Source of the DNA: Prochlorococcus marinus XMU1408
Lineage (GTDB): Bacteria; Cyanobacteriota; Cyanobacteriia; PCC-6307; Cyanobiaceae
Length of the DNA stretch: 64,000 nt
Reading direction: 5' to 3'
NCBI RefSeq assembly: GCF_003208055.1
Contig: NZ_QJUE01000002.1
Location: forward strand, 434,001-498,000
Notes under the pieces: generated by a model
Told to the model about the DNA's origin: nothing
The model's input: the letters and a program-made list of their open reading frames with translations, nothing else
Database searches by the model: none
In this document: positions 1-64,000 of the stretch, one piece after another
Position numbering within the stretch: the first letter of the stretch is position 1
Layout: each line of letters begins with the position of its first letter
Translations under genes and position numbers: made by a program

Positions 1-615
1 CTTCATGTTGATGGAGCTATTGGTGCAATTTATGGACTTTCATCAATCACTTCAGAACTTCTTCAAGGTATATCTTTCGCTGACTCCGTAACTGTCAATC
101 CTCAGAAATTATTGGGTATTGCAAAAACTTCTTCTTTACTGTTAGTAGCTAATAAGAATCATCTTTCGTCTTCTTTTTCAACTGGATTACCTTATGTAGA
201 ACCACTCATAGGAAATGATTTTCATGGAGGAGAACTTGGAATTCAGGGAACTCGGTCTGCAGAGGCTTTGAAATTATGGATTGGTCTAAGACAATTAGGA
301 GAAGAAGGTATTGAACAAATACTTTTGGATTCAATTAAACGAAGAAATTTTTTAGAATCAATTATTGATTCTAAAAAATTTCAAATAATATCTGGTCCGC
401 TTCATCTCTTAGCATTATCACCCATCAACTATAATTCTTATCAGGCCTCTGATTGGTCTATAAAAACAAGAAAATACTTATTATCTAAAAAGTTTATGCT
501 TTCAAGACCATATTATGGAGATAGGCATTATTTAAAAGCTGTTATGGGAAACCCTAATACTAAATTTAACGATTTAAAACTTCTAGCCGAGCTTATTAAT
601 CATTCAATTATTTGA
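1..615 (+). CDS. PLP-dependent group II decarboxylase, C-terminal part (5' end outside window)
   Basis: The frame is open from the first base, and 204 residues are visible up to a TGA. The segment fits the cofactor-binding half of the glutamate/diaminobutyrate/aromatic amino acid decarboxylase family. An HVDGA stretch at visible residues 2-6 supplies the Asp that pairs with the PLP ring nitrogen. Lysine 36, in NPQK, sits where the Schiff-base lysine is expected; many family members have His just before this Lys, and here it is Gln. A later FHGGELGIQGTR stretch matches the family's substrate-side loop. The substrate cannot be deduced. An internal TTG at 112 is not a real start, because homology continues upstream of it. 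Confidence 0.8.
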   Translation, partial: LHVDGAIGAIYGLSSITSELLQGISFADSVTVNPQKLLGIAKTSSLLLVANKNHLSSSFSTGLPYVEPLIGNDFHGGELGIQGTRSAEALKLWIGLRQLGEEGIEQILLDSIKRRNFLESIIDSKKFQIISGPLHLLALSPINYNSYQASDWSIKTRKYLLSKKFMLSRPYYGDRHYLKAVMGNPNTKFNDLKLLAELINHSII

Positions 616-621
616 TATTAA

Positions 622-786
622 ATGAATAAAGATTTCTTTAATAAAAAAAATTTATTAGCTTTAATAACAGCTTCTATATCGATTCTTATTGGATTAATTT
701 ACTTGGCAATTGTTTTCTTTTTAGATTTTAGAGGACCGATGAGTCCCCCTCCCTCTGATGCCTTGATTTCGGTGGTAACTTTTTAA
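622..786 (+). CDS. Small single-pass membrane protein (54 aa), unknown function
   Basis: This ATG-initiated frame begins 6 bases after the decarboxylase stop. It encodes a Lys-rich N-terminus, one strongly hydrophobic helix (about residues 11-34) and a short tail with FRGP and SPPPS. Its last 59 bases overlap, on the opposite strand, the 3' end of the GTPase gene. The tight spacing, the clean helix and the polar tail suggest a real gene. From memory, short proteins with a helix followed by an FRGPxxPPP-like tail occur in marine picocyanobacteria, but I could not verify that here. Confidence 0.55.
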   Translation: MNKDFFNKKNLLALITASISILIGLIYLAIVFFLDFRGPMSPPPSDALISVVTF

Positions 787-2281
787 ATTTTTTTTCAACT
801 ATCGGATCAATAACCCTTTCATAAGCTCTTCGAATAAAACTTTTAAAGTATTCATCTCTTTTATTTAAATTGTAATGATATTCAACAACTTCTTGTATAC
901 CTCCATCACCCCAATTTTGGTTTTGTTGGAAATAAGTTATAAAACTTGCTCCAGCAACTCTAGTAAGCCAAGAAACACTTACACCTTGAATTACTTTGCT
1001 AACAATAAATGTTGGCAATGATAAACTTAACGTTGAGCTTATTAGAGAAACTCCACCTTTAACTAAACCCATAGTAGCAAGTATTTTACATACAGAAATT
1101 GCTAAAGCCTTCGCCTTTTCATTGGTGATTTCAACTCCATAAATTTTTGCTATTTCAATTACCATTTGTGCATTTACAGCCGCTGCAGCGATCATATCTA
1201 CAACCGGTAATGGTGTTAGTATTAAAGCTCCGCCACTGAGCCAACCATACTTATCAATACATTTTTTAGCTGATTGACTTCTTTGTTTGACTAATAACCT
1301 TTTTCCTTCTTTACCCAGATTACTGCACTGAAGTAAAATATTATCAGCGATTAACTCTTCACCTTCTTCATATAATATCTTTGCTAATCTTCTAATTAAA
1401 CTATTTATTTCTGGAGTTGGCTGATAGGGCCTTTTCCCAGGTATTGCGATTGTCTGAGGTGAGGCGGATGTACAGATAATATCTTCCGGATTAATAAAAT
1501 CATTACATCTTGCATTGAGAATATCAATTAATCTTTTTTCTTCATTCTCTCCTCTTAAATCAATTTTGTTAAGTACAAGTAAAAGCCTCTTTCCTACATT
1601 AGATAAATTCCTAATTGTTTTTGTTTCTTCAGATCGTAAATCACCTTCAATTACTACTAACATTAAATCAGCTTTACCTGCTTGTATTAAGGCACTTTTT
1701 TCCCTTTCTCTGCCATCTTTACCAGCTTCTAAAATACCAGGTGTATCAATTATCCTTATTCCCCTGTTAAGTCCTTTCAGTTTAAGTCTGAAGGATTTTT
1801 TTTCTTTTGTAGTGCCCATTTCGGGGCTAACTTCACCAACTATTTTATTTAGCAAAGCCCTTATTAGTGAAGTTTTACCACTCGAACCAATTCCAAAGAC
1901 TACTAAAATAATATCTCCTCTCTCTAACTCTAATGAAACTCTATTCTTTTCATCTGTTAGAGCTTTAACTTTAACTTTGTCATTGATTAATTTGATTATC
2001 TCATCGATACCTTTTAATGATTTTCCTGCAGCTTCTTTCTTACTTGTAAGCGAAAATTTATGAATTTTTTTATCGCCTTTAATTTTGAAGAGGGAATTTA
2101 CAATTCTTTTCCACCATTCAATTCTTTTGTAATAACTTAAGCCGGCAATTATTATAAATGTTATTAATATAGAAGGGATGTTTATTAATCTAATTATTGC
2201 TCCTATAATGCCTACAAGAATTAGGCAAATTAGGAATATTAATATAAAGAATAATATTGTTTTTGAGTTATTTTTTTTCAT
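728..2281 (-). CDS. Membrane-associated GTPase with DUF697-like C-terminal region
   Basis: The 517-residue protein starts with two hydrophobic segments (about residues 8-30 and 34-50), then a GTPase domain. The P-loop is GIGSSGKT (130-137), G3 is DTPG (179-182) and G4 is NKID (238-241). The C-terminal third has hydrophobic helices and a GGALILTPLPVVDMIAAAA-type stretch, typical of DUF697/YcjF-like membrane GTPases of cyanobacteria. The biological role is unknown; a membrane-trafficking or envelope function is only a family-level guess. It lies upstream of nothing obviously co-regulated and converges on the decarboxylase and small ORF. Confidence 0.82.
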   Translation of the reverse strand: MKKNNSKTILFFILIFLICLILVGIIGAIIRLINIPSILITFIIIAGLSYYKRIEWWKRIVNSLFKIKGDKKIHKFSLTSKKEAAGKSLKGIDEIIKLINDKVKVKALTDEKNRVSLELERGDIILVVFGIGSSGKTSLIRALLNKIVGEVSPEMGTTKEKKSFRLKLKGLNRGIRIIDTPGILEAGKDGREREKSALIQAGKADLMLVVIEGDLRSEETKTIRNLSNVGKRLLLVLNKIDLRGENEEKRLIDILNARCNDFINPEDIICTSASPQTIAIPGKRPYQPTPEINSLIRRLAKILYEEGEELIADNILLQCSNLGKEGKRLLVKQRSQSAKKCIDKYGWLSGGALILTPLPVVDMIAAAAVNAQMVIEIAKIYGVEITNEKAKALAISVCKILATMGLVKGGVSLISSTLSLSLPTFIVSKVIQGVSVSWLTRVAGASFITYFQQNQNWGDGGIQEVVEYHYNLNKRDEYFKSFIRRAYERVIDPIVEKKFKKLPPKSRHQREGDSSVL

Positions 2282-2291
2282 TTAATAAATA

Positions 2292-2792
2292 TTATTTAAT
2301 TTTTTTATTTCTTATAGTGTTCTTTAATTGATCTTTTGAAGTAATAATATCAATTGTAAAACATATTATGGCAATATTTATTGATATATCTGCTATATTA
2401 AAAATTGGGAAATGGATAGGAACTAATTCAAAAAAATCTATTACATATCCTTTTAAAAGTCTATCTATCCCATTCCCAGCTGTGCCGCCTAAAAGACATG
2501 CGATTCCAATAGAGTTCCAATAAGATCTTGGTGGAGATTTTAATATAATAATAACTAAGAGTAATGAAGCTATTAAACTTATAATAGTAAGAAATATGGT
2601 CGAATTGCTAAACAGACTAAATGCAGCACCCTTGTTTTTTACTACTGTGAAGTTCAATAATTTTGGAACAATATTTATAGATCTTTCAAACCCTAATAAG
2701 GTTAATACAGAGAACTTACTGATTTGATCTAATAAAATAATATAAAAAGAATAAATAATCAGTTTTATTCTTCTATTCTTAAATGTATTCAT
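2292..2792 (-). CDS. lspA: Lipoprotein signal peptidase (signal peptidase II)
   Basis: LspA cleaves signal peptides of prolipoproteins in the inner membrane. The 166-residue protein has four hydrophobic segments and the family signatures GNGIDR and FNIADI. The two catalytic aspartates correspond to D119 (in VIDF) and D135 (in NIAD). I chose the ATG at 2792 because it overlaps the bioY stop as ATGA and gives the usual family length. An upstream ATG at 2846 would add 18 residues lying inside bioY. The overlap implies translational coupling to bioY. Confidence 0.92.
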   Translation of the reverse strand: MNTFKNRRIKLIIYSFYIILLDQISKFSVLTLLGFERSINIVPKLLNFTVVKNKGAAFSLFSNSTIFLTIISLIASLLLVIIILKSPPRSYWNSIGIACLLGGTAGNGIDRLLKGYVIDFFELVPIHFPIFNIADISINIAIICFTIDIITSKDQLKNTIRNKKIK

Positions 2793-3361
2793 TTTAGTAT
2801 TAATATACGTTTTAATAATATAGATAGTAGACTTACTGAAAGGCATAATAACAATTGACTTGGAAATGGAATAAAAGTATTTATTAAAATTAAATCAAAT
2901 AAATTATCTGTCCAGTTGCCAAATATTTTAGCAATGACTAGGTAAATAATACCTATAATATGCAAAATGAATAATGAAAAAATCGTATAAAATGAATAAT
3001 TGATTAAATTAGGGTATGAATCTCTTTTAGCTAGAAAACCGCAAGTCCATGCTGCAGGAATAAATCCTAATAAGTATCCAAATTCTTGAGTTAAAATATA
3101 TCCAACACTCCCTCCTCCGTGAAACACTGGTAAATAGAATAAACCTATAAACAAATAGGAAATAGCGCTAATTGTTCCTATTTGTGGTCCGCATACAAGC
3201 GAAGTCAAAAGGAGCCCCTGAATTTGCCAATTGCTATGAAGTGGAATAATTGAAAGAGAGAGGTCTTTGTAAGGTAAAATTATCGATGATGGGATCATTG
3301 CGCAAATTATGATTAACATTACGCCTGTTATAGCTTTTGCCCAACTACTAAATAGGTGCAA
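2789..3361 (-). CDS. bioY: Biotin ECF transporter substrate-binding subunit BioY
   Basis: BioY is the membrane S-component that binds biotin in ECF-type uptake systems. The 190-residue protein is highly hydrophobic, with about six membrane segments. It carries the family's FHGGGSVGYILTQEFGYLLGF-type central region, here about residues 80-100. No BioM or BioN energizing genes lie beside it, so it would work alone or with a shared ECF module elsewhere. Its stop overlaps the lspA start by four bases. The biotin specificity rests on family resemblance only. Confidence 0.85.
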   Translation of the reverse strand: MHLFSSWAKAITGVMLIIICAMIPSSIILPYKDLSLSIIPLHSNWQIQGLLLTSLVCGPQIGTISAISYLFIGLFYLPVFHGGGSVGYILTQEFGYLLGFIPAAWTCGFLAKRDSYPNLINYSFYTIFSLFILHIIGIIYLVIAKIFGNWTDNLFDLILINTFIPFPSQLLLCLSVSLLSILLKRILILK

Positions 3362-3459
3362 TGAATTTAATTAACAGATCTTATATAGTATTATTTACAA
3401 ATTGATTGAGATGTCAATAAAATCATTTACAAGTTTTTAACTGCTCTTGAAATCATTTA

Positions 3460-3687
3460 ATGATAATGAAATTTTCAATAGGTGAAAAGGTTTCCTTGCA
3501 AGTTCCTATGCAATATTTGAAAACGATAGATTCTATATCTATGTTAAGACCTCCAGACCTAGTATCACTTGATGAGGTCGGCATAATAATAGGAATAAGG
3601 CCAAATGATTTATTAGAGGTGAAATTTAGAAGAGGAGATTTTTTGATTCCTGCCGAAAGACTTAAGATTATTGAAAAAGATAACTAA
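3460..3687 (+). CDS. SipA-like SH3-fold protein (DUF3148)
   Basis: The 75-residue protein has the compact SH3-like pattern of the cyanobacterial DUF3148 family: an initial IGEKVSL strand, the strongly conserved MLRPPDL segment, an IIGIRP strand and a closing VKFRRGDFLIPAERL. In freshwater cyanobacteria the family member SipA binds the sensor kinase NblS and alters its signalling, so a role in stress or light signalling is likely by family. A second in-frame ATG two codons later is an alternative start. It is flanked by a divergent bioY and a convergent M16 gene. Confidence 0.75.
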   Translation: MIMKFSIGEKVSLQVPMQYLKTIDSISMLRPPDLVSLDEVGIIIGIRPNDLLEVKFRRGDFLIPAERLKIIEKDN

Positions 3688-3707
3688 TAAATATCAGGAT
3701 ATATAAT

Positions 3708-4955
3708 TCATATATTCCATTTCTTACATACCTTCTGAATAACTTCTTTATTGCTGCATATACTTAGACAAGGATCTTTTAAATATTTATTTGCTGCATT
3801 CCTAATCTCTTTGCTACTTATACGTTCAAGACGATATAGAATTTCTTTGTCATGATCCTTTGTGAGACCAATTCCTAAAAGATGTGCTTTATGTTCTGCT
3901 CTTTGACTAACACTCTGCAAAGAATGCGCAATTTGACCTCGATACTTTATCTTTAAAAGATGTAATTCTTCTGCTGATATTTCATTATCGATAATTGTTT
4001 CCCAACATTCTTTTAATAGCTGAAGAGTAAACACTGCTTTCTCTTCAGTGGTAGAAGCATGCATTAGAAATGGTGTTTTATTCTCTCTAATTGGATGATA
4101 AATACCTGCTTCATATACTACCCCATATTTTTCTCTAAGAACCTTAAATAATATACTTGACATTCCATAACCTAAGTAACAAGATATTAATCTAAGCAAA
4201 ATATCTTCTTCATTGTTGTATCTAATTGTTGCTTTTCCTAGAAGAAGTATTACTTGTTGCGTTCTTAAAGATTTTGTGTAGATATTTTTATTTTGATGAA
4301 TTATAAGGTCTGAACTTTTAAGAATCTCGCTTATATTTTTGTCTGCTAAATTACTTTGATTTATCTTCTCAAATGCTTTTGAATTCTTTATGTAATTATC
4401 AATGTCATCAGGAAAATGACCTGAAATTACTAAGTTTTTTTTTCTAATCAGTAAAGATTTAGCTATTGGCAATATGTGTTTTCTTTCTAATTTATTTATA
4501 TCTTTAATTGATCCAAGTGGATCATGCCCATAAGGACCATTAGCGTATATCATTTTTCTCCAACCATCAAATGCTATTTGGTATGTACTTTCCTTTTGTC
4601 TTTTAATTGCTTTGATTGTTAGATCCTTTTCTAATTCAATCTGATCTTCTTCTAGAGTAGGTTGTGTAATCATCCAACCAATTAATGGGATAAGTTTGTA
4701 TGCATCACTTTCAATGCATTTAAGACTTATGAGAAGGCCATCCTCATATGTATCGCAGTTTAGAATTGCTCCAGAACTTTCTACTATATCTGCAAGTTGA
4801 TTATTATTATAGGGTCCGCATCCTCTAAGGATTGTTGAGCCTATAATTTGATGGATGCCTTTTTTATTTTTTGGATCAGATCGACTTCCATCTTCTATCC
4901 ATAGTTTTGCTGACATTATATTTTTGATATTGCATTTGTCTAGAACTATGTTCAT
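3708..4955 (-). CDS. M16-family peptidase homologue lacking the zinc motif
   Basis: This 415-residue protein has the two-lobe M16 (pitrilysin/processing peptidase) layout, but the HxxEH zinc site is replaced by IHQIIGSTIL near residues 34-43, so it should be catalytically inactive. The C-terminal lobe keeps the Arg-Tyr type substrate-positioning region (RTQQVILL, then YGVVYEAG). It follows the active M16 gene after 2 bases. In the family, an active and an inactive subunit often form a heterodimer like mitochondrial processing peptidase, so the two products probably act together on unknown peptides. Confidence 0.85.
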   Translation of the reverse strand: MNIVLDKCNIKNIMSAKLWIEDGSRSDPKNKKGIHQIIGSTILRGCGPYNNNQLADIVESSGAILNCDTYEDGLLISLKCIESDAYKLIPLIGWMITQPTLEEDQIELEKDLTIKAIKRQKESTYQIAFDGWRKMIYANGPYGHDPLGSIKDINKLERKHILPIAKSLLIRKKNLVISGHFPDDIDNYIKNSKAFEKINQSNLADKNISEILKSSDLIIHQNKNIYTKSLRTQQVILLLGKATIRYNNEEDILLRLISCYLGYGMSSILFKVLREKYGVVYEAGIYHPIRENKTPFLMHASTTEEKAVFTLQLLKECWETIIDNEISAEELHLLKIKYRGQIAHSLQSVSQRAEHKAHLLGIGLTKDHDKEILYRLERISSKEIRNAANKYLKDPCLSICSNKEVIQKVCKKWNI

Positions 4956-4957
4956 AC

Positions 4958-6190
4958 TTATTTTCCGGGTTCAGCTATTAATGTAAATGAATTTTCTGGA
5001 TTAAATAATGGAAAGATAAATTCATTTAAACGTTCTGATGTCCAATATGAGATCTCTTTTATAGATTCTAATATCGAATGATTCCGTCCCCAAAGAGCCT
5101 GACTACCTAAAGTTGAAGCAATTTGAGTACTTAATTCAAGATTAAAGTAAATATTATTTAAGACTAACTTTTTTGCTCGATCTAGCTCATTTTTATTGAA
5201 TAAATTTTTAGTTGACTCTTTAAGAATATTATTGACTTCACTTTCAGCAATTTTAAGATTTTCTAATGAACAATATGTATCTAGAAGTATTAATCCACCT
5301 TCTTCAAGAATTTGTAAATCTATTTCAATTGATTCAATAATACGTTTTTCTTCTCTCAACTTTCTAACAATAAGACTACTTCTACCCTCGCACAAAATTG
5401 TGGCGGCAATTTCCACACCTAAAATTAGTCGCTGTTCTTTTGCAGGAGGTAATTTCCAAGCTTTCACGATTCTTGCCCCTTCAAGTCTAGGAACAACTTC
5501 TTTTTTGTAACCTTTATTAAAATTTAATTGATTATTTGTAGTTGAGTCTTCTTTTATTATTTTTAATTGTTGTAATTTACTATTATTAATTATTGAATAA
5601 ATTTCTTTAGGTATCTTACCTGCTATGCATAGGGTGCAATTCTTACCAACATAATGATTTTCGTGAAATAGTTTCATTTGTTTGGGTATTATATTTTTAA
5701 TAGTTTTCTTATCTCCTAAGATTGGCCTTGAATATCTATGAGGCGAACAACATTCTTTTAATAAGTTCATATAAATAATTTCATCTGGTTGATCAATATT
5801 TTGTGCGATTTCTTCTAAAACCACTTCTTTCTCCATCTCAAAGGCTTCTTTTTCGATTTTAGGAAATAATAATAATTCTAAAAGTAGGCTTAGTGCTTCT
5901 TCTAGTTTCTCTGGTGGCACTAGAACGTGATAGTGAACATCATCTAGTCCAGTTGCAGCATTACTACTCCCACCAAGTGATTCAATCTTTAAATCAAATT
6001 CACCTTCTTCAAGATTTTTGCTCCCTTTAAATATCATATGCTCTAAGAAATGTGCCATCCCTTCTTCATTTCTTGATTCACAATTACTACCCCCTTTGCA
6101 CCAAAAATCAATACATGTCAATGTTGAGTCTTTCATATCAGCTACAATACATGTAGCTCCGTTTGGCAATAACCAATGATCGACATCCAT
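4958..6190 (-). CDS. M16-family zinc metallopeptidase, catalytic subunit
   Basis: The 410-residue protein carries the inverted zinc-binding motif HFLEH at residues 47-51, within GMAHFLEHMIFKG. A downstream acidic segment, EMEKEVVLEEI (about 120-130), supplies the third ligand. The N-terminal lobe (about 1-190) is the catalytic domain and the C-terminal lobe (about 210-400) resembles the M16_C domain. No signal peptide is visible, so a cytoplasmic location is likely. It lies immediately upstream of the inactive partner, and the pair is presumably co-transcribed. Confidence 0.9.
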   Translation of the reverse strand: MDVDHWLLPNGATCIVADMKDSTLTCIDFWCKGGSNCESRNEEGMAHFLEHMIFKGSKNLEEGEFDLKIESLGGSSNAATGLDDVHYHVLVPPEKLEEALSLLLELLLFPKIEKEAFEMEKEVVLEEIAQNIDQPDEIIYMNLLKECCSPHRYSRPILGDKKTIKNIIPKQMKLFHENHYVGKNCTLCIAGKIPKEIYSIINNSKLQQLKIIKEDSTTNNQLNFNKGYKKEVVPRLEGARIVKAWKLPPAKEQRLILGVEIAATILCEGRSSLIVRKLREEKRIIESIEIDLQILEEGGLILLDTYCSLENLKIAESEVNNILKESTKNLFNKNELDRAKKLVLNNIYFNLELSTQIASTLGSQALWGRNHSILESIKEISYWTSERLNEFIFPLFNPENSFTLIAEPGK

Positions 6191-6562
6191 TCCAGTTGAT
6201 TTAATGATGGCTAATTATTTATGCTATATGAATATATACTAGTAAGATTTATGATCTTTAAAGAAGAGTAAGTTTTTAATTTCATAAATTGCTAAAAATA
6301 TAAATTTAATATTTAGATATTTTTGATAGCTGTGTTGAATAGTATATTTTGATAGTTCTATTTATTGATTTTATTATTAAGCGGACTTTTTATATGATAT
6401 GAGTAAAAACTTTGAAATTGCTCATTATTGACTTTTTTAGCTAAAAAGTTTCTTTCTTCCTTCGATAAAGCCAGATTAATTATATAATATTTGTTAGAGG
6501 TATCTATATTTAATGATTACTTATGACTCTTATTCAAACCCTTTTACCTCAAGTTCTAAGTT
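6191..6562. other. Divergent intergenic region between M16 pair and pcyA
   Basis: This 372-base AT-rich stretch separates two divergently transcribed units and must hold both promoters. I see no convincing gene. A 17-codon frame starts at 6513 but ends just inside pcyA in another frame. A near-palindrome around ACTTTTTTAGCTAAAAAGT (about 6432-6450) is the only notable structure and is weak in such AT-rich DNA. No tRNA or known small RNA pattern is visible. Confidence 0.6.
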
Positions 6563-7288
6563 TTGAAGTCAATTTTTAGCGCTCAAAGTAAGTTTCATCC
6601 TATTTTGCTTGATGCCATAGAACTTATAAAAAGTAGAATCAATTCTTTACCTGATGTTGAATCTCTTGATTTTGATCCGAAATTGTGTGAGATCTACGGC
6701 AAGCTTGATAATGAGGATTTATTTATTGTTAATGAGTTTTTTCAAGCTAAAGGATTTAGAAAAATACATTTGGAAGTTGCACAACTCGGAAAATCATTAC
6801 AGATACTACACTGTGTTTTTTTTCCAAACCCATGCTTCGAGCTACCTATATTTGGCGTCGATTTAGTTATTAGTTCAAATAAAATTTCAGCGGCCATTGT
6901 TGATTTATCACCTGTAGGAGAACAAATGGATCATCTATTAATTACTCAGATGGAATCATTAGAAGTTCCTAAATTTAAAGAACCTAGGATTCTGCCTGAT
7001 TGGGGATATATTTTTTCTCCATATGTATGTTTCATAAGACCAGTTGATTTATGCGAACAAAAATCATTTTTAAAACTTATTGATGAATACTTATTAGTTT
7101 TACAAGTTTTGCTTATTAGTGTTAAAATCGATGAATATAATTCTTTAGATACTATTAATAGATTTAAATATCAAAAATTATATTGCTCAAATCAAAAACG
7201 TAATGATAAGACTAGGAGTATCTTAACTAGATTTTTTGGATCATCATGGGCTGATGAATACATTAATAAAATCTTATTTGAGTGTTAG
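6563..7288 (+). CDS. pcyA: Phycocyanobilin:ferredoxin oxidoreductase
   Basis: PcyA reduces biliverdin IXalpha to phycocyanobilin using ferredoxin. The 241-residue protein matches the family in length and in the central ILHCVFFP...FGVDLV region. Its His83 and Asp100 are separated by 17 residues, exactly like the catalytic His88/Asp105 pair of the Synechocystis enzyme. A TAA in frame at 6557 leaves TTG 6563 as the only plausible start. In Prochlorococcus the bilin may serve residual phycoerythrin or signalling. The devB-like gene follows 2 bases after the stop. Confidence 0.9.
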   Translation: MKSIFSAQSKFHPILLDAIELIKSRINSLPDVESLDFDPKLCEIYGKLDNEDLFIVNEFFQAKGFRKIHLEVAQLGKSLQILHCVFFPNPCFELPIFGVDLVISSNKISAAIVDLSPVGEQMDHLLITQMESLEVPKFKEPRILPDWGYIFSPYVCFIRPVDLCEQKSFLKLIDEYLLVLQVLLISVKIDEYNSLDTINRFKYQKLYCSNQKRNDKTRSILTRFFGSSWADEYINKILFEC

Positions 7289-7290
7289 AA

Positions 7291-8202
7291 ATGTTTAAAA
7301 ACTTCTCTTTTAAATTCATAGCAATTTCATGTTTAACCCCTTTCTGCTTGGTTATATTTTATGGATGTAGTAATAAGTTTCAAAAAACGAATCAACTTGT
7401 AAACAATAATGAAGTAATTGAAAAGGTACAAGGTGTGGCAGCTTTAGGTCAATTAAATCCCTTTGGGGAAGTTAGAAAATTAGCTGCTCCCACTAGTGGA
7501 ATGGGTGGAACCCCAAGATTATCTAAATTATTAGTTCAAGAAGGCGATCTTGTTATTAAAGATCAAATATTGGCTGTTTTTGATAATCGTCCTAAACTTG
7601 AGGCTGATTTAGCAATTGAATTTGCTAATTTAAGTATATTAATGAATGAAATTATAATCCAAAAAAGGGAAATCAATAGATATCAAATGCTTGTAGATAA
7701 AGGTGCAGTAGAAATTATTTTTTTAGATAAGATGAAAGATGATTTAACTATTCTAGAGGTTAGGAAGATAAAGCTAGAAGCCTCTGTTGAAGCAATTAAT
7801 TTCGACTTAGAGCAATCACAATTAAAAAGTCCAATTGATGGAATTGTTCTCCAAATTTTTACTCGTGAGGGAGAGAGGTCAGATTCCTCTGGTGTCCTTA
7901 GTGTTGGTGCTAATAAATTAATGGAAGCACTTATAGAGGTATATGAATCTGATATTGATCGAGTTGAGATAGGTCAAGTTGTTGATTTGATTAGTGAAAA
8001 TGGAGGATTTAGTGGCTCTTTAACAGGTCAAGTGAGTTTGATCAGCCCGCAAGTGAGGCAAAGACGAGTCCTCTCAACCGATCCTACTGGCGATGCTGAT
8101 TCAAGAGTCGTTGAGGTTAGAGTCAAGCTTGATAATTCATCAGCTGAAAAGGTTGCTCATTTGACTGGAATGAAAGTAATAGCTCGTTTTAAACCAAAGT
8201 GA
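7291..8202 (+). CDS. DevB/HlyD-type membrane fusion protein of ABC exporter
   Basis: The 303-residue protein has an N-terminal hydrophobic anchor (about residues 8-27), then a biotinyl-lipoyl-like segment, a helical hairpin (about 110-165) and a beta-barrel region. This is the layout of HlyD/DevB adaptor proteins, which link an inner-membrane ABC transporter to the envelope. ATG 7291 is preferred; a GTG at 7282 would overlap pcyA. A cysteine follows FYG near the anchor end, but this is not a canonical lipobox. The next two genes encode the permease and ATPase, so the three form one exporter. The substrate is unknown. Confidence 0.85.
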   Translation: MFKNFSFKFIAISCLTPFCLVIFYGCSNKFQKTNQLVNNNEVIEKVQGVAALGQLNPFGEVRKLAAPTSGMGGTPRLSKLLVQEGDLVIKDQILAVFDNRPKLEADLAIEFANLSILMNEIIIQKREINRYQMLVDKGAVEIIFLDKMKDDLTILEVRKIKLEASVEAINFDLEQSQLKSPIDGIVLQIFTREGERSDSSGVLSVGANKLMEALIEVYESDIDRVEIGQVVDLISENGGFSGSLTGQVSLISPQVRQRRVLSTDPTGDADSRVVEVRVKLDNSSAEKVAHLTGMKVIARFKPK

Positions 8203-9374
8203 ATTTAAAAACAATTTTTGAAAAACGAAAAATACCTCTTGCTTGGCTGTTATTAACAAGACAACCTTTAAGAATATTGGTAGCTATTGCAGGAATATCA
8301 TTCGCCGGAATATTGATGTTTATGCAATTAGGTTTTAGAGACGGTTTATTTGATGCAAGTGTTACTGTTCACAAGTTGTTTAATGCAGACCTGGTATTAA
8401 TTAGCCCTCGTTCAAAAAGTTCAATAAGTATGAGTGGTTTTCCGCGAAGAAGATTAGTTCAAGCCATGGCTCATCAAGATGTTATTGGAACAACTGCAGT
8501 AAATTGGAATTTTCTACTTTGGCGAAATCCCGAGAATTTATCAACAAGATCTATTCTTGCTTTAGGTTTTGAACCAAGTAAGCCACTTTTAATTGATTCT
8601 GATTTTGAGAGAAAGGCTCAAACTCTAAAAAATAAAGGAAGGGTTTTGTTTGATGATCTTTCCAGAGATGAATTTGGTCCTATTGCAGAATGGTTTAAAG
8701 CTGGGCGTTTGGTAGAGACTGAAGTCGCTGGTAAAAGAGTAAGAGTGTCTGGGATAGTTAGTTTAGGTCCATCATTTGGTGCAGATGGGAATTTAATAAC
8801 AAGCAGCGAAACTTACTTAGATTTGTCTCCAGGGAATCCTCAAGGAAGTATTGAAATTGGCTTGGTAAGATTAAAGAAAGGGACTGATATTGAAAAAGTT
8901 GTACGCTCCTTGAATTTAAGTTTACCAAGTGATGTTAAGGTAATGTCTTTAAATTCCTTTATAGAATTTGAGAAGAATTATTGGAAAAGTAGTACATCGA
9001 TTGGTTTTATTTTTACATTGGGAGCTGCAATGGGATTCATTGTTGGGTGTGTAATTGTTTATCAGATACTTTATAGTGATGTAAGTGACCATTTACCAGA
9101 ATATGCAACCTTAATGGCAATGGGGTATAACCTAAGAAGTCTTTTAGGGATTGTAGCTAGGGAGGGATTTATTTTGTCAATTATGGGATATATTCCTGCT
9201 TATATTTCAGGGCAAGCTTTATATGCTTTAGTTAGATCTTCAACTAAATTACCTGTCGAGATGAGTTTTAGTAGAGCATCAATTATATTTTGCTTGATAC
9301 TTTTTATGTGTATGGGGTCTGCCTTAGCAGCTATGAAAAAATTGGCAGATGCTGATCCTGCAGAGATATTTTGA
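8199..9374 (+). CDS. DevC-like ABC transporter permease
   Basis: The 391-residue protein shows the MacB/FtsX-type permease plan of the DevC family: one N-terminal membrane helix (about residues 20-45), a large extracytoplasmic domain, and three C-terminal helices (about 270-385). It ends with an AALKKLADADPAEIF-like tail, here AAMKKLADADPAEIF, which is characteristic of DevC. Translation begins at a GTG that overlaps the preceding stop as GTGA, indicating coupling with the membrane fusion gene. In Anabaena, DevBCA exports envelope glycolipids; the cargo in this organism is not known. Confidence 0.88.
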   Translation: MNLKTIFEKRKIPLAWLLLTRQPLRILVAIAGISFAGILMFMQLGFRDGLFDASVTVHKLFNADLVLISPRSKSSISMSGFPRRRLVQAMAHQDVIGTTAVNWNFLLWRNPENLSTRSILALGFEPSKPLLIDSDFERKAQTLKNKGRVLFDDLSRDEFGPIAEWFKAGRLVETEVAGKRVRVSGIVSLGPSFGADGNLITSSETYLDLSPGNPQGSIEIGLVRLKKGTDIEKVVRSLNLSLPSDVKVMSLNSFIEFEKNYWKSSTSIGFIFTLGAAMGFIVGCVIVYQILYSDVSDHLPEYATLMAMGYNLRSLLGIVAREGFILSIMGYIPAYISGQALYALVRSSTKLPVEMSFSRASIIFCLILFMCMGSALAAMKKLADADPAEIF

Positions 9375-9406
9375 TAAAAAGTTTCAATATCTAAATATAA
9401 TTAATT

Positions 9407-10099
9407 ATGAATAATTTAAATAAAAATACTTTAAAAATTGTTTCTTTGAATCATTGGTATGGGCATGGAGAAATGAGAAGGCATGTTCTTCAGTCCATTT
9501 CAATGGAAATTTCTCCAGGTGAAGTCGTTTTACTCACTGGGCCTTCAGGCTGTGGAAAAACAACGCTTCTTACTTTGATTGGTGCACTTCGTAAAGTTCA
9601 AGACGGTAATGTAAAGGTATTTGGGAAACAGCTTTACGGAGCCAGCAGGAAAACTAGGCAGAATCTTAGGAAAAATATTGGCATGATTTTTCAGGGGCAT
9701 AATCTTTTGAGATGTCTTACTGCTGAACAAAATGTCCAAATGGGTGCTGACCTGTTAACTGGATTCTCATATAAAGCTAGAAGGGCACAGTCTAGAGAAT
9801 GGCTCAGAGCTGTTGGATTAGAAGATCACATGTCTAAGCTTCCTCATGATTTATCAGGTGGCCAAAAACAGCGTGTTGCTATTGCCAGGGCACTTGCCGC
9901 CAGACCAAAACTGTTGCTAGCAGATGAACCAACTTCTGCTTTAGATAGTTCAACCGGTAGAGAGATTGTGGATTTATTAAAAAAACTAGCCTTAGAACAA
10001 TCCTGTTCAGTATTGATGGTTACTCATGATCCGAGAATATTAGATGTAGCAGATCGTCTCTTACAAATGGAAGATGGCCAATTATTGCCCACTGTTTAG
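9407..10099 (+). CDS. DevA-like ABC transporter ATP-binding protein
   Basis: The 230-residue ATPase contains a complete nucleotide-binding domain: Walker A GPSGCGKT (45-52), signature LSGGQ (149-153) and Walker B ending in DEP (173-175). A His switch lies in MVTHDPR. It belongs to the MacB/LolD/DevA group that energizes export permeases with a separate membrane fusion protein. It lies 32 bases downstream of the permease and completes the DevBCA-type cluster. Confidence 0.92.
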   Translation: MNNLNKNTLKIVSLNHWYGHGEMRRHVLQSISMEISPGEVVLLTGPSGCGKTTLLTLIGALRKVQDGNVKVFGKQLYGASRKTRQNLRKNIGMIFQGHNLLRCLTAEQNVQMGADLLTGFSYKARRAQSREWLRAVGLEDHMSKLPHDLSGGQKQRVAIARALAARPKLLLADEPTSALDSSTGREIVDLLKKLALEQSCSVLMVTHDPRILDVADRLLQMEDGQLLPTV

Positions 10100-10136
10100 T
10101 AAATTATATAGATATTAAAATCTGTACTAATTAAGC

Positions 10137-10292
10137 ATGTCTAAAAGACGAAATCTTAAGAAAGAAAAGCAAGAGAGAAATCGAGCTTATGCAAGGAAGT
10201 TCAAGAAGCGTAAGCTACGTAATGATGGGAGAGGTGAGGGGGCAGGTAATGGTGTGACGGGCACTGCCAATAATGGTGGGGCTGCTGACTAA
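10137..10292 (+). CDS. Small basic protein (51 aa), unknown function
   Basis: An ATG-initiated frame encodes a strongly basic first half (SKRRNLKKEKQERNRAYAR onward, residues 2-28) followed by a Gly/Ala/Asn-rich tail. The high density of Lys and Arg suggests nucleic-acid or ribosome association, which is inference. It lies 38 bases after the DevA-like stop with no obvious terminator between. I believe similar short basic proteins are conserved in marine picocyanobacteria, but this is from memory. Confidence 0.72.
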   Translation: MSKRRNLKKEKQERNRAYARKFKKRKLRNDGRGEGAGNGVTGTANNGGAAD

Positions 10293-10377
10293 TTATTATT
10301 TATCAATTCAAAAAATATTTTCTTAAATTCTTTAATTAAAGTGTTTGAACAAAATCTTTTTAGTTTTTTAATTTAGA

Positions 10378-11310
10378 ATGTTAGTAAGTGTTGTTATACC
10401 GACTTACAATAGGCTCCCGATACTAAAAAAGTGTCTGGAGGCATTAGAAAATCAAAGTTCATTAGGTTTGATTTATGAATATGAAATTGTTCTAGTGGAC
10501 GATGGCTCAACTGATGGAACTACTAATTGGTTAGTTAATAATATTGAGGATTTTCCTCATTTAAGACTTTTTGAACAATCTCATGGTGGTCCAGCTTTAG
10601 GAAGAAATCTTGGTGTAGAAAAGTCAAATGGTGATTTAATTGTTTTTATAGATAGTGATCTTGTTGTTGATAAGTTTTTCTTGGTTAACCATGTAAATTC
10701 TTTAATGAAAGCATGGAAAAAACTTGGCAATAGAAAATGTTTTACTTATGGTTCTGTAATTAATACTTCTAATTTTAATAATCCAAATTCTGAGCCTTTT
10801 AAGCTACAAGATTTATCTTGGGCTTACTTTGCCACAGGGAATGTAGCAATTGATAAAAAGATTTTAGAAAAATCAGGTCTTTTTGACAAGTCTTTTGAAC
10901 TATACGGTTGGGAAGATTTGGAATTAGGTGAAAGGCTTAGGAATATGGGAGTAAAGCTTATTAAATGTCCAAAAGCTATTGGATATCATTGGCATCCTGC
11001 TTTAACTCTAGATCAGATTCCTAATTTGATTCGAATTGAAAAAGAGAGAGCAAAGATGGGACTGGTCTTTTACCGTAAACATCCAACTTTAAGAGTGAAA
11101 TTTATTATTCAATATACTTTTATTCATCGTTTCCTTTGGGAAATTTTAACTTTTGGCGGACTCATAAATACAAAAACACTTAGACCTTTATTAGTTTTTT
11201 TAATGAAAAATGGCCAATCTGGTTTAGCTATGGAATTGCTTAGACTTCCTCTTAATTTGATTAGTGTTAGACAAATTTTTAGAGAAGCATCATTAATAGG
11301 ACTTCGATGA
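10378..11310 (+). CDS. Family 2 glycosyltransferase
   Basis: The 310-residue protein has a GT-A fold. SVVIPTYNR opens the nucleotide-binding region, DDGS sits at 41-44, and the metal-binding IDSD motif lies at about 91-94. An acidic acceptor-side motif, GWEDLELGERL, lies near residue 180. The C-terminal part contains a hydrophobic stretch (about 240-270) that may associate with the membrane. Donor and acceptor are unknown; a polysaccharide or glycoprotein decoration role is inferred from the family. It stands alone upstream of rpsB. Confidence 0.87.
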   Translation: MLVSVVIPTYNRLPILKKCLEALENQSSLGLIYEYEIVLVDDGSTDGTTNWLVNNIEDFPHLRLFEQSHGGPALGRNLGVEKSNGDLIVFIDSDLVVDKFFLVNHVNSLMKAWKKLGNRKCFTYGSVINTSNFNNPNSEPFKLQDLSWAYFATGNVAIDKKILEKSGLFDKSFELYGWEDLELGERLRNMGVKLIKCPKAIGYHWHPALTLDQIPNLIRIEKERAKMGLVFYRKHPTLRVKFIIQYTFIHRFLWEILTFGGLINTKTLRPLLVFLMKNGQSGLAMELLRLPLNLISVRQIFREASLIGLR

Positions 11311-11349
11311 ACCATCATTTGTTAGATTAGTAGTGCAAATTAAAACCGC

Positions 11350-11445
11350 ACACCTGACTGTTTCGGGTGATAAATAAATATTGATGTTCTATCAATATTT
11401 AAGTTATCCCTGTTGGGTGGAGGCGAACCCGGAACCCACAAAAAC
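11350..11445 (+). promoter_or_regulatory. Structured rpsB 5' leader (candidate autoregulatory element)
   Basis: Three elements precede rpsB. A 6-pair stem joins CACCTG (11351-11356) to CGGGTG (11364-11369), with one G-U. A perfect 10-pair stem joins 11376-11385 to 11391-11400 with a 5-base loop. Near the start codon, GGGT (11415-11418) could pair with either of two ACCC copies (11427-11430 or 11434-11437), with a GGAGG between them. Ribosomal S2 operons are autoregulated in other bacteria, so a translational or attenuation control is possible. The ten-base stem could also be a weak terminator of the preceding gene. Confidence 0.4.
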
Positions 11446-12138
11446 ATGGCTGTAGTTTCTCTCTCAGAGATGATGGAAGCTGGTGCTCACTTCGGGCATC
11501 AGACAAGAAGATGGAACCCCAAGATGTCTCGTTACATCTATTCCGCTCGTAATGGGGTTCATATTATTGACCTAGTTAAGACTGCTGTTTGTATGAATAG
11601 TGCTTACAAATGGACACGAGGTGCTGCAAGAAGCGGTAAGAGATTCCTCTTCGTAGGTACTAAAAAGCAAGCTTCCGAAGTAGTTGCTCAAGAAGCTATT
11701 AGATGTGGTGCTTCCTACGTTAATCAAAGATGGTTAGGTGGGATGCTCACAAATTGGACAACCATGAAAGCAAGAATTGATCGTCTCAAAGATCTTGAAA
11801 GAATGGAATCGAGTGGTGCTATTGCAATGCGGCCTAAGAAAGAGGGAGCAGTTTTGCGTAGAGAATTAGAGAGGTTGCAAAAATATTTAGGAGGCCTAAA
11901 AGGAATGAGACGTTTACCTGATGTCGTTGTATTGGTTGATCAAAGACGAGAAACAAATGCTGTTTTAGAGGCTAGAAAACTTGATATACCTTTAGTATCA
12001 ATGCTTGATACTAATTGTGATCCTGACCTTTGTGAAATCCCAATACCATGCAATGATGATGCTGTTCGTTCTGTTCAACTTGTTTTGGGTAGGTTAGCTG
12101 ATGCTATTAATGAAGGGAGACATGGCTCTAATGATTAA
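11446..12138 (+). CDS. rpsB: 30S ribosomal protein S2
   Basis: S2 is a small-subunit protein. The 230-residue product begins [27 protein letters not shown], of which the [14 protein letters not shown] segment is the family hallmark. Later hallmarks are [12 protein letters not shown] and [11 protein letters not shown] chose ATG 11446; an upstream TTG at 11413 adds 11 residues that resemble leader sequence rather than S2. It is followed by tsf, the usual rpsB-tsf pairing. Confidence 0.97.
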
Positions 12139-12210
12139 TTAGCCTACTTACTTAATCAAAAAACTATTTTAATTATCATTTAACTCTTTTTTTATTACAT
12201 CAAAAATTAA

Positions 12211-12867
12211 ATGGCGGAAATAACAGCAAAACTCGTGAAAGAATTGCGAGACAAAACCTCTGCAGGCATGATGGACTGCAAAAAAGCCCTTGTTGAAAAT
12301 AAGGGTGATATGGATAAGTCTATTGAGTGGCTAAGACAAAAAGGCATTGCGAGTGCTGAAAAGAAATCAGGAAGAGTCGCTGCTGAAGGTGCTGTTGGGA
12401 GTTATATACATACAGGTTCTCGTGTGGGTGTACTTCTAGAACTGAACTGTGAGACTGACTTTGTAGCAAGAGGCGATTTGTTTCAAGGCCTTTTGAGAGA
12501 TTTGTCTATGCAAGTTGCAGCTTGCCCAAATGTTGAATATGTGAGCGTTGATCAAATTCCAGAAGCCGTTGCTACTAAGGAAAAAGAAATAGAGATGGGA
12601 AGAGATGACCTCTCAGGAAAACCTGATCAAATTAAAGCTAAAATCGTTGAAGGAAGAATAGGAAAAAGATTAAAAGAAATGGCTCTTTTAGAGCAGCCAT
12701 TTATTAAAGATAGCTCAATAAATGTAGAAGAACTTGTAAAGCAAGTTGCTGGTAAAATAGGAGAAAATGTAAAGGTTCGTAGATTTACTAGATATACACT
12801 TGGAGAGGGTATAGAGGTTCAAGGCCCAGATTTCGCAGAGGAAGTAGCATCTATGACTTCAAGCTGA
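12211..12867 (+). CDS. tsf: Translation elongation factor Ts
   Basis: EF-Ts is the guanine-nucleotide exchange factor for EF-Tu. The 218-residue protein has the N-terminal UBA-like domain with the [12 protein letters not shown] motif (about residues 15-27) and the core with the [11 protein letters not shown] motif (about 80-90). Its length matches short bacterial and cyanobacterial EF-Ts. It lies 72 bases after rpsB. The next gene begins 2 bases after its stop, which suggests the transcript may continue. Confidence 0.96.
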
Positions 12868-12869
12868 TT

Positions 12870-14090
12870 TTGTCTAGCAATAAGTATTTATTGGGTTCTG
12901 ATTTTGACCCTTTTGATCAATTAAGTTTGCTTAAAGAAAAATGCAATAAGTTATCTTCTCATTTATATAGAGTTAATTCTTTATATTTAAATGAAATAAG
13001 AGATATATTGCCTCAAGCTATAAGGACATCATTGTTTTGTCTGATTACTGATAGGCTTGGAGATGAATTTGGGTTTTCTACAGTTAAATCCAGAAAAAGA
13101 TTTCAATTGAAAATAGATAAATTAGTTTCAGATAATATGTCTCTTATTACAATTGAGCATCTAAATGAATTAGCTAAGAAAATTGATGATGAAAATACTC
13201 GCCATTTTAATAATGCTAAAGATGAGATAACAAATGCTATTAATATAAAAAATAGCGCTGAAAAATCAAAACCATCTATAAGTATTAATTCAATTAATTT
13301 AAGTACAATTCCACCATTGGAGAACTTATCAATTATGGAAGGATGGAATGGAGAATTAAAAACTCCATATTCATTTGATGATCAAGAATCATATGTTACT
13401 AGTACTATTTCTGAAAATGAAAATGAAAATGAAAATGAAAATGAAAATGACATAGAAAATACTGAGATAGCAAATGAGTCAATAAAAGATGATGATAAAA
13501 ATAGCGATACTTTAAATTTGAAAAGTAATGATATCTCAATTTTACAGTCAATATTTGCTTTGACTGATGAATCTAACTCAAGTGATCTAGACTCAAAAAA
13601 TAAAGATTTTTATAATTTTGATACTGAACAAAATCTAAAAAATAATCGTTTGATGCCAGAATCTCCAATAGGTTTGTATGACTGGATGATATCTATAGAT
13701 ACGGCTTTGGTTAGAAGATTGCGCGATCTTTCTCATTCTATTAATACTGAACTTTTAAAATCAGGATTAATTAATACACTTGTTCCAATTAATATTTTAG
13801 ATGCAGCTTTGACAGGTCAATTGATTTCCTCTCAATCTATATCCAATATTCTTACTTTAAAATTGCCTACAAATAATTCATTGGGTACAGGGGGTTTGGA
13901 TATTGATTGTTTGTTGATTACTCCCTCGGACATGGAATTTGATAATCCAAGACTTAGACAATACAGAACTCAAATTAAACACTATCAAAATGTTCTTATG
14001 GGTATGATTAAACAACAAAGATATTGGCAGGCTCGCTCAATAGCAGAAGAGGTTAATAAAGAATGGTGGAAAGATACAACCCAAATATAA
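12870..14090 (+). CDS. Cyanobacterial protein of unknown function upstream of recG
   Basis: I do not recognise a named family for this 406-residue protein. The N-terminal part (about 1-130) is helical and charged. The middle (about 150-270) is low-complexity and acidic, with six EN dipeptides in a row encoded by identical hexanucleotides. The C-terminal part (about 270-400) is more ordered and includes GLYDWMISIDTALVRRLRDLSH. The gene starts at TTG 12870, 2 bases after tsf, and overlaps recG by 28 bases, so it is probably cotranscribed with both. A soluble helical protein is the most that can be said. Confidence 0.75.
   Translation: MSSNKYLLGSDFDPFDQLSLLKEKCNKLSSHLYRVNSLYLNEIRDILPQAIRTSLFCLITDRLGDEFGFSTVKSRKRFQLKIDKLVSDNMSLITIEHLNELAKKIDDENTRHFNNAKDEITNAINIKNSAEKSKPSISINSINLSTIPPLENLSIMEGWNGELKTPYSFDDQESYVTSTISENENENENENENDIENTEIANESIKDDDKNSDTLNLKSNDISILQSIFALTDESNSSDLDSKNKDFYNFDTEQNLKNNRLMPESPIGLYDWMISIDTALVRRLRDLSHSINTELLKSGLINTLVPINILDAALTGQLISSQSISNILTLKLPTNNSLGTGGLDIDCLLITPSDMEFDNPRLRQYRTQIKHYQNVLMGMIKQQRYWQARSIAEEVNKEWWKDTTQI
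13413..13448 (+). repeat. (GAAAAT)6 in-frame hexanucleotide tandem repeat
   Basis: Six perfect copies of GAAAAT lie inside the hypothetical gene and encode alternating Glu-Asn. Because every codon is identical, the tract probably grew by replication slippage. Being six bases per unit, changes in copy number would not shift the reading frame. Confidence 0.97.
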
Positions 14091-16603
14091 GCAGCAATGA
14101 TTTAACAGCGACACCTGATAGCAAATCGGGTGAACTACTAGCTTGGATTAGATCTTTGCAACAAGCACTAACTGTTGAAGTTGATCATGGATTTACGGAT
14201 ATTCAAGGTAGAAAAAATAAATTCTCTTCATTTGTAAGTGATTATTTATTAAAGTGCCCTTCTTTAGATATCCCTGAGTATGAACTTTGTAAATTAAAGG
14301 AATTAGCATTTGAGTTTAAAATATATTCATCTATGTCTACAGACCGTAGACGTAGAATTATTGTTCAAACAAGACAATCTCTTCATGATTTACATAAATA
14401 TAAGGAAGGGGCTGAAACAACAAAATTATTAAATTTAAAAATAAAAAAATCACAAGACTTGAATTTTAATAAGAAAAGTTCTTCTTCAGATATTTTATCT
14501 TTAGAAAGTCAAATATCTGCTATTAAAGGTGTCGGACCCAAGCAAGCAGAGAAATTATCTGGGATAGGCCTTTTTTTTATTCGTGATCTTATAAATTATT
14601 TCCCTCGTGATTATGTTGATTACACTTCATTGAAAACTATAGATAAAACTCAATCAGGTCAGAATGTAACGATAGTTGCAAAAATTAGACGATGTAGTTC
14701 ATTTAAGAGTCCCAAAAATCCAAATCTTTCAATTCTTGAATTGTTTATTAAAGATAAAACAGGAGGAATGAAAATCACTAGATTTTTTGCAGGTCGTCGA
14801 AGTAGCAGTATTGCATATGTAAAATCTCAACAAAGTTTGTACCCTGTTGGTGCAACCATTGCGGTAAGCGGATTAGTTAAAGAGAGTAGATATGGTAAAT
14901 CAATAAATGATCCTTTAATCGAAATTATTGATACTCCTAATAGTTATTTGAAGTCCAGGACTATTGGTCAAATATTCCCTGTTTATTCGTTAACTGATGG
15001 AATAACGGCTGATAAATTTAGAGATTTAATACAATCGATTCTCTATTTAACATCTGATATAAAAGATTCAATCCCCATAGACATACTAAATAGGCTAGAT
15101 CTACCTTCTAAGAAAGATGCTTTTTTTCAAATCCATAATCCTCAGAATTCAAAAACTCTCGCTAAAGCAAGAAGAAGAATTGTATTTGAAGAATTTTTAT
15201 TATTACAGTTGAGTCTTCTTTTAAGACGTGAATTACATAAGAAATGTAACTCTCCTCAGTTAAGTATTGAGCAAAATAGTAATGGCTTGGTTGAAAAGTT
15301 TTTAAGTATTCTTCCCTTCTCTCTTACAAGTGCTCAAAAACGAGTCTTGAAGGAAATTGAATTAGACATAGTTAAATCTGAACCAATGTCTCGACTACTG
15401 CAAGGTGATGTTGGTAGTGGAAAAACTGTCATTGCTATTTCTGCTCTACTTACTGCAGTTCAATCAGGATGGCAGGGTGCTTTTATGGCACCAACTGAGG
15501 TACTCGCTAGACAACATTATCAAACACTCAATAAATGGATTCCTCAACTTGAGTTGAACGTAGATTTATTAACTGGTTCTACACCAAAGTCTCGTCGTAA
15601 ACAAATTCTTGCTGATTTATCAAATGGTGCTACAAAAATCCTTGTAGGTACTCACGCATTATTTGAAGATCCAGTTGTCTTTGAGCGACTGGGTCTAGTA
15701 GTTGTAGATGAGCAACATCGTTTTGGTGTTAAACAGAGGAACAAACTTTTGAATAAAGGCTTACAACCTCACTTGCTAACAATGACTGCAACACCAATCC
15801 CTAGAACTTTGGCACTTACATTGCATGGTGATCTTGATGTTAGTCAGTTAGATGAGTTGCCACCTGGGCGAACTCCTATCAGCACTCAACTGATTTCTCC
15901 AAAAGATAAACAATATGCCTATGATTTAATAAGAGGTGAAATCAACAAAGGACATCAAATTTATGTAGTGCTACCTTTAATTGAAGAATCTGAGAAACTT
16001 GAACTTAGTGCAGCAGTTGACGTGTATCATCAGTTGTCTACTGAAATTTTTTCTGAATTTACTGTAGAATTACTTCATGGCAAAATGAAAAGTCATGAAA
16101 AGCAAGAGGTAATAAAAAACTTTCTTAATAAGAAGAGCGATATACTTGTTTCTACTACGGTTATAGAAGTAGGTGTTGATGTACCCAATGCAAGCGTCAT
16201 GCTAATAGAAAATTCTGATCGCTTTGGGCTGGCTCAATTGCATCAATTAAGGGGCCGTGTTGGGAGAGGTGCCTCTAAGTCTTATTGTCTCCTAAGCCAT
16301 CAAAATAAAAATAAATTATCTCGACAAAGATTGGAAGTTTTGGTGAATTCAAATGATGGATTTGAAATTTCTGAAATTGACTTGCGTTTTCGAGGACCTG
16401 GACAGGTCTTAGGCACAAAACAATCAGGACTGCCTGATTTTGCGCTTGCATCATTAGCCGAAGATACTGATGTGCTTGAACTTGCTCGGAATGAGGCTCG
16501 AAACCTTTTAGATTCAGACCCTCAGCTTAAAAACAATTCCATGCTTCGCATGCTGATTAAAGCGAAGTGGGATAAACTAAAAATTGGGAATAAGTTAAAT
16601 TAA
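14063..16603 (+). CDS. recG: ATP-dependent DNA helicase RecG
   Basis: RecG remodels branched DNA such as stalled forks. The 846-residue protein has an N-terminal cyanobacterial extension (about 1-145), a wedge/OB domain with the KGVGPKQAEKL motif (about 155), and two helicase lobes. Walker A is GDVGSGKT (about 450), the DExH box is DEQH (about 550), and MTATPIPRTLALT and the GRVGRG motif VI follow. The start at ATG 14063 overlaps the previous gene by 28 bases. The extension is longer than in E. coli RecG, which is common in cyanobacteria. Confidence 0.94.
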   Translation: MVERYNPNISSNDLTATPDSKSGELLAWIRSLQQALTVEVDHGFTDIQGRKNKFSSFVSDYLLKCPSLDIPEYELCKLKELAFEFKIYSSMSTDRRRRIIVQTRQSLHDLHKYKEGAETTKLLNLKIKKSQDLNFNKKSSSSDILSLESQISAIKGVGPKQAEKLSGIGLFFIRDLINYFPRDYVDYTSLKTIDKTQSGQNVTIVAKIRRCSSFKSPKNPNLSILELFIKDKTGGMKITRFFAGRRSSSIAYVKSQQSLYPVGATIAVSGLVKESRYGKSINDPLIEIIDTPNSYLKSRTIGQIFPVYSLTDGITADKFRDLIQSILYLTSDIKDSIPIDILNRLDLPSKKDAFFQIHNPQNSKTLAKARRRIVFEEFLLLQLSLLLRRELHKKCNSPQLSIEQNSNGLVEKFLSILPFSLTSAQKRVLKEIELDIVKSEPMSRLLQGDVGSGKTVIAISALLTAVQSGWQGAFMAPTEVLARQHYQTLNKWIPQLELNVDLLTGSTPKSRRKQILADLSNGATKILVGTHALFEDPVVFERLGLVVVDEQHRFGVKQRNKLLNKGLQPHLLTMTATPIPRTLALTLHGDLDVSQLDELPPGRTPISTQLISPKDKQYAYDLIRGEINKGHQIYVVLPLIEESEKLELSAAVDVYHQLSTEIFSEFTVELLHGKMKSHEKQEVIKNFLNKKSDILVSTTVIEVGVDVPNASVMLIENSDRFGLAQLHQLRGRVGRGASKSYCLLSHQNKNKLSRQRLEVLVNSNDGFEISEIDLRFRGPGQVLGTKQSGLPDFALASLAEDTDVLELARNEARNLLDSDPQLKNNSMLRMLIKAKWDKLKIGNKLN

Positions 16604-16710
16604 CTTTTTTAAAAAGCTTTTTGTCTTGAACTATAAATTTTTTGAGGATAGAATTAATTAAATATATTTTCTATACGATTGAAAACTGATACTTATATTA
16701 TCTAATAATC

Positions 16711-17466
16711 ATGAAACCAAGACCTTGGAATAATATTAAAATAAATGAATCTAATGAACCTTTGGTTTCTATACCGAAGTCAATCTTTCGATTAACACCT
16801 CATCCTTATATGTCGTTAGGGGCTCCATATAGAGATGGAGCTGATCCATGGGTTTTACGTAAAAGTGTATTAAATAGATTACTCGAAGCGCAGAAATTTC
16901 TTTCAAAGAGCAATCCTCATTTGCAGTTAGCTTTGTTTGATGCTTGGAGACCTATTTCTGTCCAGAAATTCATGTTTGATTACACCATAAAAGAAACTTG
17001 TAAGTCTAGAGGGATTGATATTAATAATGATTCTGAAAATGCAAATATCGATAGAATCATCCAAGAGGTTGGCCGCTTTTGGGCTAAACCATCATTGAAT
17101 CCTTCTACACCTCCTCCACATAGTACTGGTGCTGCTATTGACCTTACTCTTGCTGATATGAATGGGAAACCTTTGGATCTTGGTGGAGAAATAGATTTCA
17201 TTGGAGCTAAATCAAGCCCTAGCTTTTATGAAAGTGAGTCTTTAAGGTTCCCTTGTTCAAAATATCAAGTTTTTCATAATAGAAGATTTCTTCTGTTCTC
17301 AGTTATGGAACAGGCAGGGTTTGTCCAACACCCAAATGAGTGGTGGCATTTTAGTTATGGAGATCAATTATGGTCTTGGTTAAAAAAGCAACGTAATGCT
17401 ATTTATGGAGCAGCATTTGAGGTGAGTAATGACATTACTTTCTCATTACCAAGTTTAGTCACATGA
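16711..17466 (+). CDS. VanX-like D-Ala-D-Ala dipeptidase (M15D)
   Basis: The 251-residue protein has the M15 zinc-peptidase residues. HSTGAAID gives His137 and Asp144, and EWWH gives catalytic Glu210 and ligand His213. Arg80, in FDAWRP, matches the transition-state arginine of VanX. The expected reaction is hydrolysis of D-Ala-D-Ala, for peptidoglycan recycling rather than vancomycin resistance, since no vanH or vanA partner is present. No signal peptide is seen, so it is probably cytoplasmic. Its 3' end overlaps the convergent sir gene by 64 bases. Confidence 0.85.
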   Translation: MKPRPWNNIKINESNEPLVSIPKSIFRLTPHPYMSLGAPYRDGADPWVLRKSVLNRLLEAQKFLSKSNPHLQLALFDAWRPISVQKFMFDYTIKETCKSRGIDINNDSENANIDRIIQEVGRFWAKPSLNPSTPPPHSTGAAIDLTLADMNGKPLDLGGEIDFIGAKSSPSFYESESLRFPCSKYQVFHNRRFLLFSVMEQAGFVQHPNEWWHFSYGDQLWSWLKKQRNAIYGAAFEVSNDITFSLPSLVT

Positions 17467-19202
17467 TCTCCAAGACTTAATGAAGTTCCCCTCTCTTTCC
17501 AGCTAAGGAATAAAGGCTCTAATGTTTTTTCTAATTCATTGAGAGACATTTTTTGTAGATATGGAGTTGCTAACCTATTCAAATTAGTACTACCTCCGAG
17601 CCAGAGTTGGTATTGATTTAAACCACTACCAACTAGAGCCAATTCTGCCATGTAAGGTCGAGCACATCCATTTGGGCAGCCTGTCACTCTAATTAAAATT
17701 GATTTATCTATATCTAGCTTTTTTAATTGATTATTTATACGATCTATAAGTTCAGGTAGAAATCTCTCTGCTTCTGTCATTGCAAGTCCACATAAGGGAA
17801 GGGCAGGGCAGGCTAGGGCATGTCTTGACAATGGTTCAGGAAAACCTGGATTTGAAAATCCTATATTGCATAGATCTTTGTTGACACTGGATTTTTGATA
17901 ATTACCAATATTGCACAATAATAGATCTTGGTTAGGAGTTAAACGTACATCCAATGCATATTTTTCAACTATATTTCTGAGCTCTTTTTTTACTTTCCCT
18001 GTAAGCCTACCTGACAATAGTGGTAGCCCAACAAACCATAATTTTTCAGATTGTTGATGCCATCCTAGATAATCTTCAAGTATTGTGACACCTTCATCCT
18101 TTATGGGAGCAATTTTTTTTGTAAAGTACTTATTAGTTAATTGTTTCTTGAACCAGGCAACACCCATATCATGCAAAACATATTTTAGTCTTGAGTGCCT
18201 TCTCGTTTTCCTATCTCCATAATCTCTTTGAAGAGCGAGAATAGATTGTACAAGTTCTAAAATATCCTTCCCTTTCACATAACCAATAGGATCTGCTATC
18301 CTTGCAAATGTGCTATCTAAGTTATGAGTCCTACCCATACCTCCTCCAACGTAGACATTACATCCTTCTAAAACCCCTTTTCTATTTGTAAATGTTACAA
18401 GACCTATATCATGAGTTAAGATATCTACAGAGTTGTCTCCTGGAACTGTGGTTGCACATTTAAATTTTCTTGGTAAGTAGGTCGATCCATATAAAGGCTC
18501 TTTGTTGTCCCCGCTAAAAACACCCGGATTTAGTTGTTTTTTTCTATTCCTCTTGACTTCGGGGGATGGTTTGATTGCATATTTTAATTCACCATCAACC
18601 CATAGATCTAGATAAGTGATTTCTGCTTGTTTAGGTGATAAAACATCTGCAATGTCATTTGCCAATTTCCTCGCAGCAGGATAAGAACCTTTTTCATATG
18701 GTGCAGCTGGAGCCATAACATTTCTATTGATATCTCCACATGCAGCGAGGGTTGAGCCCATTGATTTAACTATTGTTTCGATAACTTCTTTTAAATTTTC
18801 TTTCTTAATTCCATGCATTTGAAAACATTGACGAGTGGTCGCTCTAAGTGTTTTATTTCCTAATTGATCAGAAAGATCATCCAATGCTACGAAAAGTGGT
18901 CCCGGAACAAAACCCGCTGGATTCCTAAGCCTCAGCATCATTTGCCAATCTTTGCCTGTTCCTCCTCTTTTTCTATGCTCGCGATCATCTTGTTGATAAC
19001 TACCATGAAATTTCAAAAGTTGAACTGCATCGTTTGTGAAGTGATCACTTTCATTGATTAATTCAGTTAGAAGGGGTTCATTTAAGTAATTACTATCTGC
19101 TTTAAATTGTTCAAATTTTGCTCGAGGAGAGTTATTCGCTATGCAAGGTGATGAAACAGTTTTTTCTATTTCTGCATCGCTTTCTTTATCTTCAAAATTC
19201 AT
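17403..19202 (-). CDS. sir: Ferredoxin-sulfite reductase
   Basis: Sir reduces sulfite to sulfide with six ferredoxin electrons for cysteine synthesis. From ATG 19202 the product is 599 residues, close to the usual length. Siroheme/4Fe-4S ligands are present as CPALPLC (C465, C471) and CPNGC (C509, C513). The substrate-binding arginine segment RATTRQCFQMHG is also intact. Family homology begins about 26 residues after this ATG. The frame stays open upstream to an ATG at 19574, which would add 124 residues unlike any sulfite reductase (listed separately). Which start is used cannot be settled from sequence alone. Confidence 0.93.
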   Translation of the reverse strand: MNFEDKESDAEIEKTVSSPCIANNSPRAKFEQFKADSNYLNEPLLTELINESDHFTNDAVQLLKFHGSYQQDDREHRKRGGTGKDWQMMLRLRNPAGFVPGPLFVALDDLSDQLGNKTLRATTRQCFQMHGIKKENLKEVIETIVKSMGSTLAACGDINRNVMAPAAPYEKGSYPAARKLANDIADVLSPKQAEITYLDLWVDGELKYAIKPSPEVKRNRKKQLNPGVFSGDNKEPLYGSTYLPRKFKCATTVPGDNSVDILTHDIGLVTFTNRKGVLEGCNVYVGGGMGRTHNLDSTFARIADPIGYVKGKDILELVQSILALQRDYGDRKTRRHSRLKYVLHDMGVAWFKKQLTNKYFTKKIAPIKDEGVTILEDYLGWHQQSEKLWFVGLPLLSGRLTGKVKKELRNIVEKYALDVRLTPNQDLLLCNIGNYQKSSVNKDLCNIGFSNPGFPEPLSRHALACPALPLCGLAMTEAERFLPELIDRINNQLKKLDIDKSILIRVTGCPNGCARPYMAELALVGSGLNQYQLWLGGSTNLNRLATPYLQKMSLNELEKTLEPLFLSWKERGTSLSLGDHVTKLGNEKVMSLLTSNAAP

Positions 19203-19574
19203 CAAAGCTTCAATAGCTCCATTACTAAAACCTGCATTTTTTAGGTCTTTTTGAATATTTTTCGGAGATTCTTTTAAATAGGTATTTTTTACTGCTTCGA
19301 CTCTTATTTCCTTTGGCAATGATTCGTTGATCTTTATTGCTTCTTCTTCCCTTAGCTTTTCTTCGAATTTTTGTTGAATAGCTATTTCTGCTGAACTTAT
19401 ATTTTTTTCAGCTTCTTTTCTAGTGTTGCCTATTTTTTTCACTACATCACAAGTTCCAAAAGCGTCTCTTAATTTACCTCTTGGTACGGCAACTCTGAGA
19501 TAAAAACCTGATCTCCCTGGTATTTTTATGATCTTAGGCAAATGGTACCTACAACGGTACCTACACTGTATCAT
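19203..19574 (-). pseudogene. Integrase arm-binding-like segment in frame with sir
   Basis: This 124-codon open stretch is continuous with sir and starts at its own ATG. Residues about 12-75 read like the N-terminal DNA-binding domain of tyrosine recombinases (DUF6538-type): HLPKI, then FYLRVAVPRGKLRDAFG, then KKIGNTRKEAEKN, followed by a charged helix. The rest, to residue 124, is a charged linker. No core or catalytic recombinase domain follows; sulfite reductase does. It may be an integrase remnant fused to sir, or a translated extension. The assignment rests on my pattern recognition, without a search. Confidence 0.5.
19544..19567. repeat. 12-base tandem duplication at the start of the sir extension
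   Basis: Two copies of GGTACCTACA occur at 19544-19553 and 19556-19565, a 12-base period, each beginning with the palindrome GGTACC. On the minus strand they encode the repeated Cys-Arg-Tyr near residues 4-10 of the extension. This could be a small duplication or an old recombination footprint. Confidence 0.8.
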
Positions 19575-19721
19575 TTTTCATCTTGACTAGTGTCTAATTG
19601 TTCAAATGAAATTATCCTTGATCAAGAATAAATAAAGCGAGCGTTAGATTCTTTCTAGGACACAGAATGTAGATGTTATTCAAATTTAGATCTAATCTTT
19701 ATAAGAACATAGGGAACTTTT

Positions 19722-21884
19722 TTGTCTACTTACCTTTTAGAAATTGGGACTGAGGAACTTCCAGCTGATTTGGCTGAATCTGTTATTTCTCAGCTTGAGT
19801 TAAATGTAAATAATGACTTGAACAATAATAAAATAAAATTTAGTGAAATAAGAGTTACTACTACTCCTAGAAGAATTGCATTGATAATTGAAGGGATTGC
19901 TCCTTTCTCTGAAGATAATGTTGAGGAATGTAAAGGTCCTCCTGTCTCCCAAGCTTTTTGTGATGGAAAACCTACAAAAGCAGCAATCGGTTTTGCCAAA
20001 AGATTTGATCTTCCTCCTGAAAAATTAGAGATAAAAGAAACACTAAAGGGCGTATTTGTTTTTGCAAAATTAATTGAAAAAGGCAAGCCAGTTGTTAGTT
20101 TGTTAGCTGATTGTTTACCTGGATGGATCAGTAAAATTCAAGGAAGAAGGTTTATGAGATGGGGAGAGGGTGATTTTCGCTTTTCAAGGCCTATTCGTTG
20201 GATTGTTTCTTTGCTTGATTCAGAAGTCTTACCTTTTGAAATTTCAGGATGTGATCCTGAAATAGAAATTGGCAATATTTCAAGACCTCATAGGTTATGT
20301 GGATCAGAATTTCAAATAAAGGATGCGAAAACTTATGTTGATCAATTACGAGATGTTGGTGTCATTGTTGATAGGTGCACTCGCCTTTCTTGTGTAAATG
20401 ACTTAGTTCTTAATCATGAATTAAATAATAAGTTTAAGCCAGATTTGTCTGATGAACTTTTAAATGAGCTGACAGATTTAGTCGAGTCTCCTCTACTCGT
20501 GCATGGGAGATTTGATGAATCCTTTCTCGACTTACCCCCTGAGGTTTTATCCACTGTAATGAAGGTTCATCAAAGATACATTCCTTTATACAAGGAAAAT
20601 GCTGATTTTGATCCATTAGCGCTTGATTCTAGAAATGTTTTACTGCCTAGCTTTTTGTGTATTAGTAATGGATTATCTTCAGCAAGAGAAAATATTATTT
20701 TAGGGAATGAAAAGGTACTTAAGGCAAGATTTTCAGATGCTTCATTTTTTATAAAATCAGATTTATTGATTAATAGCTCATCACGAATTAATAAATTAAA
20801 AAATGTAACTTTTGCAGAAGGATTAGGATCTTTATATGATCGTGTAGACAGAATAAAATGGCTAACTAAATTATTAACAATAAAACTTAAATTTGATCAA
20901 GACGATATTGAAAAATCTATTAAAGTTGCACATTTTTCTAAACATGATTTAGTTAGTAATATGGTCGATGAATTTCCTGAGTTGCAAGGAATTATTGGAT
21001 CTAAGTACTTATTGCATGAGGGTGAATCAAGAGATGTATGCCTTGGGGTTTTAGAACACTATAAACCAAAAGGAACTGCAGACTCTCTTCCCTCAAATAA
21101 TCTTGGCAATGTTGTTTCATTAGCCGAGCGTTTTGAATTGCTTTTTAGTATTTTTGCTAGGGGTGAAAGGCCTACTGGCTCATCTGATCCCTATGCTTTG
21201 AGAAGAGCAGCAAATGGAATATTATTAATTTTGTGGGATCAAGGTTGGCAATTAAATATCAATGAAATAATTAAAGATTCACTAATATATTGGAAAGAAA
21301 TATTTCCTAATATTCCTTTTGATATTAATGTACTATCTGCTGACCTAATCGAATTATTTCGTCAAAGAATCAGTAGTTTACTAGAGGAGAAAGAGATAGA
21401 TTCTGATGTTATTCAGGCAATTGCCGGTGATTCAACCCCAACATCAAAATTGTTGGGTGACTCTACAGATGTTGATTTTCGTGCTTCATTATTAATGGAT
21501 ATGAGGAAAAATAATAAACTTAACTTGTTGCAAGCTGTTGTGACTCGTGCATCTAAATTGGTAGCTAAAACCTCTATTTCTAAAGATGTAATAGATCCTT
21601 CGGACTTTGTTGATAAGTCACTATTTGAGAAAGATAGTGAACTTCAAATGTTTAATGTTCTGGAGAAATTAAAACCTCTATCTATAAATGGTGATCATAC
21701 TAAATATAAGTTATTAGCTGATGGTCTCGTCTCAAGTGCTGAAATTTTATCCAATTTTTTTGATGGTGAAGGAAGTGTTATGGTTATGACAGATAATCTT
21801 AGCCTTAGAAATAATAGACTTAATCTATTATCTATCCTTAGAAATCAATCTTTAATTATTGCTGACTTCAGCAAACTCAGATAG
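19722..21884 (+). CDS. glyS: Glycyl-tRNA synthetase beta subunit
   Basis: GlyS is the tRNA-recognition subunit of the alpha2beta2 bacterial glycyl-tRNA synthetase. The 720-residue protein starts STYLLEIGTEELPA, the family signature, from a TTG at 19722. It contains the HD-like domain region, and FARGERPTGSSDPYALRRAANGI matches the conserved C-terminal DALR-proximal motif. The alpha subunit gene is not in this window. It diverges from sir across a 147-base gap and converges on chlP. Confidence 0.96.
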   Translation: MSTYLLEIGTEELPADLAESVISQLELNVNNDLNNNKIKFSEIRVTTTPRRIALIIEGIAPFSEDNVEECKGPPVSQAFCDGKPTKAAIGFAKRFDLPPEKLEIKETLKGVFVFAKLIEKGKPVVSLLADCLPGWISKIQGRRFMRWGEGDFRFSRPIRWIVSLLDSEVLPFEISGCDPEIEIGNISRPHRLCGSEFQIKDAKTYVDQLRDVGVIVDRCTRLSCVNDLVLNHELNNKFKPDLSDELLNELTDLVESPLLVHGRFDESFLDLPPEVLSTVMKVHQRYIPLYKENADFDPLALDSRNVLLPSFLCISNGLSSARENIILGNEKVLKARFSDASFFIKSDLLINSSSRINKLKNVTFAEGLGSLYDRVDRIKWLTKLLTIKLKFDQDDIEKSIKVAHFSKHDLVSNMVDEFPELQGIIGSKYLLHEGESRDVCLGVLEHYKPKGTADSLPSNNLGNVVSLAERFELLFSIFARGERPTGSSDPYALRRAANGILLILWDQGWQLNINEIIKDSLIYWKEIFPNIPFDINVLSADLIELFRQRISSLLEEKEIDSDVIQAIAGDSTPTSKLLGDSTDVDFRASLLMDMRKNNKLNLLQAVVTRASKLVAKTSISKDVIDPSDFVDKSLFEKDSELQMFNVLEKLKPLSINGDHTKYKLLADGLVSSAEILSNFFDGEGSVMVMTDNLSLRNNRLNLLSILRNQSLIIADFSKLR

Positions 21885-21904
21885 TAATTACATTCAAATT
21901 GAGT

Positions 21905-23239
21905 TTACTTTTTACTAGTTTTTATACCACCTTTAATTGAACTAACGGCCAACATTTTATTAACTTCCTTATCATCTCTTACTGCACTTGGTACTGGTTT
22001 GTATGTGCTTGGAGCTAAGGCCTTTCCTCTTAAAACCGAACCAATTGTTAAAAGGGTTAGTTTCAATTGTTGTAGCGGCTTCATGGCAACTACCGTTTTG
22101 TATAGGTAGCTATCAAATGTAAGTCTTTGAACATCCATGTCACCACACATCTCTACAAAAGCTTCTCTAGCTCCGTCACTTGTATAGAAAATTCTTTGAA
22201 GAATATCTAAAACTGTGTATGTTGTTCCATACTTTTTATCCCATTTTTTTAAATATTTTTTGAGATCATTTTCTGAAGGTATTATTTTCCCATTTTGACT
22301 AGATTCGACAATCTGCTCAGCACACATCCTTCCACTTTTTGCAGCAAAATAAATCCCTTCTCCTGAGCTTTTGGTTACATAACCAGCTGCATCACCGACT
22401 AAAGCCATTCTTCCAACAACTCTTCTTGGTCTGGGATGTTCAGGAATTGGATGAGCTTCTACTTTTATAACTTCTCCATTTACTAGCCTTTTCTTTGCTC
22501 TTTCTCTTACACCAATCTGAAGGCTTTTTATCAAGCCACCATTTTGTTTCATTGTTCCTGTTCCAGCTGCTACATGGTCGTATTTAGGAAAGACCCAGCC
22601 ATAAAAATCTGGAGAAACGTCAGTTCCTACATACATTTCGGCTCTGTCTTCATAATACTTCATCTCCTCTTTAGGAAGTTTTATTCTTTCTTGAATTGCT
22701 ACCGCATAGTTGTAATCTCCAGCATCCATTGCTTTAGCAACTCTGCTTGTTGCACCATCTGCTCCAACAATTAGATCTACCTCTAGTTGCTTACCTTTCT
22801 CTTCAGATTGATCATTAAGTATTTCAGTGTAATGAAGTGTGTATGGCCCTTGTTTATTAGTACCAGTTTCTATTTTTGATACCAATCCATTTACTAATGT
22901 TGCGCCTAGTTCTGCAGCACGATTCCTCATGAATGAATCCATTACCTCACGCCTTAACATTCCTATGTATTCTTTATCACTCCCTGGATAGATGTCATCG
23001 AGAATAATATCAACTTCTCTATTTGATGGAGAGATCATCTTCATGTTCCTGACTTTTCTATCAATAATTGATTCAGGAAGATCAAATTCTGAAACCATAC
23101 ACAATGGAATTGCTCCACCACATGGTTTGGCATTATCAAGCTTTCTCTCGAATATCCAAGTTTTAATTCCCGCCTTCGCTAAAATCTCAGCGGCACATGA
23201 TCCACTTGGACCACCACCAATAACAGCAACTCTTAACAT
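21905..23239 (-). CDS. chlP: Geranylgeranyl reductase
   Basis: ChlP reduces geranylgeranyl groups to phytyl for chlorophyll and tocopherol synthesis, using NADPH and FAD. The 444-residue flavoprotein begins with the dinucleotide-binding motif GGGPSGSC (about residues 8-15). A GRMALVGDAAGYVTKSSGEGI segment (about 275-295) binds the FAD pyrophosphate. Full length matches the cyanobacterial family. It probably sits at the thylakoid membrane. It is a single gene between convergent glyS and the divergent VanY-like gene. Confidence 0.96.
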   Translation of the reverse strand: MLRVAVIGGGPSGSCAAEILAKAGIKTWIFERKLDNAKPCGGAIPLCMVSEFDLPESIIDRKVRNMKMISPSNREVDIILDDIYPGSDKEYIGMLRREVMDSFMRNRAAELGATLVNGLVSKIETGTNKQGPYTLHYTEILNDQSEEKGKQLEVDLIVGADGATSRVAKAMDAGDYNYAVAIQERIKLPKEEMKYYEDRAEMYVGTDVSPDFYGWVFPKYDHVAAGTGTMKQNGGLIKSLQIGVRERAKKRLVNGEVIKVEAHPIPEHPRPRRVVGRMALVGDAAGYVTKSSGEGIYFAAKSGRMCAEQIVESSQNGKIIPSENDLKKYLKKWDKKYGTTYTVLDILQRIFYTSDGAREAFVEMCGDMDVQRLTFDSYLYKTVVAMKPLQQLKLTLLTIGSVLRGKALAPSTYKPVPSAVRDDKEVNKMLAVSSIKGGIKTSKK

Positions 23240-23376
23240 CTTTGGATGAAAAATTTAGTTCTCTATATATAAAACTTACATCCTTATCTCATAGAAAGTA
23301 TAAAGATTGGAGATACTCGTTACTATCGAAACATCATTTTTGTGAATTCCAATTGTTTTGCTCATAAGTAGATCGT

Positions 23377-24087
23377 ATGAATTATCAAGATGACATCCCA
23401 TTGGCTAAAAGGATTAAATCCATCAAAACCATTAGTACCAAATCTTTTGTTCGTATAGGACTTGTATCTTTTGGCCTTGGTCTCCTCTTAACGTTGCTAG
23501 CTAATAAATCAGTTTTACTTCAGATAAAATCTTCAGATAATTCAATCAATACCAATGAAACGATCCAAAATAAAAGTTTGTTAGGTCATCTTCCTTATCC
23601 TGAGGCGTCAAAAGACGAGTTGGTTTTGTTCTCACCAGGTATTTATGTCCATAAAGATATCTATGAGAATTTTAAAGAAATGCAATTATTAGCGGCCCAA
23701 AGAGGCATCTCTCTTCAATTATTAAGTGGATATAGATCAATTAATTTGCAAAGAGATATTTTTTATGAAAATAAATCCATTAGAAATCAAACAGCTATTG
23801 AGAGATCTAGGGACTCTGCTCCTCCTGGTTATTCTGAACACAGTACGGGATATGCAATAGATGTCGGCGATGGAAATTATCCAAATACTCATTTTGAGGT
23901 TGAGTTTGAGGAAACACCAGCTTTTAAATTCATGAAAAGATTTGCTTCTAAATACCATTTCGTTCTTTCTTTTCCACCTAACAACAAACAAGGAGTTACT
24001 TATGAGCCTTGGCATTGGAGATTTGAAGGTACTGTTAATGCTTTGAGGAAATTTGAAGCTGCCAATAAAATTACAAAATTCAAATAA
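23377..24087 (+). CDS. VanY-like D-Ala-D-Ala carboxypeptidase (M15B), membrane anchored
   Basis: The 236-residue protein has one N-terminal membrane helix (about residues 25-43) and a periplasmic M15 domain. SEHSTGYAID supplies His155 and Asp162, and EPWHW supplies Glu210 and His213, so all zinc and catalytic residues are present. The reaction expected is removal of the terminal D-Ala from peptidoglycan stem peptides, controlling cross-linking. Together with the VanX-like gene 6 kb away it suggests D-Ala recycling, not antibiotic resistance. Confidence 0.87.
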   Translation: MNYQDDIPLAKRIKSIKTISTKSFVRIGLVSFGLGLLLTLLANKSVLLQIKSSDNSINTNETIQNKSLLGHLPYPEASKDELVLFSPGIYVHKDIYENFKEMQLLAAQRGISLQLLSGYRSINLQRDIFYENKSIRNQTAIERSRDSAPPGYSEHSTGYAIDVGDGNYPNTHFEVEFEETPAFKFMKRFASKYHFVLSFPPNNKQGVTYEPWHWRFEGTVNALRKFEAANKITKFK

Positions 24088-24221
24088 GTTTGATTCCATA
24101 AAAATCTTTTTTCACTTTTATATTCGATATTTGTATTGGCATTTAAAAACTGCTAAATGAAGTCATGGTGAGATATTCTTTATGTTTCTATAAGAAAAAA
24201 ATTTTTTAAATTTTTTAAATC

Positions 24222-26027
24222 ATGAGTTTTGATATACAAGCCATAAGAAATATCGCAATTATTGCTCACGTTGATCATGGGAAGACAACTTTGGTTGATG
24301 CTCTTCTAAATCAATCTGGTACCTTTCGTGACAATGAGGAAGTCCCAACTTGTGTAATGGACTCGAATGATTTGGAACGTGAAAGAGGGATAACGATTCT
24401 TTCTAAAAATACAGCTGTTACTTATAACGATACTCGTATAAATATTGTTGACACGCCTGGGCATGCTGATTTTGGAGGAGAAGTTGAGAGGGTATTGGGC
24501 ATGGTAGATGGATGTCTTCTTGTTGTTGATGCAAACGAAGGGCCAATGCCACAAACTCGTTTTGTTCTTAAAAAAGCTTTAGAACAAGGTCTAAGACCTA
24601 TTGTTTTTGTGAATAAAATCGATCGTGCAAGGGTAGAACCTGAAACTGCTGTAGATAAAGTCTTAGATCTGTTTTTGGAACTTGGAGCTGATGATGATCA
24701 ATGTGATTTCCCTTATTTATTTGGTAGTGGATTAGGTGGTTTTGCAAAGACTGAAGTAAAAAGTGAAAGTGATAATATGAAACCTTTGTTTGATGCAATT
24801 ATTAGGCAAGTCCCCCCTCCAGTTGGTGATCAGAATAAGCCCTTACAATTACAAGTCACTACACTTGATTACTCAGATTTCTTAGGAACAATTATTATTG
24901 GGAGAGTTCATAATGGTGTAATTAAAAATGGCCAGAGAGCTAGCTTAATCAAGGAAGATGGGAGTTTAAAAAAAGGAAGGATTAATAAATTATTAGGATT
25001 TAAGGGATTAAAAAGAATTGAAATAGATGAAGCAAATGCAGGAGATATTGTCGCTTTGGCTGGATTTGATGATGTCTCAATTGGAGAAACAGTTGCATGT
25101 CCTGATGAACCTAAACCGTTACCTCTAATCAAGGTAGATGAACCTACTTTGCAGATGACTTTTGTTGTAAATGATTCCCCATTTGCAGGTAAAGAGGGCA
25201 AGTTCGTAACCAGTCGTCAGTTAAAAGATCGATTAAATAAAGAACTTCTTACGAATGTTGCATTAAGAGTAGAAGATACAGATTCTCCTGATCGTTTTTC
25301 TGTTAGTGGGAGAGGTGAGTTACATCTTGGAATTCTTATAGAGACAATGCGAAGAGAGGGGTATGAATTTCAAGTTTCACAACCACAAGTTATTTTTAGG
25401 ACCATTGACGAAATTAAATGCGAACCTGTTGAAACCCTTGTTCTTGATGTACCAGAGGCTTCTGTTGGTGCCTGTATTGAGAGCTTAGGAGTTAGAAAAG
25501 GTGAAATGCAAAACATGGAAACAGGAACAGACCATAGAACTCAACTTGAATTTCTTATCCCATCAAGAGGCTTAATTGGATTTAGGGGTGAATTTATCCG
25601 CGCGACAAGGGGTGAAGGAATTATGAGTCATTCATTTTTTGAATACAGGCCATCTGTAGGAGATTTTGAGCAAAGAAGAAATGGAGTTCTTATTTCATTT
25701 GAAGAGGGTGTCGCTACATTTTATTCATTGAAAAATGCTGAGGATAGAGGTCAATTTTTTATTACCCCTGGAGCAAAAGTTTATAGAGGAATGATTATTG
25801 GAGAGAATAATCGCCCACAAGATCTTGAATTAAATATTTGTAAGGCTAAGCAACTTACAAACATGCGATCGGCTGGTGCAGATGAATTAGATCAATTGCA
25901 ATCGCCAATTGAAATGACATTAGAAAGAGCCCTTGAATATATTGGACCAGGAGAGATGTTGGAAGTTACCCCAGAGTCTATAAGACTAAGAAAAATCAAT
26001 GCAAAGAAAAACATGAAAAAACAATGA
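24222..26027 (+). CDS. typA: Ribosome-associated GTPase TypA/BipA
   Basis: TypA/BipA binds the ribosome and helps 50S assembly and stress adaptation. The 601-residue protein has EF-G-like domains: P-loop AHVDHGKT (about residues 15-22), switch region [24 protein letters not shown] and NKID. The C-terminal domain carries the family's GLIGFRGEF and NRPQDLELN motifs. It ends in an ATGA overlap with the DUF309 gene, which implies translational coupling. Confidence 0.96.
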
Positions 26028-26407
26028 CTTGGACATCTGAGCAAGATGAAACATTCATAAAGGATTCTCGTTTTGAAATAGGAGTGAAATTATTTAATTC
26101 TTGTCAATGGTATAAATCCCATGATGTTTTTGAGGAGATATGGCACGAGACTGGCGGAGCTGAAAGACAATTATTGCAAGCTATTTTGCAAGTTGCAGTT
26201 GCACAAGTACATCTTGAAAATAACAATATAAATGGTGCAACGATACTTTACGGAGAAGCGTTGGGTCGATTGAGAAGATTTCAATTAGCTAATTTAGGAT
26301 TAGATATTGTGGGACTATGTAAATGCATTACTAAGAGATTGGAATATCTACAAATAGGAAAGGACCTCTCTGTTTGCAGCTTGCCTGTTATTTGTTTTCT
26401 CGAGTAA
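26024..26407 (+). CDS. DUF309 protein
   Basis: The 127-residue protein has the DUF309 core: SHDVFEEIWHETGGAERQLLQAILQVAVAQVH, with conserved HDxxExxW and Gln-rich helix (residues about 38-70; key residues His38, Glu42, Trp45). Members are small helical proteins of unknown function, common in cyanobacteria and plastids. Its ATG overlaps the typA stop, so the two are likely made together. Residues past about 105 are less conserved. Confidence 0.85.
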   Translation: MTWTSEQDETFIKDSRFEIGVKLFNSCQWYKSHDVFEEIWHETGGAERQLLQAILQVAVAQVHLENNNINGATILYGEALGRLRRFQLANLGLDIVGLCKCITKRLEYLQIGKDLSVCSLPVICFLE

Positions 26408-26561
26408 GTTTTCTGCCTCCCAAAACCTTGGCATTAAACCAGAGATGATTACACGTTATTTTCTTATTAAGCTTTTATTGTTTTATTAGTACTGTTAGTA
26501 CAAAATAAAAGTAAAATTTTGATTAATTCAAATCAATAGATCTACATTTATCTGAATCAGA

Positions 26562-28118
26562 ATGGAAATTAAAAGAATTAATCAAATACATTTACCTGCT
26601 CAACGTTTTTATGAAATAACAGTACCAATTTTATTTATATTAATAGGCTTATTCGCAGCATTTAATCATGCTCTTTGGAGAGATGAGATGCAGGGATGGC
26701 TTGTGGCTTGGCAAAGTGATAACTTGATTGATTTGTGGAAAAATAATGCACCATCCGGTCATCCTGTCCTCTGGTCACTCTTAATTTATTTTTCTAAGAA
26801 TTTAACAGGAACCCCTTTAAGTATGCAATTAATGCATTGGCTTTTAGGTAGTTCCGCAATTATTATTTTTTGGCGATATAGTCCTTTTAATTTAATCACT
26901 AAATCGCTTTTTACATTTGGATACTTTCCTTTTTGGGAATATTACTTTGTTTGTCGTCATTACGTAATTGCGGAATTAATAATATTTATTTTCTGTTCTA
27001 TTTTTCATTTAAAAAATAAAACCTACATACCATTTTCTTTATGTATTGGACTTTTAGCTAATACACAGGCTTTATCCTGGTCATTAGCTTTTGCGATTGG
27101 TGTGACGCTTATCTTTGATTGGTTTTTTAATATTAATCAAAGAATTAATTATATGAGTAATAAAAATTGGATTTATGATTTGATTACAAGTTTTGTTATT
27201 TCAATCTCATTACTATGCTTCGGTGCCTTTAGTCTTCTTCAGGTTAGAGATTCAGTTAAATTACTTTCTTCTTTTATCGATGTTCGACATCTATTTAGAG
27301 TGATTGGGCAGATTTTTGGAGGTTACATACTTATTATTCCTGACTCAAGTAGATTTATTGATTTAGGTATATGTGCCTTGATTACGTTTATTTTATTGGT
27401 CAGTACGATATCATTTATAAATTTCTATCGTCCAGCTTTAATATTCTTTTCTAGTGGTATTACATTCTTATTCCTTTTTAATTATTTTTTATTTTTGGGA
27501 GACGGATCTAGGCATTATGGATACTATTTTCTCTTTATTATTTCATCAGTCTGGTTAGCATTGTCTAATAAAGATAAACAACGTGCCTTTTTTAATAAAT
27601 CAAATATTTTCACTAAAGGTAATTTATTTTATTTTCCTCGTTTACTAACTTTTTGTTTAACAATACATATGGTTGTTGGTATTCATATGGTCATCAATGA
27701 TTTTCTTATACCATATTCAAGTGGAAAGGAAACTGCTGAGTATATACAGAATAAAGGGTGGCAAGATTTCCCAATCTTCGCAACTAGAGATGTTGAAGTA
27801 GCAACTGTCGCTGGATACCTTAATAGAGAATTTTACTTGCCTGAGTTGAAAGGATTTGGAAGCTATGCTCAGTGGGCTAACAGGGTTACATTAGATAGGA
27901 GTAAAACACTTGATGAAGTTCAAGTTTATTTAGATAGTTTTCCTAAAGTAAATAAATTATTACTTCTTTTAAGTAATCGATCATCTATTAAAAATTTGAA
28001 TCCTGGTGAATCTCTTTACTTTGATAAATTTAATGTAATCGCCGATTCTAAATTTGAGAATTCCTTTCATGATTCAGAAAAATTTTACTTATATTGGGTT
28101 GAGCGGATTGTTGATTAA
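26562..28118 (+). CDS. Polytopic GT-C-type glycosyltransferase-like membrane protein
   Basis: The 518-residue protein has about ten hydrophobic segments and a soluble C-terminal tail (about residues 390-518). The first extracytoplasmic loop begins WRDEMQ with adjacent acids D41 and E42. This is typical of GT-C enzymes (PMT/ArnT-like), which use polyprenyl-phosphate sugars. The exact family and substrate are not clear to me. It lies between DUF309 and lptB, a region concerned with the outer membrane, so an LPS or envelope glycosylation role is plausible inference. Confidence 0.68.
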   Translation: MEIKRINQIHLPAQRFYEITVPILFILIGLFAAFNHALWRDEMQGWLVAWQSDNLIDLWKNNAPSGHPVLWSLLIYFSKNLTGTPLSMQLMHWLLGSSAIIIFWRYSPFNLITKSLFTFGYFPFWEYYFVCRHYVIAELIIFIFCSIFHLKNKTYIPFSLCIGLLANTQALSWSLAFAIGVTLIFDWFFNINQRINYMSNKNWIYDLITSFVISISLLCFGAFSLLQVRDSVKLLSSFIDVRHLFRVIGQIFGGYILIIPDSSRFIDLGICALITFILLVSTISFINFYRPALIFFSSGITFLFLFNYFLFLGDGSRHYGYYFLFIISSVWLALSNKDKQRAFFNKSNIFTKGNLFYFPRLLTFCLTIHMVVGIHMVINDFLIPYSSGKETAEYIQNKGWQDFPIFATRDVEVATVAGYLNREFYLPELKGFGSYAQWANRVTLDRSKTLDEVQVYLDSFPKVNKLLLLLSNRSSIKNLNPGESLYFDKFNVIADSKFENSFHDSEKFYLYWVERIVD

Positions 28119-28193
28119 ATCTGTAGATGTTAGTTATCATTTATTATTAGATAATTTTTATGCATAACCTTTTGATTAATAGGTTTTATTGAA

Positions 28194-28919
28194 ATGACTC
28201 TATTTATTGAGAGTTTGGAGCTAACCCTTTCCAATAGAACTATTGTAAAAAACGTCACTTTAAATGTAGAGCCTGGTGAGGTAGTAGGTCTTTTGGGCCC
28301 AAATGGGGCTGGTAAAACTAGTACTTTTAATATGATTGTTGGGTTGATTAAGGCGAACCGAGGGAATATTTACTTGGAGGGCAATTCTATAAAAGACTTT
28401 TCTATGACTAAAAGAGTTCAATTAGGTATTGGTTATTTAGCTCAAGAACCAAGTATTTTCAGAAATCTTAAAGTTATTGAGAATTTGGATATTGCTCTTT
28501 CTCAATCTAATTTATCCACATCTTTAAAGAGGAAGAAGCGTGAGGAATTAATTGAAGAATTCAATTTGGTTTCTTTTCTTGATCGTTATGGTCATCAACT
28601 TTCAGGTGGAGAAAGACGAAGATGTGAAGTAGCAAGAGCTCTAGCTGTTGGACGCTTGGGTCCAAAATATTTGCTATTGGATGAGCCTTTTGCCGGAATA
28701 GATCCTATTGCTATTAATGATCTACAGAATTTAATTAGGAAATTAAAAAATAAAAATATAGGAATATTAATTACTGATCACAATGTTAGAGCAACATTGG
28801 CTATTACTAACCGTGCTTATATTCTTAATCAAGGTGAAATTCTTGCCTATGGTTCTTCTGACCAACTTACTAAAAATCAAGTTGTAAAAGAGCATTATCT
28901 TGGAAATTCATTTGATTAA
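28194..28919 (+). CDS. lptB: LPS export ABC transporter ATPase LptB
   Basis: LptB powers extraction of lipopolysaccharide from the inner membrane. The 241-residue ATPase has Walker A GPNGAGKT (about residues 34-41), the LptB-typical LGIGYLAQEPSIFRNL Q-loop, signature LSGGERRR and Walker B LLLDEPFAGIDP. It is followed after 6 bases by an LptF/G-type permease, which supports the assignment. Confidence 0.93.
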   Translation: MTLFIESLELTLSNRTIVKNVTLNVEPGEVVGLLGPNGAGKTSTFNMIVGLIKANRGNIYLEGNSIKDFSMTKRVQLGIGYLAQEPSIFRNLKVIENLDIALSQSNLSTSLKRKKREELIEEFNLVSFLDRYGHQLSGGERRRCEVARALAVGRLGPKYLLLDEPFAGIDPIAINDLQNLIRKLKNKNIGILITDHNVRATLAITNRAYILNQGEILAYGSSDQLTKNQVVKEHYLGNSFD

Positions 28920-28925
28920 TAATCT

Positions 28926-30113
28926 ATGCTTAATAACCTTTTTCAATTCTCTAGATTCCAAAAGTTTGTTGAAAGAAAGTGGAAAGTTATTCCATTGTTA
29001 GATAGATGGATCATTTTTGAATTATTGCCTCCTCTGTTTTTTTCAATAGCCGCTTTTACAGTCGTTTCCCTTTCAGTAGGCGTTGTTTTTGATTTGATTA
29101 GGAAAATAGTTGAGATTGGTCTTCCTTTCTCTATAGCTATTCAGATTCTATTGCTAAAGCTCCCTAGTTTTATTGTTATTTCCTTCCCTATGGCAATGTT
29201 ACTTTCCACATTGTTAGCTTATGGAACCCTTAATGAAAATAGTGAAATTAAGGCCTTAAAAAGTATTGGTATATCTATTTATAGACTTATATTGCCAGGT
29301 TTAATCTTGTCTATATTTATGTCGTATATGACTTTCATTTTTAATAACAACATTGTTCCAAGTACAAATAGAAATGCTGAAATTATCTTAGCTAATTCCT
29401 TAGGAAGATCTTTTTCCAGTGAGCAAGGTGAAGATATTATTTTTTCAAAGAAAGGGGAAATTTTAGATCCTTATTCGAGCTACAAAAAAAGAGGAGTTAC
29501 TCATCTTTTTTACGCTTGGAAATTTGTTGATGGACAGATGCTGGATGTTACCGTCATTGATTTCTCAAAACTAGGTTTTACTCAAATGCTCAAGGCGAAA
29601 AAAGGAATTTGGAATAATAATAAAAATAATTGGGAATTTTTTGAGGGAGATATTTTGACACTTAGTCCTGATGGAAGTAACACAAGGACAAAATTCTTGA
29701 GTTTTTTATATCCATTAGGTACTGATCTAACTAATATTGCACAACTTCCAAAAGACGCGAATGATATGAACCTTGGAGAAGCAACTACTGCTATGGAGTT
29801 GTATCAAAGAAGTGGGAATATTAAAGAAGCAAGAAGAATGAAGGTAAGAATTCAAGAAAAATTTACGTTGCCAATTGCTTGTTCAGTTTTTGCTTTGATT
29901 GGTTGTAGCTTTGGGGTAATGCAAAAAAAAGGAGGGGGTAGAAGTCAAAGTTTTGGATTAAGTATTATTTTGATACTTATCTATTATGTTTTGAGTTTTA
30001 GTTTTAGCTCTCTTGGAGTCAAAGGAATACTAAATCCTTTTATTGCTGCTTGGTCACCTGTATTTCTGTCTATGTTAGGAGGAGGTTTTTTGTTAAAACA
30101 GGCAAGTAAATGA
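28926..30113 (+). CDS. LptF/LptG-family permease (YjgP/YjgQ)
   Basis: The 395-residue protein has the family plan: membrane helices near residues 30-120, a periplasmic beta-jellyroll-like domain (about 130-300) and three C-terminal helices. The FPMAMLLSTLLAYGTLNENSEIKALKSIGIS stretch (about residues 83-113), including a conserved Glu coupling helix, is typical of YjgP/YjgQ. Cyanobacteria usually carry a single such permease that may act as a homodimer with LptB. It belongs to the lptB operon. Confidence 0.9.
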   Translation: MLNNLFQFSRFQKFVERKWKVIPLLDRWIIFELLPPLFFSIAAFTVVSLSVGVVFDLIRKIVEIGLPFSIAIQILLLKLPSFIVISFPMAMLLSTLLAYGTLNENSEIKALKSIGISIYRLILPGLILSIFMSYMTFIFNNNIVPSTNRNAEIILANSLGRSFSSEQGEDIIFSKKGEILDPYSSYKKRGVTHLFYAWKFVDGQMLDVTVIDFSKLGFTQMLKAKKGIWNNNKNNWEFFEGDILTLSPDGSNTRTKFLSFLYPLGTDLTNIAQLPKDANDMNLGEATTAMELYQRSGNIKEARRMKVRIQEKFTLPIACSVFALIGCSFGVMQKKGGGRSQSFGLSIILILIYYVLSFSFSSLGVKGILNPFIAAWSPVFLSMLGGGFLLKQASK

Positions 30114-30150
30114 TCTGGCCTTTCTAAATAATCTTTAGTCCCTTTTATCA

Positions 30151-31098
30151 ATGTTTGATTTTCGTTTAAATAATTTTTCTTTTGATCCTGTTGTTTTTCT
30201 TGGATTTGTTTCATTCTTTTCTTTATTAATTGCATTGCCTATTTCCTTTTGGTCAGTTGCAGGTAGTAAAAATTCTTCCAAAGCTAGATTTTTAGTCGCC
30301 ACAGCAAATATTTTTCTAACTAGTCAATTGATACTTAGATGGTGGCAATCGGGACATTTCCCCATTAGTAATCTTTATGAATCACTTTGCTTTTTGACGT
30401 GGGGTTGTACTTTGACACAACTTTTTGTCGAAAGGGCTTGGAGTTCTCCTTTGATTTCTGCAGTAGCGACTCCTATCTCATTGCTATCAATTGGTTTTGC
30501 AAGCTTTGTTTTACCAGATAATTTGCAATCTTCTGCTCCTTTAGTACCAGCACTGCGTTCAAGTTGGTTGATAATGCATGTGAGTGTGATTATGTGTTCT
30601 TACGCTGCATTGCTAATAGGTTCTATTTTGTCTTTTGGTGTATTTATAGTTGACTGGAAAAAACAATTTAATATTCGTAATAGTTCCTTTGGATCTGGTG
30701 AATTCAGGCAAATTTCAGATCTTTATCCTTATAAAAAAAACGATAATTTAAATCTAATACAACCAGTTAAATTTACAAATGCTGAGCAACTTGATTCGTT
30801 AAGTTACAGATCAATAACAGCGGGATTTTTGTTGCTTACTGTTGGACTTATTAGTGGTGCTGTATGGGCTAATGAGGCCTGGGGTAGTTGGTGGAGTTGG
30901 GACCCTAAAGAGACTTGGGCTTTAATCTGTTGGTTGGTTTATGCAGCTTATTTGCATACCAGGCTAACGAAAGGATGGCAAGGTAAAAAGCCCGCTTTGC
31001 TTGCAATAGCAGGCTTTTTTGTTATTATTATTTGTTATATTGGAGTTAATCTTCTAGGGGTAGGTTTGCATAGCTATGGATGGTTCTTTGATGCTTAG
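30151..31098 (+). CDS. ccsA: Cytochrome c biogenesis protein CcsA
   Basis: CcsA, with Ccs1, delivers heme to apocytochromes c in the thylakoid lumen (System II). The 315-residue protein has about eight hydrophobic segments and the tryptophan-rich heme motif [12 protein letters not shown] (about residues 242-253). Conserved histidines flank it, in the LIMHVSVIM and LHSYGWF stretches. It follows the LptF/G gene by 37 bases and converges on rpe. Confidence 0.95.
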
Positions 31099-31116
31099 CA
31101 ATTAATAATATGTAAG

Positions 31117-31869
31117 CTATTTTTTTATAATTTTTCCATTCTGTGCATCATTTGCTACTTTTCTTAGTGCATCACAACCTTCCTTAAGGGTTGGGTAAGC
31201 AAACATACCGCTACCAGCTATAAAGCAATTTGCCCCTGCTGCGCAGCATTGAGATAAAGACCAATCTGCTTTTATTCCTCCATCAACTTCTATATCCACG
31301 TTGTATCCATTGTCTAAAATTAGTTTTCTTAATTGAGTAATCTTGTTAAGCATTGTTGGAATATAAGCTTGACCGCCAAAGCCAGGATTAACAGTCATAA
31401 CAAGTACGTGATCAACCATATCTAGTACATCTTTCACCATGTCCATCGGTGTATGAGGATTAAGAGCTACTGATGGAGACCCTCCTAACTGTCTAATTTT
31501 TCCAAGAATTCGATGAAGGTGAATATTTGCCTCAGCATGAGCAATGACGACACCAGGTTCTCCATTTGCACCTTTACTTGCTTCTACATATCCCTCAAGC
31601 ATGGTTTCACAGTTGTATTGACTAACCATTAATTGAGTCTCGAACGGAACGTTGCAGTACTTACGGCAGGCAGTGATCATTTCAGGTCCGAAGGTAAGAT
31701 TTGGAACAAAGTTCCCATCCATAACATCAAATTGAATTCGGTCTACACCTGCTAATTCAAGGTCTTTTACGCACTGTCCCATATTTGCCCAGTCTGCTGG
31801 TAAAACTGATGGAATTATTTGAACAGGACGGTGCTCAGAAAAAATTGCGGATGAAATGGATTGGATCAT
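31117..31869 (-). CDS. rpe: Ribulose-phosphate 3-epimerase
   Basis: Rpe interconverts ribulose-5-phosphate and xylulose-5-phosphate in the Calvin and pentose phosphate cycles. The 250-residue TIM-barrel protein shows IIPSVLPADWANMG, the acid and histidine ligands in FDVMDGNFVPNLTFGP, MTVNPGFGGQ and IEVDGGI. About 15 residues before the barrel are a cyanobacterial extension. It diverges from glpX, another Calvin-cycle gene. Confidence 0.96.
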   Translation of the reverse strand: MIQSISSAIFSEHRPVQIIPSVLPADWANMGQCVKDLELAGVDRIQFDVMDGNFVPNLTFGPEMITACRKYCNVPFETQLMVSQYNCETMLEGYVEASKGANGEPGVVIAHAEANIHLHRILGKIRQLGGSPSVALNPHTPMDMVKDVLDMVDHVLVMTVNPGFGGQAYIPTMLNKITQLRKLILDNGYNVDIEVDGGIKADWSLSQCCAAGANCFIAGSGMFAYPTLKEGCDALRKVANDAQNGKIIKK

Positions 31870-31906
31870 TGTTTTTTGTCTAATGGCAAAGATTCTATTA
31901 ATTCAT

Positions 31907-31928
31907 GGTCACAAGTTCTAGTGTGACC
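31907..31928. promoter_or_regulatory. Inverted repeat between rpe and glpX (candidate operator)
   Basis: GGTCACA (31907-31913) and TGTGACC (31922-31928) form perfect 7-base inverted arms around an 8-base spacer, in an AT-rich 200-base divergent region. The symmetry and GC-richer arms suggest a dimeric regulator site or stem. It lies 38 bases upstream of the rpe start and about 140 upstream of glpX. It is not a GTA-N8-TAC NtcA site. The binding protein is unknown. Confidence 0.4.
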
Positions 31929-32069
31929 TTGCACTGATACAGTAAATATCGCTTATCAACAGATAATAAGTTTTTTGTGAGTACTTTTTTCTAAGCATTT
32001 TTCAATGCCCTTAATTACTTACAATATTGTCTGCCTAATGGCGTAAATTTCTTTACCTAGCTGCAAAAA

Positions 32070-33074
32070 GTGGATCGTACTCTCGTCCAAGAAATTCTTG
32101 AAGTAGTTGAGCAAGCTGCAATTGCTTCTGCTCAATTGACTGGTTTGGGTCAAAAAGATGAGGCTGATGCAGCTGCCGTAGAGGCAATGCGAAAAAGAAT
32201 GGGAACGATTCAGATGAAAGGAAGGATCGTTATTGGAGAAGGAGAAAGAGACGAAGCTCCAATGCTTTACATCGGAGAAGAAGTTGGATCAGGCACAGGC
32301 CCTGGTGTTGATTTTGCAGTAGACCCCTGTGAAGGTACGAATTTATGTGCTAACAGCCAGCGTGGATCTATGGCTGTTCTAGCCGCATCAGATCGTGGAG
32401 GCTTGTTCAATGCTCCAGATTTTTATATGAATAAATTAGCTGCGCCTCCAGCAGCTAAGGGCAAAGTTGATATAAGAAAAACTCCTACAGAAAATATAAA
32501 AATCTTGAGTGAATGCCTTGGTATTGCGATAAGTGATTTAACTATTGTTGTTATGGATAGGGCCAGACACAAAAATTTAGTTACTGAAATTAGATCAGTT
32601 GGTGCAAGGATTCAACCTATATCAGATGGTGATGTTCAAGCCGCAATAGCTTGTGGCTTTGAGGGAACAGGAACTCATTGCTTGATGGGGATTGGCGCAG
32701 CTCCAGAAGGAGTCATTTCAGCTGCAGCCATGCGGGCGCTTGGTGGCCATTTTCAAGGACAACTTGTATACGATCCTGCGATTGCTCAAACATCTGAATG
32801 GGCAGACTATACAAAAGAAGGAAATATCAAAAGATTGAATGAAATGGGCATAACTGATATTGATAAAATATATGAAGCAAATGAACTTGCCTCAGGCGAA
32901 AATGTTGTTTTTGCTGGAAGTGGCATTACTGATGGATTGCTTTTTGATGGAGTAAAATTTGAAAAAGATTGCACTAGAACAAGCAGTCTTGTAATTAGTA
33001 CGCTTGATCAAACAGCAAGATTTACTAATACAGTTCACATCAAAGATGGTGCTCAAAGCATCTCTTTGAAGTGA
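32070..33074 (+). CDS. glpX: Class II fructose-1,6-/sedoheptulose-1,7-bisphosphatase
   Basis: This enzyme dephosphorylates FBP and SBP in the Calvin cycle; cyanobacteria use a GlpX-type bifunctional form. The 334-residue protein has [15 protein letters not shown] (metal-binding acids) and [10 protein letters not shown] near residues 88-97, which form the metal and catalytic site. Translation starts at GTG 32070, encoding [17 protein letters not shown], the expected N-terminus. It is divergent from rpe. Confidence 0.96.
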
Positions 33075-33104
33075 GATTTAAGTAAATGAAGTAAGGGGCT
33101 ATTT

Positions 33105-34430
33105 ATGCATATTGCTGTCGTCGGTCTTAGCCATCGCACGGCCCCAGTCGAAGTGCGTGAAAAGCTAAGTATCCCAGAAGAGCTTATTGAAAAGTCTTTT
33201 AATAATTTAAAGAAAATTGATCAAATATTAGAAGTTTCAATACTAAGTACATGCAACAGACTTGAAATTTATAGCTTAGTTAAGGACCCTCAATTAGGAA
33301 TAGAAGCTATTAAATCTTTTCTTCTAGATTTTTCCGGCCTCGAGGGAGATCTTTTGTTTCCCCATTTGTTTGATTTTGTTCAAGAGAAAGCAGTTTCTCA
33401 TGTAATGAGAGTATCTGCTGGTTTGGATAGTTTAGTTTTAGGGGAAGGACAGATTCTTTCTCAAGTAAAAAAAATGGTACGTCTTGGGCAAGATCATCAA
33501 AGTTTAGGACCTATTTTGAATAGGTTATTAACTCAGGCAGTTAGTACCGGTAAGCGCGTTAGAAGCGAGACAAACCTTGGAAGTGGCGCAGTGTCTATAA
33601 GTTCAGCAGCTGTTGAACTTGCTCAATTAAAACTAGGTCAAACGCATGGAAAAGATCAATTAATGACTTTAGAGACCGAAAAGGTTGCAGTCGTTGGAGC
33701 TGGAAGAATGAGTAGGTTGTTGCTTCAACATCTTCAATCAAAAGGATGTTCTTCGCTAACTCTTTTAAATAGAACAAAAAAAAGGGCTGAGGATCTTTCT
33801 GCTGCTTTCCCCGAGATTCAAATTGATTGTAGATTAATTGATGAGCTTGATAGCTGTCTTTCGATTAGCACTCTTGTATTTACAAGCACAGCAGCTAATG
33901 AGCCAATTATTGATGCAGAAAAATTGATGAAAATTGAGAGGAGGCCATTATTAAGACTTATTGATATTGGAGTCCCAAGAAATATTTCTTCTGATGCGAA
34001 ATCTATTTCTGGAATTGAATCTCATGATGTTGATGATCTTCAAGAAGTTGTTTCACGTAATCAAGAGGCAAGACAAAAACTTGCTTTAGAAGCAGAAGGC
34101 TTAATTGAAGAAGAATGTCGTATTTTTCTTGAATGGTGGGACAGCTTAGCGGCAGTTCCAACTATTAACTGCCTTAGATCTGGTTTGGAGTCAATCAGGA
34201 AAGAAGAACTTCAGAAGGCTTTAAGTAGAATGGGACCTGATTTTTCAGCTAGAGAAAGAAAAGTCGTTGAAGCACTAAGCAAAGGCATCATCAACAAAAT
34301 ACTTCATACTCCAGTAACAAAATTAAGAGCACCTCAATCAAGAAATGATCGTAGAGATTCTCTTGATGTGATTGAAAAACTTTTTAATCTTGATGTTTCA
34401 AGTTCTTTGAATAAGCCTAAAAACAGCTGA
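33105..34430 (+). CDS. hemA: Glutamyl-tRNA reductase
   Basis: HemA makes glutamate-1-semialdehyde from glutamyl-tRNA, the committed step to heme and chlorophyll. The 441-residue protein has GLSHRTAPVEVREKL at the N-terminus and the catalytic Cys50 in LSTCNRLEIY. The NADPH-binding domain has VVGAGRMSRLL, and there is a C-terminal dimerization helix. The full family length is present. It follows glpX by 30 bases, so carbon fixation and pigment synthesis genes sit together. Confidence 0.96.
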   Translation: MHIAVVGLSHRTAPVEVREKLSIPEELIEKSFNNLKKIDQILEVSILSTCNRLEIYSLVKDPQLGIEAIKSFLLDFSGLEGDLLFPHLFDFVQEKAVSHVMRVSAGLDSLVLGEGQILSQVKKMVRLGQDHQSLGPILNRLLTQAVSTGKRVRSETNLGSGAVSISSAAVELAQLKLGQTHGKDQLMTLETEKVAVVGAGRMSRLLLQHLQSKGCSSLTLLNRTKKRAEDLSAAFPEIQIDCRLIDELDSCLSISTLVFTSTAANEPIIDAEKLMKIERRPLLRLIDIGVPRNISSDAKSISGIESHDVDDLQEVVSRNQEARQKLALEAEGLIEEECRIFLEWWDSLAAVPTINCLRSGLESIRKEELQKALSRMGPDFSARERKVVEALSKGIINKILHTPVTKLRAPQSRNDRRDSLDVIEKLFNLDVSSSLNKPKNS

Positions 34431-34535
34431 TTTTATTATTTACTTCAGAAATTCTTACTACATATCACTTTTTTCTGGATTAATGAGCACTCTATCCAGT
34501 AAGTTTGCTCCGAATAGTCGATTGATAGTTCCTTC

Positions 34536-35831
34536 ATGAAGAGAGTACTTGCCATCATTCTTGGCGGTGGGAAAGGATCACGCCTATATCCGTTAACGAA
34601 AATGAGGGCAAAACCCGCTGTTCCATTAGCGGGTAAATATCGATTAATAGATATTCCCATAAGTAATTGCATAAATTCGGACATCAGTAAAATGTATGTT
34701 CTTACGCAATTCAATAGCGCTTCACTTAATAGGCATATTGGGCAAACTTATAATCTGAGCGGTCCTTTTGGACAAGGTTTTGTTGAGGTCTTAGCTGCTC
34801 AGCAGACTCCAGAAACACCATCTTGGTTTGAGGGTACTGCTGATGCCGTAAGAAAATATCAATGGCTTTTTCAGGAGTGGGATGTTGATGAATATTTGAT
34901 TCTCTCTGGAGATCAGCTTTATCGGATGGATTACAGCTTATTTGTTGAACAGCACAGAAAAACCGGAGCAGACTTAACCGTTGCCGCTTTGCCAGTTGAT
35001 TCAGCTCAAGCTGAAGCATTTGGTTTGATGCGCACAGATGAAGCAGGGAATATTAAGGAATTTCGTGAAAAGCCAACTGGCGATTCTTTGAAAGCAATGG
35101 CTGTGGATACTTCTAGGTTTGGCTTGGAAGCAAGTGAGGCTTTAGAAAAACCTTATTTAGCTTCTATGGGTATTTATGTTTTTAGTCGTGCCACTCTCTT
35201 TGACTTATTAAATAAATTTCCTTCATATACAGATTTTGGAAAAGAAATCATTCCTGAAGCCTTAGGTAGAGGAGACAAGCTCAAAAGTTATGTGTTTAAT
35301 GATTACTGGGAGGATATAGGAACTATTGGAGCATTCTTTGAATCAAATTTAGCTTTAACTCAACAACCAACTCCTCCATTTAGTTTTTATGATGAAAAGT
35401 TCCCAATTTACACAAGGCCTAGATATCTACCACCTTCAAAAATTGTAGATACGCAAATAACTGATTCAATAGTTTCTGAGGGATCAATACTTAAATCATG
35501 CAGCATTCACCATTGTGTTTTGGGAGTTAGGAGTCGGATTGAAAGTGACGTTGTTCTAAATGAAACCCTAGTTATGGGATCTGATTTTTATGAGTCTTAT
35601 GAAGAGAGAATAGCTCTTAGAAATGGAGGAGGAATCCCCTTAGGTGTAGGACAGGGAACAACTGTTAAAAGAGCAATTCTAGATAAAAACGCTCGAATAG
35701 GTGACAACGTAACTATAGTCAACAAAGACAACGTTGAAGAAGCTGATCGAGCAGATCAAGGCTTTTATATTCGTAATGGAATAGTTGTAATCGTCAAAAA
35801 TGCCACAATTCCTGATGGTACTATTATTTGA
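34536..35831 (+). CDS. glgC: Glucose-1-phosphate adenylyltransferase
   Basis: GlgC makes ADP-glucose, the committed step of glycogen synthesis. The 431-residue protein has the nucleotide-binding [12 protein letters not shown] (about residues 10-21) and [20 protein letters not shown]. The substrate loop contains [10 protein letters not shown], and the C-terminal part is a left-handed beta-helix. Allosteric control by 3-phosphoglycerate and phosphate is known for cyanobacterial GlgC. Start ATG 34536. Confidence 0.97.
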
Positions 35832-35992
35832 TTTTTATTTAATGTTCTAAAAATTTAATAAGCCTAGTTTTTACAAGATTTAATTATCAAATATTTTTAG
35901 AAAGAATCCTTCATCCCTGACATTGAGCTCTTTAATGCAGCGAAATGATTCCACAGTCGTCACACTAGCTCAAGTATTAATTTATTAACTTA

Positions 35993-37411
35993 ATGACCAA
36001 GGCACATTTTGGATTAGTCGGTCTTGGAGTAATGGGAGAAAACCTTGTTCTTAATGCAGAGAGAAATGGTTTTTCTAGTGTGGTCTATAACCGTACTTAT
36101 CAAAAAACTGAAGATTTTCTTTTAGGTAGAGGATTAAATAAATCAATTCAAGGAGCGAAGGATCTTCAAGAATTTGTATCAAAGTTGGAACGTCCAAGAA
36201 GAGTATTGATGATGGTTAAAGCTGGAACGGCAACTGATGCTGTTATCAATCAAATTTCCCCTTTCCTAGAAGAGGGAGATTTGCTTATCGATGGTGGAAA
36301 TGCTCAATTTATGGATACAGAAAGAAGAGTCAAAGAACTCGAAAGTAAAAGCTTTGGATACATTGGGATGGGTGTATCAGGGGGTGCGAAAGGTGCATTA
36401 GAAGGCCCCAGTATGATGCCTGGGGGCACAAAGACTTCATACGAAGCGATAGAGAGTTTATTGAATAAAATGGCAGCTCAGGTAGAAGATGGCCCTTGTG
36501 TTACTTATATAGGGCCAGGTGGATCAGGACATTTTGTAAAGACTGTCCACAATGGAATTGAATATGGGATCGAACAAATTTTGGCTGAGGCTTATGACTT
36601 AATGAAAAGAATTTGTGGGATGAATGGAGATGAGATGGCATCTGTCATGGGCATTTGGAATAAAACCGAAGAACTTTCGTCCTATCTTGTTGAAATTACA
36701 GAAGCTTGCTTACGAGTTAAAGATCCTGAGGATAGTTCTGATCTTGTTGAGAAAATAATGGATAAAGCTGGTCAAAAAGGTACTGGGCTATGGACAGTCG
36801 TTAGTGCATTAGAACTTGGAGCGTCTGTTCCCACTATCTATGCTTCTTTAAATGGAAGAGTTATGAGTTCGATGAAAGATCAAAGAAATCATGCAGAAAC
36901 AATATTGAATGGCAATAAACCCTCTTTTGTTGATTTTGGAAAGCCTTCAGATGGCATGCCTTTGCTAATGGATGCCGTTGTATTAGCTACGATCGCTAGT
37001 TATGCACAAGGTATGGATATTTTAAGGCTTGCTTCTGATGAGTATGACTACAATCTTGACATGCCCTCCATTGCTCAAATTTGGAAGGGTGGTTGCATAA
37101 TAAGGTCTACTCTTTTGAGTCGCATACAAGATGCATTTAAAAATGATCCTAAATTAAGTAATCTAATACTTGATGGTTGGTTTACTAATCAAATTAATAG
37201 CCGTCTCTCTGGATTAACCAAGGTAGTTTCTGGTGCTGCAAATGCTGGTATTCCAGTACCTTGCTTCAGTAGTACACTTGACTATTTAAATAGTTTTAGA
37301 ACTTCTAGACTTCCTCAAAACTTAGTACAGGCAATGAGAGACTGCTTTGGATCTCATACCTATGAGCGTGTAGATAAAGCCGGATCATTTCATACTGAGT
37401 GGATTGACTGA
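35993..37411 (+). CDS. gnd: 6-phosphogluconate dehydrogenase (decarboxylating)
   Basis: Gnd oxidizes 6-phosphogluconate to ribulose-5-phosphate with NADP. The 472-residue protein has the Rossmann motif GLGVMGENL (about residues 8-16) and NRT for NADP preference. The substrate segments are GVSGGAKGALEGPSMMPGG and FVKTVHNGIEYG with the catalytic Lys. The gene lies 5 bases before pgl, so two consecutive steps of the oxidative pentose phosphate path are made together. Confidence 0.97.
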   Translation: MTKAHFGLVGLGVMGENLVLNAERNGFSSVVYNRTYQKTEDFLLGRGLNKSIQGAKDLQEFVSKLERPRRVLMMVKAGTATDAVINQISPFLEEGDLLIDGGNAQFMDTERRVKELESKSFGYIGMGVSGGAKGALEGPSMMPGGTKTSYEAIESLLNKMAAQVEDGPCVTYIGPGGSGHFVKTVHNGIEYGIEQILAEAYDLMKRICGMNGDEMASVMGIWNKTEELSSYLVEITEACLRVKDPEDSSDLVEKIMDKAGQKGTGLWTVVSALELGASVPTIYASLNGRVMSSMKDQRNHAETILNGNKPSFVDFGKPSDGMPLLMDAVVLATIASYAQGMDILRLASDEYDYNLDMPSIAQIWKGGCIIRSTLLSRIQDAFKNDPKLSNLILDGWFTNQINSRLSGLTKVVSGAANAGIPVPCFSSTLDYLNSFRTSRLPQNLVQAMRDCFGSHTYERVDKAGSFHTEWID

Positions 37412-37416
37412 TATCA

Positions 37417-38133
37417 ATGACAAAATACGTAATTCAAGTTTCAGAAGACAAAAACTCTCTAGCTTTTGCTGCCTCTGATTTGATTGCTCAGATTATTGAG
37501 TCGACATTGAGAAATAAAAGTAGAGCTAAAATTGCTCTATGTGGAGGATCTACTCCGAAGGCTGCCTATTCTTTGATAGGTAAGAAAAATCTTAAATGGA
37601 GTAACGTTGATTTGTTCCTTGGAGATGAAAGATGGGTTGACAATAAATCCCAAGAAAGTAATTGTTTTTTAATAAATAATTCATTATTTCAAGAAGGTAA
37701 CCCTTCTCTATCTGCATCTTTTTTTAGTGTTTCAACTGTTGAATTAGCCTCTCCAGAGGAAAGTGCTGAAGATTACGAAACAATTTTGAAAAATAATTTC
37801 GATGCGAATCTACCAAGATTTGATTTGATTTTATTGGGCTTGGGAGATGATGGGCATACAGCCTCTCTCTTCCCTGGTTCGGATGCATTATTTGAAAGAG
37901 ATAGCTTAATAACTGTTGGCGAAGGTAAAGGTCTTAAAAGAATTACTTTTACTAGTAAATTGCTGAGTTCAGCAGATAATGTCATCTTCCTAATCAGTGG
38001 AACTGCTAAGCAAACGGCTCTTAGACGTCTACTTGATAAATCAGAATCATGGGAGAGAACTCCTGCAAAATTAGTTGCACCAAGTTCTGAAATTATTGTC
38101 TTAGCTGACAAGGATGCTTACCCCTCTTTATAA
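37417..38133 (+). CDS. pgl: 6-phosphogluconolactonase
   Basis: Pgl hydrolyses 6-phosphogluconolactone, just before the Gnd step. The 238-residue protein has the sugar-isomerase-like fold markers CGGSTPKAAY (about residues 41-50), FLGDERWV and GLGDDGHTASLFPGS (about 141-155). It begins 5 bases after gnd and is surely cotranscribed. Confidence 0.95.
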   Translation: MTKYVIQVSEDKNSLAFAASDLIAQIIESTLRNKSRAKIALCGGSTPKAAYSLIGKKNLKWSNVDLFLGDERWVDNKSQESNCFLINNSLFQEGNPSLSASFFSVSTVELASPEESAEDYETILKNNFDANLPRFDLILLGLGDDGHTASLFPGSDALFERDSLITVGEGKGLKRITFTSKLLSSADNVIFLISGTAKQTALRRLLDKSESWERTPAKLVAPSSEIIVLADKDAYPSL

Positions 38134-38168
38134 TTTGTTTATCTTATGAACAGAGAATTACTTCTTAA

Positions 38169-38744
38169 TTGATTCCTGATTCACCACCGACAGAAATTTT
38201 AGTAACTCCTCTCATTAAAGGCTCAGAATTTTCAGATTGGAAATCTCTGAATGACACCATTATGGGTGGATCAAGTCATGCAAATTGTCGTTCTTCAGAT
38301 AAAGGTTTATTTCTGGAGGGTAACTTAGTTGAAGAAGGAGGTGGCTTTGTTAGTTGCCGCTCTCCAATTTTTGATAAGCCTTTAGATCTATCAAAATACT
38401 CTGGTTTAATTCTTGACGTTGAAGGAGAAGGGAGAACATTAAAATTTGCGATAGCTTGTGAAAAGAAATCTTTATCACTATCAAATCTTTTAAAGGGCGA
38501 TATTCGCTGGGTTGCATCAATACCTACAAAAAAAAATGGAGTTAGTAGAATCAAGATACCCTTCAATAATTTAGAACCTGCTCGTCGTGCAAAACCTGTT
38601 CGACTACCTCTTAGATTTGATCCCACTTGTATCAATAGATTTCAATTGCTTCATTCGAAATTTGGTCAGCCAGGCAAAATGAACACAGGTTTTTTTGAGG
38701 GTCCTATAAAAGTCTTAATTAAGTCAATTAGTGCATACTCCTGA
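38169..38744 (+). CDS. CIA30-family protein
   Basis: The 191-residue protein shows the CIA30 beta-sandwich pattern: WKSLNDTIMGGSSHANCR near residue 25, then FVSCRS and a GLILDVEGEGRTLKFAI strand. A C-terminal INRFQLLHSKF-like strand follows. CIA30 proteins are complex I assembly factors in mitochondria; in cyanobacteria the role is unclear, and NDH-1 assembly is a guess. Translation starts at TTG 38169. Its last 14 bases overlap the next gene. Confidence 0.78.
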   Translation: MIPDSPPTEILVTPLIKGSEFSDWKSLNDTIMGGSSHANCRSSDKGLFLEGNLVEEGGGFVSCRSPIFDKPLDLSKYSGLILDVEGEGRTLKFAIACEKKSLSLSNLLKGDIRWVASIPTKKNGVSRIKIPFNNLEPARRAKPVRLPLRFDPTCINRFQLLHSKFGQPGKMNTGFFEGPIKVLIKSISAYS

Positions 38745-39126
38745 TTCAAAAGATAACTTGATAGCTGAAGTCGCCAAGGCAGCAGATCTTTGTTTGAAGC
38801 CATATGTGCATTCTGTGTTTTTAGAAAATCAATTTGATGATGACAATGATATTGATGACTTGATGTTTAAAATTCAATGCAGAAATATAGATGGAGAAAG
38901 AGAAGAATCTATGGATATTGAACTTGAAGTCTATAAAAGTGGAAATGAGGTGAATATGACTATATCTTGGAAATCTTTAATTGATAGGCCAATATTATGG
39001 CAAGGGAAGCATGCTATTTGGATGGATAGCTCTTCTGGTGTGCAATGCGAAAAGCCTTCAGATGGAAAACTTTTTGAGTCCCTAGCTAGAAGACTAAGGA
39101 CTGTTTTTAAATCTTCATTGACCTGA
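38731..39126 (+). CDS. Conserved small protein, unknown function (131 aa)
   Basis: I do not recognise the family. The protein is acidic, soluble and has no membrane segment or signal. It alternates strands and helices, with a FDDDNDIDDL acidic patch (about residues 34-43) and a C-terminal amphipathic helix with LARRLRTVFKSS. A GTG start at 38731 overlaps the CIA30 gene by 14 bases, suggesting coupling. It converges on ilvD with a 1-base gap. Confidence 0.7.
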   Translation: MHTPDSKDNLIAEVAKAADLCLKPYVHSVFLENQFDDDNDIDDLMFKIQCRNIDGEREESMDIELEVYKSGNEVNMTISWKSLIDRPILWQGKHAIWMDSSSGVQCEKPSDGKLFESLARRLRTVFKSSLT

Positions 39127-39127
39127 C

Positions 39128-40798
39128 CTATATTTGATCCGTTGTGGCTCCTTGGCTTGATGAACTTACTAGTCTGGAATACTTCCCAAGAATGCCAGTT
39201 TTATATCGAGGCTTTGGCTGCTTCCATTTCTTTTTTCTTTTAGCTAGTTCTTCGTCTTCGACATTTAATTGAATTAACAATTTATTAGCGTCAACGGTAA
39301 TACTGTCTCCTTCTTCTACTAATCCAATTGTTCCTCCGACGGCTGCTTCTGGAGCAACGTGGCCAACCACTAATCCATATGATCCTCCACTAAATCGGCC
39401 ATCAGTAATTAGTGCAACTTTCTCTCCCAAGCCTTGACCCACAATCGCTGAAGTTGGAGAAAGCATTTCCCTCATCCCTGGTCCCCCTACAGGACCTTCG
39501 TATCGAACGACTACTACATCTCCTGCTTTGACTTTATTATCAAGAATGGCGGTTAAGCATTCTTCTTCACTCTCAAACACCCTCGCAGGCCCCGTTAAAA
39601 CTGGTGTCTTTACACCACTGATTTTTGCGACACTTCCTTCTTTTGCTAAATTCCCTTTGAGAATAGCTAGATGTCCTTTTTTATAAATGGGGCTTGATAT
39701 TGGTCTTATAACATCTTGATTTTCTTTGGGTTTCGAAGGTATATCACTAAGAACTTCTTTAATTGTTTTCCCTTCAATGGTTTTGCATTCTCCATGGAGC
39801 ATTCCTGCATCGAGGAGTAATTTCATTACTTGAGGAATCCCACCAGCTTGATGTAAATCTACAGTTACATATTTTCCACTGGGTTTGAGGTCGCAAATCA
39901 CAGGAACAGTTTGTCTTATTCGCTCGAAGTCATCGATAGTTAAATCAACTCCGGCAGTCCTTGCTATGGCTAGTAGATGAAGGACTGAATTTGTTGAGCC
40001 ACCAACAGCCATGATGACACTGATTGCATTCTCAAATGCTTCTTTCGTGAGTAAATCTAATGGTCTGATATTGTCCTTGACAGCTTTTACAAGCACCTGA
40101 GCACTCTTTGCCGCGCTTTCTGCCTTTTCATCGTCTACGGCAGCCATCGTGGAACTAAATGGCAAACTAAAACCCATGGTTTCGATTGCCGCAGACATGG
40201 TATTCGCAGTAAACATCCCCCCACAACTACCTGGCCCAGGAATAGCATTTTTCTCTACTGCTATTAGACGCTCTTCGTCGATTTTCCCGCTTGTTAATTG
40301 GCCAACGGCCTCAAATGAACTCACTACGGTTAAATCACAACCGTCTAATTTGCCAGGCTTAATTGTTCCTCCATATACAAAAATTGAAGGAATATTCATT
40401 CTTGCCATTGATAACATTGCGCCAGGCATATTTTTATCGCATCCACCAATTGCCAATACACCATCCATGCTTTGAGCATTGCAAGCTGTTTCTATTGCAT
40501 CTGCAATAACTTCTCTTGAAACCAATGAATATTTCATCCCTTCTGTTCCCATTGATATGCCATCACTAACAGTGATGGTTCCGAAAGTTTGAGGCATTGC
40601 ACCAGCCTCTTTTAATGCTGCTTCTGCTTTATTAGCAAGATCCATTAATCCCATATTGCATGGGGTTATAGTGCTGTGCCCATTAGCAATTCCAATGATT
40701 GGCTTATTAAAATCATTATCATCAAAGCCAACCGCCCTTAGCATTGCTCTGTTTGGTGAGCGTTGAATGCCCTGAGTTATCGCATTTGATCTAAGCAT
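39128..40798 (-). CDS. ilvD: Dihydroxy-acid dehydratase
   Basis: IlvD dehydrates dihydroxy acids in valine, leucine and isoleucine synthesis. The 556-residue protein has the iron-sulfur ligands Cys47 (in PCNMG), Cys120 (in GGCDKNMPG) and a third in [15 protein letters not shown]-terminal GRFSGGSYG motif is also present. Full length matches the family. Leucine synthesis is continued by leuB elsewhere in the window. Confidence 0.97.
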
Positions 40799-40829
40799 TT
40801 GATTTCTATTTAGTTGTTAAAAATTAGAA

Positions 40830-41129
40830 TTAATTGGAAGACCCTAGGTCTTCTAATTGTTTGCGAACATCTGCTATTGCCGAATTAAGTTGTTCAACAC
40901 GTTGCTCAAGTTGTTCATTACTTTGATTCCCCAGAACATCAGATGCTAATTCAGTTGCCTCAGAACCATCTTGAATTCTTGGGGCATAAAGCATTGCCTT
41001 TTGCTTTCTAGTCTCTTGCCTTTTCTCGGCCTCAGAAAGTAACCACCAAGCTAAACCTGCAGCTCCAAGTACAGCACCACTAATTAATGATGCCAAACTT
41101 CCTGAATTTGAATCTCGGTATTGGCCCAT
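40830..41129 (-). CDS. Small membrane-anchored coiled-coil protein (99 aa)
   Basis: One hydrophobic helix (about residues 11-31) is followed by a charged stretch with EAEKRQETRKQK and a C-terminal coiled-coil (about 65-98) with heptad-like leucines. No named family is recognised. The topology would put the coiled coil in the cytoplasm or stroma. It lies between ilvD and the UPRT gene, all on the minus strand, with gaps of 31 and 24 bases. Confidence 0.65.
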   Translation of the reverse strand: MGQYRDSNSGSLASLISGAVLGAAGLAWWLLSEAEKRQETRKQKAMLYAPRIQDGSEATELASDVLGNQSNEQLEQRVEQLNSAIADVRKQLEDLGSSN

Positions 41130-41153
41130 AACTTTGAATAACTTCGTTAGATG

Positions 41154-41771
41154 CTAGTCCGATGAGGTGACTCTGGTTTTGATACGTAATGATGGATCAC
41201 CAATCCCAGGTGATAGTTCACTTTCTGATATTAATTCAGGATCTATACAAGCACAATAAATATTCAAATCTTGAATATTTTCTCCTATTTCTTTTAGCCC
41301 TTTATTAGCTGCTAATGCTGTAATTACTCTTATTCTTCTAGAATCAATTTTTTTATCTTTTAAATAATTTAAATCTTTTAAAAGATTTTCACCAGTAGTT
41401 ATTTGATCTATATAAAAAATAATTCCTGCATTTTCTTCAATTTCTGTTGGTATACCTCCGATACACAAATTTGAGTTAGGGATTAAATTTCTTGCACCTC
41501 TATAAAGCTCAAGACCAGCTGGTAAATAAGGAATTGCCAAAATAGGTATATTTGGATCAATAATTGAGCATTCTGTGGTTCCTGATGAAGTAGTGATCTG
41601 TTCTTTTTTACTCGGTATCCAATCTCTCAGTGCTTCATAAGTTAGCCAGGTACCAAGTTGTTCAAGGCCTGTTGCATAGAGGATTTCTGGAGTAGTAGTG
41701 TTCCTTAAAATAGTTAACCAGTGTGATATGAGTGGATGTGGAGGGACTATTACTCTTAAGCTCATTGTCAT
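41154..41771 (-). CDS. upp: Divergent uracil phosphoribosyltransferase homologue
   Basis: The 205-residue protein matches the UPRT fold in length and order: an N-terminal VIVPPHPLISHWLTILRN-like start, ILAIPYLPAGLELYRGA, and a C-terminal PGIGDPSLRIKTR close to the family PGxGDxxDR uracil site. The PRPP loop, usually DPMLATGGS, is here DQITTGENL, so key acids and glycines differ. It may be a functional but divergent UPRT or may have changed substrate. The symbol is given for family only. Confidence 0.72.
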   Translation of the reverse strand: MTMSLRVIVPPHPLISHWLTILRNTTTPEILYATGLEQLGTWLTYEALRDWIPSKKEQITTSSGTTECSIIDPNIPILAIPYLPAGLELYRGARNLIPNSNLCIGGIPTEIEENAGIIFYIDQITTGENLLKDLNYLKDKKIDSRRIRVITALAANKGLKEIGENIQDLNIYCACIDPELISESELSPGIGDPSLRIKTRVTSSD

Positions 41772-41842
41772 GATTCATTCTTGGCCTTATTCGCCATAAC
41801 GTGAATAATTAAATTACCTGTTAAAAGTCCTTTTAAGATCCA

Positions 41843-42355
41843 ATGAACAAAAAAACTTCTTTCATCTCTCAATTTAAAGCAATTGGTTTGGCAGTTTTAA
41901 TTATCTTGACTTTGATAGTTCCTGCTCAAAGTGTATTAGCTAAGAGACCTCCTGAGATTCGCAATCAAGAGGAACTCAATATTTCCTCAGATATGTCTAG
42001 CCAGGATTTGAGTGGTAATGATTTTGTAAAATTAGATTTAAAGGGAATAAATTTCAGTGAATCTAACCTTACAGGAGCAGTTTTTAATAACAGCAAATTG
42101 AATAATGCTGATTTGCATGGTGCTCAACTAAATGATTCATTAGCATATGCTACTGATTTTGAAGGAGCTGATCTAAGGGACGTAGATTTTACTGGTGCAT
42201 TGTTGATGGAAAGTACTTTCACTAATGCTCTTATTGAAGGAGCCGATTTTACAGATGCGGTAATTAGTCGGATACAGCAAAAAGAACTTTGTTCCATGGC
42301 TTCCGGAACAAATTCAAAGACAGAAGAAGATACTAGTTATAGTCTTGGTTGTTGA
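41843..42355 (+). CDS. Secreted pentapeptide-repeat protein
   Basis: A signal peptide (residues about 1-33, ending SVLA before KRP) is followed by about 15 pentapeptide units of the A(D/N)LxX type between residues 55 and 140, for example NLTGAVFNNSKLNNADLHGA. These fold as a right-handed quadrilateral beta-helix. Such proteins are often thylakoid-lumenal in cyanobacteria. The tail has two Cys residues, which may form a disulfide. The function is unknown. Confidence 0.82.
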   Translation: MNKKTSFISQFKAIGLAVLIILTLIVPAQSVLAKRPPEIRNQEELNISSDMSSQDLSGNDFVKLDLKGINFSESNLTGAVFNNSKLNNADLHGAQLNDSLAYATDFEGADLRDVDFTGALLMESTFTNALIEGADFTDAVISRIQQKELCSMASGTNSKTEEDTSYSLGC

Positions 42356-42375
42356 CTTTTTGAACAAAGATAAAG

Positions 42376-43452
42376 ATGAGTGATTCACGTTTACCAGTTA
42401 CTGTGGTTACTGGATTCTTAGGTTCTGGCAAAACAACACTTTTAAGACATCTTTTAAGTGAAGGACATCAACGTCTAGCTGTAGTTGTTAATGAATTTGG
42501 AACAGTAGGTTTAGATGGAGACCTTCTTAAAAATTGTGGATTTTGTTCTGATGATGAAGTAGGTGAGAGAATAGTTGAATTAAATAATGGATGCTTATGT
42601 TGCACTGTTCAAGATGACTTTCTTCCTGCTATGGAAGATTTGCTCCTTAGATCAGATCAAATTGATGGAATCATCATTGAAACTAGCGGTCTCGCTTTAC
42701 CAAAGCCTTTAATTCAAGCTCTTAATTGGCCTGCAATAAGAAGTAAGGTTTTCATTAATGGAGTTGTTACTTTAGTCGATGGATATGCTCTCTCAAATGG
42801 AAGCCCAGTGGGGGACTTGAAAAGTATTAAAGAACAAATAACAAATGATAATAGTATTGATCATTTAACTCCAATAAATGAGCTTTTTAGAGACCAATTG
42901 ATATCTGCTGATCTCGTTCTGATTAGTAGGTTTGATCTGCTTTCTGAAAAAGATTTTTCTGTAGTTAAGAATGAGGTTATAAAGCAAGGAAATTGCATCA
43001 CTAATATTCTGCCCATATCTAATGGGAAAATTGAACCTTCAGTGATTCTCGGTATTTCTCATGAAAAAAATGATATTTCTCCTATAGATGATGACCATGA
43101 CCATGACCATGACCATGACCATGACCATGACCATGACCATGACCATGACCATGACCATGACCATGTTGATGTAATTAGTGAGCATTTAAGATTGGAAACC
43201 CCTATTAATCAAGATGTTTTAAGAGAGAGGCTTTTGAGCCTTGTCCAGGAATATCAAATTCTTCGAATAAAAGGTAGATGCTGGATTGAAGGGAAAGCTT
43301 TGCCACTTCAGATTCAAATAGTTGGATCTCGATTTAATTCATGGTTTGAGATTGCGCATCAAGGTGCTTGGAAACCCTCTAAAGCTGGAATTGATTTAGT
43401 TTTTTTGAGTTTGAGACGCGGAGCAAAAGAGGCTTTTGAAGCTTCTTTTTAA
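42376..43452 (+). CDS. CobW/COG0523-family metal-chaperone GTPase with Asp-His repeat
   Basis: The 358-residue G3E GTPase has P-loop GFLGSGKT (residues 13-20), the metal-binding CxCC at C73/C75/C76 and an ETSGLALP switch. The C-terminal CobW domain follows. Between them, residues 240-263 are 12 consecutive Asp-His pairs, a likely metal-binding tail or reservoir. Members deliver cobalt or zinc to client enzymes. In Prochlorococcus, which makes cobalamin, a CobW role is likely, but zinc handling is equally possible. Confidence 0.85.
   Translation: MSDSRLPVTVVTGFLGSGKTTLLRHLLSEGHQRLAVVVNEFGTVGLDGDLLKNCGFCSDDEVGERIVELNNGCLCCTVQDDFLPAMEDLLLRSDQIDGIIIETSGLALPKPLIQALNWPAIRSKVFINGVVTLVDGYALSNGSPVGDLKSIKEQITNDNSIDHLTPINELFRDQLISADLVLISRFDLLSEKDFSVVKNEVIKQGNCITNILPISNGKIEPSVILGISHEKNDISPIDDDHDHDHDHDHDHDHDHDHDHDHDHVDVISEHLRLETPINQDVLRERLLSLVQEYQILRIKGRCWIEGKALPLQIQIVGSRFNSWFEIAHQGAWKPSKAGIDLVFLSLRRGAKEAFEASF
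43093..43164 (+). repeat. (GACCAT)12 in-frame hexanucleotide tandem repeat
   Basis: Twelve perfect copies of GACCAT encode 12 Asp-His pairs in the CobW-like gene. All copies use the same codons although synonymous choices exist, so the tract looks like slippage growth. Length change would alter His content without breaking the frame. Confidence 0.97.
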
Positions 43453-43594
43453 TTAATCTCTAATTAGGTGGTCAATTTTCCATATTTATATTAAAAATAG
43501 GTTGTTTTTTTGTTTTTTTTCGCGATTCTTTATCAGTTAGGAGATAATTCTCTTACATCCATGTGTTGATAGTTTCCAATCGGATTTTTTTGTC

Positions 43595-43780
43595 GTGAGT
43601 CAAGCTGTTTCTACTACCAAGAAAAATAAAGTTCACATTATTGCCAGTGCTTTGAATATGAAGACCTGCAATAAATGTGGTGGTAATGGTTATATGAAGA
43701 CCAGTCCAAATTGTTATCATACTTGTCTTACATGCCTAGGGAAAGGACTAGTTAGTGTAAAAGTGGAAAATATCAATTAG
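43595..43780 (+). CDS. Small DnaJ-type zinc-finger-like protein (61 aa)
   Basis: The C-terminal part has two Cys pairs in the DnaJ central-domain style: CNKCGGNGY and CLTCLGKG, giving four zinc-binding cysteines. The N-terminal 20 residues are basic. The start is GTG 43595. Such stand-alone CxxCxGxG proteins occur in cyanobacteria, and some act as thiol-disulfide or assembly chaperones in thylakoids. The role here is unknown. Confidence 0.75.
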   Translation: MSQAVSTTKKNKVHIIASALNMKTCNKCGGNGYMKTSPNCYHTCLTCLGKGLVSVKVENIN

Positions 43781-43815
43781 AAATTTATCAAATATTATCT
43801 AGAATAATTTTGTAA

Positions 43816-43860
43816 CCTTTTTCTTGGGTTAACCAAGGAAAAGGAAATAAAAATTCCTTT
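43816..43860 (+). promoter_or_regulatory. Two mutually exclusive hairpins upstream of purS (candidate attenuator)
   Basis: A 12-pair stem with one G-U pair joins 43816-43827 to 43833-43844 across a 5-base loop. A second stem, AAAGGAA (43840-43846) with TTCCTTT (43854-43860), shares bases 43840-43844 with the first and is followed by GATTTTT. They cannot form together, which is the layout of an antiterminator/terminator pair. It could equally be a simple terminator of the zinc-finger gene; the AT-rich context weakens the case. Confidence 0.4.
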
Positions 43861-43871
43861 GATTTTTAAAA

Positions 43872-44144
43872 GTGTCTTTATTTCAAGCAAGAGTTTTTGT
43901 TCATTTAAGACCTTCTGTTTTGGATCCAGCTGGAGAAGCTACTAGGTCAGCCACCAAGAGATTGGGAATAGATGGAGTTACTCAGCTAAGAATTGGTAAA
44001 TCTATTGAACTTGAGATCGAAGCAAAGAATAAGGATGATGCTCGATCCAAGATTGAGTTGATGAGTGATCGATTGCTTGCTAACCCCGTAATTGAGGATT
44101 GGACTTTGGAATTTAAGAACGAACAGAAAGCTCTTAAAAACTAA
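43872..44144 (+). CDS. purS: Phosphoribosylformylglycinamidine synthase subunit PurS
   Basis: PurS is the small structural subunit of the FGAM synthase complex with PurQ and PurL in purine synthesis. The 90-residue protein begins [20 protein letters not shown], the family hallmark, and contains [17 protein letters not shown]. Its start is GTG 43872. purQ follows 4 bases after its stop. Confidence 0.94.
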
Positions 44145-44148
44145 AAAA

Positions 44149-44802
44149 ATGAAAATTGGAATTATTGTTTTTCCTGGATCGAATTGTGACAGGGATGTCA
44201 GGTGGGCTACTGAAGGATGTCTTGGAGTTACTACAAGTTTTCTTTGGCATGAAGCTACTGATTTAAATGGATATGATGCGATTGTTATACCAGGAGGTTT
44301 TAGTTATGGAGATTATTTACGTTGTGGAGCAATAGCAAGGTTTGCACCTGTTTTAAATTCTTTAATCTCTTTTGTTAATAAAGGTGGAAAAGTTCTTGGT
44401 ATTTGTAATGGGTTTCAAATACTTACTGAACTAGGTCTCTTGCAAGGAGCTTTGACGAGAAATAAGAACCTTCATTTTATTTGTGATAAAGCAAATTTGT
44501 CTATTGAAAGCACAAAATCTTCTTGGATGAAAAACTATAAAAAATATGATGCTATTTCACTACCTATTGCTCATGGAGAGGGGAGATTTCAATGTAGTTC
44601 TGACGTCTTGAAAAAGCTGCAGGATGAAGACTCTGTCGCTCTTAGATACAAAGATAATCCAAATGGATCAATCAATGATATTGCTGGGATCACCAATAAA
44701 AATGGAAATGTTTTGGGTATGATGCCACATCCTGAAAGAGCTTGTGATGATGCTTTGGGAAATATTGATGGTAAATCAATTCTTAGTACTCTTCTTTCTT
44801 GA
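44149..44802 (+). CDS. purQ: Phosphoribosylformylglycinamidine synthase glutaminase subunit PurQ
   Basis: PurQ hydrolyses glutamine and channels ammonia to PurL. The 217-residue class I amidotransferase has nucleophile Cys86 in GICNGFQ and His194/Glu196 in PHPE. I chose ATG 44149, giving [16 protein letters not shown], the standard N-terminus. An upstream in-frame start inside purS is not needed. It is cotranscribed with purS and followed by a strong hairpin. Confidence 0.96.
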
Positions 44803-44822
44803 ATTAATAAATTAATTCATTA

Positions 44823-44859
44823 AAAAAGCTGCTATCTAAATGAGAGATAGCAGCTTTTT
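44823..44859. terminator. Bidirectional intrinsic terminator between purQ and the class I aldolase gene
   Basis: A perfect 15-pair stem (44823-44837 with 44845-44859) encloses a 7-base loop. The core is GCTGCTATCT/AGATAGCAGC, with flanking A and T runs on both strands. It lies 20 bases after the purQ stop and 15 bases after the aldolase stop on the other strand, so it can end both transcripts. It is the strongest hairpin I see in the window. Confidence 0.92.
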
Positions 44860-44874
44860 GTTGGTTTTTTTAAT

Positions 44875-45942
44875 TTAGTACTTGTATCCAGCTACAAATA
44901 ATTGTTCATCAGATGAAGGCTGAGAACCTGCAACATATAATCCTTTTGATGCCTCAGAGTTCGCTTGAGCTCTTGCTATCAATGCCTTTTGTCCATCAGC
45001 AGTGTTTGAGCCTTTCCATGCTTTTAGACATGAATGTTGTAGAGCACGACCATATGAGAATGAAACATTCCACTTAGCCTTTCGGTCAATCTTATTCATC
45101 AGATTTAAATAAACTGATGCTGCTTCTTCGCTCAATCCACCTGAAAGGAAAGTAATACCAGGAACACTTGCTGGTACACAGCGTTCCATTGTACGGATTG
45201 TCATTTCAGCAACTTGCTGAGGATCAGCTTTTGTTGAGCTGTCAGCACCTTGTACTGTCATGGATGGCTTTAGAAGAGTTCCTTCTAGAAGTACGCCGTT
45301 TACCTGGCAAGCTAGATAAACTTCTTTAATGACTTCTTCTTGTACTGCTGCTGTCTTTTCAATTGAATGCGAACCATCCATTAGGATTTCTGGTTCAATA
45401 ATTGGAACCAAGCCAGATTCTTGAACTGATCTGGCGTATCTAGCTAAACCCCAAGCATTTTCTCTTATAGAAAGTTTAGAAGGGCAACCATCATCTGTTA
45501 TTTGAAGCACTGCTCTCCACTTAGCAAATCTTGCACCTTGCTCGTAGTAATCAGCAGCTCTTTCAACAAGGCCATCTAAACCTGAACAAAAAGTTTCTAC
45601 ATCATGTCCACCAGCTAATGGTCTTAGACCTTTATCAACCTTGATTCCTGGAATAATTCCTAGCTTCTCAAGCTTTTTAACCATTGGCTCACCATCTGGG
45701 TGGTTCTGGAAAAGCGTTTCTTCAAAAAGAATTGCTCCACTTATGAAGTTTCCAAGACCTTCTGTGGTGAAAAGCATACCTCTATAAGCTTTTCTGTTGT
45801 CCTCAGTGTTCTCAACACCTATTGATGCAAGTCTTTTACCTACTGTTTTCGTTGATTCATCAACAGCAAGAATCCCTTTGCCTGGCTGGGCTATGGCACT
45901 TGCTGTCTTCTTAAGTTCTTCTGCGTAGTACGAGAGTGCCAT
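44875..45942 (-). CDS. fda: Class I fructose-bisphosphate aldolase
   Basis: The enzyme condenses or cleaves FBP/SBP using a Schiff-base lysine. The 355-residue protein has GILAVDEST (about residues 23-31) with the catalytic Asp, and the Lys in GVLLEGTLLKPSM. A C-terminal flexible tail ends in Tyr (AGYKY), as in animal-type class I aldolases. Many cyanobacteria have both class I and class II enzymes. The upstream region holds a 20-base A-tract on the coding strand. Confidence 0.93.
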   Translation of the reverse strand: MALSYYAEELKKTASAIAQPGKGILAVDESTKTVGKRLASIGVENTEDNRKAYRGMLFTTEGLGNFISGAILFEETLFQNHPDGEPMVKKLEKLGIIPGIKVDKGLRPLAGGHDVETFCSGLDGLVERAADYYEQGARFAKWRAVLQITDDGCPSKLSIRENAWGLARYARSVQESGLVPIIEPEILMDGSHSIEKTAAVQEEVIKEVYLACQVNGVLLEGTLLKPSMTVQGADSSTKADPQQVAEMTIRTMERCVPASVPGITFLSGGLSEEAASVYLNLMNKIDRKAKWNVSFSYGRALQHSCLKAWKGSNTADGQKALIARAQANSEASKGLYVAGSQPSSDEQLFVAGYKY

Positions 45943-46014
45943 TTATGCAACAAAAATTTCCTTAAGATTATTCCATATCAACGGCCCCTTTTGTGGCTTA
46001 TTACACCTAATAAG

Positions 46015-46034
46015 TTTTTTTTTTTTTTTTTTTT
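46015..46034. repeat. 20-base homopolymer T run
   Basis: An uninterrupted run of 20 T lies in the 145-base gap between the class I aldolase and Gfo/Idh genes. On the minus strand, which both genes use, it reads as a poly-A tract upstream of the aldolase promoter region. It may bend DNA or be slippage-prone; sequencing or assembly error in length is possible. Confidence 0.85.
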
Positions 46035-46087
46035 GGAACTACTTTCTGAAAATTGTGGAGTTTTAATTCGAAATTTATTGAATTTCT

Positions 46088-47188
46088 TTAATCAATTTCA
46101 ATCTTTATTCCATTTAAATTTGATTCTTTTACTTTATCGCAAACCTTTTGGCTGGCTAATCCCTCCACTAATCCAGGGATGACAGGAGTTCCATCTTTTA
46201 TGCTTTGAGCCCACCAATTTTGGATTCTTGCTACTGGGGCTATTCGTCCATCTGTCCAAATCTTTGAGAAAGCTAGGTCTGAATCTGGTTGAATATTTTT
46301 AAGAACTTCACCTTTATGAGAGAACCATAGCCCGAATCCGTGGACATAATCCTTTTGATTATCGCTACTTAGAATTAATGTTCCATTTTTGCCATAAATT
46401 TCAAGATTAAATCCTTTGCTTTGTTTCGTAACAGCAGAAAGATTTATTTGGCATGGAATTAAGTTGTTGTGGATACTTTTTATTTGTAGTTGAGAAATAC
46501 TTACATCTTCACTTGTTACTCTTTTAGTTGTTTTTGATAGTGGGCAAAATCTTTCTTTGATTGAAGTTGAATTTATTGAGCTTAGAGAATAAGTAGGTCC
46601 AATGAGCCAATGGATCATGTCAAAAGCGTGCGTCCCTAATGCTCCTAAAACACCTCCACCAGAGTTCTCATCTGAATACCAATTCCATGGCCTATCGGGA
46701 TTAGCTCTGCTACTCATTAGCCAATCAAGTTTGAGAAAATATGGTTCTTCAAGTTTTTTTTCATCAATTATTCGCTTTGCTTGCATGAATAAGGGAACAG
46801 CTCGATATTCGTAATCGACCGCTATTTGTAAATTTTTTTTGAGAGCGTTTCTTTGAAGCTCCATTACCTCATAAGCATTTAAGCAAGTTGGTTTCTCCAA
46901 TAAAAGATGTTTGCCTGCTTGAATGGCTTGTATTGCTAGCTCGAATCTCGGAGCTGGTGGGGTAGCTATAATTATTCCTTCAATTTTGGGATCATTTACT
47001 AGACCATTCCAGGTTTCATAAGCACAAAGATTATGCTTTTTGCAGGCTTCCTCAAGCCTATCTTGCCTAGGATGCCACAAACCTACGAGCTCAATATTCT
47101 CATTAGATAATGATGCAGGAATGTGAACACTTTCCCCGAAACCTAATCCTGCAATTGCTATTCGTATCCGTTTGTACTTATTAATCAT
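46088..47188 (-). CDS. Gfo/Idh/MocA-family NAD(P)-dependent oxidoreductase
   Basis: The 366-residue protein has an N-terminal Rossmann fold with AGLGFGESVHIPA (about residues 13-25), the family EKP motif in LLLEKPTC (about 94-101), and a C-terminal alpha/beta domain. A GALGTHAFDMIHWLIGP segment carries the active-site His. Family members oxidise or reduce sugars and related ligands. The substrate is unknown. It lies upstream of the aldolase gene on the same strand. Confidence 0.87.
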   Translation of the reverse strand: MINKYKRIRIAIAGLGFGESVHIPASLSNENIELVGLWHPRQDRLEEACKKHNLCAYETWNGLVNDPKIEGIIIATPPAPRFELAIQAIQAGKHLLLEKPTCLNAYEVMELQRNALKKNLQIAVDYEYRAVPLFMQAKRIIDEKKLEEPYFLKLDWLMSSRANPDRPWNWYSDENSGGGVLGALGTHAFDMIHWLIGPTYSLSSINSTSIKERFCPLSKTTKRVTSEDVSISQLQIKSIHNNLIPCQINLSAVTKQSKGFNLEIYGKNGTLILSSDNQKDYVHGFGLWFSHKGEVLKNIQPDSDLAFSKIWTDGRIAPVARIQNWWAQSIKDGTPVIPGLVEGLASQKVCDKVKESNLNGIKIEID

Positions 47189-47209
47189 CTTTTTTAAAAA
47201 TCAGTGAGG

Positions 47210-47614
47210 TCAAACATTTTTGCAGTTATATAAAATTACATCATTAATTAGTTTATCCCCACCTGGGGCTTTCCATTTTGCGCTTAAATTAATTGTTCCA
47301 TTAACTGAAATATCTTTAAATTTATTAGTTAAACAATTGATTCTCATTATGTAAATGTTCTCATCAATTTCATTTGAAGTGTTAGCGTCAATTTTTAAAT
47401 ATTTCGTTGTTATTTCTATCACTCCTTTATCTTTCTTGCTTACACTATCTTTATCTAAATATTGAATTCCATTAGGCGTTTTAGTGATTTCAATCCAATT
47501 ATTATTAGCGGCATAGACCTCACTTGAAATAGTTAGAAAAAATGTTAAAGTTAATATAAATAAATTTAACGAAAAATTAAATATCTTTTTAGTATTTTGA
47601 TTTATTTTAAGCAT
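47210..47614 (-). CDS. Small secreted protein, Adhesin_E-like (134 aa)
   Basis: A signal peptide (about residues 1-36, ending VYA-A) precedes a beta-rich domain. The pattern [19 protein letters not shown], then CLTNKF and a final CKN, resembles short extracytoplasmic proteins of the Adhesin_E type; two Cys could form a disulfide. Its start lies 8 bases inside the 3' end of accD, so it may be translationally coupled. The function is unknown. Confidence 0.7.
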
Positions 47615-48491
47615 TAGATTTTACCTTTATATCTTGTGATTTGTGAAGTCGTAATAGTTTTGCCAAAGTTTCTTTAAGCTGCGTTCTCGGTACAATAGTA
47701 TCTACAAAACCGTGATCTTGAAGATATTCTGCTGTTTGGAAATTATCAGGTAATTTTTCTCTCAGTGTTTGCTCAATTACTCTTCTTCCTGCAAATCCAA
47801 TTAGTGCTTTAGGTTCTGCAAGAATTAAATCACCAAGCATGGCAAAACTAGCTGTTACGCCTCCAGTAGTGGGGTGGGTAAGTAAAGGCATATAAAGTAA
47901 TTCAGCATCTCTGTGACGTTCTAGTGCACCAGATATCTTTGCCATTTGCATCAGGCTTAACATCCCTTCTTGCATTCGCGCACCACCAGATGCACAGACA
48001 ATTAACAATGGTAATTTTGCTTCTGTTGAGTATTCAATAAGCCTTGTAATCTTTTCTCCTACGACAGATCCCATTGAGCCACCCATGAACCTAAAATCCA
48101 TTACGGCTAATGCCATTGGAATAGATTCCACCTCGCATGTACCTGTTATTACTCCATCTTTAAGTCCAGTACTTGCTTGACTTTCCCTCAGCCTGTCTGC
48201 GTAGGCTCTTCTGTCTTTAAAGCCAAGGGGATCAACTGGAGTTAAATGATTATTTATTGATTTAAATGTATTTGGGTCAGTAATTAGTCTTATTCTTTCG
48301 TTGCTATCTATCCGATTGTGGTGCCCACAGTTACTACAAACACTACAGTTATCTATTAAGTCTTTTCTATAAACGACTTGTCCACATTCTGGACATTTTT
48401 CCCAAAGGCCATCACTTTCTTCAGATTCCTGAGTGACTTTGCCAACAAATTGGCCTTTCCTTCTATCAGCAAACCAGTCGAATAATGACAC
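47607..48491 (-). CDS. accD: Acetyl-CoA carboxylase carboxyltransferase beta subunit
   Basis: AccD with AccA transfers the carboxyl group to acetyl-CoA, starting fatty acid synthesis. The 294-residue protein has a zinc finger with Cys33, Cys36, Cys52 and Cys55. A carboxyltransferase domain follows, with [14 protein letters not shown] and SGGARMQEG. It overlaps the downstream secreted-protein gene by 8 bases. Confidence 0.96.
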
Positions 48492-49009
48492 AGCTTTTTA
48501 GTGATTGATATTAATTTAATACCTTGAGTGCCTTTAAGGTATTAGAACTTTTAAATCTTATCTGAAATAAAATAACCAAATATTCCAATTGATATGAATG
48601 TTCAATCAAATACTTAATAAATGATTTAAATATTTTAGTGATTTAAATTTAACCTTACTTCAATACTTTGCATTATTTTGGTTAACATATATGCTCTATA
48701 TCACTATTTTTTCATAATTTTAACCAAAAAATTTTATTTTAATGCATAATTATTAAAGATAAGTAGTATCTAAAAAGAATTAATTATGATTTCTTTGAAC
48801 TTTTTAGCTTTATCTTTAAGTTGATCTGAGGATTATAATTAAAAAATATTATATATCATGTGATATTTATAATTTCTTTTTGCTTTGGTAGTATAGAATT
48901 TAAACTTTTTTTTGAGAAAAAGGTATTTAATTGATAAATATAAAAATTAAATAATTAATATCTTTTTATTTATCTTATTAATAATTAGCCTAACTTTTAA
49001 TTATTATAT
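48492..49009. other. 518-base AT-rich gap between prk and accD
   Basis: This is the longest gene-free stretch in the window. Both flanking genes read on the minus strand, so it holds the end of prk and the promoter of accD. I find no frame above about 15 codons with coding character. A hairpin AATACCTT/AAGGTATT (about 48518-48543, 10-base loop) lies just upstream of accD. No tRNA or known small RNA motif is seen; an unrecognised RNA cannot be excluded. Confidence 0.6.
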
Positions 49010-49912
49010 TTAGCCTGCCGCTTTTTTCTCCTCTATCATCTTATGAATAATTGGTGTTAGGATTAGTTCCATAGCAAATCCCATCTTCCCTCCATTTACA
49101 ACAATACTTGTAGGACTTGACATGAATGAATCATGGATCATTCCTAATAAATACTGGAAATCTATACCCCATTTTTCTCTTGAACCTTTTCTAAAATGAA
49201 TAATCACAAAACTTTCATCAGGCGTTGGAATATTTCTGCAAATAAATGGGTTTGAGGTGTCAATTGTTGGTACTCTCTGGAAATTAATATCTGTTCGGCT
49301 GAATTGGGGACATATGTGATTAATGTAATCAGGCATTCTTCTTAAAATTGTATCTACGATTGTTTCTGCTGAATATCCTCTCTCTGCGTTGTCTCGATGT
49401 ATTTTTTGTATCCATTCAAGATTGGTAATTGGTACTACACCAACAAGTAAATCAGCAAAAGAAGCAACATCATAATCTTTTCCTACTACTCCACCGTGAA
49501 GTCCCTCATAAAATAAAAGGTCTGTTCCTGTTGGTATCTCTTCCCACGGAGTAAATTGACCTGGATCTAATTTTGTTCCTAGTCGAGTATTGTGTTCCTC
49601 TGCTTCTTCAGTGCTATGTAAATAGTATCTTTTCTGACCTCCGCCCGTTTTTCCATATTGACTAAATAACTCTTCTAATTTATCGAATAAATTTGCTTCT
49701 GGTCCAAAATGAGAAAAGTTCTCACCTCTTGAGAGTGCTTCGGACATCGCCTTCTTCATGGGCATTCTCTCAAATCGGTGGTAACTATCACCTTCAACTA
49801 CTGCTGGGACAATATTTTCACGAGCAAATATATGCTCGAATGCTCTTTTAACGGTGCTAGTTCCTGCTCCGGATGAACCTGTTACAGCTACTACTGGGTG
49901 AAGCTTTGACAT
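49010..49912 (-). CDS. prk: Phosphoribulokinase
   Basis: Prk phosphorylates ribulose-5-phosphate to make the Rubisco substrate. The 300-residue protein has P-loop GSSGAGTS (about residues 12-19) and FSHFGPEANLFDKLEELF. A GLHGG catalytic-site segment is also present. Length and RIPDYINHICPQF-like region (here RRMPDYINHICPQF) suggest the class I, proteobacterial-type fold, as found in marine Synechococcus/Prochlorococcus, rather than the redox-regulated plant form. No obvious regulatory Cys pair is visible near the N-terminus. Confidence 0.95.
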   Translation of the reverse strand: MSKLHPVVAVTGSSGAGTSTVKRAFEHIFARENIVPAVVEGDSYHRFERMPMKKAMSEALSRGENFSHFGPEANLFDKLEELFSQYGKTGGGQKRYYLHSTEEAEEHNTRLGTKLDPGQFTPWEEIPTGTDLLFYEGLHGGVVGKDYDVASFADLLVGVVPITNLEWIQKIHRDNAERGYSAETIVDTILRRMPDYINHICPQFSRTDINFQRVPTIDTSNPFICRNIPTPDESFVIIHFRKGSREKWGIDFQYLLGMIHDSFMSSPTSIVVNGGKMGFAMELILTPIIHKMIEEKKAAG

Positions 49913-50000
49913 CGACGCTTATGTATTGAATATTTATTTTTACAGGTCGACAGACCATCAAAGGGAAAGTATTCAAAGAGTTTTTTAATTTGTGAACTTA

Positions 50001-51080
50001 TTATTTCAATTTTTCGACTAAAAGTTCCCCCATTTGTTTGCAACCAACTTGTTTTCCTTTTCCACTGCTCATCAAGTCAGGAGTTCTATACCCTTCAGTT
50101 AAAAGTTCGTTAATTGCATTTTCTAAAAAATTTCCAGCATCAATCTCATTAAAAGCAATTTTTAACATCATTGCAGCCGATAAAATCATCGCTATTGGAT
50201 TAGCTATATCTTTTCCTGCTATATCAGGAGCGGAACCATGAACAGGTTCGAAGACACCAGGCCCATCTTTTGTTAATGATGCAGAAGGAAGCATTCCAAT
50301 TGATCCTGTTAGCATGGCTGCGATGTCGCTAAGAATATCTCCAAATAAATTACTTGTAAGTATCACATCAAATTGACTTGGGTTCCTAACAAGTTGCATC
50401 GCTGCATTATCTACATATTGATGAGTTAGATCTATTCCTTTGAAATTATTAGATACCAATATTGTTTCCTCTCTCCATAACTGACTTACATCTAGAACAT
50501 TTGCTTTATCAACTGAGCATACTTTTTGATTTCTTTGTTGTGCCAATTTAAAAGCAATCTCTGCTATTCGTTTAACTTCTTCAGAAGTGTATGTCATCGT
50601 ATTAAAAGCCCTTACTCCACTTTCTGTTTTTATTCTTCCTTTTGGTTCTCCAAAGTAAATACCGCTAGTGAGCTCTCTAACTACAACTAAATCAACTTTG
50701 TTAACATATTCCTCTTTCAAGCTGCTTGCTTTTGTTAAAGATGGAATTATTTTTACAGGTCTAATATTTGCAAAAAGGTCTAGAGAAGATCTTAACTTTA
50801 ACAAACCTGTTTCAGGCCTTTTTTCTCTAGGTAATTGGTCATATTTGGGGTCACCTATAGCGGCTAGTAAAACAGCATCGGAGTTCTTACATTCTTGAAG
50901 AGTTTTATTGGGGAAAGGGATACCATCTGATTCAATAGCTGATCCACCAAAAGGCATTTCTTTGAAGTTGAGTTTAAAATCAAATTTATTTGAGATTAGA
51001 TCAAGGATATTGTGAGTGACATTTGTTATTTCCGGCCCGATTCCATCACCTGGTAATAATGTTATTTTGTAAGACTTCAT
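50001..51080 (-). CDS. leuB: 3-isopropylmalate dehydrogenase
   Basis: LeuB oxidizes and decarboxylates 3-isopropylmalate in leucine synthesis. The 359-residue protein begins ITLLPGDGIGPEI and has the metal-binding NLFGDILSDIAA segment (about residues 244-255). The NAD site contains GSAPDIAGKDIANP. The gene follows lpxD by 24 bases on the same strand. IlvD, an earlier step, lies 10 kb away. Confidence 0.96.
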   Translation of the reverse strand: MKSYKITLLPGDGIGPEITNVTHNILDLISNKFDFKLNFKEMPFGGSAIESDGIPFPNKTLQECKNSDAVLLAAIGDPKYDQLPREKRPETGLLKLRSSLDLFANIRPVKIIPSLTKASSLKEEYVNKVDLVVVRELTSGIYFGEPKGRIKTESGVRAFNTMTYTSEEVKRIAEIAFKLAQQRNQKVCSVDKANVLDVSQLWREETILVSNNFKGIDLTHQYVDNAAMQLVRNPSQFDVILTSNLFGDILSDIAAMLTGSIGMLPSASLTKDGPGVFEPVHGSAPDIAGKDIANPIAMILSAAMMLKIAFNEIDAGNFLENAINELLTEGYRTPDLMSSGKGKQVGCKQMGELLVEKLK

Positions 51081-51104
51081 GTGTTCTTATAAATCAAGGG
51101 GAAA

Positions 51105-52157
51105 TTACCTGGGGTTTCTTCGATTTAATTCACGAATAGCTTTAGCAATCTCAGGTAGTTTTTTGAAATTAGCAGAGCATCTCAACCAAAGTTTATTTGG
51201 AATTGCAGGGAAGCCGCTGACAACCTTATCTGCATCGATATTTGATATGATTCCAGATTTTGAACTTGCTATTACTCTGTCCCCAACTTTAACTTTATTA
51301 CTTACTCCTACTTGTCCAGCTAAAATAACTGAATTACCAATATGTGCTCCTCCAGCTATACCTACTTGAGCAGCCATCGCACAACCTTTGCCGGTAGTTA
51401 CTCCATGACCAATTTGAACGAGGTTATCTATCTTTGTGTCCTCTCCAATTACGGTGTCTCCGACTGAAGGCCTATCAACAGTTGAGCCGCTACCAATTTC
51501 AACTTTGTTTCCTAAAATAACTTTTCCTACTTGAGGCATTTTTTTCCATCCGTTTTTGGTAGGTACGAAACCAAAACCTTCACCACCAATAACAGCATTA
51601 GCATTAATTACACATTCATCTCCTAGTTTTGAGCCAGAGTGAATAACACTATTTGCGTGAATAATATTTTTGGCACCAATAATTACTTTTTTATACACAA
51701 CAACTCCTGCATGAACAATGGTTTCTTTTCCAATTTCTGTATTATCTCCAATATAAACATTTGCTCCGATTGAAACTCCTGGACCAATTTTTACATTTTC
51801 ACCTATTACCGCACTCTTGTGGATACCTTCTTTCTCTATCTCAGACGGGTAAAGAAAATTTAGTGTCTCGGCAAATGCAATCTTGGGATCTTTTAGTATC
51901 ACCCAATCGATTGAGATGTTTTTTGTTATTTCACTAATATAACTTTCATCCGCTGGCAAAAGGAGAGCAGATGCATTTGACTTTTTGATGAGATCTCTAA
52001 GATTTAAAGGACTGTTTTTATCTAGAAAACTTATATCATTTTCTTTTGCATTTTCTAAAGACGCCGCAGCTAAAATAACGGGATTATTTTTTATTTTAGA
52101 GTCAACGACTCCTGATTGACCTTGCTTAAGTTTTTCGACAATTTCATTGAATTGCAT
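51105..52157 (-). CDS. lpxD: UDP-3-O-acylglucosamine N-acyltransferase
   Basis: LpxD adds the second acyl chain in lipid A synthesis. The 350-residue protein has an N-terminal uridine-binding domain (about 1-100), a left-handed beta-helix of hexapeptide repeats (about 105-315) and a short C-terminal helix. The catalytic His lies in the IGHGVTTGKGC stretch. With lptB and the LptF/G permease in the same window it supports LPS in this organism. It lies between proB and leuB. Confidence 0.94.
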   Translation of the reverse strand: MQFNEIVEKLKQGQSGVVDSKIKNNPVILAAASLENAKENDISFLDKNSPLNLRDLIKKSNASALLLPADESYISEITKNISIDWVILKDPKIAFAETLNFLYPSEIEKEGIHKSAVIGENVKIGPGVSIGANVYIGDNTEIGKETIVHAGVVVYKKVIIGAKNIIHANSVIHSGSKLGDECVINANAVIGGEGFGFVPTKNGWKKMPQVGKVILGNKVEIGSGSTVDRPSVGDTVIGEDTKIDNLVQIGHGVTTGKGCAMAAQVGIAGGAHIGNSVILAGQVGVSNKVKVGDRVIASSKSGIISNIDADKVVSGFPAIPNKLWLRCSANFKKLPEIAKAIRELNRRNPR

Positions 52158-52203
52158 GATTGAGATCTAATTGTGAAAGTGAAAATTACTATTGTTGAAA
52201 GAT

Positions 52204-53286
52204 CTATTCACTGGTGAGGACCAGAACATCTCTATGAATAACGAGCGGAGATCCTGTTGTTGTATCGTGTGAATTAATCCCTATTTTTATAGCATCACTA
52301 CTCATTGAGCAAATTCCTTTTGCAATTTCTGCTCCTTCGGTATTAATAACTTTTACAGGTTGATTTGAAATGAAATTCCCTCTAACTTTCTTTACGCCAA
52401 CTAATAGTAGTGATGCACCTTTGTTTTTAATAGCTTCACTAGCTCCTTCATCTAAGTAGATTTCTCCAACTGGCTTAATTGCATGCGATAGCCAACTCTT
52501 TCTATTCCCTATGGGTTTAGGATGAGGGTGGAAAACTGTTCCTATCCTTTTGCCATCCAGTAATTCTCCTAAAGTTTCAGGATTTCTACCATCGGCTAAT
52601 TGAACTTTTATTCCACTTTCAGTGGCTATCTTTGCAGCAGTTAATTTTGTTTTTATTCCACCAGTCCCCCAAGTAGTTTGTTGATCAACTAATTCTAAAT
52701 TATTTAATTCAGTTGAATTATTTATATCTTTGATTGGTTTAGCCTTACTGTTGGTTTTAGGATCAGAGGAGTAAAGATGATCTATATCTGTAAGTAATAT
52801 TAGTTGATCAGCAGATATAGCTGTTGCAACCAATGCAGACAAAGTATCATTATCTCCATATTTTAGTTCTTCATCTGAAGTAATATCATTTTCGTTTACT
52901 ATTGGAATAACATCCCATTCAATTAACCTTTTTAATGTTTGAGAAGCAGATTTATAGCTATTTCTAGAACCCAGTTCTGAACTAGTTAATAATATTTGTG
53001 CAACATTATATCCAAATTTACTCATTGCCTTTTCATATAAAGCCATTAAATGTAGTTGACCTATAGCTGCAGATGCTTGAAGAGAAATAATTTCTTTTGG
53101 CCTTATCTTGAAGTTCATTTTGTGACATCCAAGTCCCACAGCTCCACTAGAAACCAATATAATTTTATCTCCTTTTTTTTGAGCTCTAGAAATGTATGAA
53201 CAATAACTTTTAATGATGTCGAAAGTTGTATATTCATTGGTCCCTCTCAAAAGGCTTGTGCCAATCTTGATTACCCACGTTGTCAT
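52204..53286 (-). CDS. proB: Glutamate 5-kinase
   Basis: ProB phosphorylates glutamate at the first step of proline synthesis. The 360-residue protein has an amino-acid kinase domain with [11 protein letters not shown] at the N-terminus, VNENDI and [12 protein letters not shown] motifs. A C-terminal PUA domain (about 275-355) follows. Its ATG overlaps the HAD gene stop as ATGA, so they are translationally coupled. Confidence 0.95.
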
Positions 53287-53804
53287 AAAAATTCTCCAGT
53301 TATAATTTTCGCTAGATACCTTTCTATGAATTGAAAGTTATTTCTTTCAATTTTTTTTCCATAATAATCTACTGAATCTACAAGTATTGTATACATTCCT
53401 AATCTATTGCCTACAAGAATATCCGTAAAAACTCTATCTCCAATTATTGCAATTTGATTAGATGAATAAGAAATAGAACTTAAGACCTTCTTTAATTTCC
53501 TTGTGCTTGGCTTCCCACCTGAGTATGTAAAATCTAAATTTAATTGATCAGCAATTTTTTTGATTCGGTTTCTAGATGGGTTGTTGCTGAATAGATAGAT
53601 GAAAAAGTGCTCATTAGAGTTTTGAATCCAATTTTTAATATCGTTTGCAAGTACTGGATTATTCCCAGATATTAATGTGCCATCAACATCAAGTATTAAC
53701 GCTTTTATATCTTTCGATAATAAGTGATTTATTGAGATCTCTGAAATTTTATCGTTTACTTTCCAATTGGGATTAAGTAATTCTTTGATATTTATTCTGA
53801 TAAT
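53283..53804 (-). CDS. YqeG-type HAD phosphatase with apparent AUU start
   Basis: The complete 173-residue protein has all HAD motifs: DVDGT (residues 39-43), SNN (73-75), GGKPS (96-100) and [15 protein letters not shown] (122-136). This is the IIIA YqeG/GEP4 group, whose relatives dephosphorylate phosphatidylglycerophosphate. It would follow PgsA, encoded at 61216-61785. No ATG, GTG or TTG exists in frame before residue 137, well past motif IV; an in-frame TGA at 53814 limits the start to ATT, ATC or ATA codons. ATT 53804 is best placed after AGGAG. The stop overlaps proB. Confidence 0.82.
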
Positions 53805-54328
53805 CCCCTCTCCTCAAGTTCAGCTTCAATGCCTGATTGAATCCTGTCAAACTCTTCGCCTTCAACTAGTCTTACTTCACCATTCTCTAGCTTTCCAACT
53901 ATGAAGAAAGGATCAAGTGGGATGTATAAACCATACTCATTATTGTCTACTCTGAAATTTACCAGAAGTTCGTAAGTTTCGGACTCATCATCAATCTCCT
54001 CTTCTTCAATTTCTTCAGGCTCGGGCTCATCTAGTTCACCTGAGACTGTAAGGGTAATAGCTGAACGTACAAGTCTAAGATCATGCTCTTGAAGAACAAC
54101 ATCAGCTACTTCGAGTATTGGTTCATTCTTTTCAATCGTTTCTATTAGCTTGGGATCCTGATCATCAATTAATTGAAATAGAGATACGGGAGTGTCTACA
54201 GGTGTTAAAAGAGCGTATTCATTATTTTCTAAAGGCACAACTTGTTCAAGAAAACATAGGAGATCTGAACCTTGAGAATCTTTAACTAAAAGTGTAGGTA
54301 CTTCGTCGTTTTTATTAGTTGTTGACAT
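53792..54328 (-). CDS. DUF3727/DUF1292 cyanobacterial protein
   Basis: The 178-residue acidic protein has two similar beta-rich segments: about residues 10-60 (LLVKDSQGSDLLCFLEQVV) and about 115-165 (YELLVNFRVDNNEYGLYIPLDPFF). A Glu/Asp-rich linker lies between. This is the DUF1292 plus DUF3727 pattern of cyanobacteria and plastids. The function is unknown. It overlaps the HAD gene by 13 bases and follows ruvX by 65 bases. Confidence 0.83.
   Translation of the reverse strand: MSTTNKNDEVPTLLVKDSQGSDLLCFLEQVVPLENNEYALLTPVDTPVSLFQLIDDQDPKLIETIEKNEPILEVADVVLQEHDLRLVRSAITLTVSGELDEPEPEEIEEEEIDDESETYELLVNFRVDNNEYGLYIPLDPFFIVGKLENGEVRLVEGEEFDRIQSGIEAELEERGLSE
53810..53814 (-). promoter_or_regulatory. 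Shine-Dalgarno site that favours the ATT start of the HAD gene
   Basis: AGGAG lies inside the end of the DUF3727 gene, five bases before ATT 53804. Strong sites of this kind are rare among genes of this window, which supports initiation here despite the unusual codon. Confidence 0.55.
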
Positions 54329-54393
54329 AGGTGAATTTTTATTAATCAGTATCTGGTTTATTTTTGATTATGTATGTACATCATATTCAAAAT

Positions 54394-54828
54394 TTAATTT
54401 GAGTCATCCAGATCAGGTCCCTCAATAAGCCATTGTTGTAAAAGTATAGCGGCCGCGGCACTATCAATTTTTCCACTTTTGTCGCTTTTTAAAGAGAATT
54501 TCTCTTTAGCTTCGACTGTTGAGCAATGTTCATTTATAAAAACCAGAGGAAGGTTTAAACATTTCGCTAATTTAATCCCATATTTTTTACATCGAATTGA
54601 TTGATTGGTTTCTTTGCCATACATATCAAGAGGATTGCCAATAACTAGTCCTTCAACTTTTCTACTAGCGCATATATTTTTGAATTTTTGAAGATCTTCT
54701 TCAAATCCTTTTTTAAATATTGCAGGAAGATGAGTTATTGATATTCCAAGTGGATCACAACCAGCGATACCTATCCTTTTATTTCCAATATCAAGACTTA
54801 AAACTGAACAAGGCTTGGGTTGAATCAT
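54394..54828 (-). CDS. ruvX: Putative pre-16S rRNA nuclease / Holliday junction resolvase-like RuvX (YqgF)
   Basis: YqgF-family RNase H-fold proteins mature 16S rRNA. The 144-residue protein starts with the Asp-bearing [15 protein letters not shown] (first Asp at residue 13), has VIGNP in the middle, and a C-terminal [13 protein letters not shown] that supplies the last acid. The upstream gene ends in an ATGA overlap with its start. Confidence 0.92.
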
Positions 54829-55862
54829 CTATTATTTTTAATTTGAAAAGTAGAGGGTAATTCGGGTTGTTGTTGTAAGTTCCCAACAAGATTAGTTAAA
54901 AGCTCAGTTTCTATGGATTTAAATTTATATCCATTTTGCCTTTTCCATATACTTCTTCCCAGAAGAACTCTTTCTTCTTTTGTTACCCAATTACTTTTAC
55001 TCATTATCTCATTCAATTTATTGTCTTCACTGGTTGTTTCTATGTAGTAGTTGTTTTTGGTAAGCTTAAAATTATTAATTCTTTGTGGAATAGATTGGTT
55101 CAGCCTCTCATCCCAAGCTAAACCCCTTATTAGTTCTAGGGAAGAATCATATTGGGGACAAATTGATGGTATTAAACCTGCTATCACATTGTTTTTTTGA
55201 CACTTAATAACACCAGTTAAAATATTTCTTTTCTCATAGATATCATGCCATTGCCGATCAAAAATAGAACGGAAATTTATTGACTCTCTTGCTTGTTCAA
55301 GTCTCCAAATTAGTTGGCTATTTTCTTCATTGAGTCTTTCCCAGATGAAATTTTGTTTATATTCATTCTTTATATATTTCAAATCATCTCTTCTCTTCCA
55401 ATATTTAATTATCTTGAACGGTTGAAAACCAGATTGCCTTATTATGGATAAGTTTTGATTGTCATTTGTATTTACTGAGATTAGGAAACTTTGAGTATTA
55501 ATATTACTTTCATAGAGAATTTTTCGTAGCAAATTTTCTAATAGATTATAGCGACTATATGATATAGATTCTCCGATGAAATAAGGTTCTGATATTGACC
55601 AACAGGAACCTCTTTTATTTATTGGTGTAGCCAAAATATATGCAATTATGTTATTTCTTTCAATGGCTACAAAACATGTTGAGTTACGAGTTGGAATGAT
55701 ATTTGTAAGATTTGATTCTAATGAAGAAAACCATTTTTTACATAACAGTATTTGAAATATTCCAAGATATTTAGGCTTATTACATTCTTTAAGCATTGAT
55801 AAATGTCTGAGCTTAAGTGGCTCAATTATCAAATCTGAAGGTAAAGCTTTATCTTTTCCCAT
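54825..55862 (-). CDS. GNAT-like protein of unknown function (345 aa)
   Basis: The first half (about residues 10-165) reads like a degenerate GNAT domain: [28 protein letters not shown], and [21 protein letters not shown]. The second half has an [11 protein letters not shown]-type helix, here [13 protein letters not shown], and a second alpha/beta region. The acetyl-CoA pyrophosphate loop is not clear, so activity is uncertain. It is coupled to ruvX by an ATGA overlap. Confidence 0.6.
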
Positions 55863-55882
55863 TTCTTTATTTTATTATATTT

Positions 55883-57046
55883 TTAACTACCACGTGAGTT
55901 TGAACTTCTTTCATTTTGTCTGATTAGTACTAGTGGTGTAAGTTGATCAGCATTGCCAGCTGGATTAGAAGTTAAGGCTCTTTTTATTATTTCAATATTA
56001 TCAAAATTATTTGTTGATAGAATTTTAACTTTGCCTAGATCATTCACATCTACAACAGCTACATTAACTTGTAATTCTTTTGAGGCTTTTAGGCAAAAAT
56101 CTTTAGCATCTTGAGGTCCTAAAACTATACTTTTATCATAGGGAGGTGTTGTACCAGTAATATCATCAATTAATCGTGCTTGCTCTCCCGCTAAACGATA
56201 GAACATCCCTTTAATTTTAAATGATTTACATATCCCTCCAACTAGCCATGAGATTATTACGCGTGTTGGACCAGAAATATTTATTAGTGTTTGCATCCCG
56301 CAAGCAGTTGCTAAACTACTTGTTGGATGAAATCCTTTGCACAGTAATTTTGCCACCAAACTTACCTTGATGTTTCTATAATCTATATACTTACCTTGCA
56401 TTATTGCTAGTGGTGATTCTCCAATGGTAAGAATGTCTGAGGATAAGCAATCTTTTGGCAAATATAATTTTAAAATATTAATAGGATCATCTAACTTTCC
56501 AAGAATGTGAGTTTTAATTGGCTGAACAAAATTATGGTTAGAGGTTTTATCAGAAATTATATTTGAAAAATTAGGTACAACGAACCCATCAAATCTTGTG
56601 AATTTACCAAATGGTCCATAATTACCCCATTGAATATCTAACCATAAACATTTCACCTTATCTAGGGCTGTATTTTTAGTCTGATATTCAACCTCAATAC
56701 TAACCAATGTGGATTTTTTGCTTTTTAAAATATATGCAGACCAATAATCATTTTGTTGTTCCACTTCATCAGGGTGAATTGGTTTGATTTTTGTATGAAT
56801 GCTTATTAATTCATCTTGGGAAATTCCTATTAATTTAGGTTTTACTTTGAAAAAAGGTATCATAACTTCCATTTCTTTATGAATATTTGATATTTCAACC
56901 AAAGTTGTATATTTAAGCTTTGATTCCGATGAATTTTTCTTAAATTCTTTGGGTTTTAGTCTTAATGGTGATTTAACCATTATATGATGATTAATTTCGA
57001 TCAAGAACAAAATACTTATTCCGAGTATAAGAAAGCTTAGTAACAT
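55883..57046 (-). CDS. F420-0:gamma-glutamyl ligase-like (CofE-type) protein
   Basis: An N-terminal membrane helix (about residues 2-18) precedes a CofE-type domain. Hallmarks in the C-terminal part are GESPLAIMQGKYID, HPTSSLATACGM, FYRLAGEQARLIDDITGT and NPAGNADQLTP. Family enzymes add glutamate to coenzyme F420. No other F420 gene is in this window and the cofactor is not expected in these cyanobacteria, so the real reaction may differ. Confidence 0.78.
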   Translation of the reverse strand: MLLSFLILGISILFLIEINHHIMVKSPLRLKPKEFKKNSSESKLKYTTLVEISNIHKEMEVMIPFFKVKPKLIGISQDELISIHTKIKPIHPDEVEQQNDYWSAYILKSKKSTLVSIEVEYQTKNTALDKVKCLWLDIQWGNYGPFGKFTRFDGFVVPNFSNIISDKTSNHNFVQPIKTHILGKLDDPINILKLYLPKDCLSSDILTIGESPLAIMQGKYIDYRNIKVSLVAKLLCKGFHPTSSLATACGMQTLINISGPTRVIISWLVGGICKSFKIKGMFYRLAGEQARLIDDITGTTPPYDKSIVLGPQDAKDFCLKASKELQVNVAVVDVNDLGKVKILSTNNFDNIEIIKRALTSNPAGNADQLTPLVLIRQNERSSNSRGS

Positions 57047-57103
57047 TTAGAGAAAGATTATTTGATAATTAAATTTTTAATTTTTAATCAGTTAGTATCA
57101 TTT

Positions 57104-57661
57104 TTAGCTACCTCTAGGTTTAGTGTAACCTTCTTTAGAAGGTTCACTATTGTACTCATTAAAGCTTTTAACTGTAAGATTAAAATCAGGCTTTTTAAGA
57201 CCAGTTCCTTTAGTTATTGCTTCATTAATATCATCAAAAGAAACCTGTCCCTCTTTGTCCAACAGGATATTTCCATTACCATCAAGAATTACTACTTGAG
57301 GGATTTTTCCGTGCCAATAGAATCCGGGATCCTTAAATGTTTTCTCGTCATTGTTGTCTAATTCATCAATTGAAAGTGGAATCAAATCGATTGATGAACT
57401 CCATAATAGTTTAATCCCTGAAACTACTGGGGCAAATTGTTTGCTAGTAGAACTATCATCTAGATAGAAAACTAAAACACTTGTTCTTTTATTTTTTAAT
57501 GATTCTGACAATGTGCTTGGTGGCGGTACTAATGAACCGTTCCCTGCATAGATTGGGAATATATTTCCATCATAACTATTAGTATCTCTAGCAGAGTAAA
57601 CTGGATTAATAGAGAAAATAAAAAGTATTAGTAATGACGATAATATTCGAAATAAGATCAA
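57104..57661 (-). CDS. Lumenal thioredoxin-fold protein without CxxC
   Basis: A signal peptide (about residues 1-23, ending VYS-A) precedes a thioredoxin-like domain: VLVFYLDDSSTSKQFAPVVSGI (about 62-83), PQVVILDGNGNILLDKEGQVSFDDI. The CxxC site is replaced by SSTS, so it is not a disulfide reductase. Related cyanobacterial proteins are annotated, as I recall, as thylakoid photosystem I accumulation factors. A lumenal assembly role is plausible. Confidence 0.75.
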   Translation of the reverse strand: MILFRILSSLLILFIFSINPVYSARDTNSYDGNIFPIYAGNGSLVPPPSTLSESLKNKRTSVLVFYLDDSSTSKQFAPVVSGIKLLWSSSIDLIPLSIDELDNNDEKTFKDPGFYWHGKIPQVVILDGNGNILLDKEGQVSFDDINEAITKGTGLKKPDFNLTVKSFNEYNSEPSKEGYTKPRGS

Positions 57662-57730
57662 AGTAAAATACTAAATTTGTTTAATTCTAAAGTCTTAATG
57701 CTAATCTTGCTATATTTATTAATAAATAAA

Positions 57731-59362
57731 TTATCCTTTAGATAGATTTTTTCCCATTCCCTGAGCAATACCTCTTCCTACTAATCCAATAGATCTTCCA
57801 ATAACTTTTGTAAGAATCAAAACTATTAAATCACCTAAGTATTGAATTATTGACTGTACTTGAGGGGCTAGTGCATCTCTTAATTCAATGATAAATGCTA
57901 TTTGTCTTTGGGCCCAATCTAATTTCCTTAATTCATCATCTCTAGGTTCAAGAATTATAATTTTTTCTACTGCATTATTATTAACAGTATAATATAATCT
58001 TTTACTCTCGTATAATCTAACTGGTTTTTTAAAAATATTTTGAATTTGATTCTTTGTATTTATTTGATTTCTCTTACGCTCTAATTCTCTCGTTGATATC
58101 AAGTCTTGATTTAAGAAGTATTTTCTTAACTGTGGCCATTCCGAGCATGATGATATTATCTCTTCACTAAGTAATTCTGCAGTCCTAAATATCCAATTAA
58201 GAATAAGCATTTCTAATTGAATAAAAGCTCTAGGGTCTTCTATTGATAAATATTGTCCATCTATTATGACAGGCTTATTATTTAATATAGGATCTAATAT
58301 TAAATCAATTGAAGGCAGCTCATCGTCAATTATTCCGAGATTTGAGTTATTTATTATGTAATCTGAAATAGTGACCTCAACACCATTTTTTTGTAGGCGA
58401 TGATAAGAATCTATAAAATTACGTAACGTATTAGCGCGTAATTCCGGTGTAATTGATTGTAAATCCTTCTCAAATCCTTCTTCTTGATCACTTTTTGAAT
58501 CGAGTTTGCTTATTAAAATTGAAAATTCATACAAAAGAGTTTTTAAAAGATTTATTCTTTTTATGTTGTTTAATGAGAAAAGAGCTGAAAGCTCATCAGT
58601 AGAATTAGTAAGACTATCTTGAATTCTTTCATTTACTCGGCTATAAATTACTTTCCATAACTCTTTCATTGATGAGTTTTTTATGGTTATATCAGTACTA
58701 TATTTTTTAATTATATTTGAATCTCCATTATTAGCATTCTTAACTGGAGAATCTATTAATACTTCTAGAGGTCCCCATAACCAGAGAATTAATCTTTTTG
58801 CTGTTAATAGTTCTCTTCTTCTACCTATTAAGATAAAAAGATAAAAAGTACTTACTGATTTCTTAGCTATGATATGTTCAATCGTATGTAAATCCTTATT
58901 TATTTGTGACAAACCACTGGTTAATAACCAATGCCCTAAACCATATGACTTATTAATTGAGTTGGTATTATAATTTGTTTCATTATTTATTTTAAATACT
59001 CTGCCACCACCTATTAAAGTATTAATTGCTTCTTTCAAAAGTTCGATTGTTGGATCTTGAATAACACCCTCACCACCAAAACTCATCAAATCTGCAGAAG
59101 ATAGTTTAATATTTTTAGGGATTACAATTAAAATAGGAGTTTGATTCCATCTTTCTTTTAATCTAAATATTTCTAATTTAATTGAGTTTGAGATTTCTAT
59201 ATCTTCAAGGCAAAATAGAATAAGTTTAGGTAAACCATTTATATCGTTTACATCCAGGATTATTTCTAAATTATTATCTTGAGATGTTAGCTGCAAAGCT
59301 AATGACTCACCCAATAGAGAAGGTGCTATCATTAAAATCTGTATAGGTCTCTCAGCGATCAA
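57731..59362 (-). CDS. DUF3685 protein with receiver-like N-terminus
   Basis: The 543-residue protein begins with a response-regulator-like alpha/beta domain (about residues 6-120), including IQILMIAPSLLGESLAL and a PILIVIPKN strand. The usual phospho-acceptor Asp context is not evident. The long helical remainder matches the cyanobacterial/plastid DUF3685 (Ycf55-like) family. The C-terminal region, with LIVLILTKVIGRSIGLVGRG, is hydrophobic. Its role is unknown. Confidence 0.78.
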   Translation of the reverse strand: MIAERPIQILMIAPSLLGESLALQLTSQDNNLEIILDVNDINGLPKLILFCLEDIEISNSIKLEIFRLKERWNQTPILIVIPKNIKLSSADLMSFGGEGVIQDPTIELLKEAINTLIGGGRVFKINNETNYNTNSINKSYGLGHWLLTSGLSQINKDLHTIEHIIAKKSVSTFYLFILIGRRRELLTAKRLILWLWGPLEVLIDSPVKNANNGDSNIIKKYSTDITIKNSSMKELWKVIYSRVNERIQDSLTNSTDELSALFSLNNIKRINLLKTLLYEFSILISKLDSKSDQEEGFEKDLQSITPELRANTLRNFIDSYHRLQKNGVEVTISDYIINNSNLGIIDDELPSIDLILDPILNNKPVIIDGQYLSIEDPRAFIQLEMLILNWIFRTAELLSEEIISSCSEWPQLRKYFLNQDLISTRELERKRNQINTKNQIQNIFKKPVRLYESKRLYYTVNNNAVEKIIILEPRDDELRKLDWAQRQIAFIIELRDALAPQVQSIIQYLGDLIVLILTKVIGRSIGLVGRGIAQGMGKNLSKG

Positions 59363-59462
59363 TTTAAATTCAAGTGGCTATCCTTTTTAAGATAACTTGA
59401 TTTATAAATACTTCCAGCCCTAATCAATAAATCCTCAATACCTATATTATTCCTTTGAAATG

Positions 59463-60236
59463 TTAGACAAAAAATTTATCTTTATCATCAAATGAATCTT
59501 GAATAATTAAATTTTTTAGTGTTATTAGCGCTTCTTTTAGCTCTATAGAACCATCATATAACGCTCTACCTACGATAATTCCTTCAATACCTTCATTCTC
59601 TATATTTGCTAAGGAAATTAAATCAGCTATTGAACCTATCCCCCCTGATGCAATTACGGGGTTAGTACTTATTTGAGCGATCTCTTTTAAGGCCTGGACA
59701 TTTGGGCCTTTTAGTGTTCCATCAGTTGAAATATCAGTAGATATTATTGCGGCTAATTCAAGATCATTGAGTTGTTTGGTTAATTCTAATGATGTTATTT
59801 TGCTTTGCTCTAACCAACCTCTAGTAGCTACCATTCCTTCTCTTGCATCAATCCCTACTGCAATTTTTCTTGGATATTCATTAGAAAGAACCTTAACTAA
59901 TTCAGGATTCTCAATTGCAATTGTTCCCAAAATAATTCTATCTATTCCAATTTCAAATAATTCTTTTGCACGACCTATGTTCCGAATACCTCCACCAAGT
60001 TGAATCGGAATTGAAATAGATTTCTTTATCTTTCTAATTATTTGATCATTTACAGCCTGTCCCGTCTTGGCACCATCAAGATCTACTAGATGCAATCTTT
60101 TTGCTCCTTGCTCTTCCCATACTTGAGCTTGTTTTACAGGATCACTATTGAACCTTGTAACCTCATTATAATTTCCTTGATTTAGTCGAACACACTTCCC
60201 ATTCAATAGATCTATTGCAGGTATGATTTCCATCAA
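59463..60236 (-). CDS. hisA: Phosphoribosylformimino-AICAR ribotide isomerase
   Basis: HisA carries out the fourth step of histidine synthesis, an Amadori rearrangement. The 257-residue half-barrel-repeat protein has EIIPAIDLLNGKCVRL (first catalytic Asp), LGGGIRN, and a second-half TDISTDGTLKGPN with the other Asp. SGGIGSIADL binds phosphate. It diverges from the CSP41-like gene. Confidence 0.95.
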   Translation of the reverse strand: MMEIIPAIDLLNGKCVRLNQGNYNEVTRFNSDPVKQAQVWEEQGAKRLHLVDLDGAKTGQAVNDQIIRKIKKSISIPIQLGGGIRNIGRAKELFEIGIDRIILGTIAIENPELVKVLSNEYPRKIAVGIDAREGMVATRGWLEQSKITSLELTKQLNDLELAAIISTDISTDGTLKGPNVQALKEIAQISTNPVIASGGIGSIADLISLANIENEGIEGIIVGRALYDGSIELKEALITLKNLIIQDSFDDKDKFFV

Positions 60237-60273
60237 AAAATTAATTATTACTATTCATCTAACATCATTTGTG

Positions 60274-60299
60274 AGGCTGCGGGAGCCTATCTGTAGGCT
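60274..60299. promoter_or_regulatory. Alternative hairpins between hisA and the CSP41-like gene
   Basis: AGGCT (60274-60278), AGCCT (60284-60288) and a second AGGCT (60295-60299) lie in a 90-base divergent gap. The middle AGCCT can pair with either neighbour through 5-base loops or a 6-base loop, so only one stem forms at a time. It is GC-rich for this AT-rich area. It may be part of the epimerase leader or a regulator site. Confidence 0.3.
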
Positions 60300-60326
60300 T
60301 TAATATATCTTTTTTAATAAAGGATC

Positions 60327-61244
60327 TTGAAAGTTCTTTTTTTTGGTGGAACAAGGTTTGTAGGAAAAGCTCTTGTCTCAAGATTGCTATCTAAAGGTCA
60401 TGAAATATTTGTTTTTACACGTGGAAATTTACCTGTACCAAATAATGTAACCCATCTAAAGGGAGACAGGTCAAGTGATGAAGACCTTAGAAAAATATCT
60501 GGTCATTCATTCGATCTTATTGTTGATAGTTGCGGACGGAAATTGGAAGACACCCAAAGACTTCTAGAATTTTCAGGCTTACCAAGTTATAGATTTATAT
60601 ATATAAGTTCCGCAGGAGTTTATAACAATACACAATTATTTCCTGTTGGAGAAGATTGTCCAATAGATCCAAAAAGTCGTCATATTGGTAAAGCAAAGAC
60701 AGAGGCTTGGTTGAAGGAAGAGGCTATTCCTTTCACTAGTTTCCGTCCCACATATATTTATGGACCAGGTAACTATAATCCTATTGAGAAATGGTTTTTT
60801 GACCGAATAATTAATCGCCGATTTATTCCTGTTCCACTTGACGGTCAAATTATTACACAATTAGGACATGTCTCTGATTTGGCTGAGGCGATTTCAAAAT
60901 CACTTGAAACAGACCAAGCAATCAATCAAATTTATAATTGTTCAGGAACCAGAGCAGTCACTTTTAGGGGTTTAATTGAAACAGCGATATTAGCTACTGG
61001 TAATAAAGTGTCTGATTTTAATTTACGTTCTTTTGATCCTTCAAAACTTGATCCTAAGGCTAGAAAGGTTTTTCCTTTAAGGTTATCTAATTTCTTTACT
61101 GACATTTCTAAAATACAAAAAGATTTATCTTGGGAACCGAAATTTGATTTGTTAAACGGTTTGATCGATAGCTATAAGAATGACTATATATTAGCTAATC
61201 ATGAACAACCTGATTTTACTTCTGATGAGTCTCTCTTTGATTGA
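60327..61244 (+). CDS. CSP41-like NAD-dependent epimerase/dehydratase
   Basis: The 305-residue extended-SDR protein has the nucleotide motif FFGGTRFVGKAL (about residues 5-16), and FIYISSAGVY with YGPGNY later. The catalytic YxxxK is not intact: the tyrosine-lysine position reads HIGKAKTEAW, with His in place of Tyr, as in CSP41-type proteins. Plastid CSP41 is an RNA-binding protein rather than an epimerase. The TTG start is at 60327. The 3' end overlaps pgsA by 29 bases. Confidence 0.83.
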   Translation: MKVLFFGGTRFVGKALVSRLLSKGHEIFVFTRGNLPVPNNVTHLKGDRSSDEDLRKISGHSFDLIVDSCGRKLEDTQRLLEFSGLPSYRFIYISSAGVYNNTQLFPVGEDCPIDPKSRHIGKAKTEAWLKEEAIPFTSFRPTYIYGPGNYNPIEKWFFDRIINRRFIPVPLDGQIITQLGHVSDLAEAISKSLETDQAINQIYNCSGTRAVTFRGLIETAILATGNKVSDFNLRSFDPSKLDPKARKVFPLRLSNFFTDISKIQKDLSWEPKFDLLNGLIDSYKNDYILANHEQPDFTSDESLFD

Positions 61245-61785
61245 ATAGATATTTTATAGCTGAGCTAAAAGTAAGAAATAAACTAATCCAGAATAATATA
61301 TATCCTATTTCATTGATAATATTAGTGATATAAAAACTTCCCCAATTTTCTGGCCAAAGTAAAAGAATTATACTTATAAATTGAAGTATGGTTTTAACTT
61401 TACCTTGAATTGTGGCGGGCATACCTGATTTTTTATCAGATCGCCAACTAGTTATTAAAAATTCTCTGGATAGTATTAACCAGACAGACCATAGTGGTAC
61501 TAAATTCTCATGGACCAACCAAATCATTGGACCAATAAGAAGAATCTTATCTGCTAAAGGATCTAATCTGGCGCCAATAATTGATTGATAATTATATTTA
61601 CGAGCAAAATATCCGTCAAGAAAATCAGTAAGAGCACCTATTAGGATTAGTAAAATAAAAATATCATTATTACCATTTACAAGAGCGAAAACAATAGGTA
61701 ATCCAAGAAATATTCTAGAAATTGTTAGCCCGTTAATAATTATTGGCCAATTAATTAATCTTTTTGTGTTAATAAATTTCTTCAT
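61216..61785 (-). CDS. pgsA: Phosphatidylglycerophosphate synthase
   Basis: PgsA makes phosphatidylglycerophosphate from CDP-diacylglycerol and glycerol-3-phosphate; phosphatidylglycerol is essential in thylakoids. The 189-residue membrane protein has the CDP-alcohol signature with D57, G58, A61, R62, G71, D75 and D79. Five to six hydrophobic helices fill the rest. The HAD phosphatase at 53283-53804 may do the next step. Confidence 0.93.
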   Translation of the reverse strand: MKKFINTKRLINWPIIINGLTISRIFLGLPIVFALVNGNNDIFILLILIGALTDFLDGYFARKYNYQSIIGARLDPLADKILLIGPMIWLVHENLVPLWSVWLILSREFLITSWRSDKKSGMPATIQGKVKTILQFISIILLLWPENWGSFYITNIINEIGYILFWISLFLTFSSAIKYLFNQRETHQK

Positions 61786-61882
61786 TTTATTTAAAATTCA
61801 ATGTAGTAATCTTACTTATGATTTCTAATTTTATAGAATAGTCAACACATTATATTATAATAAGTTCTCATTAATTAAATCC

Positions 61883-61963
61883 ATGACAACCTTTCTTATT
61901 TTTATGTTTTTCCTGTCTTTAGGAGTAATGGCATTTATTGTAAAGAAATTAGATCAAGAATAG
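61883..61963 (+). CDS. Candidate 26-residue single-helix membrane peptide
   Basis: An ATG frame in the gap between pgsA and the PPC-glutaredoxin gene encodes a hydrophobic helix (about residues 3-20) followed by KKLDQE. The size resembles small photosynthetic or cytochrome subunits, but it matches none I recognise. It lies 34 bases before the next gene's start. AT-rich DNA makes short hydrophobic frames common, so the case is modest. Confidence 0.35.
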   Translation: MTTFLIFMFFLSLGVMAFIVKKLDQE

Positions 61964-61997
61964 TTTAAAAGCTTTAATTACTATCCTACTATATATT

Positions 61998-62609
61998 ATG
62001 GAGCATTTTTTTTATAAGTTATCATCAGGAGCTGATGTATTCAATTCACTAATTGAATTACAGATAAAACATAATTCTTCATCTTTTCTAATAAGTGCTG
62101 TTGGTGATCTTTCAAAAGTTTCATTCAAATGCCCTTTAAATGAAAAGCCTGTAATACTTGAGAAAAAGCTTGAGATAATTACCTTAAGTGGTTATTTGAC
62201 ATCGTCAGATTCACATGTTCATATCAGTGTATCTGACGAAAATTGTGCTGTTTTCGGGGGACATCTTCTTTCTGGAACAACTGTTCTCAAATCGTTAGAT
62301 ATTTTACTGGGTGTAACTCCAAACCTTAGTAGGCAATCTATAAAGAACTTAAGTGATAATCCTGTATGCGTAGATATTTATGTTTTATCAGATTGCCCTT
62401 GGTGCAAAAGAGCTCTTAAACTTCTTGATTCATATAATATTGATTATAATTATAATTTAATTACTAATGATGATGAATTTAAAAAAATTAGCAATATAAC
62501 TTCTGTTAATACCTTCCCTCAGATATTTATAAATAATGAATTTATTGGCGGCTATTCAGAATTAGCTAAATTATCTACTCTTGGGAGTTTAAATAAACTT
62601 ATTAATTAG
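61998..62609 (+). CDS. PPC (DUF296) domain fused to glutaredoxin
   Basis: Residues about 1-105 match the PPC/DUF296 domain. The DSHVHISVSD stretch has His73 and His75, and FGGHLLSGTTV has Gly87-Gly88-His89. Residues about 122-203 are a glutaredoxin with CPWC (133-136), cis-Pro174 in TFPQIF and the GG glutathione contact at 184-185. PPC proteins bind DNA or act as small trimers; the glutaredoxin would use glutathione. Both modules look intact. No stop or start lies between them, so this is one gene. Confidence 0.83.
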   Translation: MEHFFYKLSSGADVFNSLIELQIKHNSSSFLISAVGDLSKVSFKCPLNEKPVILEKKLEIITLSGYLTSSDSHVHISVSDENCAVFGGHLLSGTTVLKSLDILLGVTPNLSRQSIKNLSDNPVCVDIYVLSDCPWCKRALKLLDSYNIDYNYNLITNDDEFKKISNITSVNTFPQIFINNEFIGGYSELAKLSTLGSLNKLIN

Positions 62610-62726
62610 CTTTAATATTTAACGGTCTAATATATATTTTAAATATTTGATGTTTTTTTATGCTCATATTTATGGATATATTATTTAGTTTTATTAGAGT
62701 CATTATTAATAAAATAATTATAATTT

Positions 62727-63614
62727 ATGGATAATCCTTTATCTATTAAACCTTTGAGCAAAGCTGATATTGATTTTGTTACTGAAATATCAAGAAAAGA
62801 GGGGTTTGCACCAGGAGTGGGTGATTTAGGAATTTATCAAAATACAGATAGTCAGGGACTTTGGGTTGGTTGGTTGAATGATACCCCTATTGGCTGTATT
62901 GCCGGTGTTAGATATAATGAAAACTATGGATTCCTTGGTTTGTTCTTAGTAATTGAGAAGTTTAGAGGTAGAGGATTTGGATTGCAGCTTTGGAAAAAAG
63001 CAATGGCTCATTTAAGTGATTTGCCTTGTGTTGGTTTGGAGGCCGCTCCTGAGAGAATTGCTGATTATTCAAAATGGGGTTTTACTGTTTCATCGAAAAC
63101 AACAAGATGGCAATGGTTGGGAAATGGAAAATTCCTTGATGAATGTTTAACGCAGGAGGATTTAAATAATTTTAGTTTTGTTGAGGATTCTTCAATACCT
63201 TCGACTGCTGTTGAAAAATTTGATGAAAAAAGAGAAGCTACTCCTAGACCTCATTTTCTTTCAAATTGGCTAAATCATCCAGCTGGAAAGGTAATAGCAG
63301 TTATCGATAAAGAAGGAATATGTCATGGCTTTGGTCGAATAAGACCATGTCTTTTGAAAACTGGTGATGGGTGGAGAATTGGCCCTTTAATGGCTGACTC
63401 TCCAAAGCTTTTAAAAATTTTATTGAAAAAATTAATTGATAGTCATCCAGGACTGATAATTATTGATACACCTGGATTAAATAATTCTGCCACTGAATTA
63501 TTTAAGGATCTTGGTTTTAAATCTGAATCAGAAACTTTTAGAATGTATAGAGGGTATCAACCACCTGTCTCTATGAATGATGTGTATGGATTAGCATGTC
63601 TAGAGTTGGGCTAA
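62727..63614 (+). CDS. GNAT-family N-acetyltransferase with second C-terminal domain
   Basis: The 295-residue protein starts with a GNAT domain (about residues 5-130). FLVIEKFRGRGFGLQLWKKAM holds the acetyl-CoA loop RGRGFG (about residues 76-81). A C-terminal half (about 155-290) resembles the second GNAT-like domain of YitH-type enzymes, with HGFGRIRPC and IGPLMADSPKLL. The acceptor is unknown. It stands alone after an AT-rich 117-base gap. Confidence 0.8.
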   Translation: MDNPLSIKPLSKADIDFVTEISRKEGFAPGVGDLGIYQNTDSQGLWVGWLNDTPIGCIAGVRYNENYGFLGLFLVIEKFRGRGFGLQLWKKAMAHLSDLPCVGLEAAPERIADYSKWGFTVSSKTTRWQWLGNGKFLDECLTQEDLNNFSFVEDSSIPSTAVEKFDEKREATPRPHFLSNWLNHPAGKVIAVIDKEGICHGFGRIRPCLLKTGDGWRIGPLMADSPKLLKILLKKLIDSHPGLIIIDTPGLNNSATELFKDLGFKSESETFRMYRGYQPPVSMNDVYGLACLELG

Positions 63615-63628
63615 ATATTTTCCTATTT

Positions 63629-63832
63629 TCATCTGTTGGAGTTTAATTTTTCTCTATGTATTTGTTTCTCTGAGTTTAATTGAGACTCTAATTGATCAAT
63701 AAGCCTAGTAACTAATGATTGGAACTCTGGTTGGCAACCTCTGAAGGCAGCTTTATGTCTTATTGATTCGTTTCGTGTCCTTAGATCAGTAAGCATTAGC
63801 TGCAACGCATCAATTTTAGCGTTGGTATTCAT
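63629..63832 (-). CDS. Small conserved helical protein (67 aa)
   Basis: The protein is soluble, charged and mostly helical. Residues about 4-25 form one helix with ALQLMLTDLRTRNESIRH and about 33-60 a second. I recognise no family. It lies 21 bases after the gene at the window edge, on the same strand, and could be cotranscribed with it. Confidence 0.65.
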   Translation of the reverse strand: MNTNAKIDALQLMLTDLRTRNESIRHKAAFRGCQPEFQSLVTRLIDQLESQLNSEKQIHREKLNSNR

Positions 63833-63853
63833 GATGAATTTAAGATTTGGTAT

Positions 63854-64000
63854 TTAAATTTTAAACGTCTTTATTGCCTTACTCATATTTGTTTTGGGAT
63901 TTTCTTCGCTACTAGTAATCTCGATTATTTTTTCTATTGAATCTTTTGTTTTTAAAGCCTCTATGCAGGCTTTTGCGACTAGTCTTCTAGGGATCGAGCC
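63854..64000 (-). CDS. C-terminal end of an NAD(P)-binding SDR-like protein (5' end outside window)
   Basis: The last 48 residues of a gene entering from the right edge read GSIPRRLVAKACIEALK, then IIEITSSEEN. This matches the end of NmrA/Ycf39-type atypical SDR proteins, where an SR-type segment is followed by the VA..C..AL helix and a FEI-like strand. Too little is visible for a firm function. Confidence 0.55.
   Translation of the reverse strand, partial: GSIPRRLVAKACIEALKTKDSIEKIIEITSSEENPKTNMSKAIKTFKI

Follow-up and report, generated by a model that had tools for sequence, protein, structure and literature searches.

Capture of a tyrosine recombinase N-terminal domain by the sulfite reductase of a Prochlorococcus group, with paired repeats as its putative binding sites

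Results and Discussion

The sulfite reductase gene (sir) of Prochlorococcus marinus XMU1408 encodes a ferredoxin-dependent enzyme whose N-terminus is extended by a domain related to that of tyrosine recombinases, and its start codon is directly preceded by two copies of a short repeat. We consider it fairly probable that the self-binding module of a recombinase was captured whole, and that the fused sulfite reductase binds DNA at the start of its gene, probably with repression of its own transcription as the result. The capture itself is based on homology, in-frame fusion, conservation and a repeat design held in common with related recombinase genes. The window referred to throughout is the whole 64,000-nucleotide stretch of the genome that was analysed, and positions are those of the window unless a locus is named.

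The fused gene and its start codon

The frame described by the first-pass annotation (17403-19574 on the reverse strand) is open over 723 codons from its ATG and contains the motifs that had been quoted from it, but the choice of this ATG, at 19574, as the start is probably wrong. Among 30 aligned same-genus rows, 28 have TTG as the codon at 19541 and two have GTG; in 24 rows a TAG lying within the repeats shuts the frame upstream of this codon, and just five, the window among them, have the ATG in frame. The conserved start is thus the TTG at 19541, giving a protein of 712 residues. The codon at the matching position in G082, a genome of another genus of the same family, is also TTG. Read from the conserved TTG, the fused gene occupies 17403..19541 (-), that is 712 codons plus stop, and comprises three segments: the recombinase-derived N-terminal domain (residues 1-62; 19356..19541, -), made of strand-strand-helix-strand and the start of a long helix, as delimited by homology, dN/dS and the structural model; the remainder of the long helix and a helix pair (residues 63-118; 19188..19355, -), less conserved and aligning with recombinases to about residue 113; and the sulfite reductase part (residues 138-712; 17406..19130, -).

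The family of the enzyme part is established by its match to TIGR02042, the ferredoxin-dependent sulfite reductase, which spans residues 148-717 (ATG numbering) and at 740.2 bits passes the curated cut-off of 731.5. The motifs ACPALPLC and TGCPNGC, which we take to be the siroheme/[4Fe-4S] ligand motifs, can be read in it. Judged by its sequence, the enzyme part is an ordinary ferredoxin-dependent sulfite reductase with an extra domain, and enzyme activity is predicted. The genome holds one full sulfite reductase, the sole other match being 28% identical.

The extension might be an artefact of annotation, left unmade if translation began internally, after the domain, and the methionine at residue 115 of the window protein is a candidate for such a start. 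This we regard as very improbable, since that methionine is replaced in L026, L029, L030 and L062, the TTG/GTG start is kept in all 30 rows, and the N-terminal domain is under purifying selection (see below).

Identity of the N-terminal extension

The added part had been said to resemble the N-terminus of tyrosine recombinases, and this resemblance has proved to be homology with the N-terminal domain of marine picocyanobacterial tyrosine recombinases: when a profile made only from the N-termini of fused sir genes was compared with one made only from recombinases, the two aligned over columns 1-113 with 99.7% probability and an E-value of 4.1e-25. As the alignment spans these columns, the captured piece takes in the domain together with the long helix and the helices after it. 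A six-frame search with the first 150 residues gave matches in 50 of 400 family genomes. Within the genus the top match of each genome is the same fused frame, one genome having an additional frame of 424 aa. Of the 20 matches outside the genus, nine are in frames 437-466 aa long and eight in shorter ones of 111-295 aa, two are Rieske fusions (440 and 450 aa), and one is a fused sulfite reductase of 738 aa (G082); a stop inside the matched part is seen in three of the 21 frames outside or beside the fused ones of the genus. Against recombinase-size frames of other genera the window N-terminus gives E-values down to 3.4e-12, and the N-terminal domain of the recombinase at L065 is 53% identical to it over a 54-residue stretch. 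These long frames read as tyrosine recombinases, and all eight that were given to Pfam match PF00589, seven of them above the gathering score. The window protein has no match to this catalytic domain, which rules it out as a tyrosine recombinase.

The guess that the extension belongs with DUF6538 (PF20172) is borne out only by way of the recombinase relatives and fails for the window protein taken alone. Three recombinases (L063, L066 and L068) match this family at E-values of 2.3e-5 to 1e-4, with 22.3-24.4 bits against a Pfam gathering score of 27 bits and thus below it, and with a limit of E 0.1 the family is matched by 12 of the 31 aligned members, the best of them at 3.7e-6. The window N-terminus has no direct match in Pfam, DUF6538 included, and under Pfam's own gathering rule the protein is ruled out as a member; nor did the extension alone give anything significant against Pfam, NCBIfam or PHROGs. 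The commonest weak Pfam match among the aligned members is DUF4473 (14 of 31, best E 0.0018), which covers the second helix segment in the window protein and which we do not consider meaningful.

No viral carrier of the domain has been identified, as the phage records returned just two Sulfolobus virus matches at E 0.6 and the viral contigs scanned contained no relative of it. A broken copy of a recombinase N-terminal domain, with stop codons, was observed at G346:C4:18136-18365 (in L159).

Predicted structure

Integrase arm-binding domains have the order strand-strand-helix-strand-long helix. The same order is predicted by AlphaFold2 for the extension (31 aligned rows); as far as residue 70 the mean pLDDT, taken over blocks of ten residues, is 88-95, and it is low beyond that point. 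In structural comparison with VIA-align, the domain matches 3rmp_C, a P4-like integrase involved in attP recognition, with Z 3.5 and an rmsd of 3.5 over 54 residues, a score tied with those of unrelated chains. Foldseek gave no match at E up to 0.001 and a sequence search of solved structures nothing credible, so that these matches fall short of proving an arm-binding fold. The model of the full-length fused protein is poor (mean pLDDT 63.3), and we base no conclusion on it.

Distribution, origin and selection

The complete fused gene is present, uninterrupted by stops, in 29 of 41 same-genus genomes. The remaining 12 comprise one in which sir is split over two contigs, one in which a contig edge leaves just a C-terminal fragment, and ten with no sir match, all of which are less than 90% complete; all 17 genomes of the genus that are at least 90% complete have sir, the split one included. 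An unfused sir was not seen in any of the 41. A scan of named genomes returned 24 loci, all from Prochlorococcus single-cell genomes, including AG-404-P15, which is of the G082 type.

Among the matches listed, the reductase is present in at least 233 of 251 family genomes, and in a class-wide sample the domain was found in four of 291 genomes, all from this family. Two domain searches over 400 family genomes gave, beyond the genus and G082, no match in a frame longer than 482 aa, a length that leaves no room for a fused reductase. In nine unfused sir loci of other genera the gene has no extension and starts shortly before the SPCIAN-type residues. The divergent neighbour in the window (19722..21884, +), which we name glyS from its family, adjoins sir in these nine loci and in G082 as well. 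The outcome that the first-pass annotation had named as speaking against its reading, namely the lack of a recombinase match together with an extension general to sulfite reductases, has thus not occurred.

A tree of the reductase part was computed from 12 fused rows (11 of the 29 same-genus genes, plus L062 from another genus) and nine unfused genes. It places the fused genes on one side of a branch with support 92/96, below the strongest class, and a single origin of the fusion is likely on this topology. Selection on the fused gene was analysed over 406 pairs from the 29 genes, a set that leaves out L041 (at a contig end) and L062 (from the other genus). The dN/dS ratio is 0.045 for residues 8-62 and 0.155 for residues 63-137; the reductase has a ratio of 0.075, or of 0.039 if just its first 137 residues are counted. 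The N-terminal domain is under strong purifying selection. The kept frame, the kept start and the kept amino acids support the earlier proposal of an in-frame capture whose fused product is really made, and in-frame capture of the 5' part of a recombinase gene is well supported by these sequence comparisons.

Paired repeats before the start codon

In all 30 same-genus rows GTAGGTACC occurs twice directly before the start, at a spacing of exactly 12 bp and with a variable spacer, and for each copy a single row has one base different. The two copies of the window, both TGTAGGTACC, lie at 19556..19565 (-) and at 19544..19553 (-), the latter just ahead of the start codon, and we propose them as binding sites. 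They are preceded by a conserved block, AAAATGATACAG (19566..19577, -), which holds the ATG discussed above and is a possible -10 element; the ten columns GATACAGTGT of this block have a pairwise identity of 98.7% over the 30 rows. In the same rows pairwise identity reaches 99.3% in the repeat columns, and is 82% in the spacer and 81% on average in the 148 columns upstream. G082 carries GTTGGTACC twice at the same 12-bp spacing.

Both occurrences of TGTAGGTACC in its own genome are those before sir, and a reversed control pattern occurs twice as well: its rarity therefore adds little, and the argument rests on position and conservation. When up to two mismatches were allowed, 10 of the 13 same-genus genomes searched had the repeat pair, once each, and seven other genomes had none; the three same-genus genomes that have no pair are among those with no sir match. 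The reversed control gave three matches in the same 20 genomes. As no consensus sigma-70 promoter was found upstream of sir, where the repeats lie with respect to the transcription start is only inferred. We do not claim that the block before the repeats is an old sir promoter, joined to the captured piece where the former start codon stood, and dropped this reading because 26 of 27 local alignments (three fused rows against nine unfused upstream regions) gave z below 2.5, and one gave 3.8.

The same repeat design in recombinase genes

Genes bearing the domain were scanned from -40 to +10 of the start for 9-base direct repeats with at least 8 of 9 matches, a spacing of 9-16 being allowed; L078, L158, L159 and L160, in which the motif used to place the start was not found, were left out. 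Repeats at this threshold occur in 20 of 30 genes, the rows being partly close relatives, and every pair is spaced 12 or 13 bp. They are distributed as 15 of 24 non-fusion rows, four of four sir rows and one of two Rieske rows; the other ten genes have no threshold repeat within this interval. Control windows reached the threshold in 8 of 116 cases upstream and in 8 of 90 downstream. The repeats of the recombinases vary in sequence (TGGTAGGAC, TGGTCCTGC, GTTGGAACC and TGTCAGTCA), and L065, which has the domain nearest to that of the window among the recombinases compared, carries TTGTAGGTAC. Over the 20 rows with a repeat, partly close relatives, similarity of the repeats tracks similarity of the domains (Mantel r 0.57, p 0.0002), as expected if the domain reads the repeats.

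These results bear on two other explanations. In the first, the domain would be kept for general tethering of sulfite reductase to DNA or the nucleoid and not for self-regulation, in analogy to the plant plastid enzyme (DCP68), which is reported to bind and compact DNA and to lower transcription in vitro (PMC4154389). Conservation of the domain agrees with such a role, but it leaves unexplained why all 30 rows have two exact repeats, always equally spaced, before the start, and why recombinase genes have the matching repeat design, and we regard it as unlikely. The plastid parallel may be a rival or an addition to self-binding and is, in our case, speculation by analogy and not evidence. In the second, the repeats would act in the RNA, a GGUACC-N6-GGUACC hairpin before the TTG controlling translation, and the domain would be kept for solubility or as an RNA-binding autoregulator. 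Such a hairpin is indeed predicted for the window, at -10.9 kcal/mol, and for G082; folding is somewhat better than that of shuffled sequences in these two (z -1.69 and -2.10, respectively) and in L079 (z -1.56). This does not hold for the other five of six recombinase or Rieske genes, with z values of -0.30 (L066), -0.35 (L063), 0.81 (L069), -0.02 (L073) and 0.15 (L077), and the feature common to the genes is a direct repeat at 12-13 bp; moreover, the GTA beyond the palindrome is also conserved, with one T variant per copy. The hairpin is a weaker explanation than a domain that reads the repeats, and has in our judgement a low probability.

Inspection by eye further revealed that a block ATCGACCTG, or a near variant of it, with CCA soon after, lies about 60-150 bp before many recombinase starts (L063, L064, L066, L067, L068, L069, L074, L076 and L077). 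It gave no Rfam match in the seven of these nine loci searched and no tRNA in the eight searched, and is perhaps an attachment or arm region. L074 also has a 6S RNA gene (L074:31-215, +), some 2.2 kb away from a recombinase frame that is truncated.

A second capture by a Rieske oxygenase

The same N-terminal domain is found on a Rieske/ring-hydroxylating oxygenase in two genomes of another genus, G365 (L073:2784-4133, +) and G384 (L075:1089-2408, -), the two proteins being 61% identical across almost their full length. Paired repeats have been retained ahead of the start in both, exact in one gene and with 7 of 9 matches at spacing 12 in the other. Such fusions are infrequent, with two cases in 400 family genomes and one in the 151 sampled in that genus. 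From these sequences, the module is attached to at least two enzymes. When translations are judged by eye, the Rieske fusions adjoin ketoacyl-synthase-like and polysaccharide-type frames.

The second capture is also relevant to the view that the fusion is a frozen accident, the captured domain now being structurally needed (for folding or ferredoxin contact) with no role on DNA, and the repeats being kept as parts of the promoter. DNA binding by the domain is indeed a prediction, conservation is limited to the promoter-proximal DNA and the domain, and the linker is variable, with its dN/dS of 0.155. A domain at 0.045 beside repeats of the type found in its recombinase relatives would nevertheless be unexpected under a frozen accident, as would a second enzyme that retains both domain and repeats, and we find this account improbable. 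More tentatively, and with slightly less than even confidence, we propose that marine picocyanobacterial recombinase genes carry a portable self-control module, captured by at least two unrelated iron-sulfur enzymes (sulfite reductase and Rieske oxygenase), each of which would thereby form a negative feedback loop of a single gene, with the state of its cofactor or substrate as a possible signal.

Proposed mechanism and relation to known systems

Recombinase N-terminal domains of this sort bind short arm-type sites. We propose that sir captured, in frame and ahead of its coding region, the 5' end of a tyrosine recombinase gene, made up of the paired repeats, the start codon and the N-terminal DNA-binding domain, and that this took place in a forebear of this Prochlorococcus group. 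The captured sites would now sit with the conserved block, a possible -10 element, on one side and the start codon on the other. The fused sulfite reductase would bind the two repeats at its own gene start, and binding would lower sir transcription when the enzyme is plentiful, possibly in connection with the state of the enzyme or the sulfur supply. We infer DNA binding and repression from the sequence features described above.

Compared with marine picocyanobacterial tyrosine recombinases that have a DUF6538-like N-terminus, the window protein and gene have the same N-terminal domain and the same paired repeats 12-13 bp apart before the start, but sulfite reductase takes the place of the catalytic PF00589 domain. 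Compared with ferredoxin-dependent sulfite reductases (TIGR02042), the enzyme part is complete and lies in the same place beside glyS, but the nine unfused loci of other genera lack the domain. PutA and BirA of E. coli are enzymes with an attached DNA-binding domain by which they repress the genes that encode them, and the fused sulfite reductase would likewise unite a catalytic and a DNA-binding part in one chain, its binding function being predicted. To our knowledge, the DNA-binding domains of the PutA/BirA type are not recombinase domains and none was captured with its sites from a mobile element; we also know of no recombinase-type domain in the plant plastid sulfite reductase. By its sequence, the fused protein would belong with these enzymes that have an attached DNA-binding domain, here recombinase-derived and captured along with its sites. 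A precedent for self-binding is the KplE1 integrase IntS, which binds its own gene in the vicinity of the -10 box and represses it, autoregulation being predicted for most tRNA-associated integrase genes (PMC2951348). The fused reductase would resemble it in being a DNA-binding protein whose sites lie where its own gene starts; it differs in that IntS is a recombinase with measured repression, and ours is a metabolic enzyme for which repression is predicted. Other partial parallels are BzdR, an enzyme-derived regulator with a catalytic part and a DNA-binding part in a single chain (PMC3602430), and the plastid enzyme DCP68, likewise a sulfite reductase touching DNA, which differs in compacting it (PMC4154389). 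Among the matches listed in the open PMC literature (titles and starts of abstracts), we have found no report of a fusion between sulfite reductase and a recombinase domain.

If the proposed mechanism is correct, a metabolic gene would have gained its own regulator in one step, and specificity need not evolve anew because the DNA-binding domain of the mobile element and its sites move together. The gene affected is the sole full sulfite reductase seen in the genome of an abundant ocean phototroph, of a lineage that has few transcription factors. Consisting of a single protein and a single locus with two 9-bp sites, it would offer a small and clean system for the question of how enzymes become regulators.

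Two minor observations concern the flanks of the gene. At its 3' end, sir overlaps a convergent open reading frame (16711-17466, +) by 64 bp (17403-17466). Between glyS and sir, a second conserved block is found at 19641-19690, with a pairwise identity of about 88-96% per ten columns over the 30 rows, and it is probably a regulatory site of one or the other gene.
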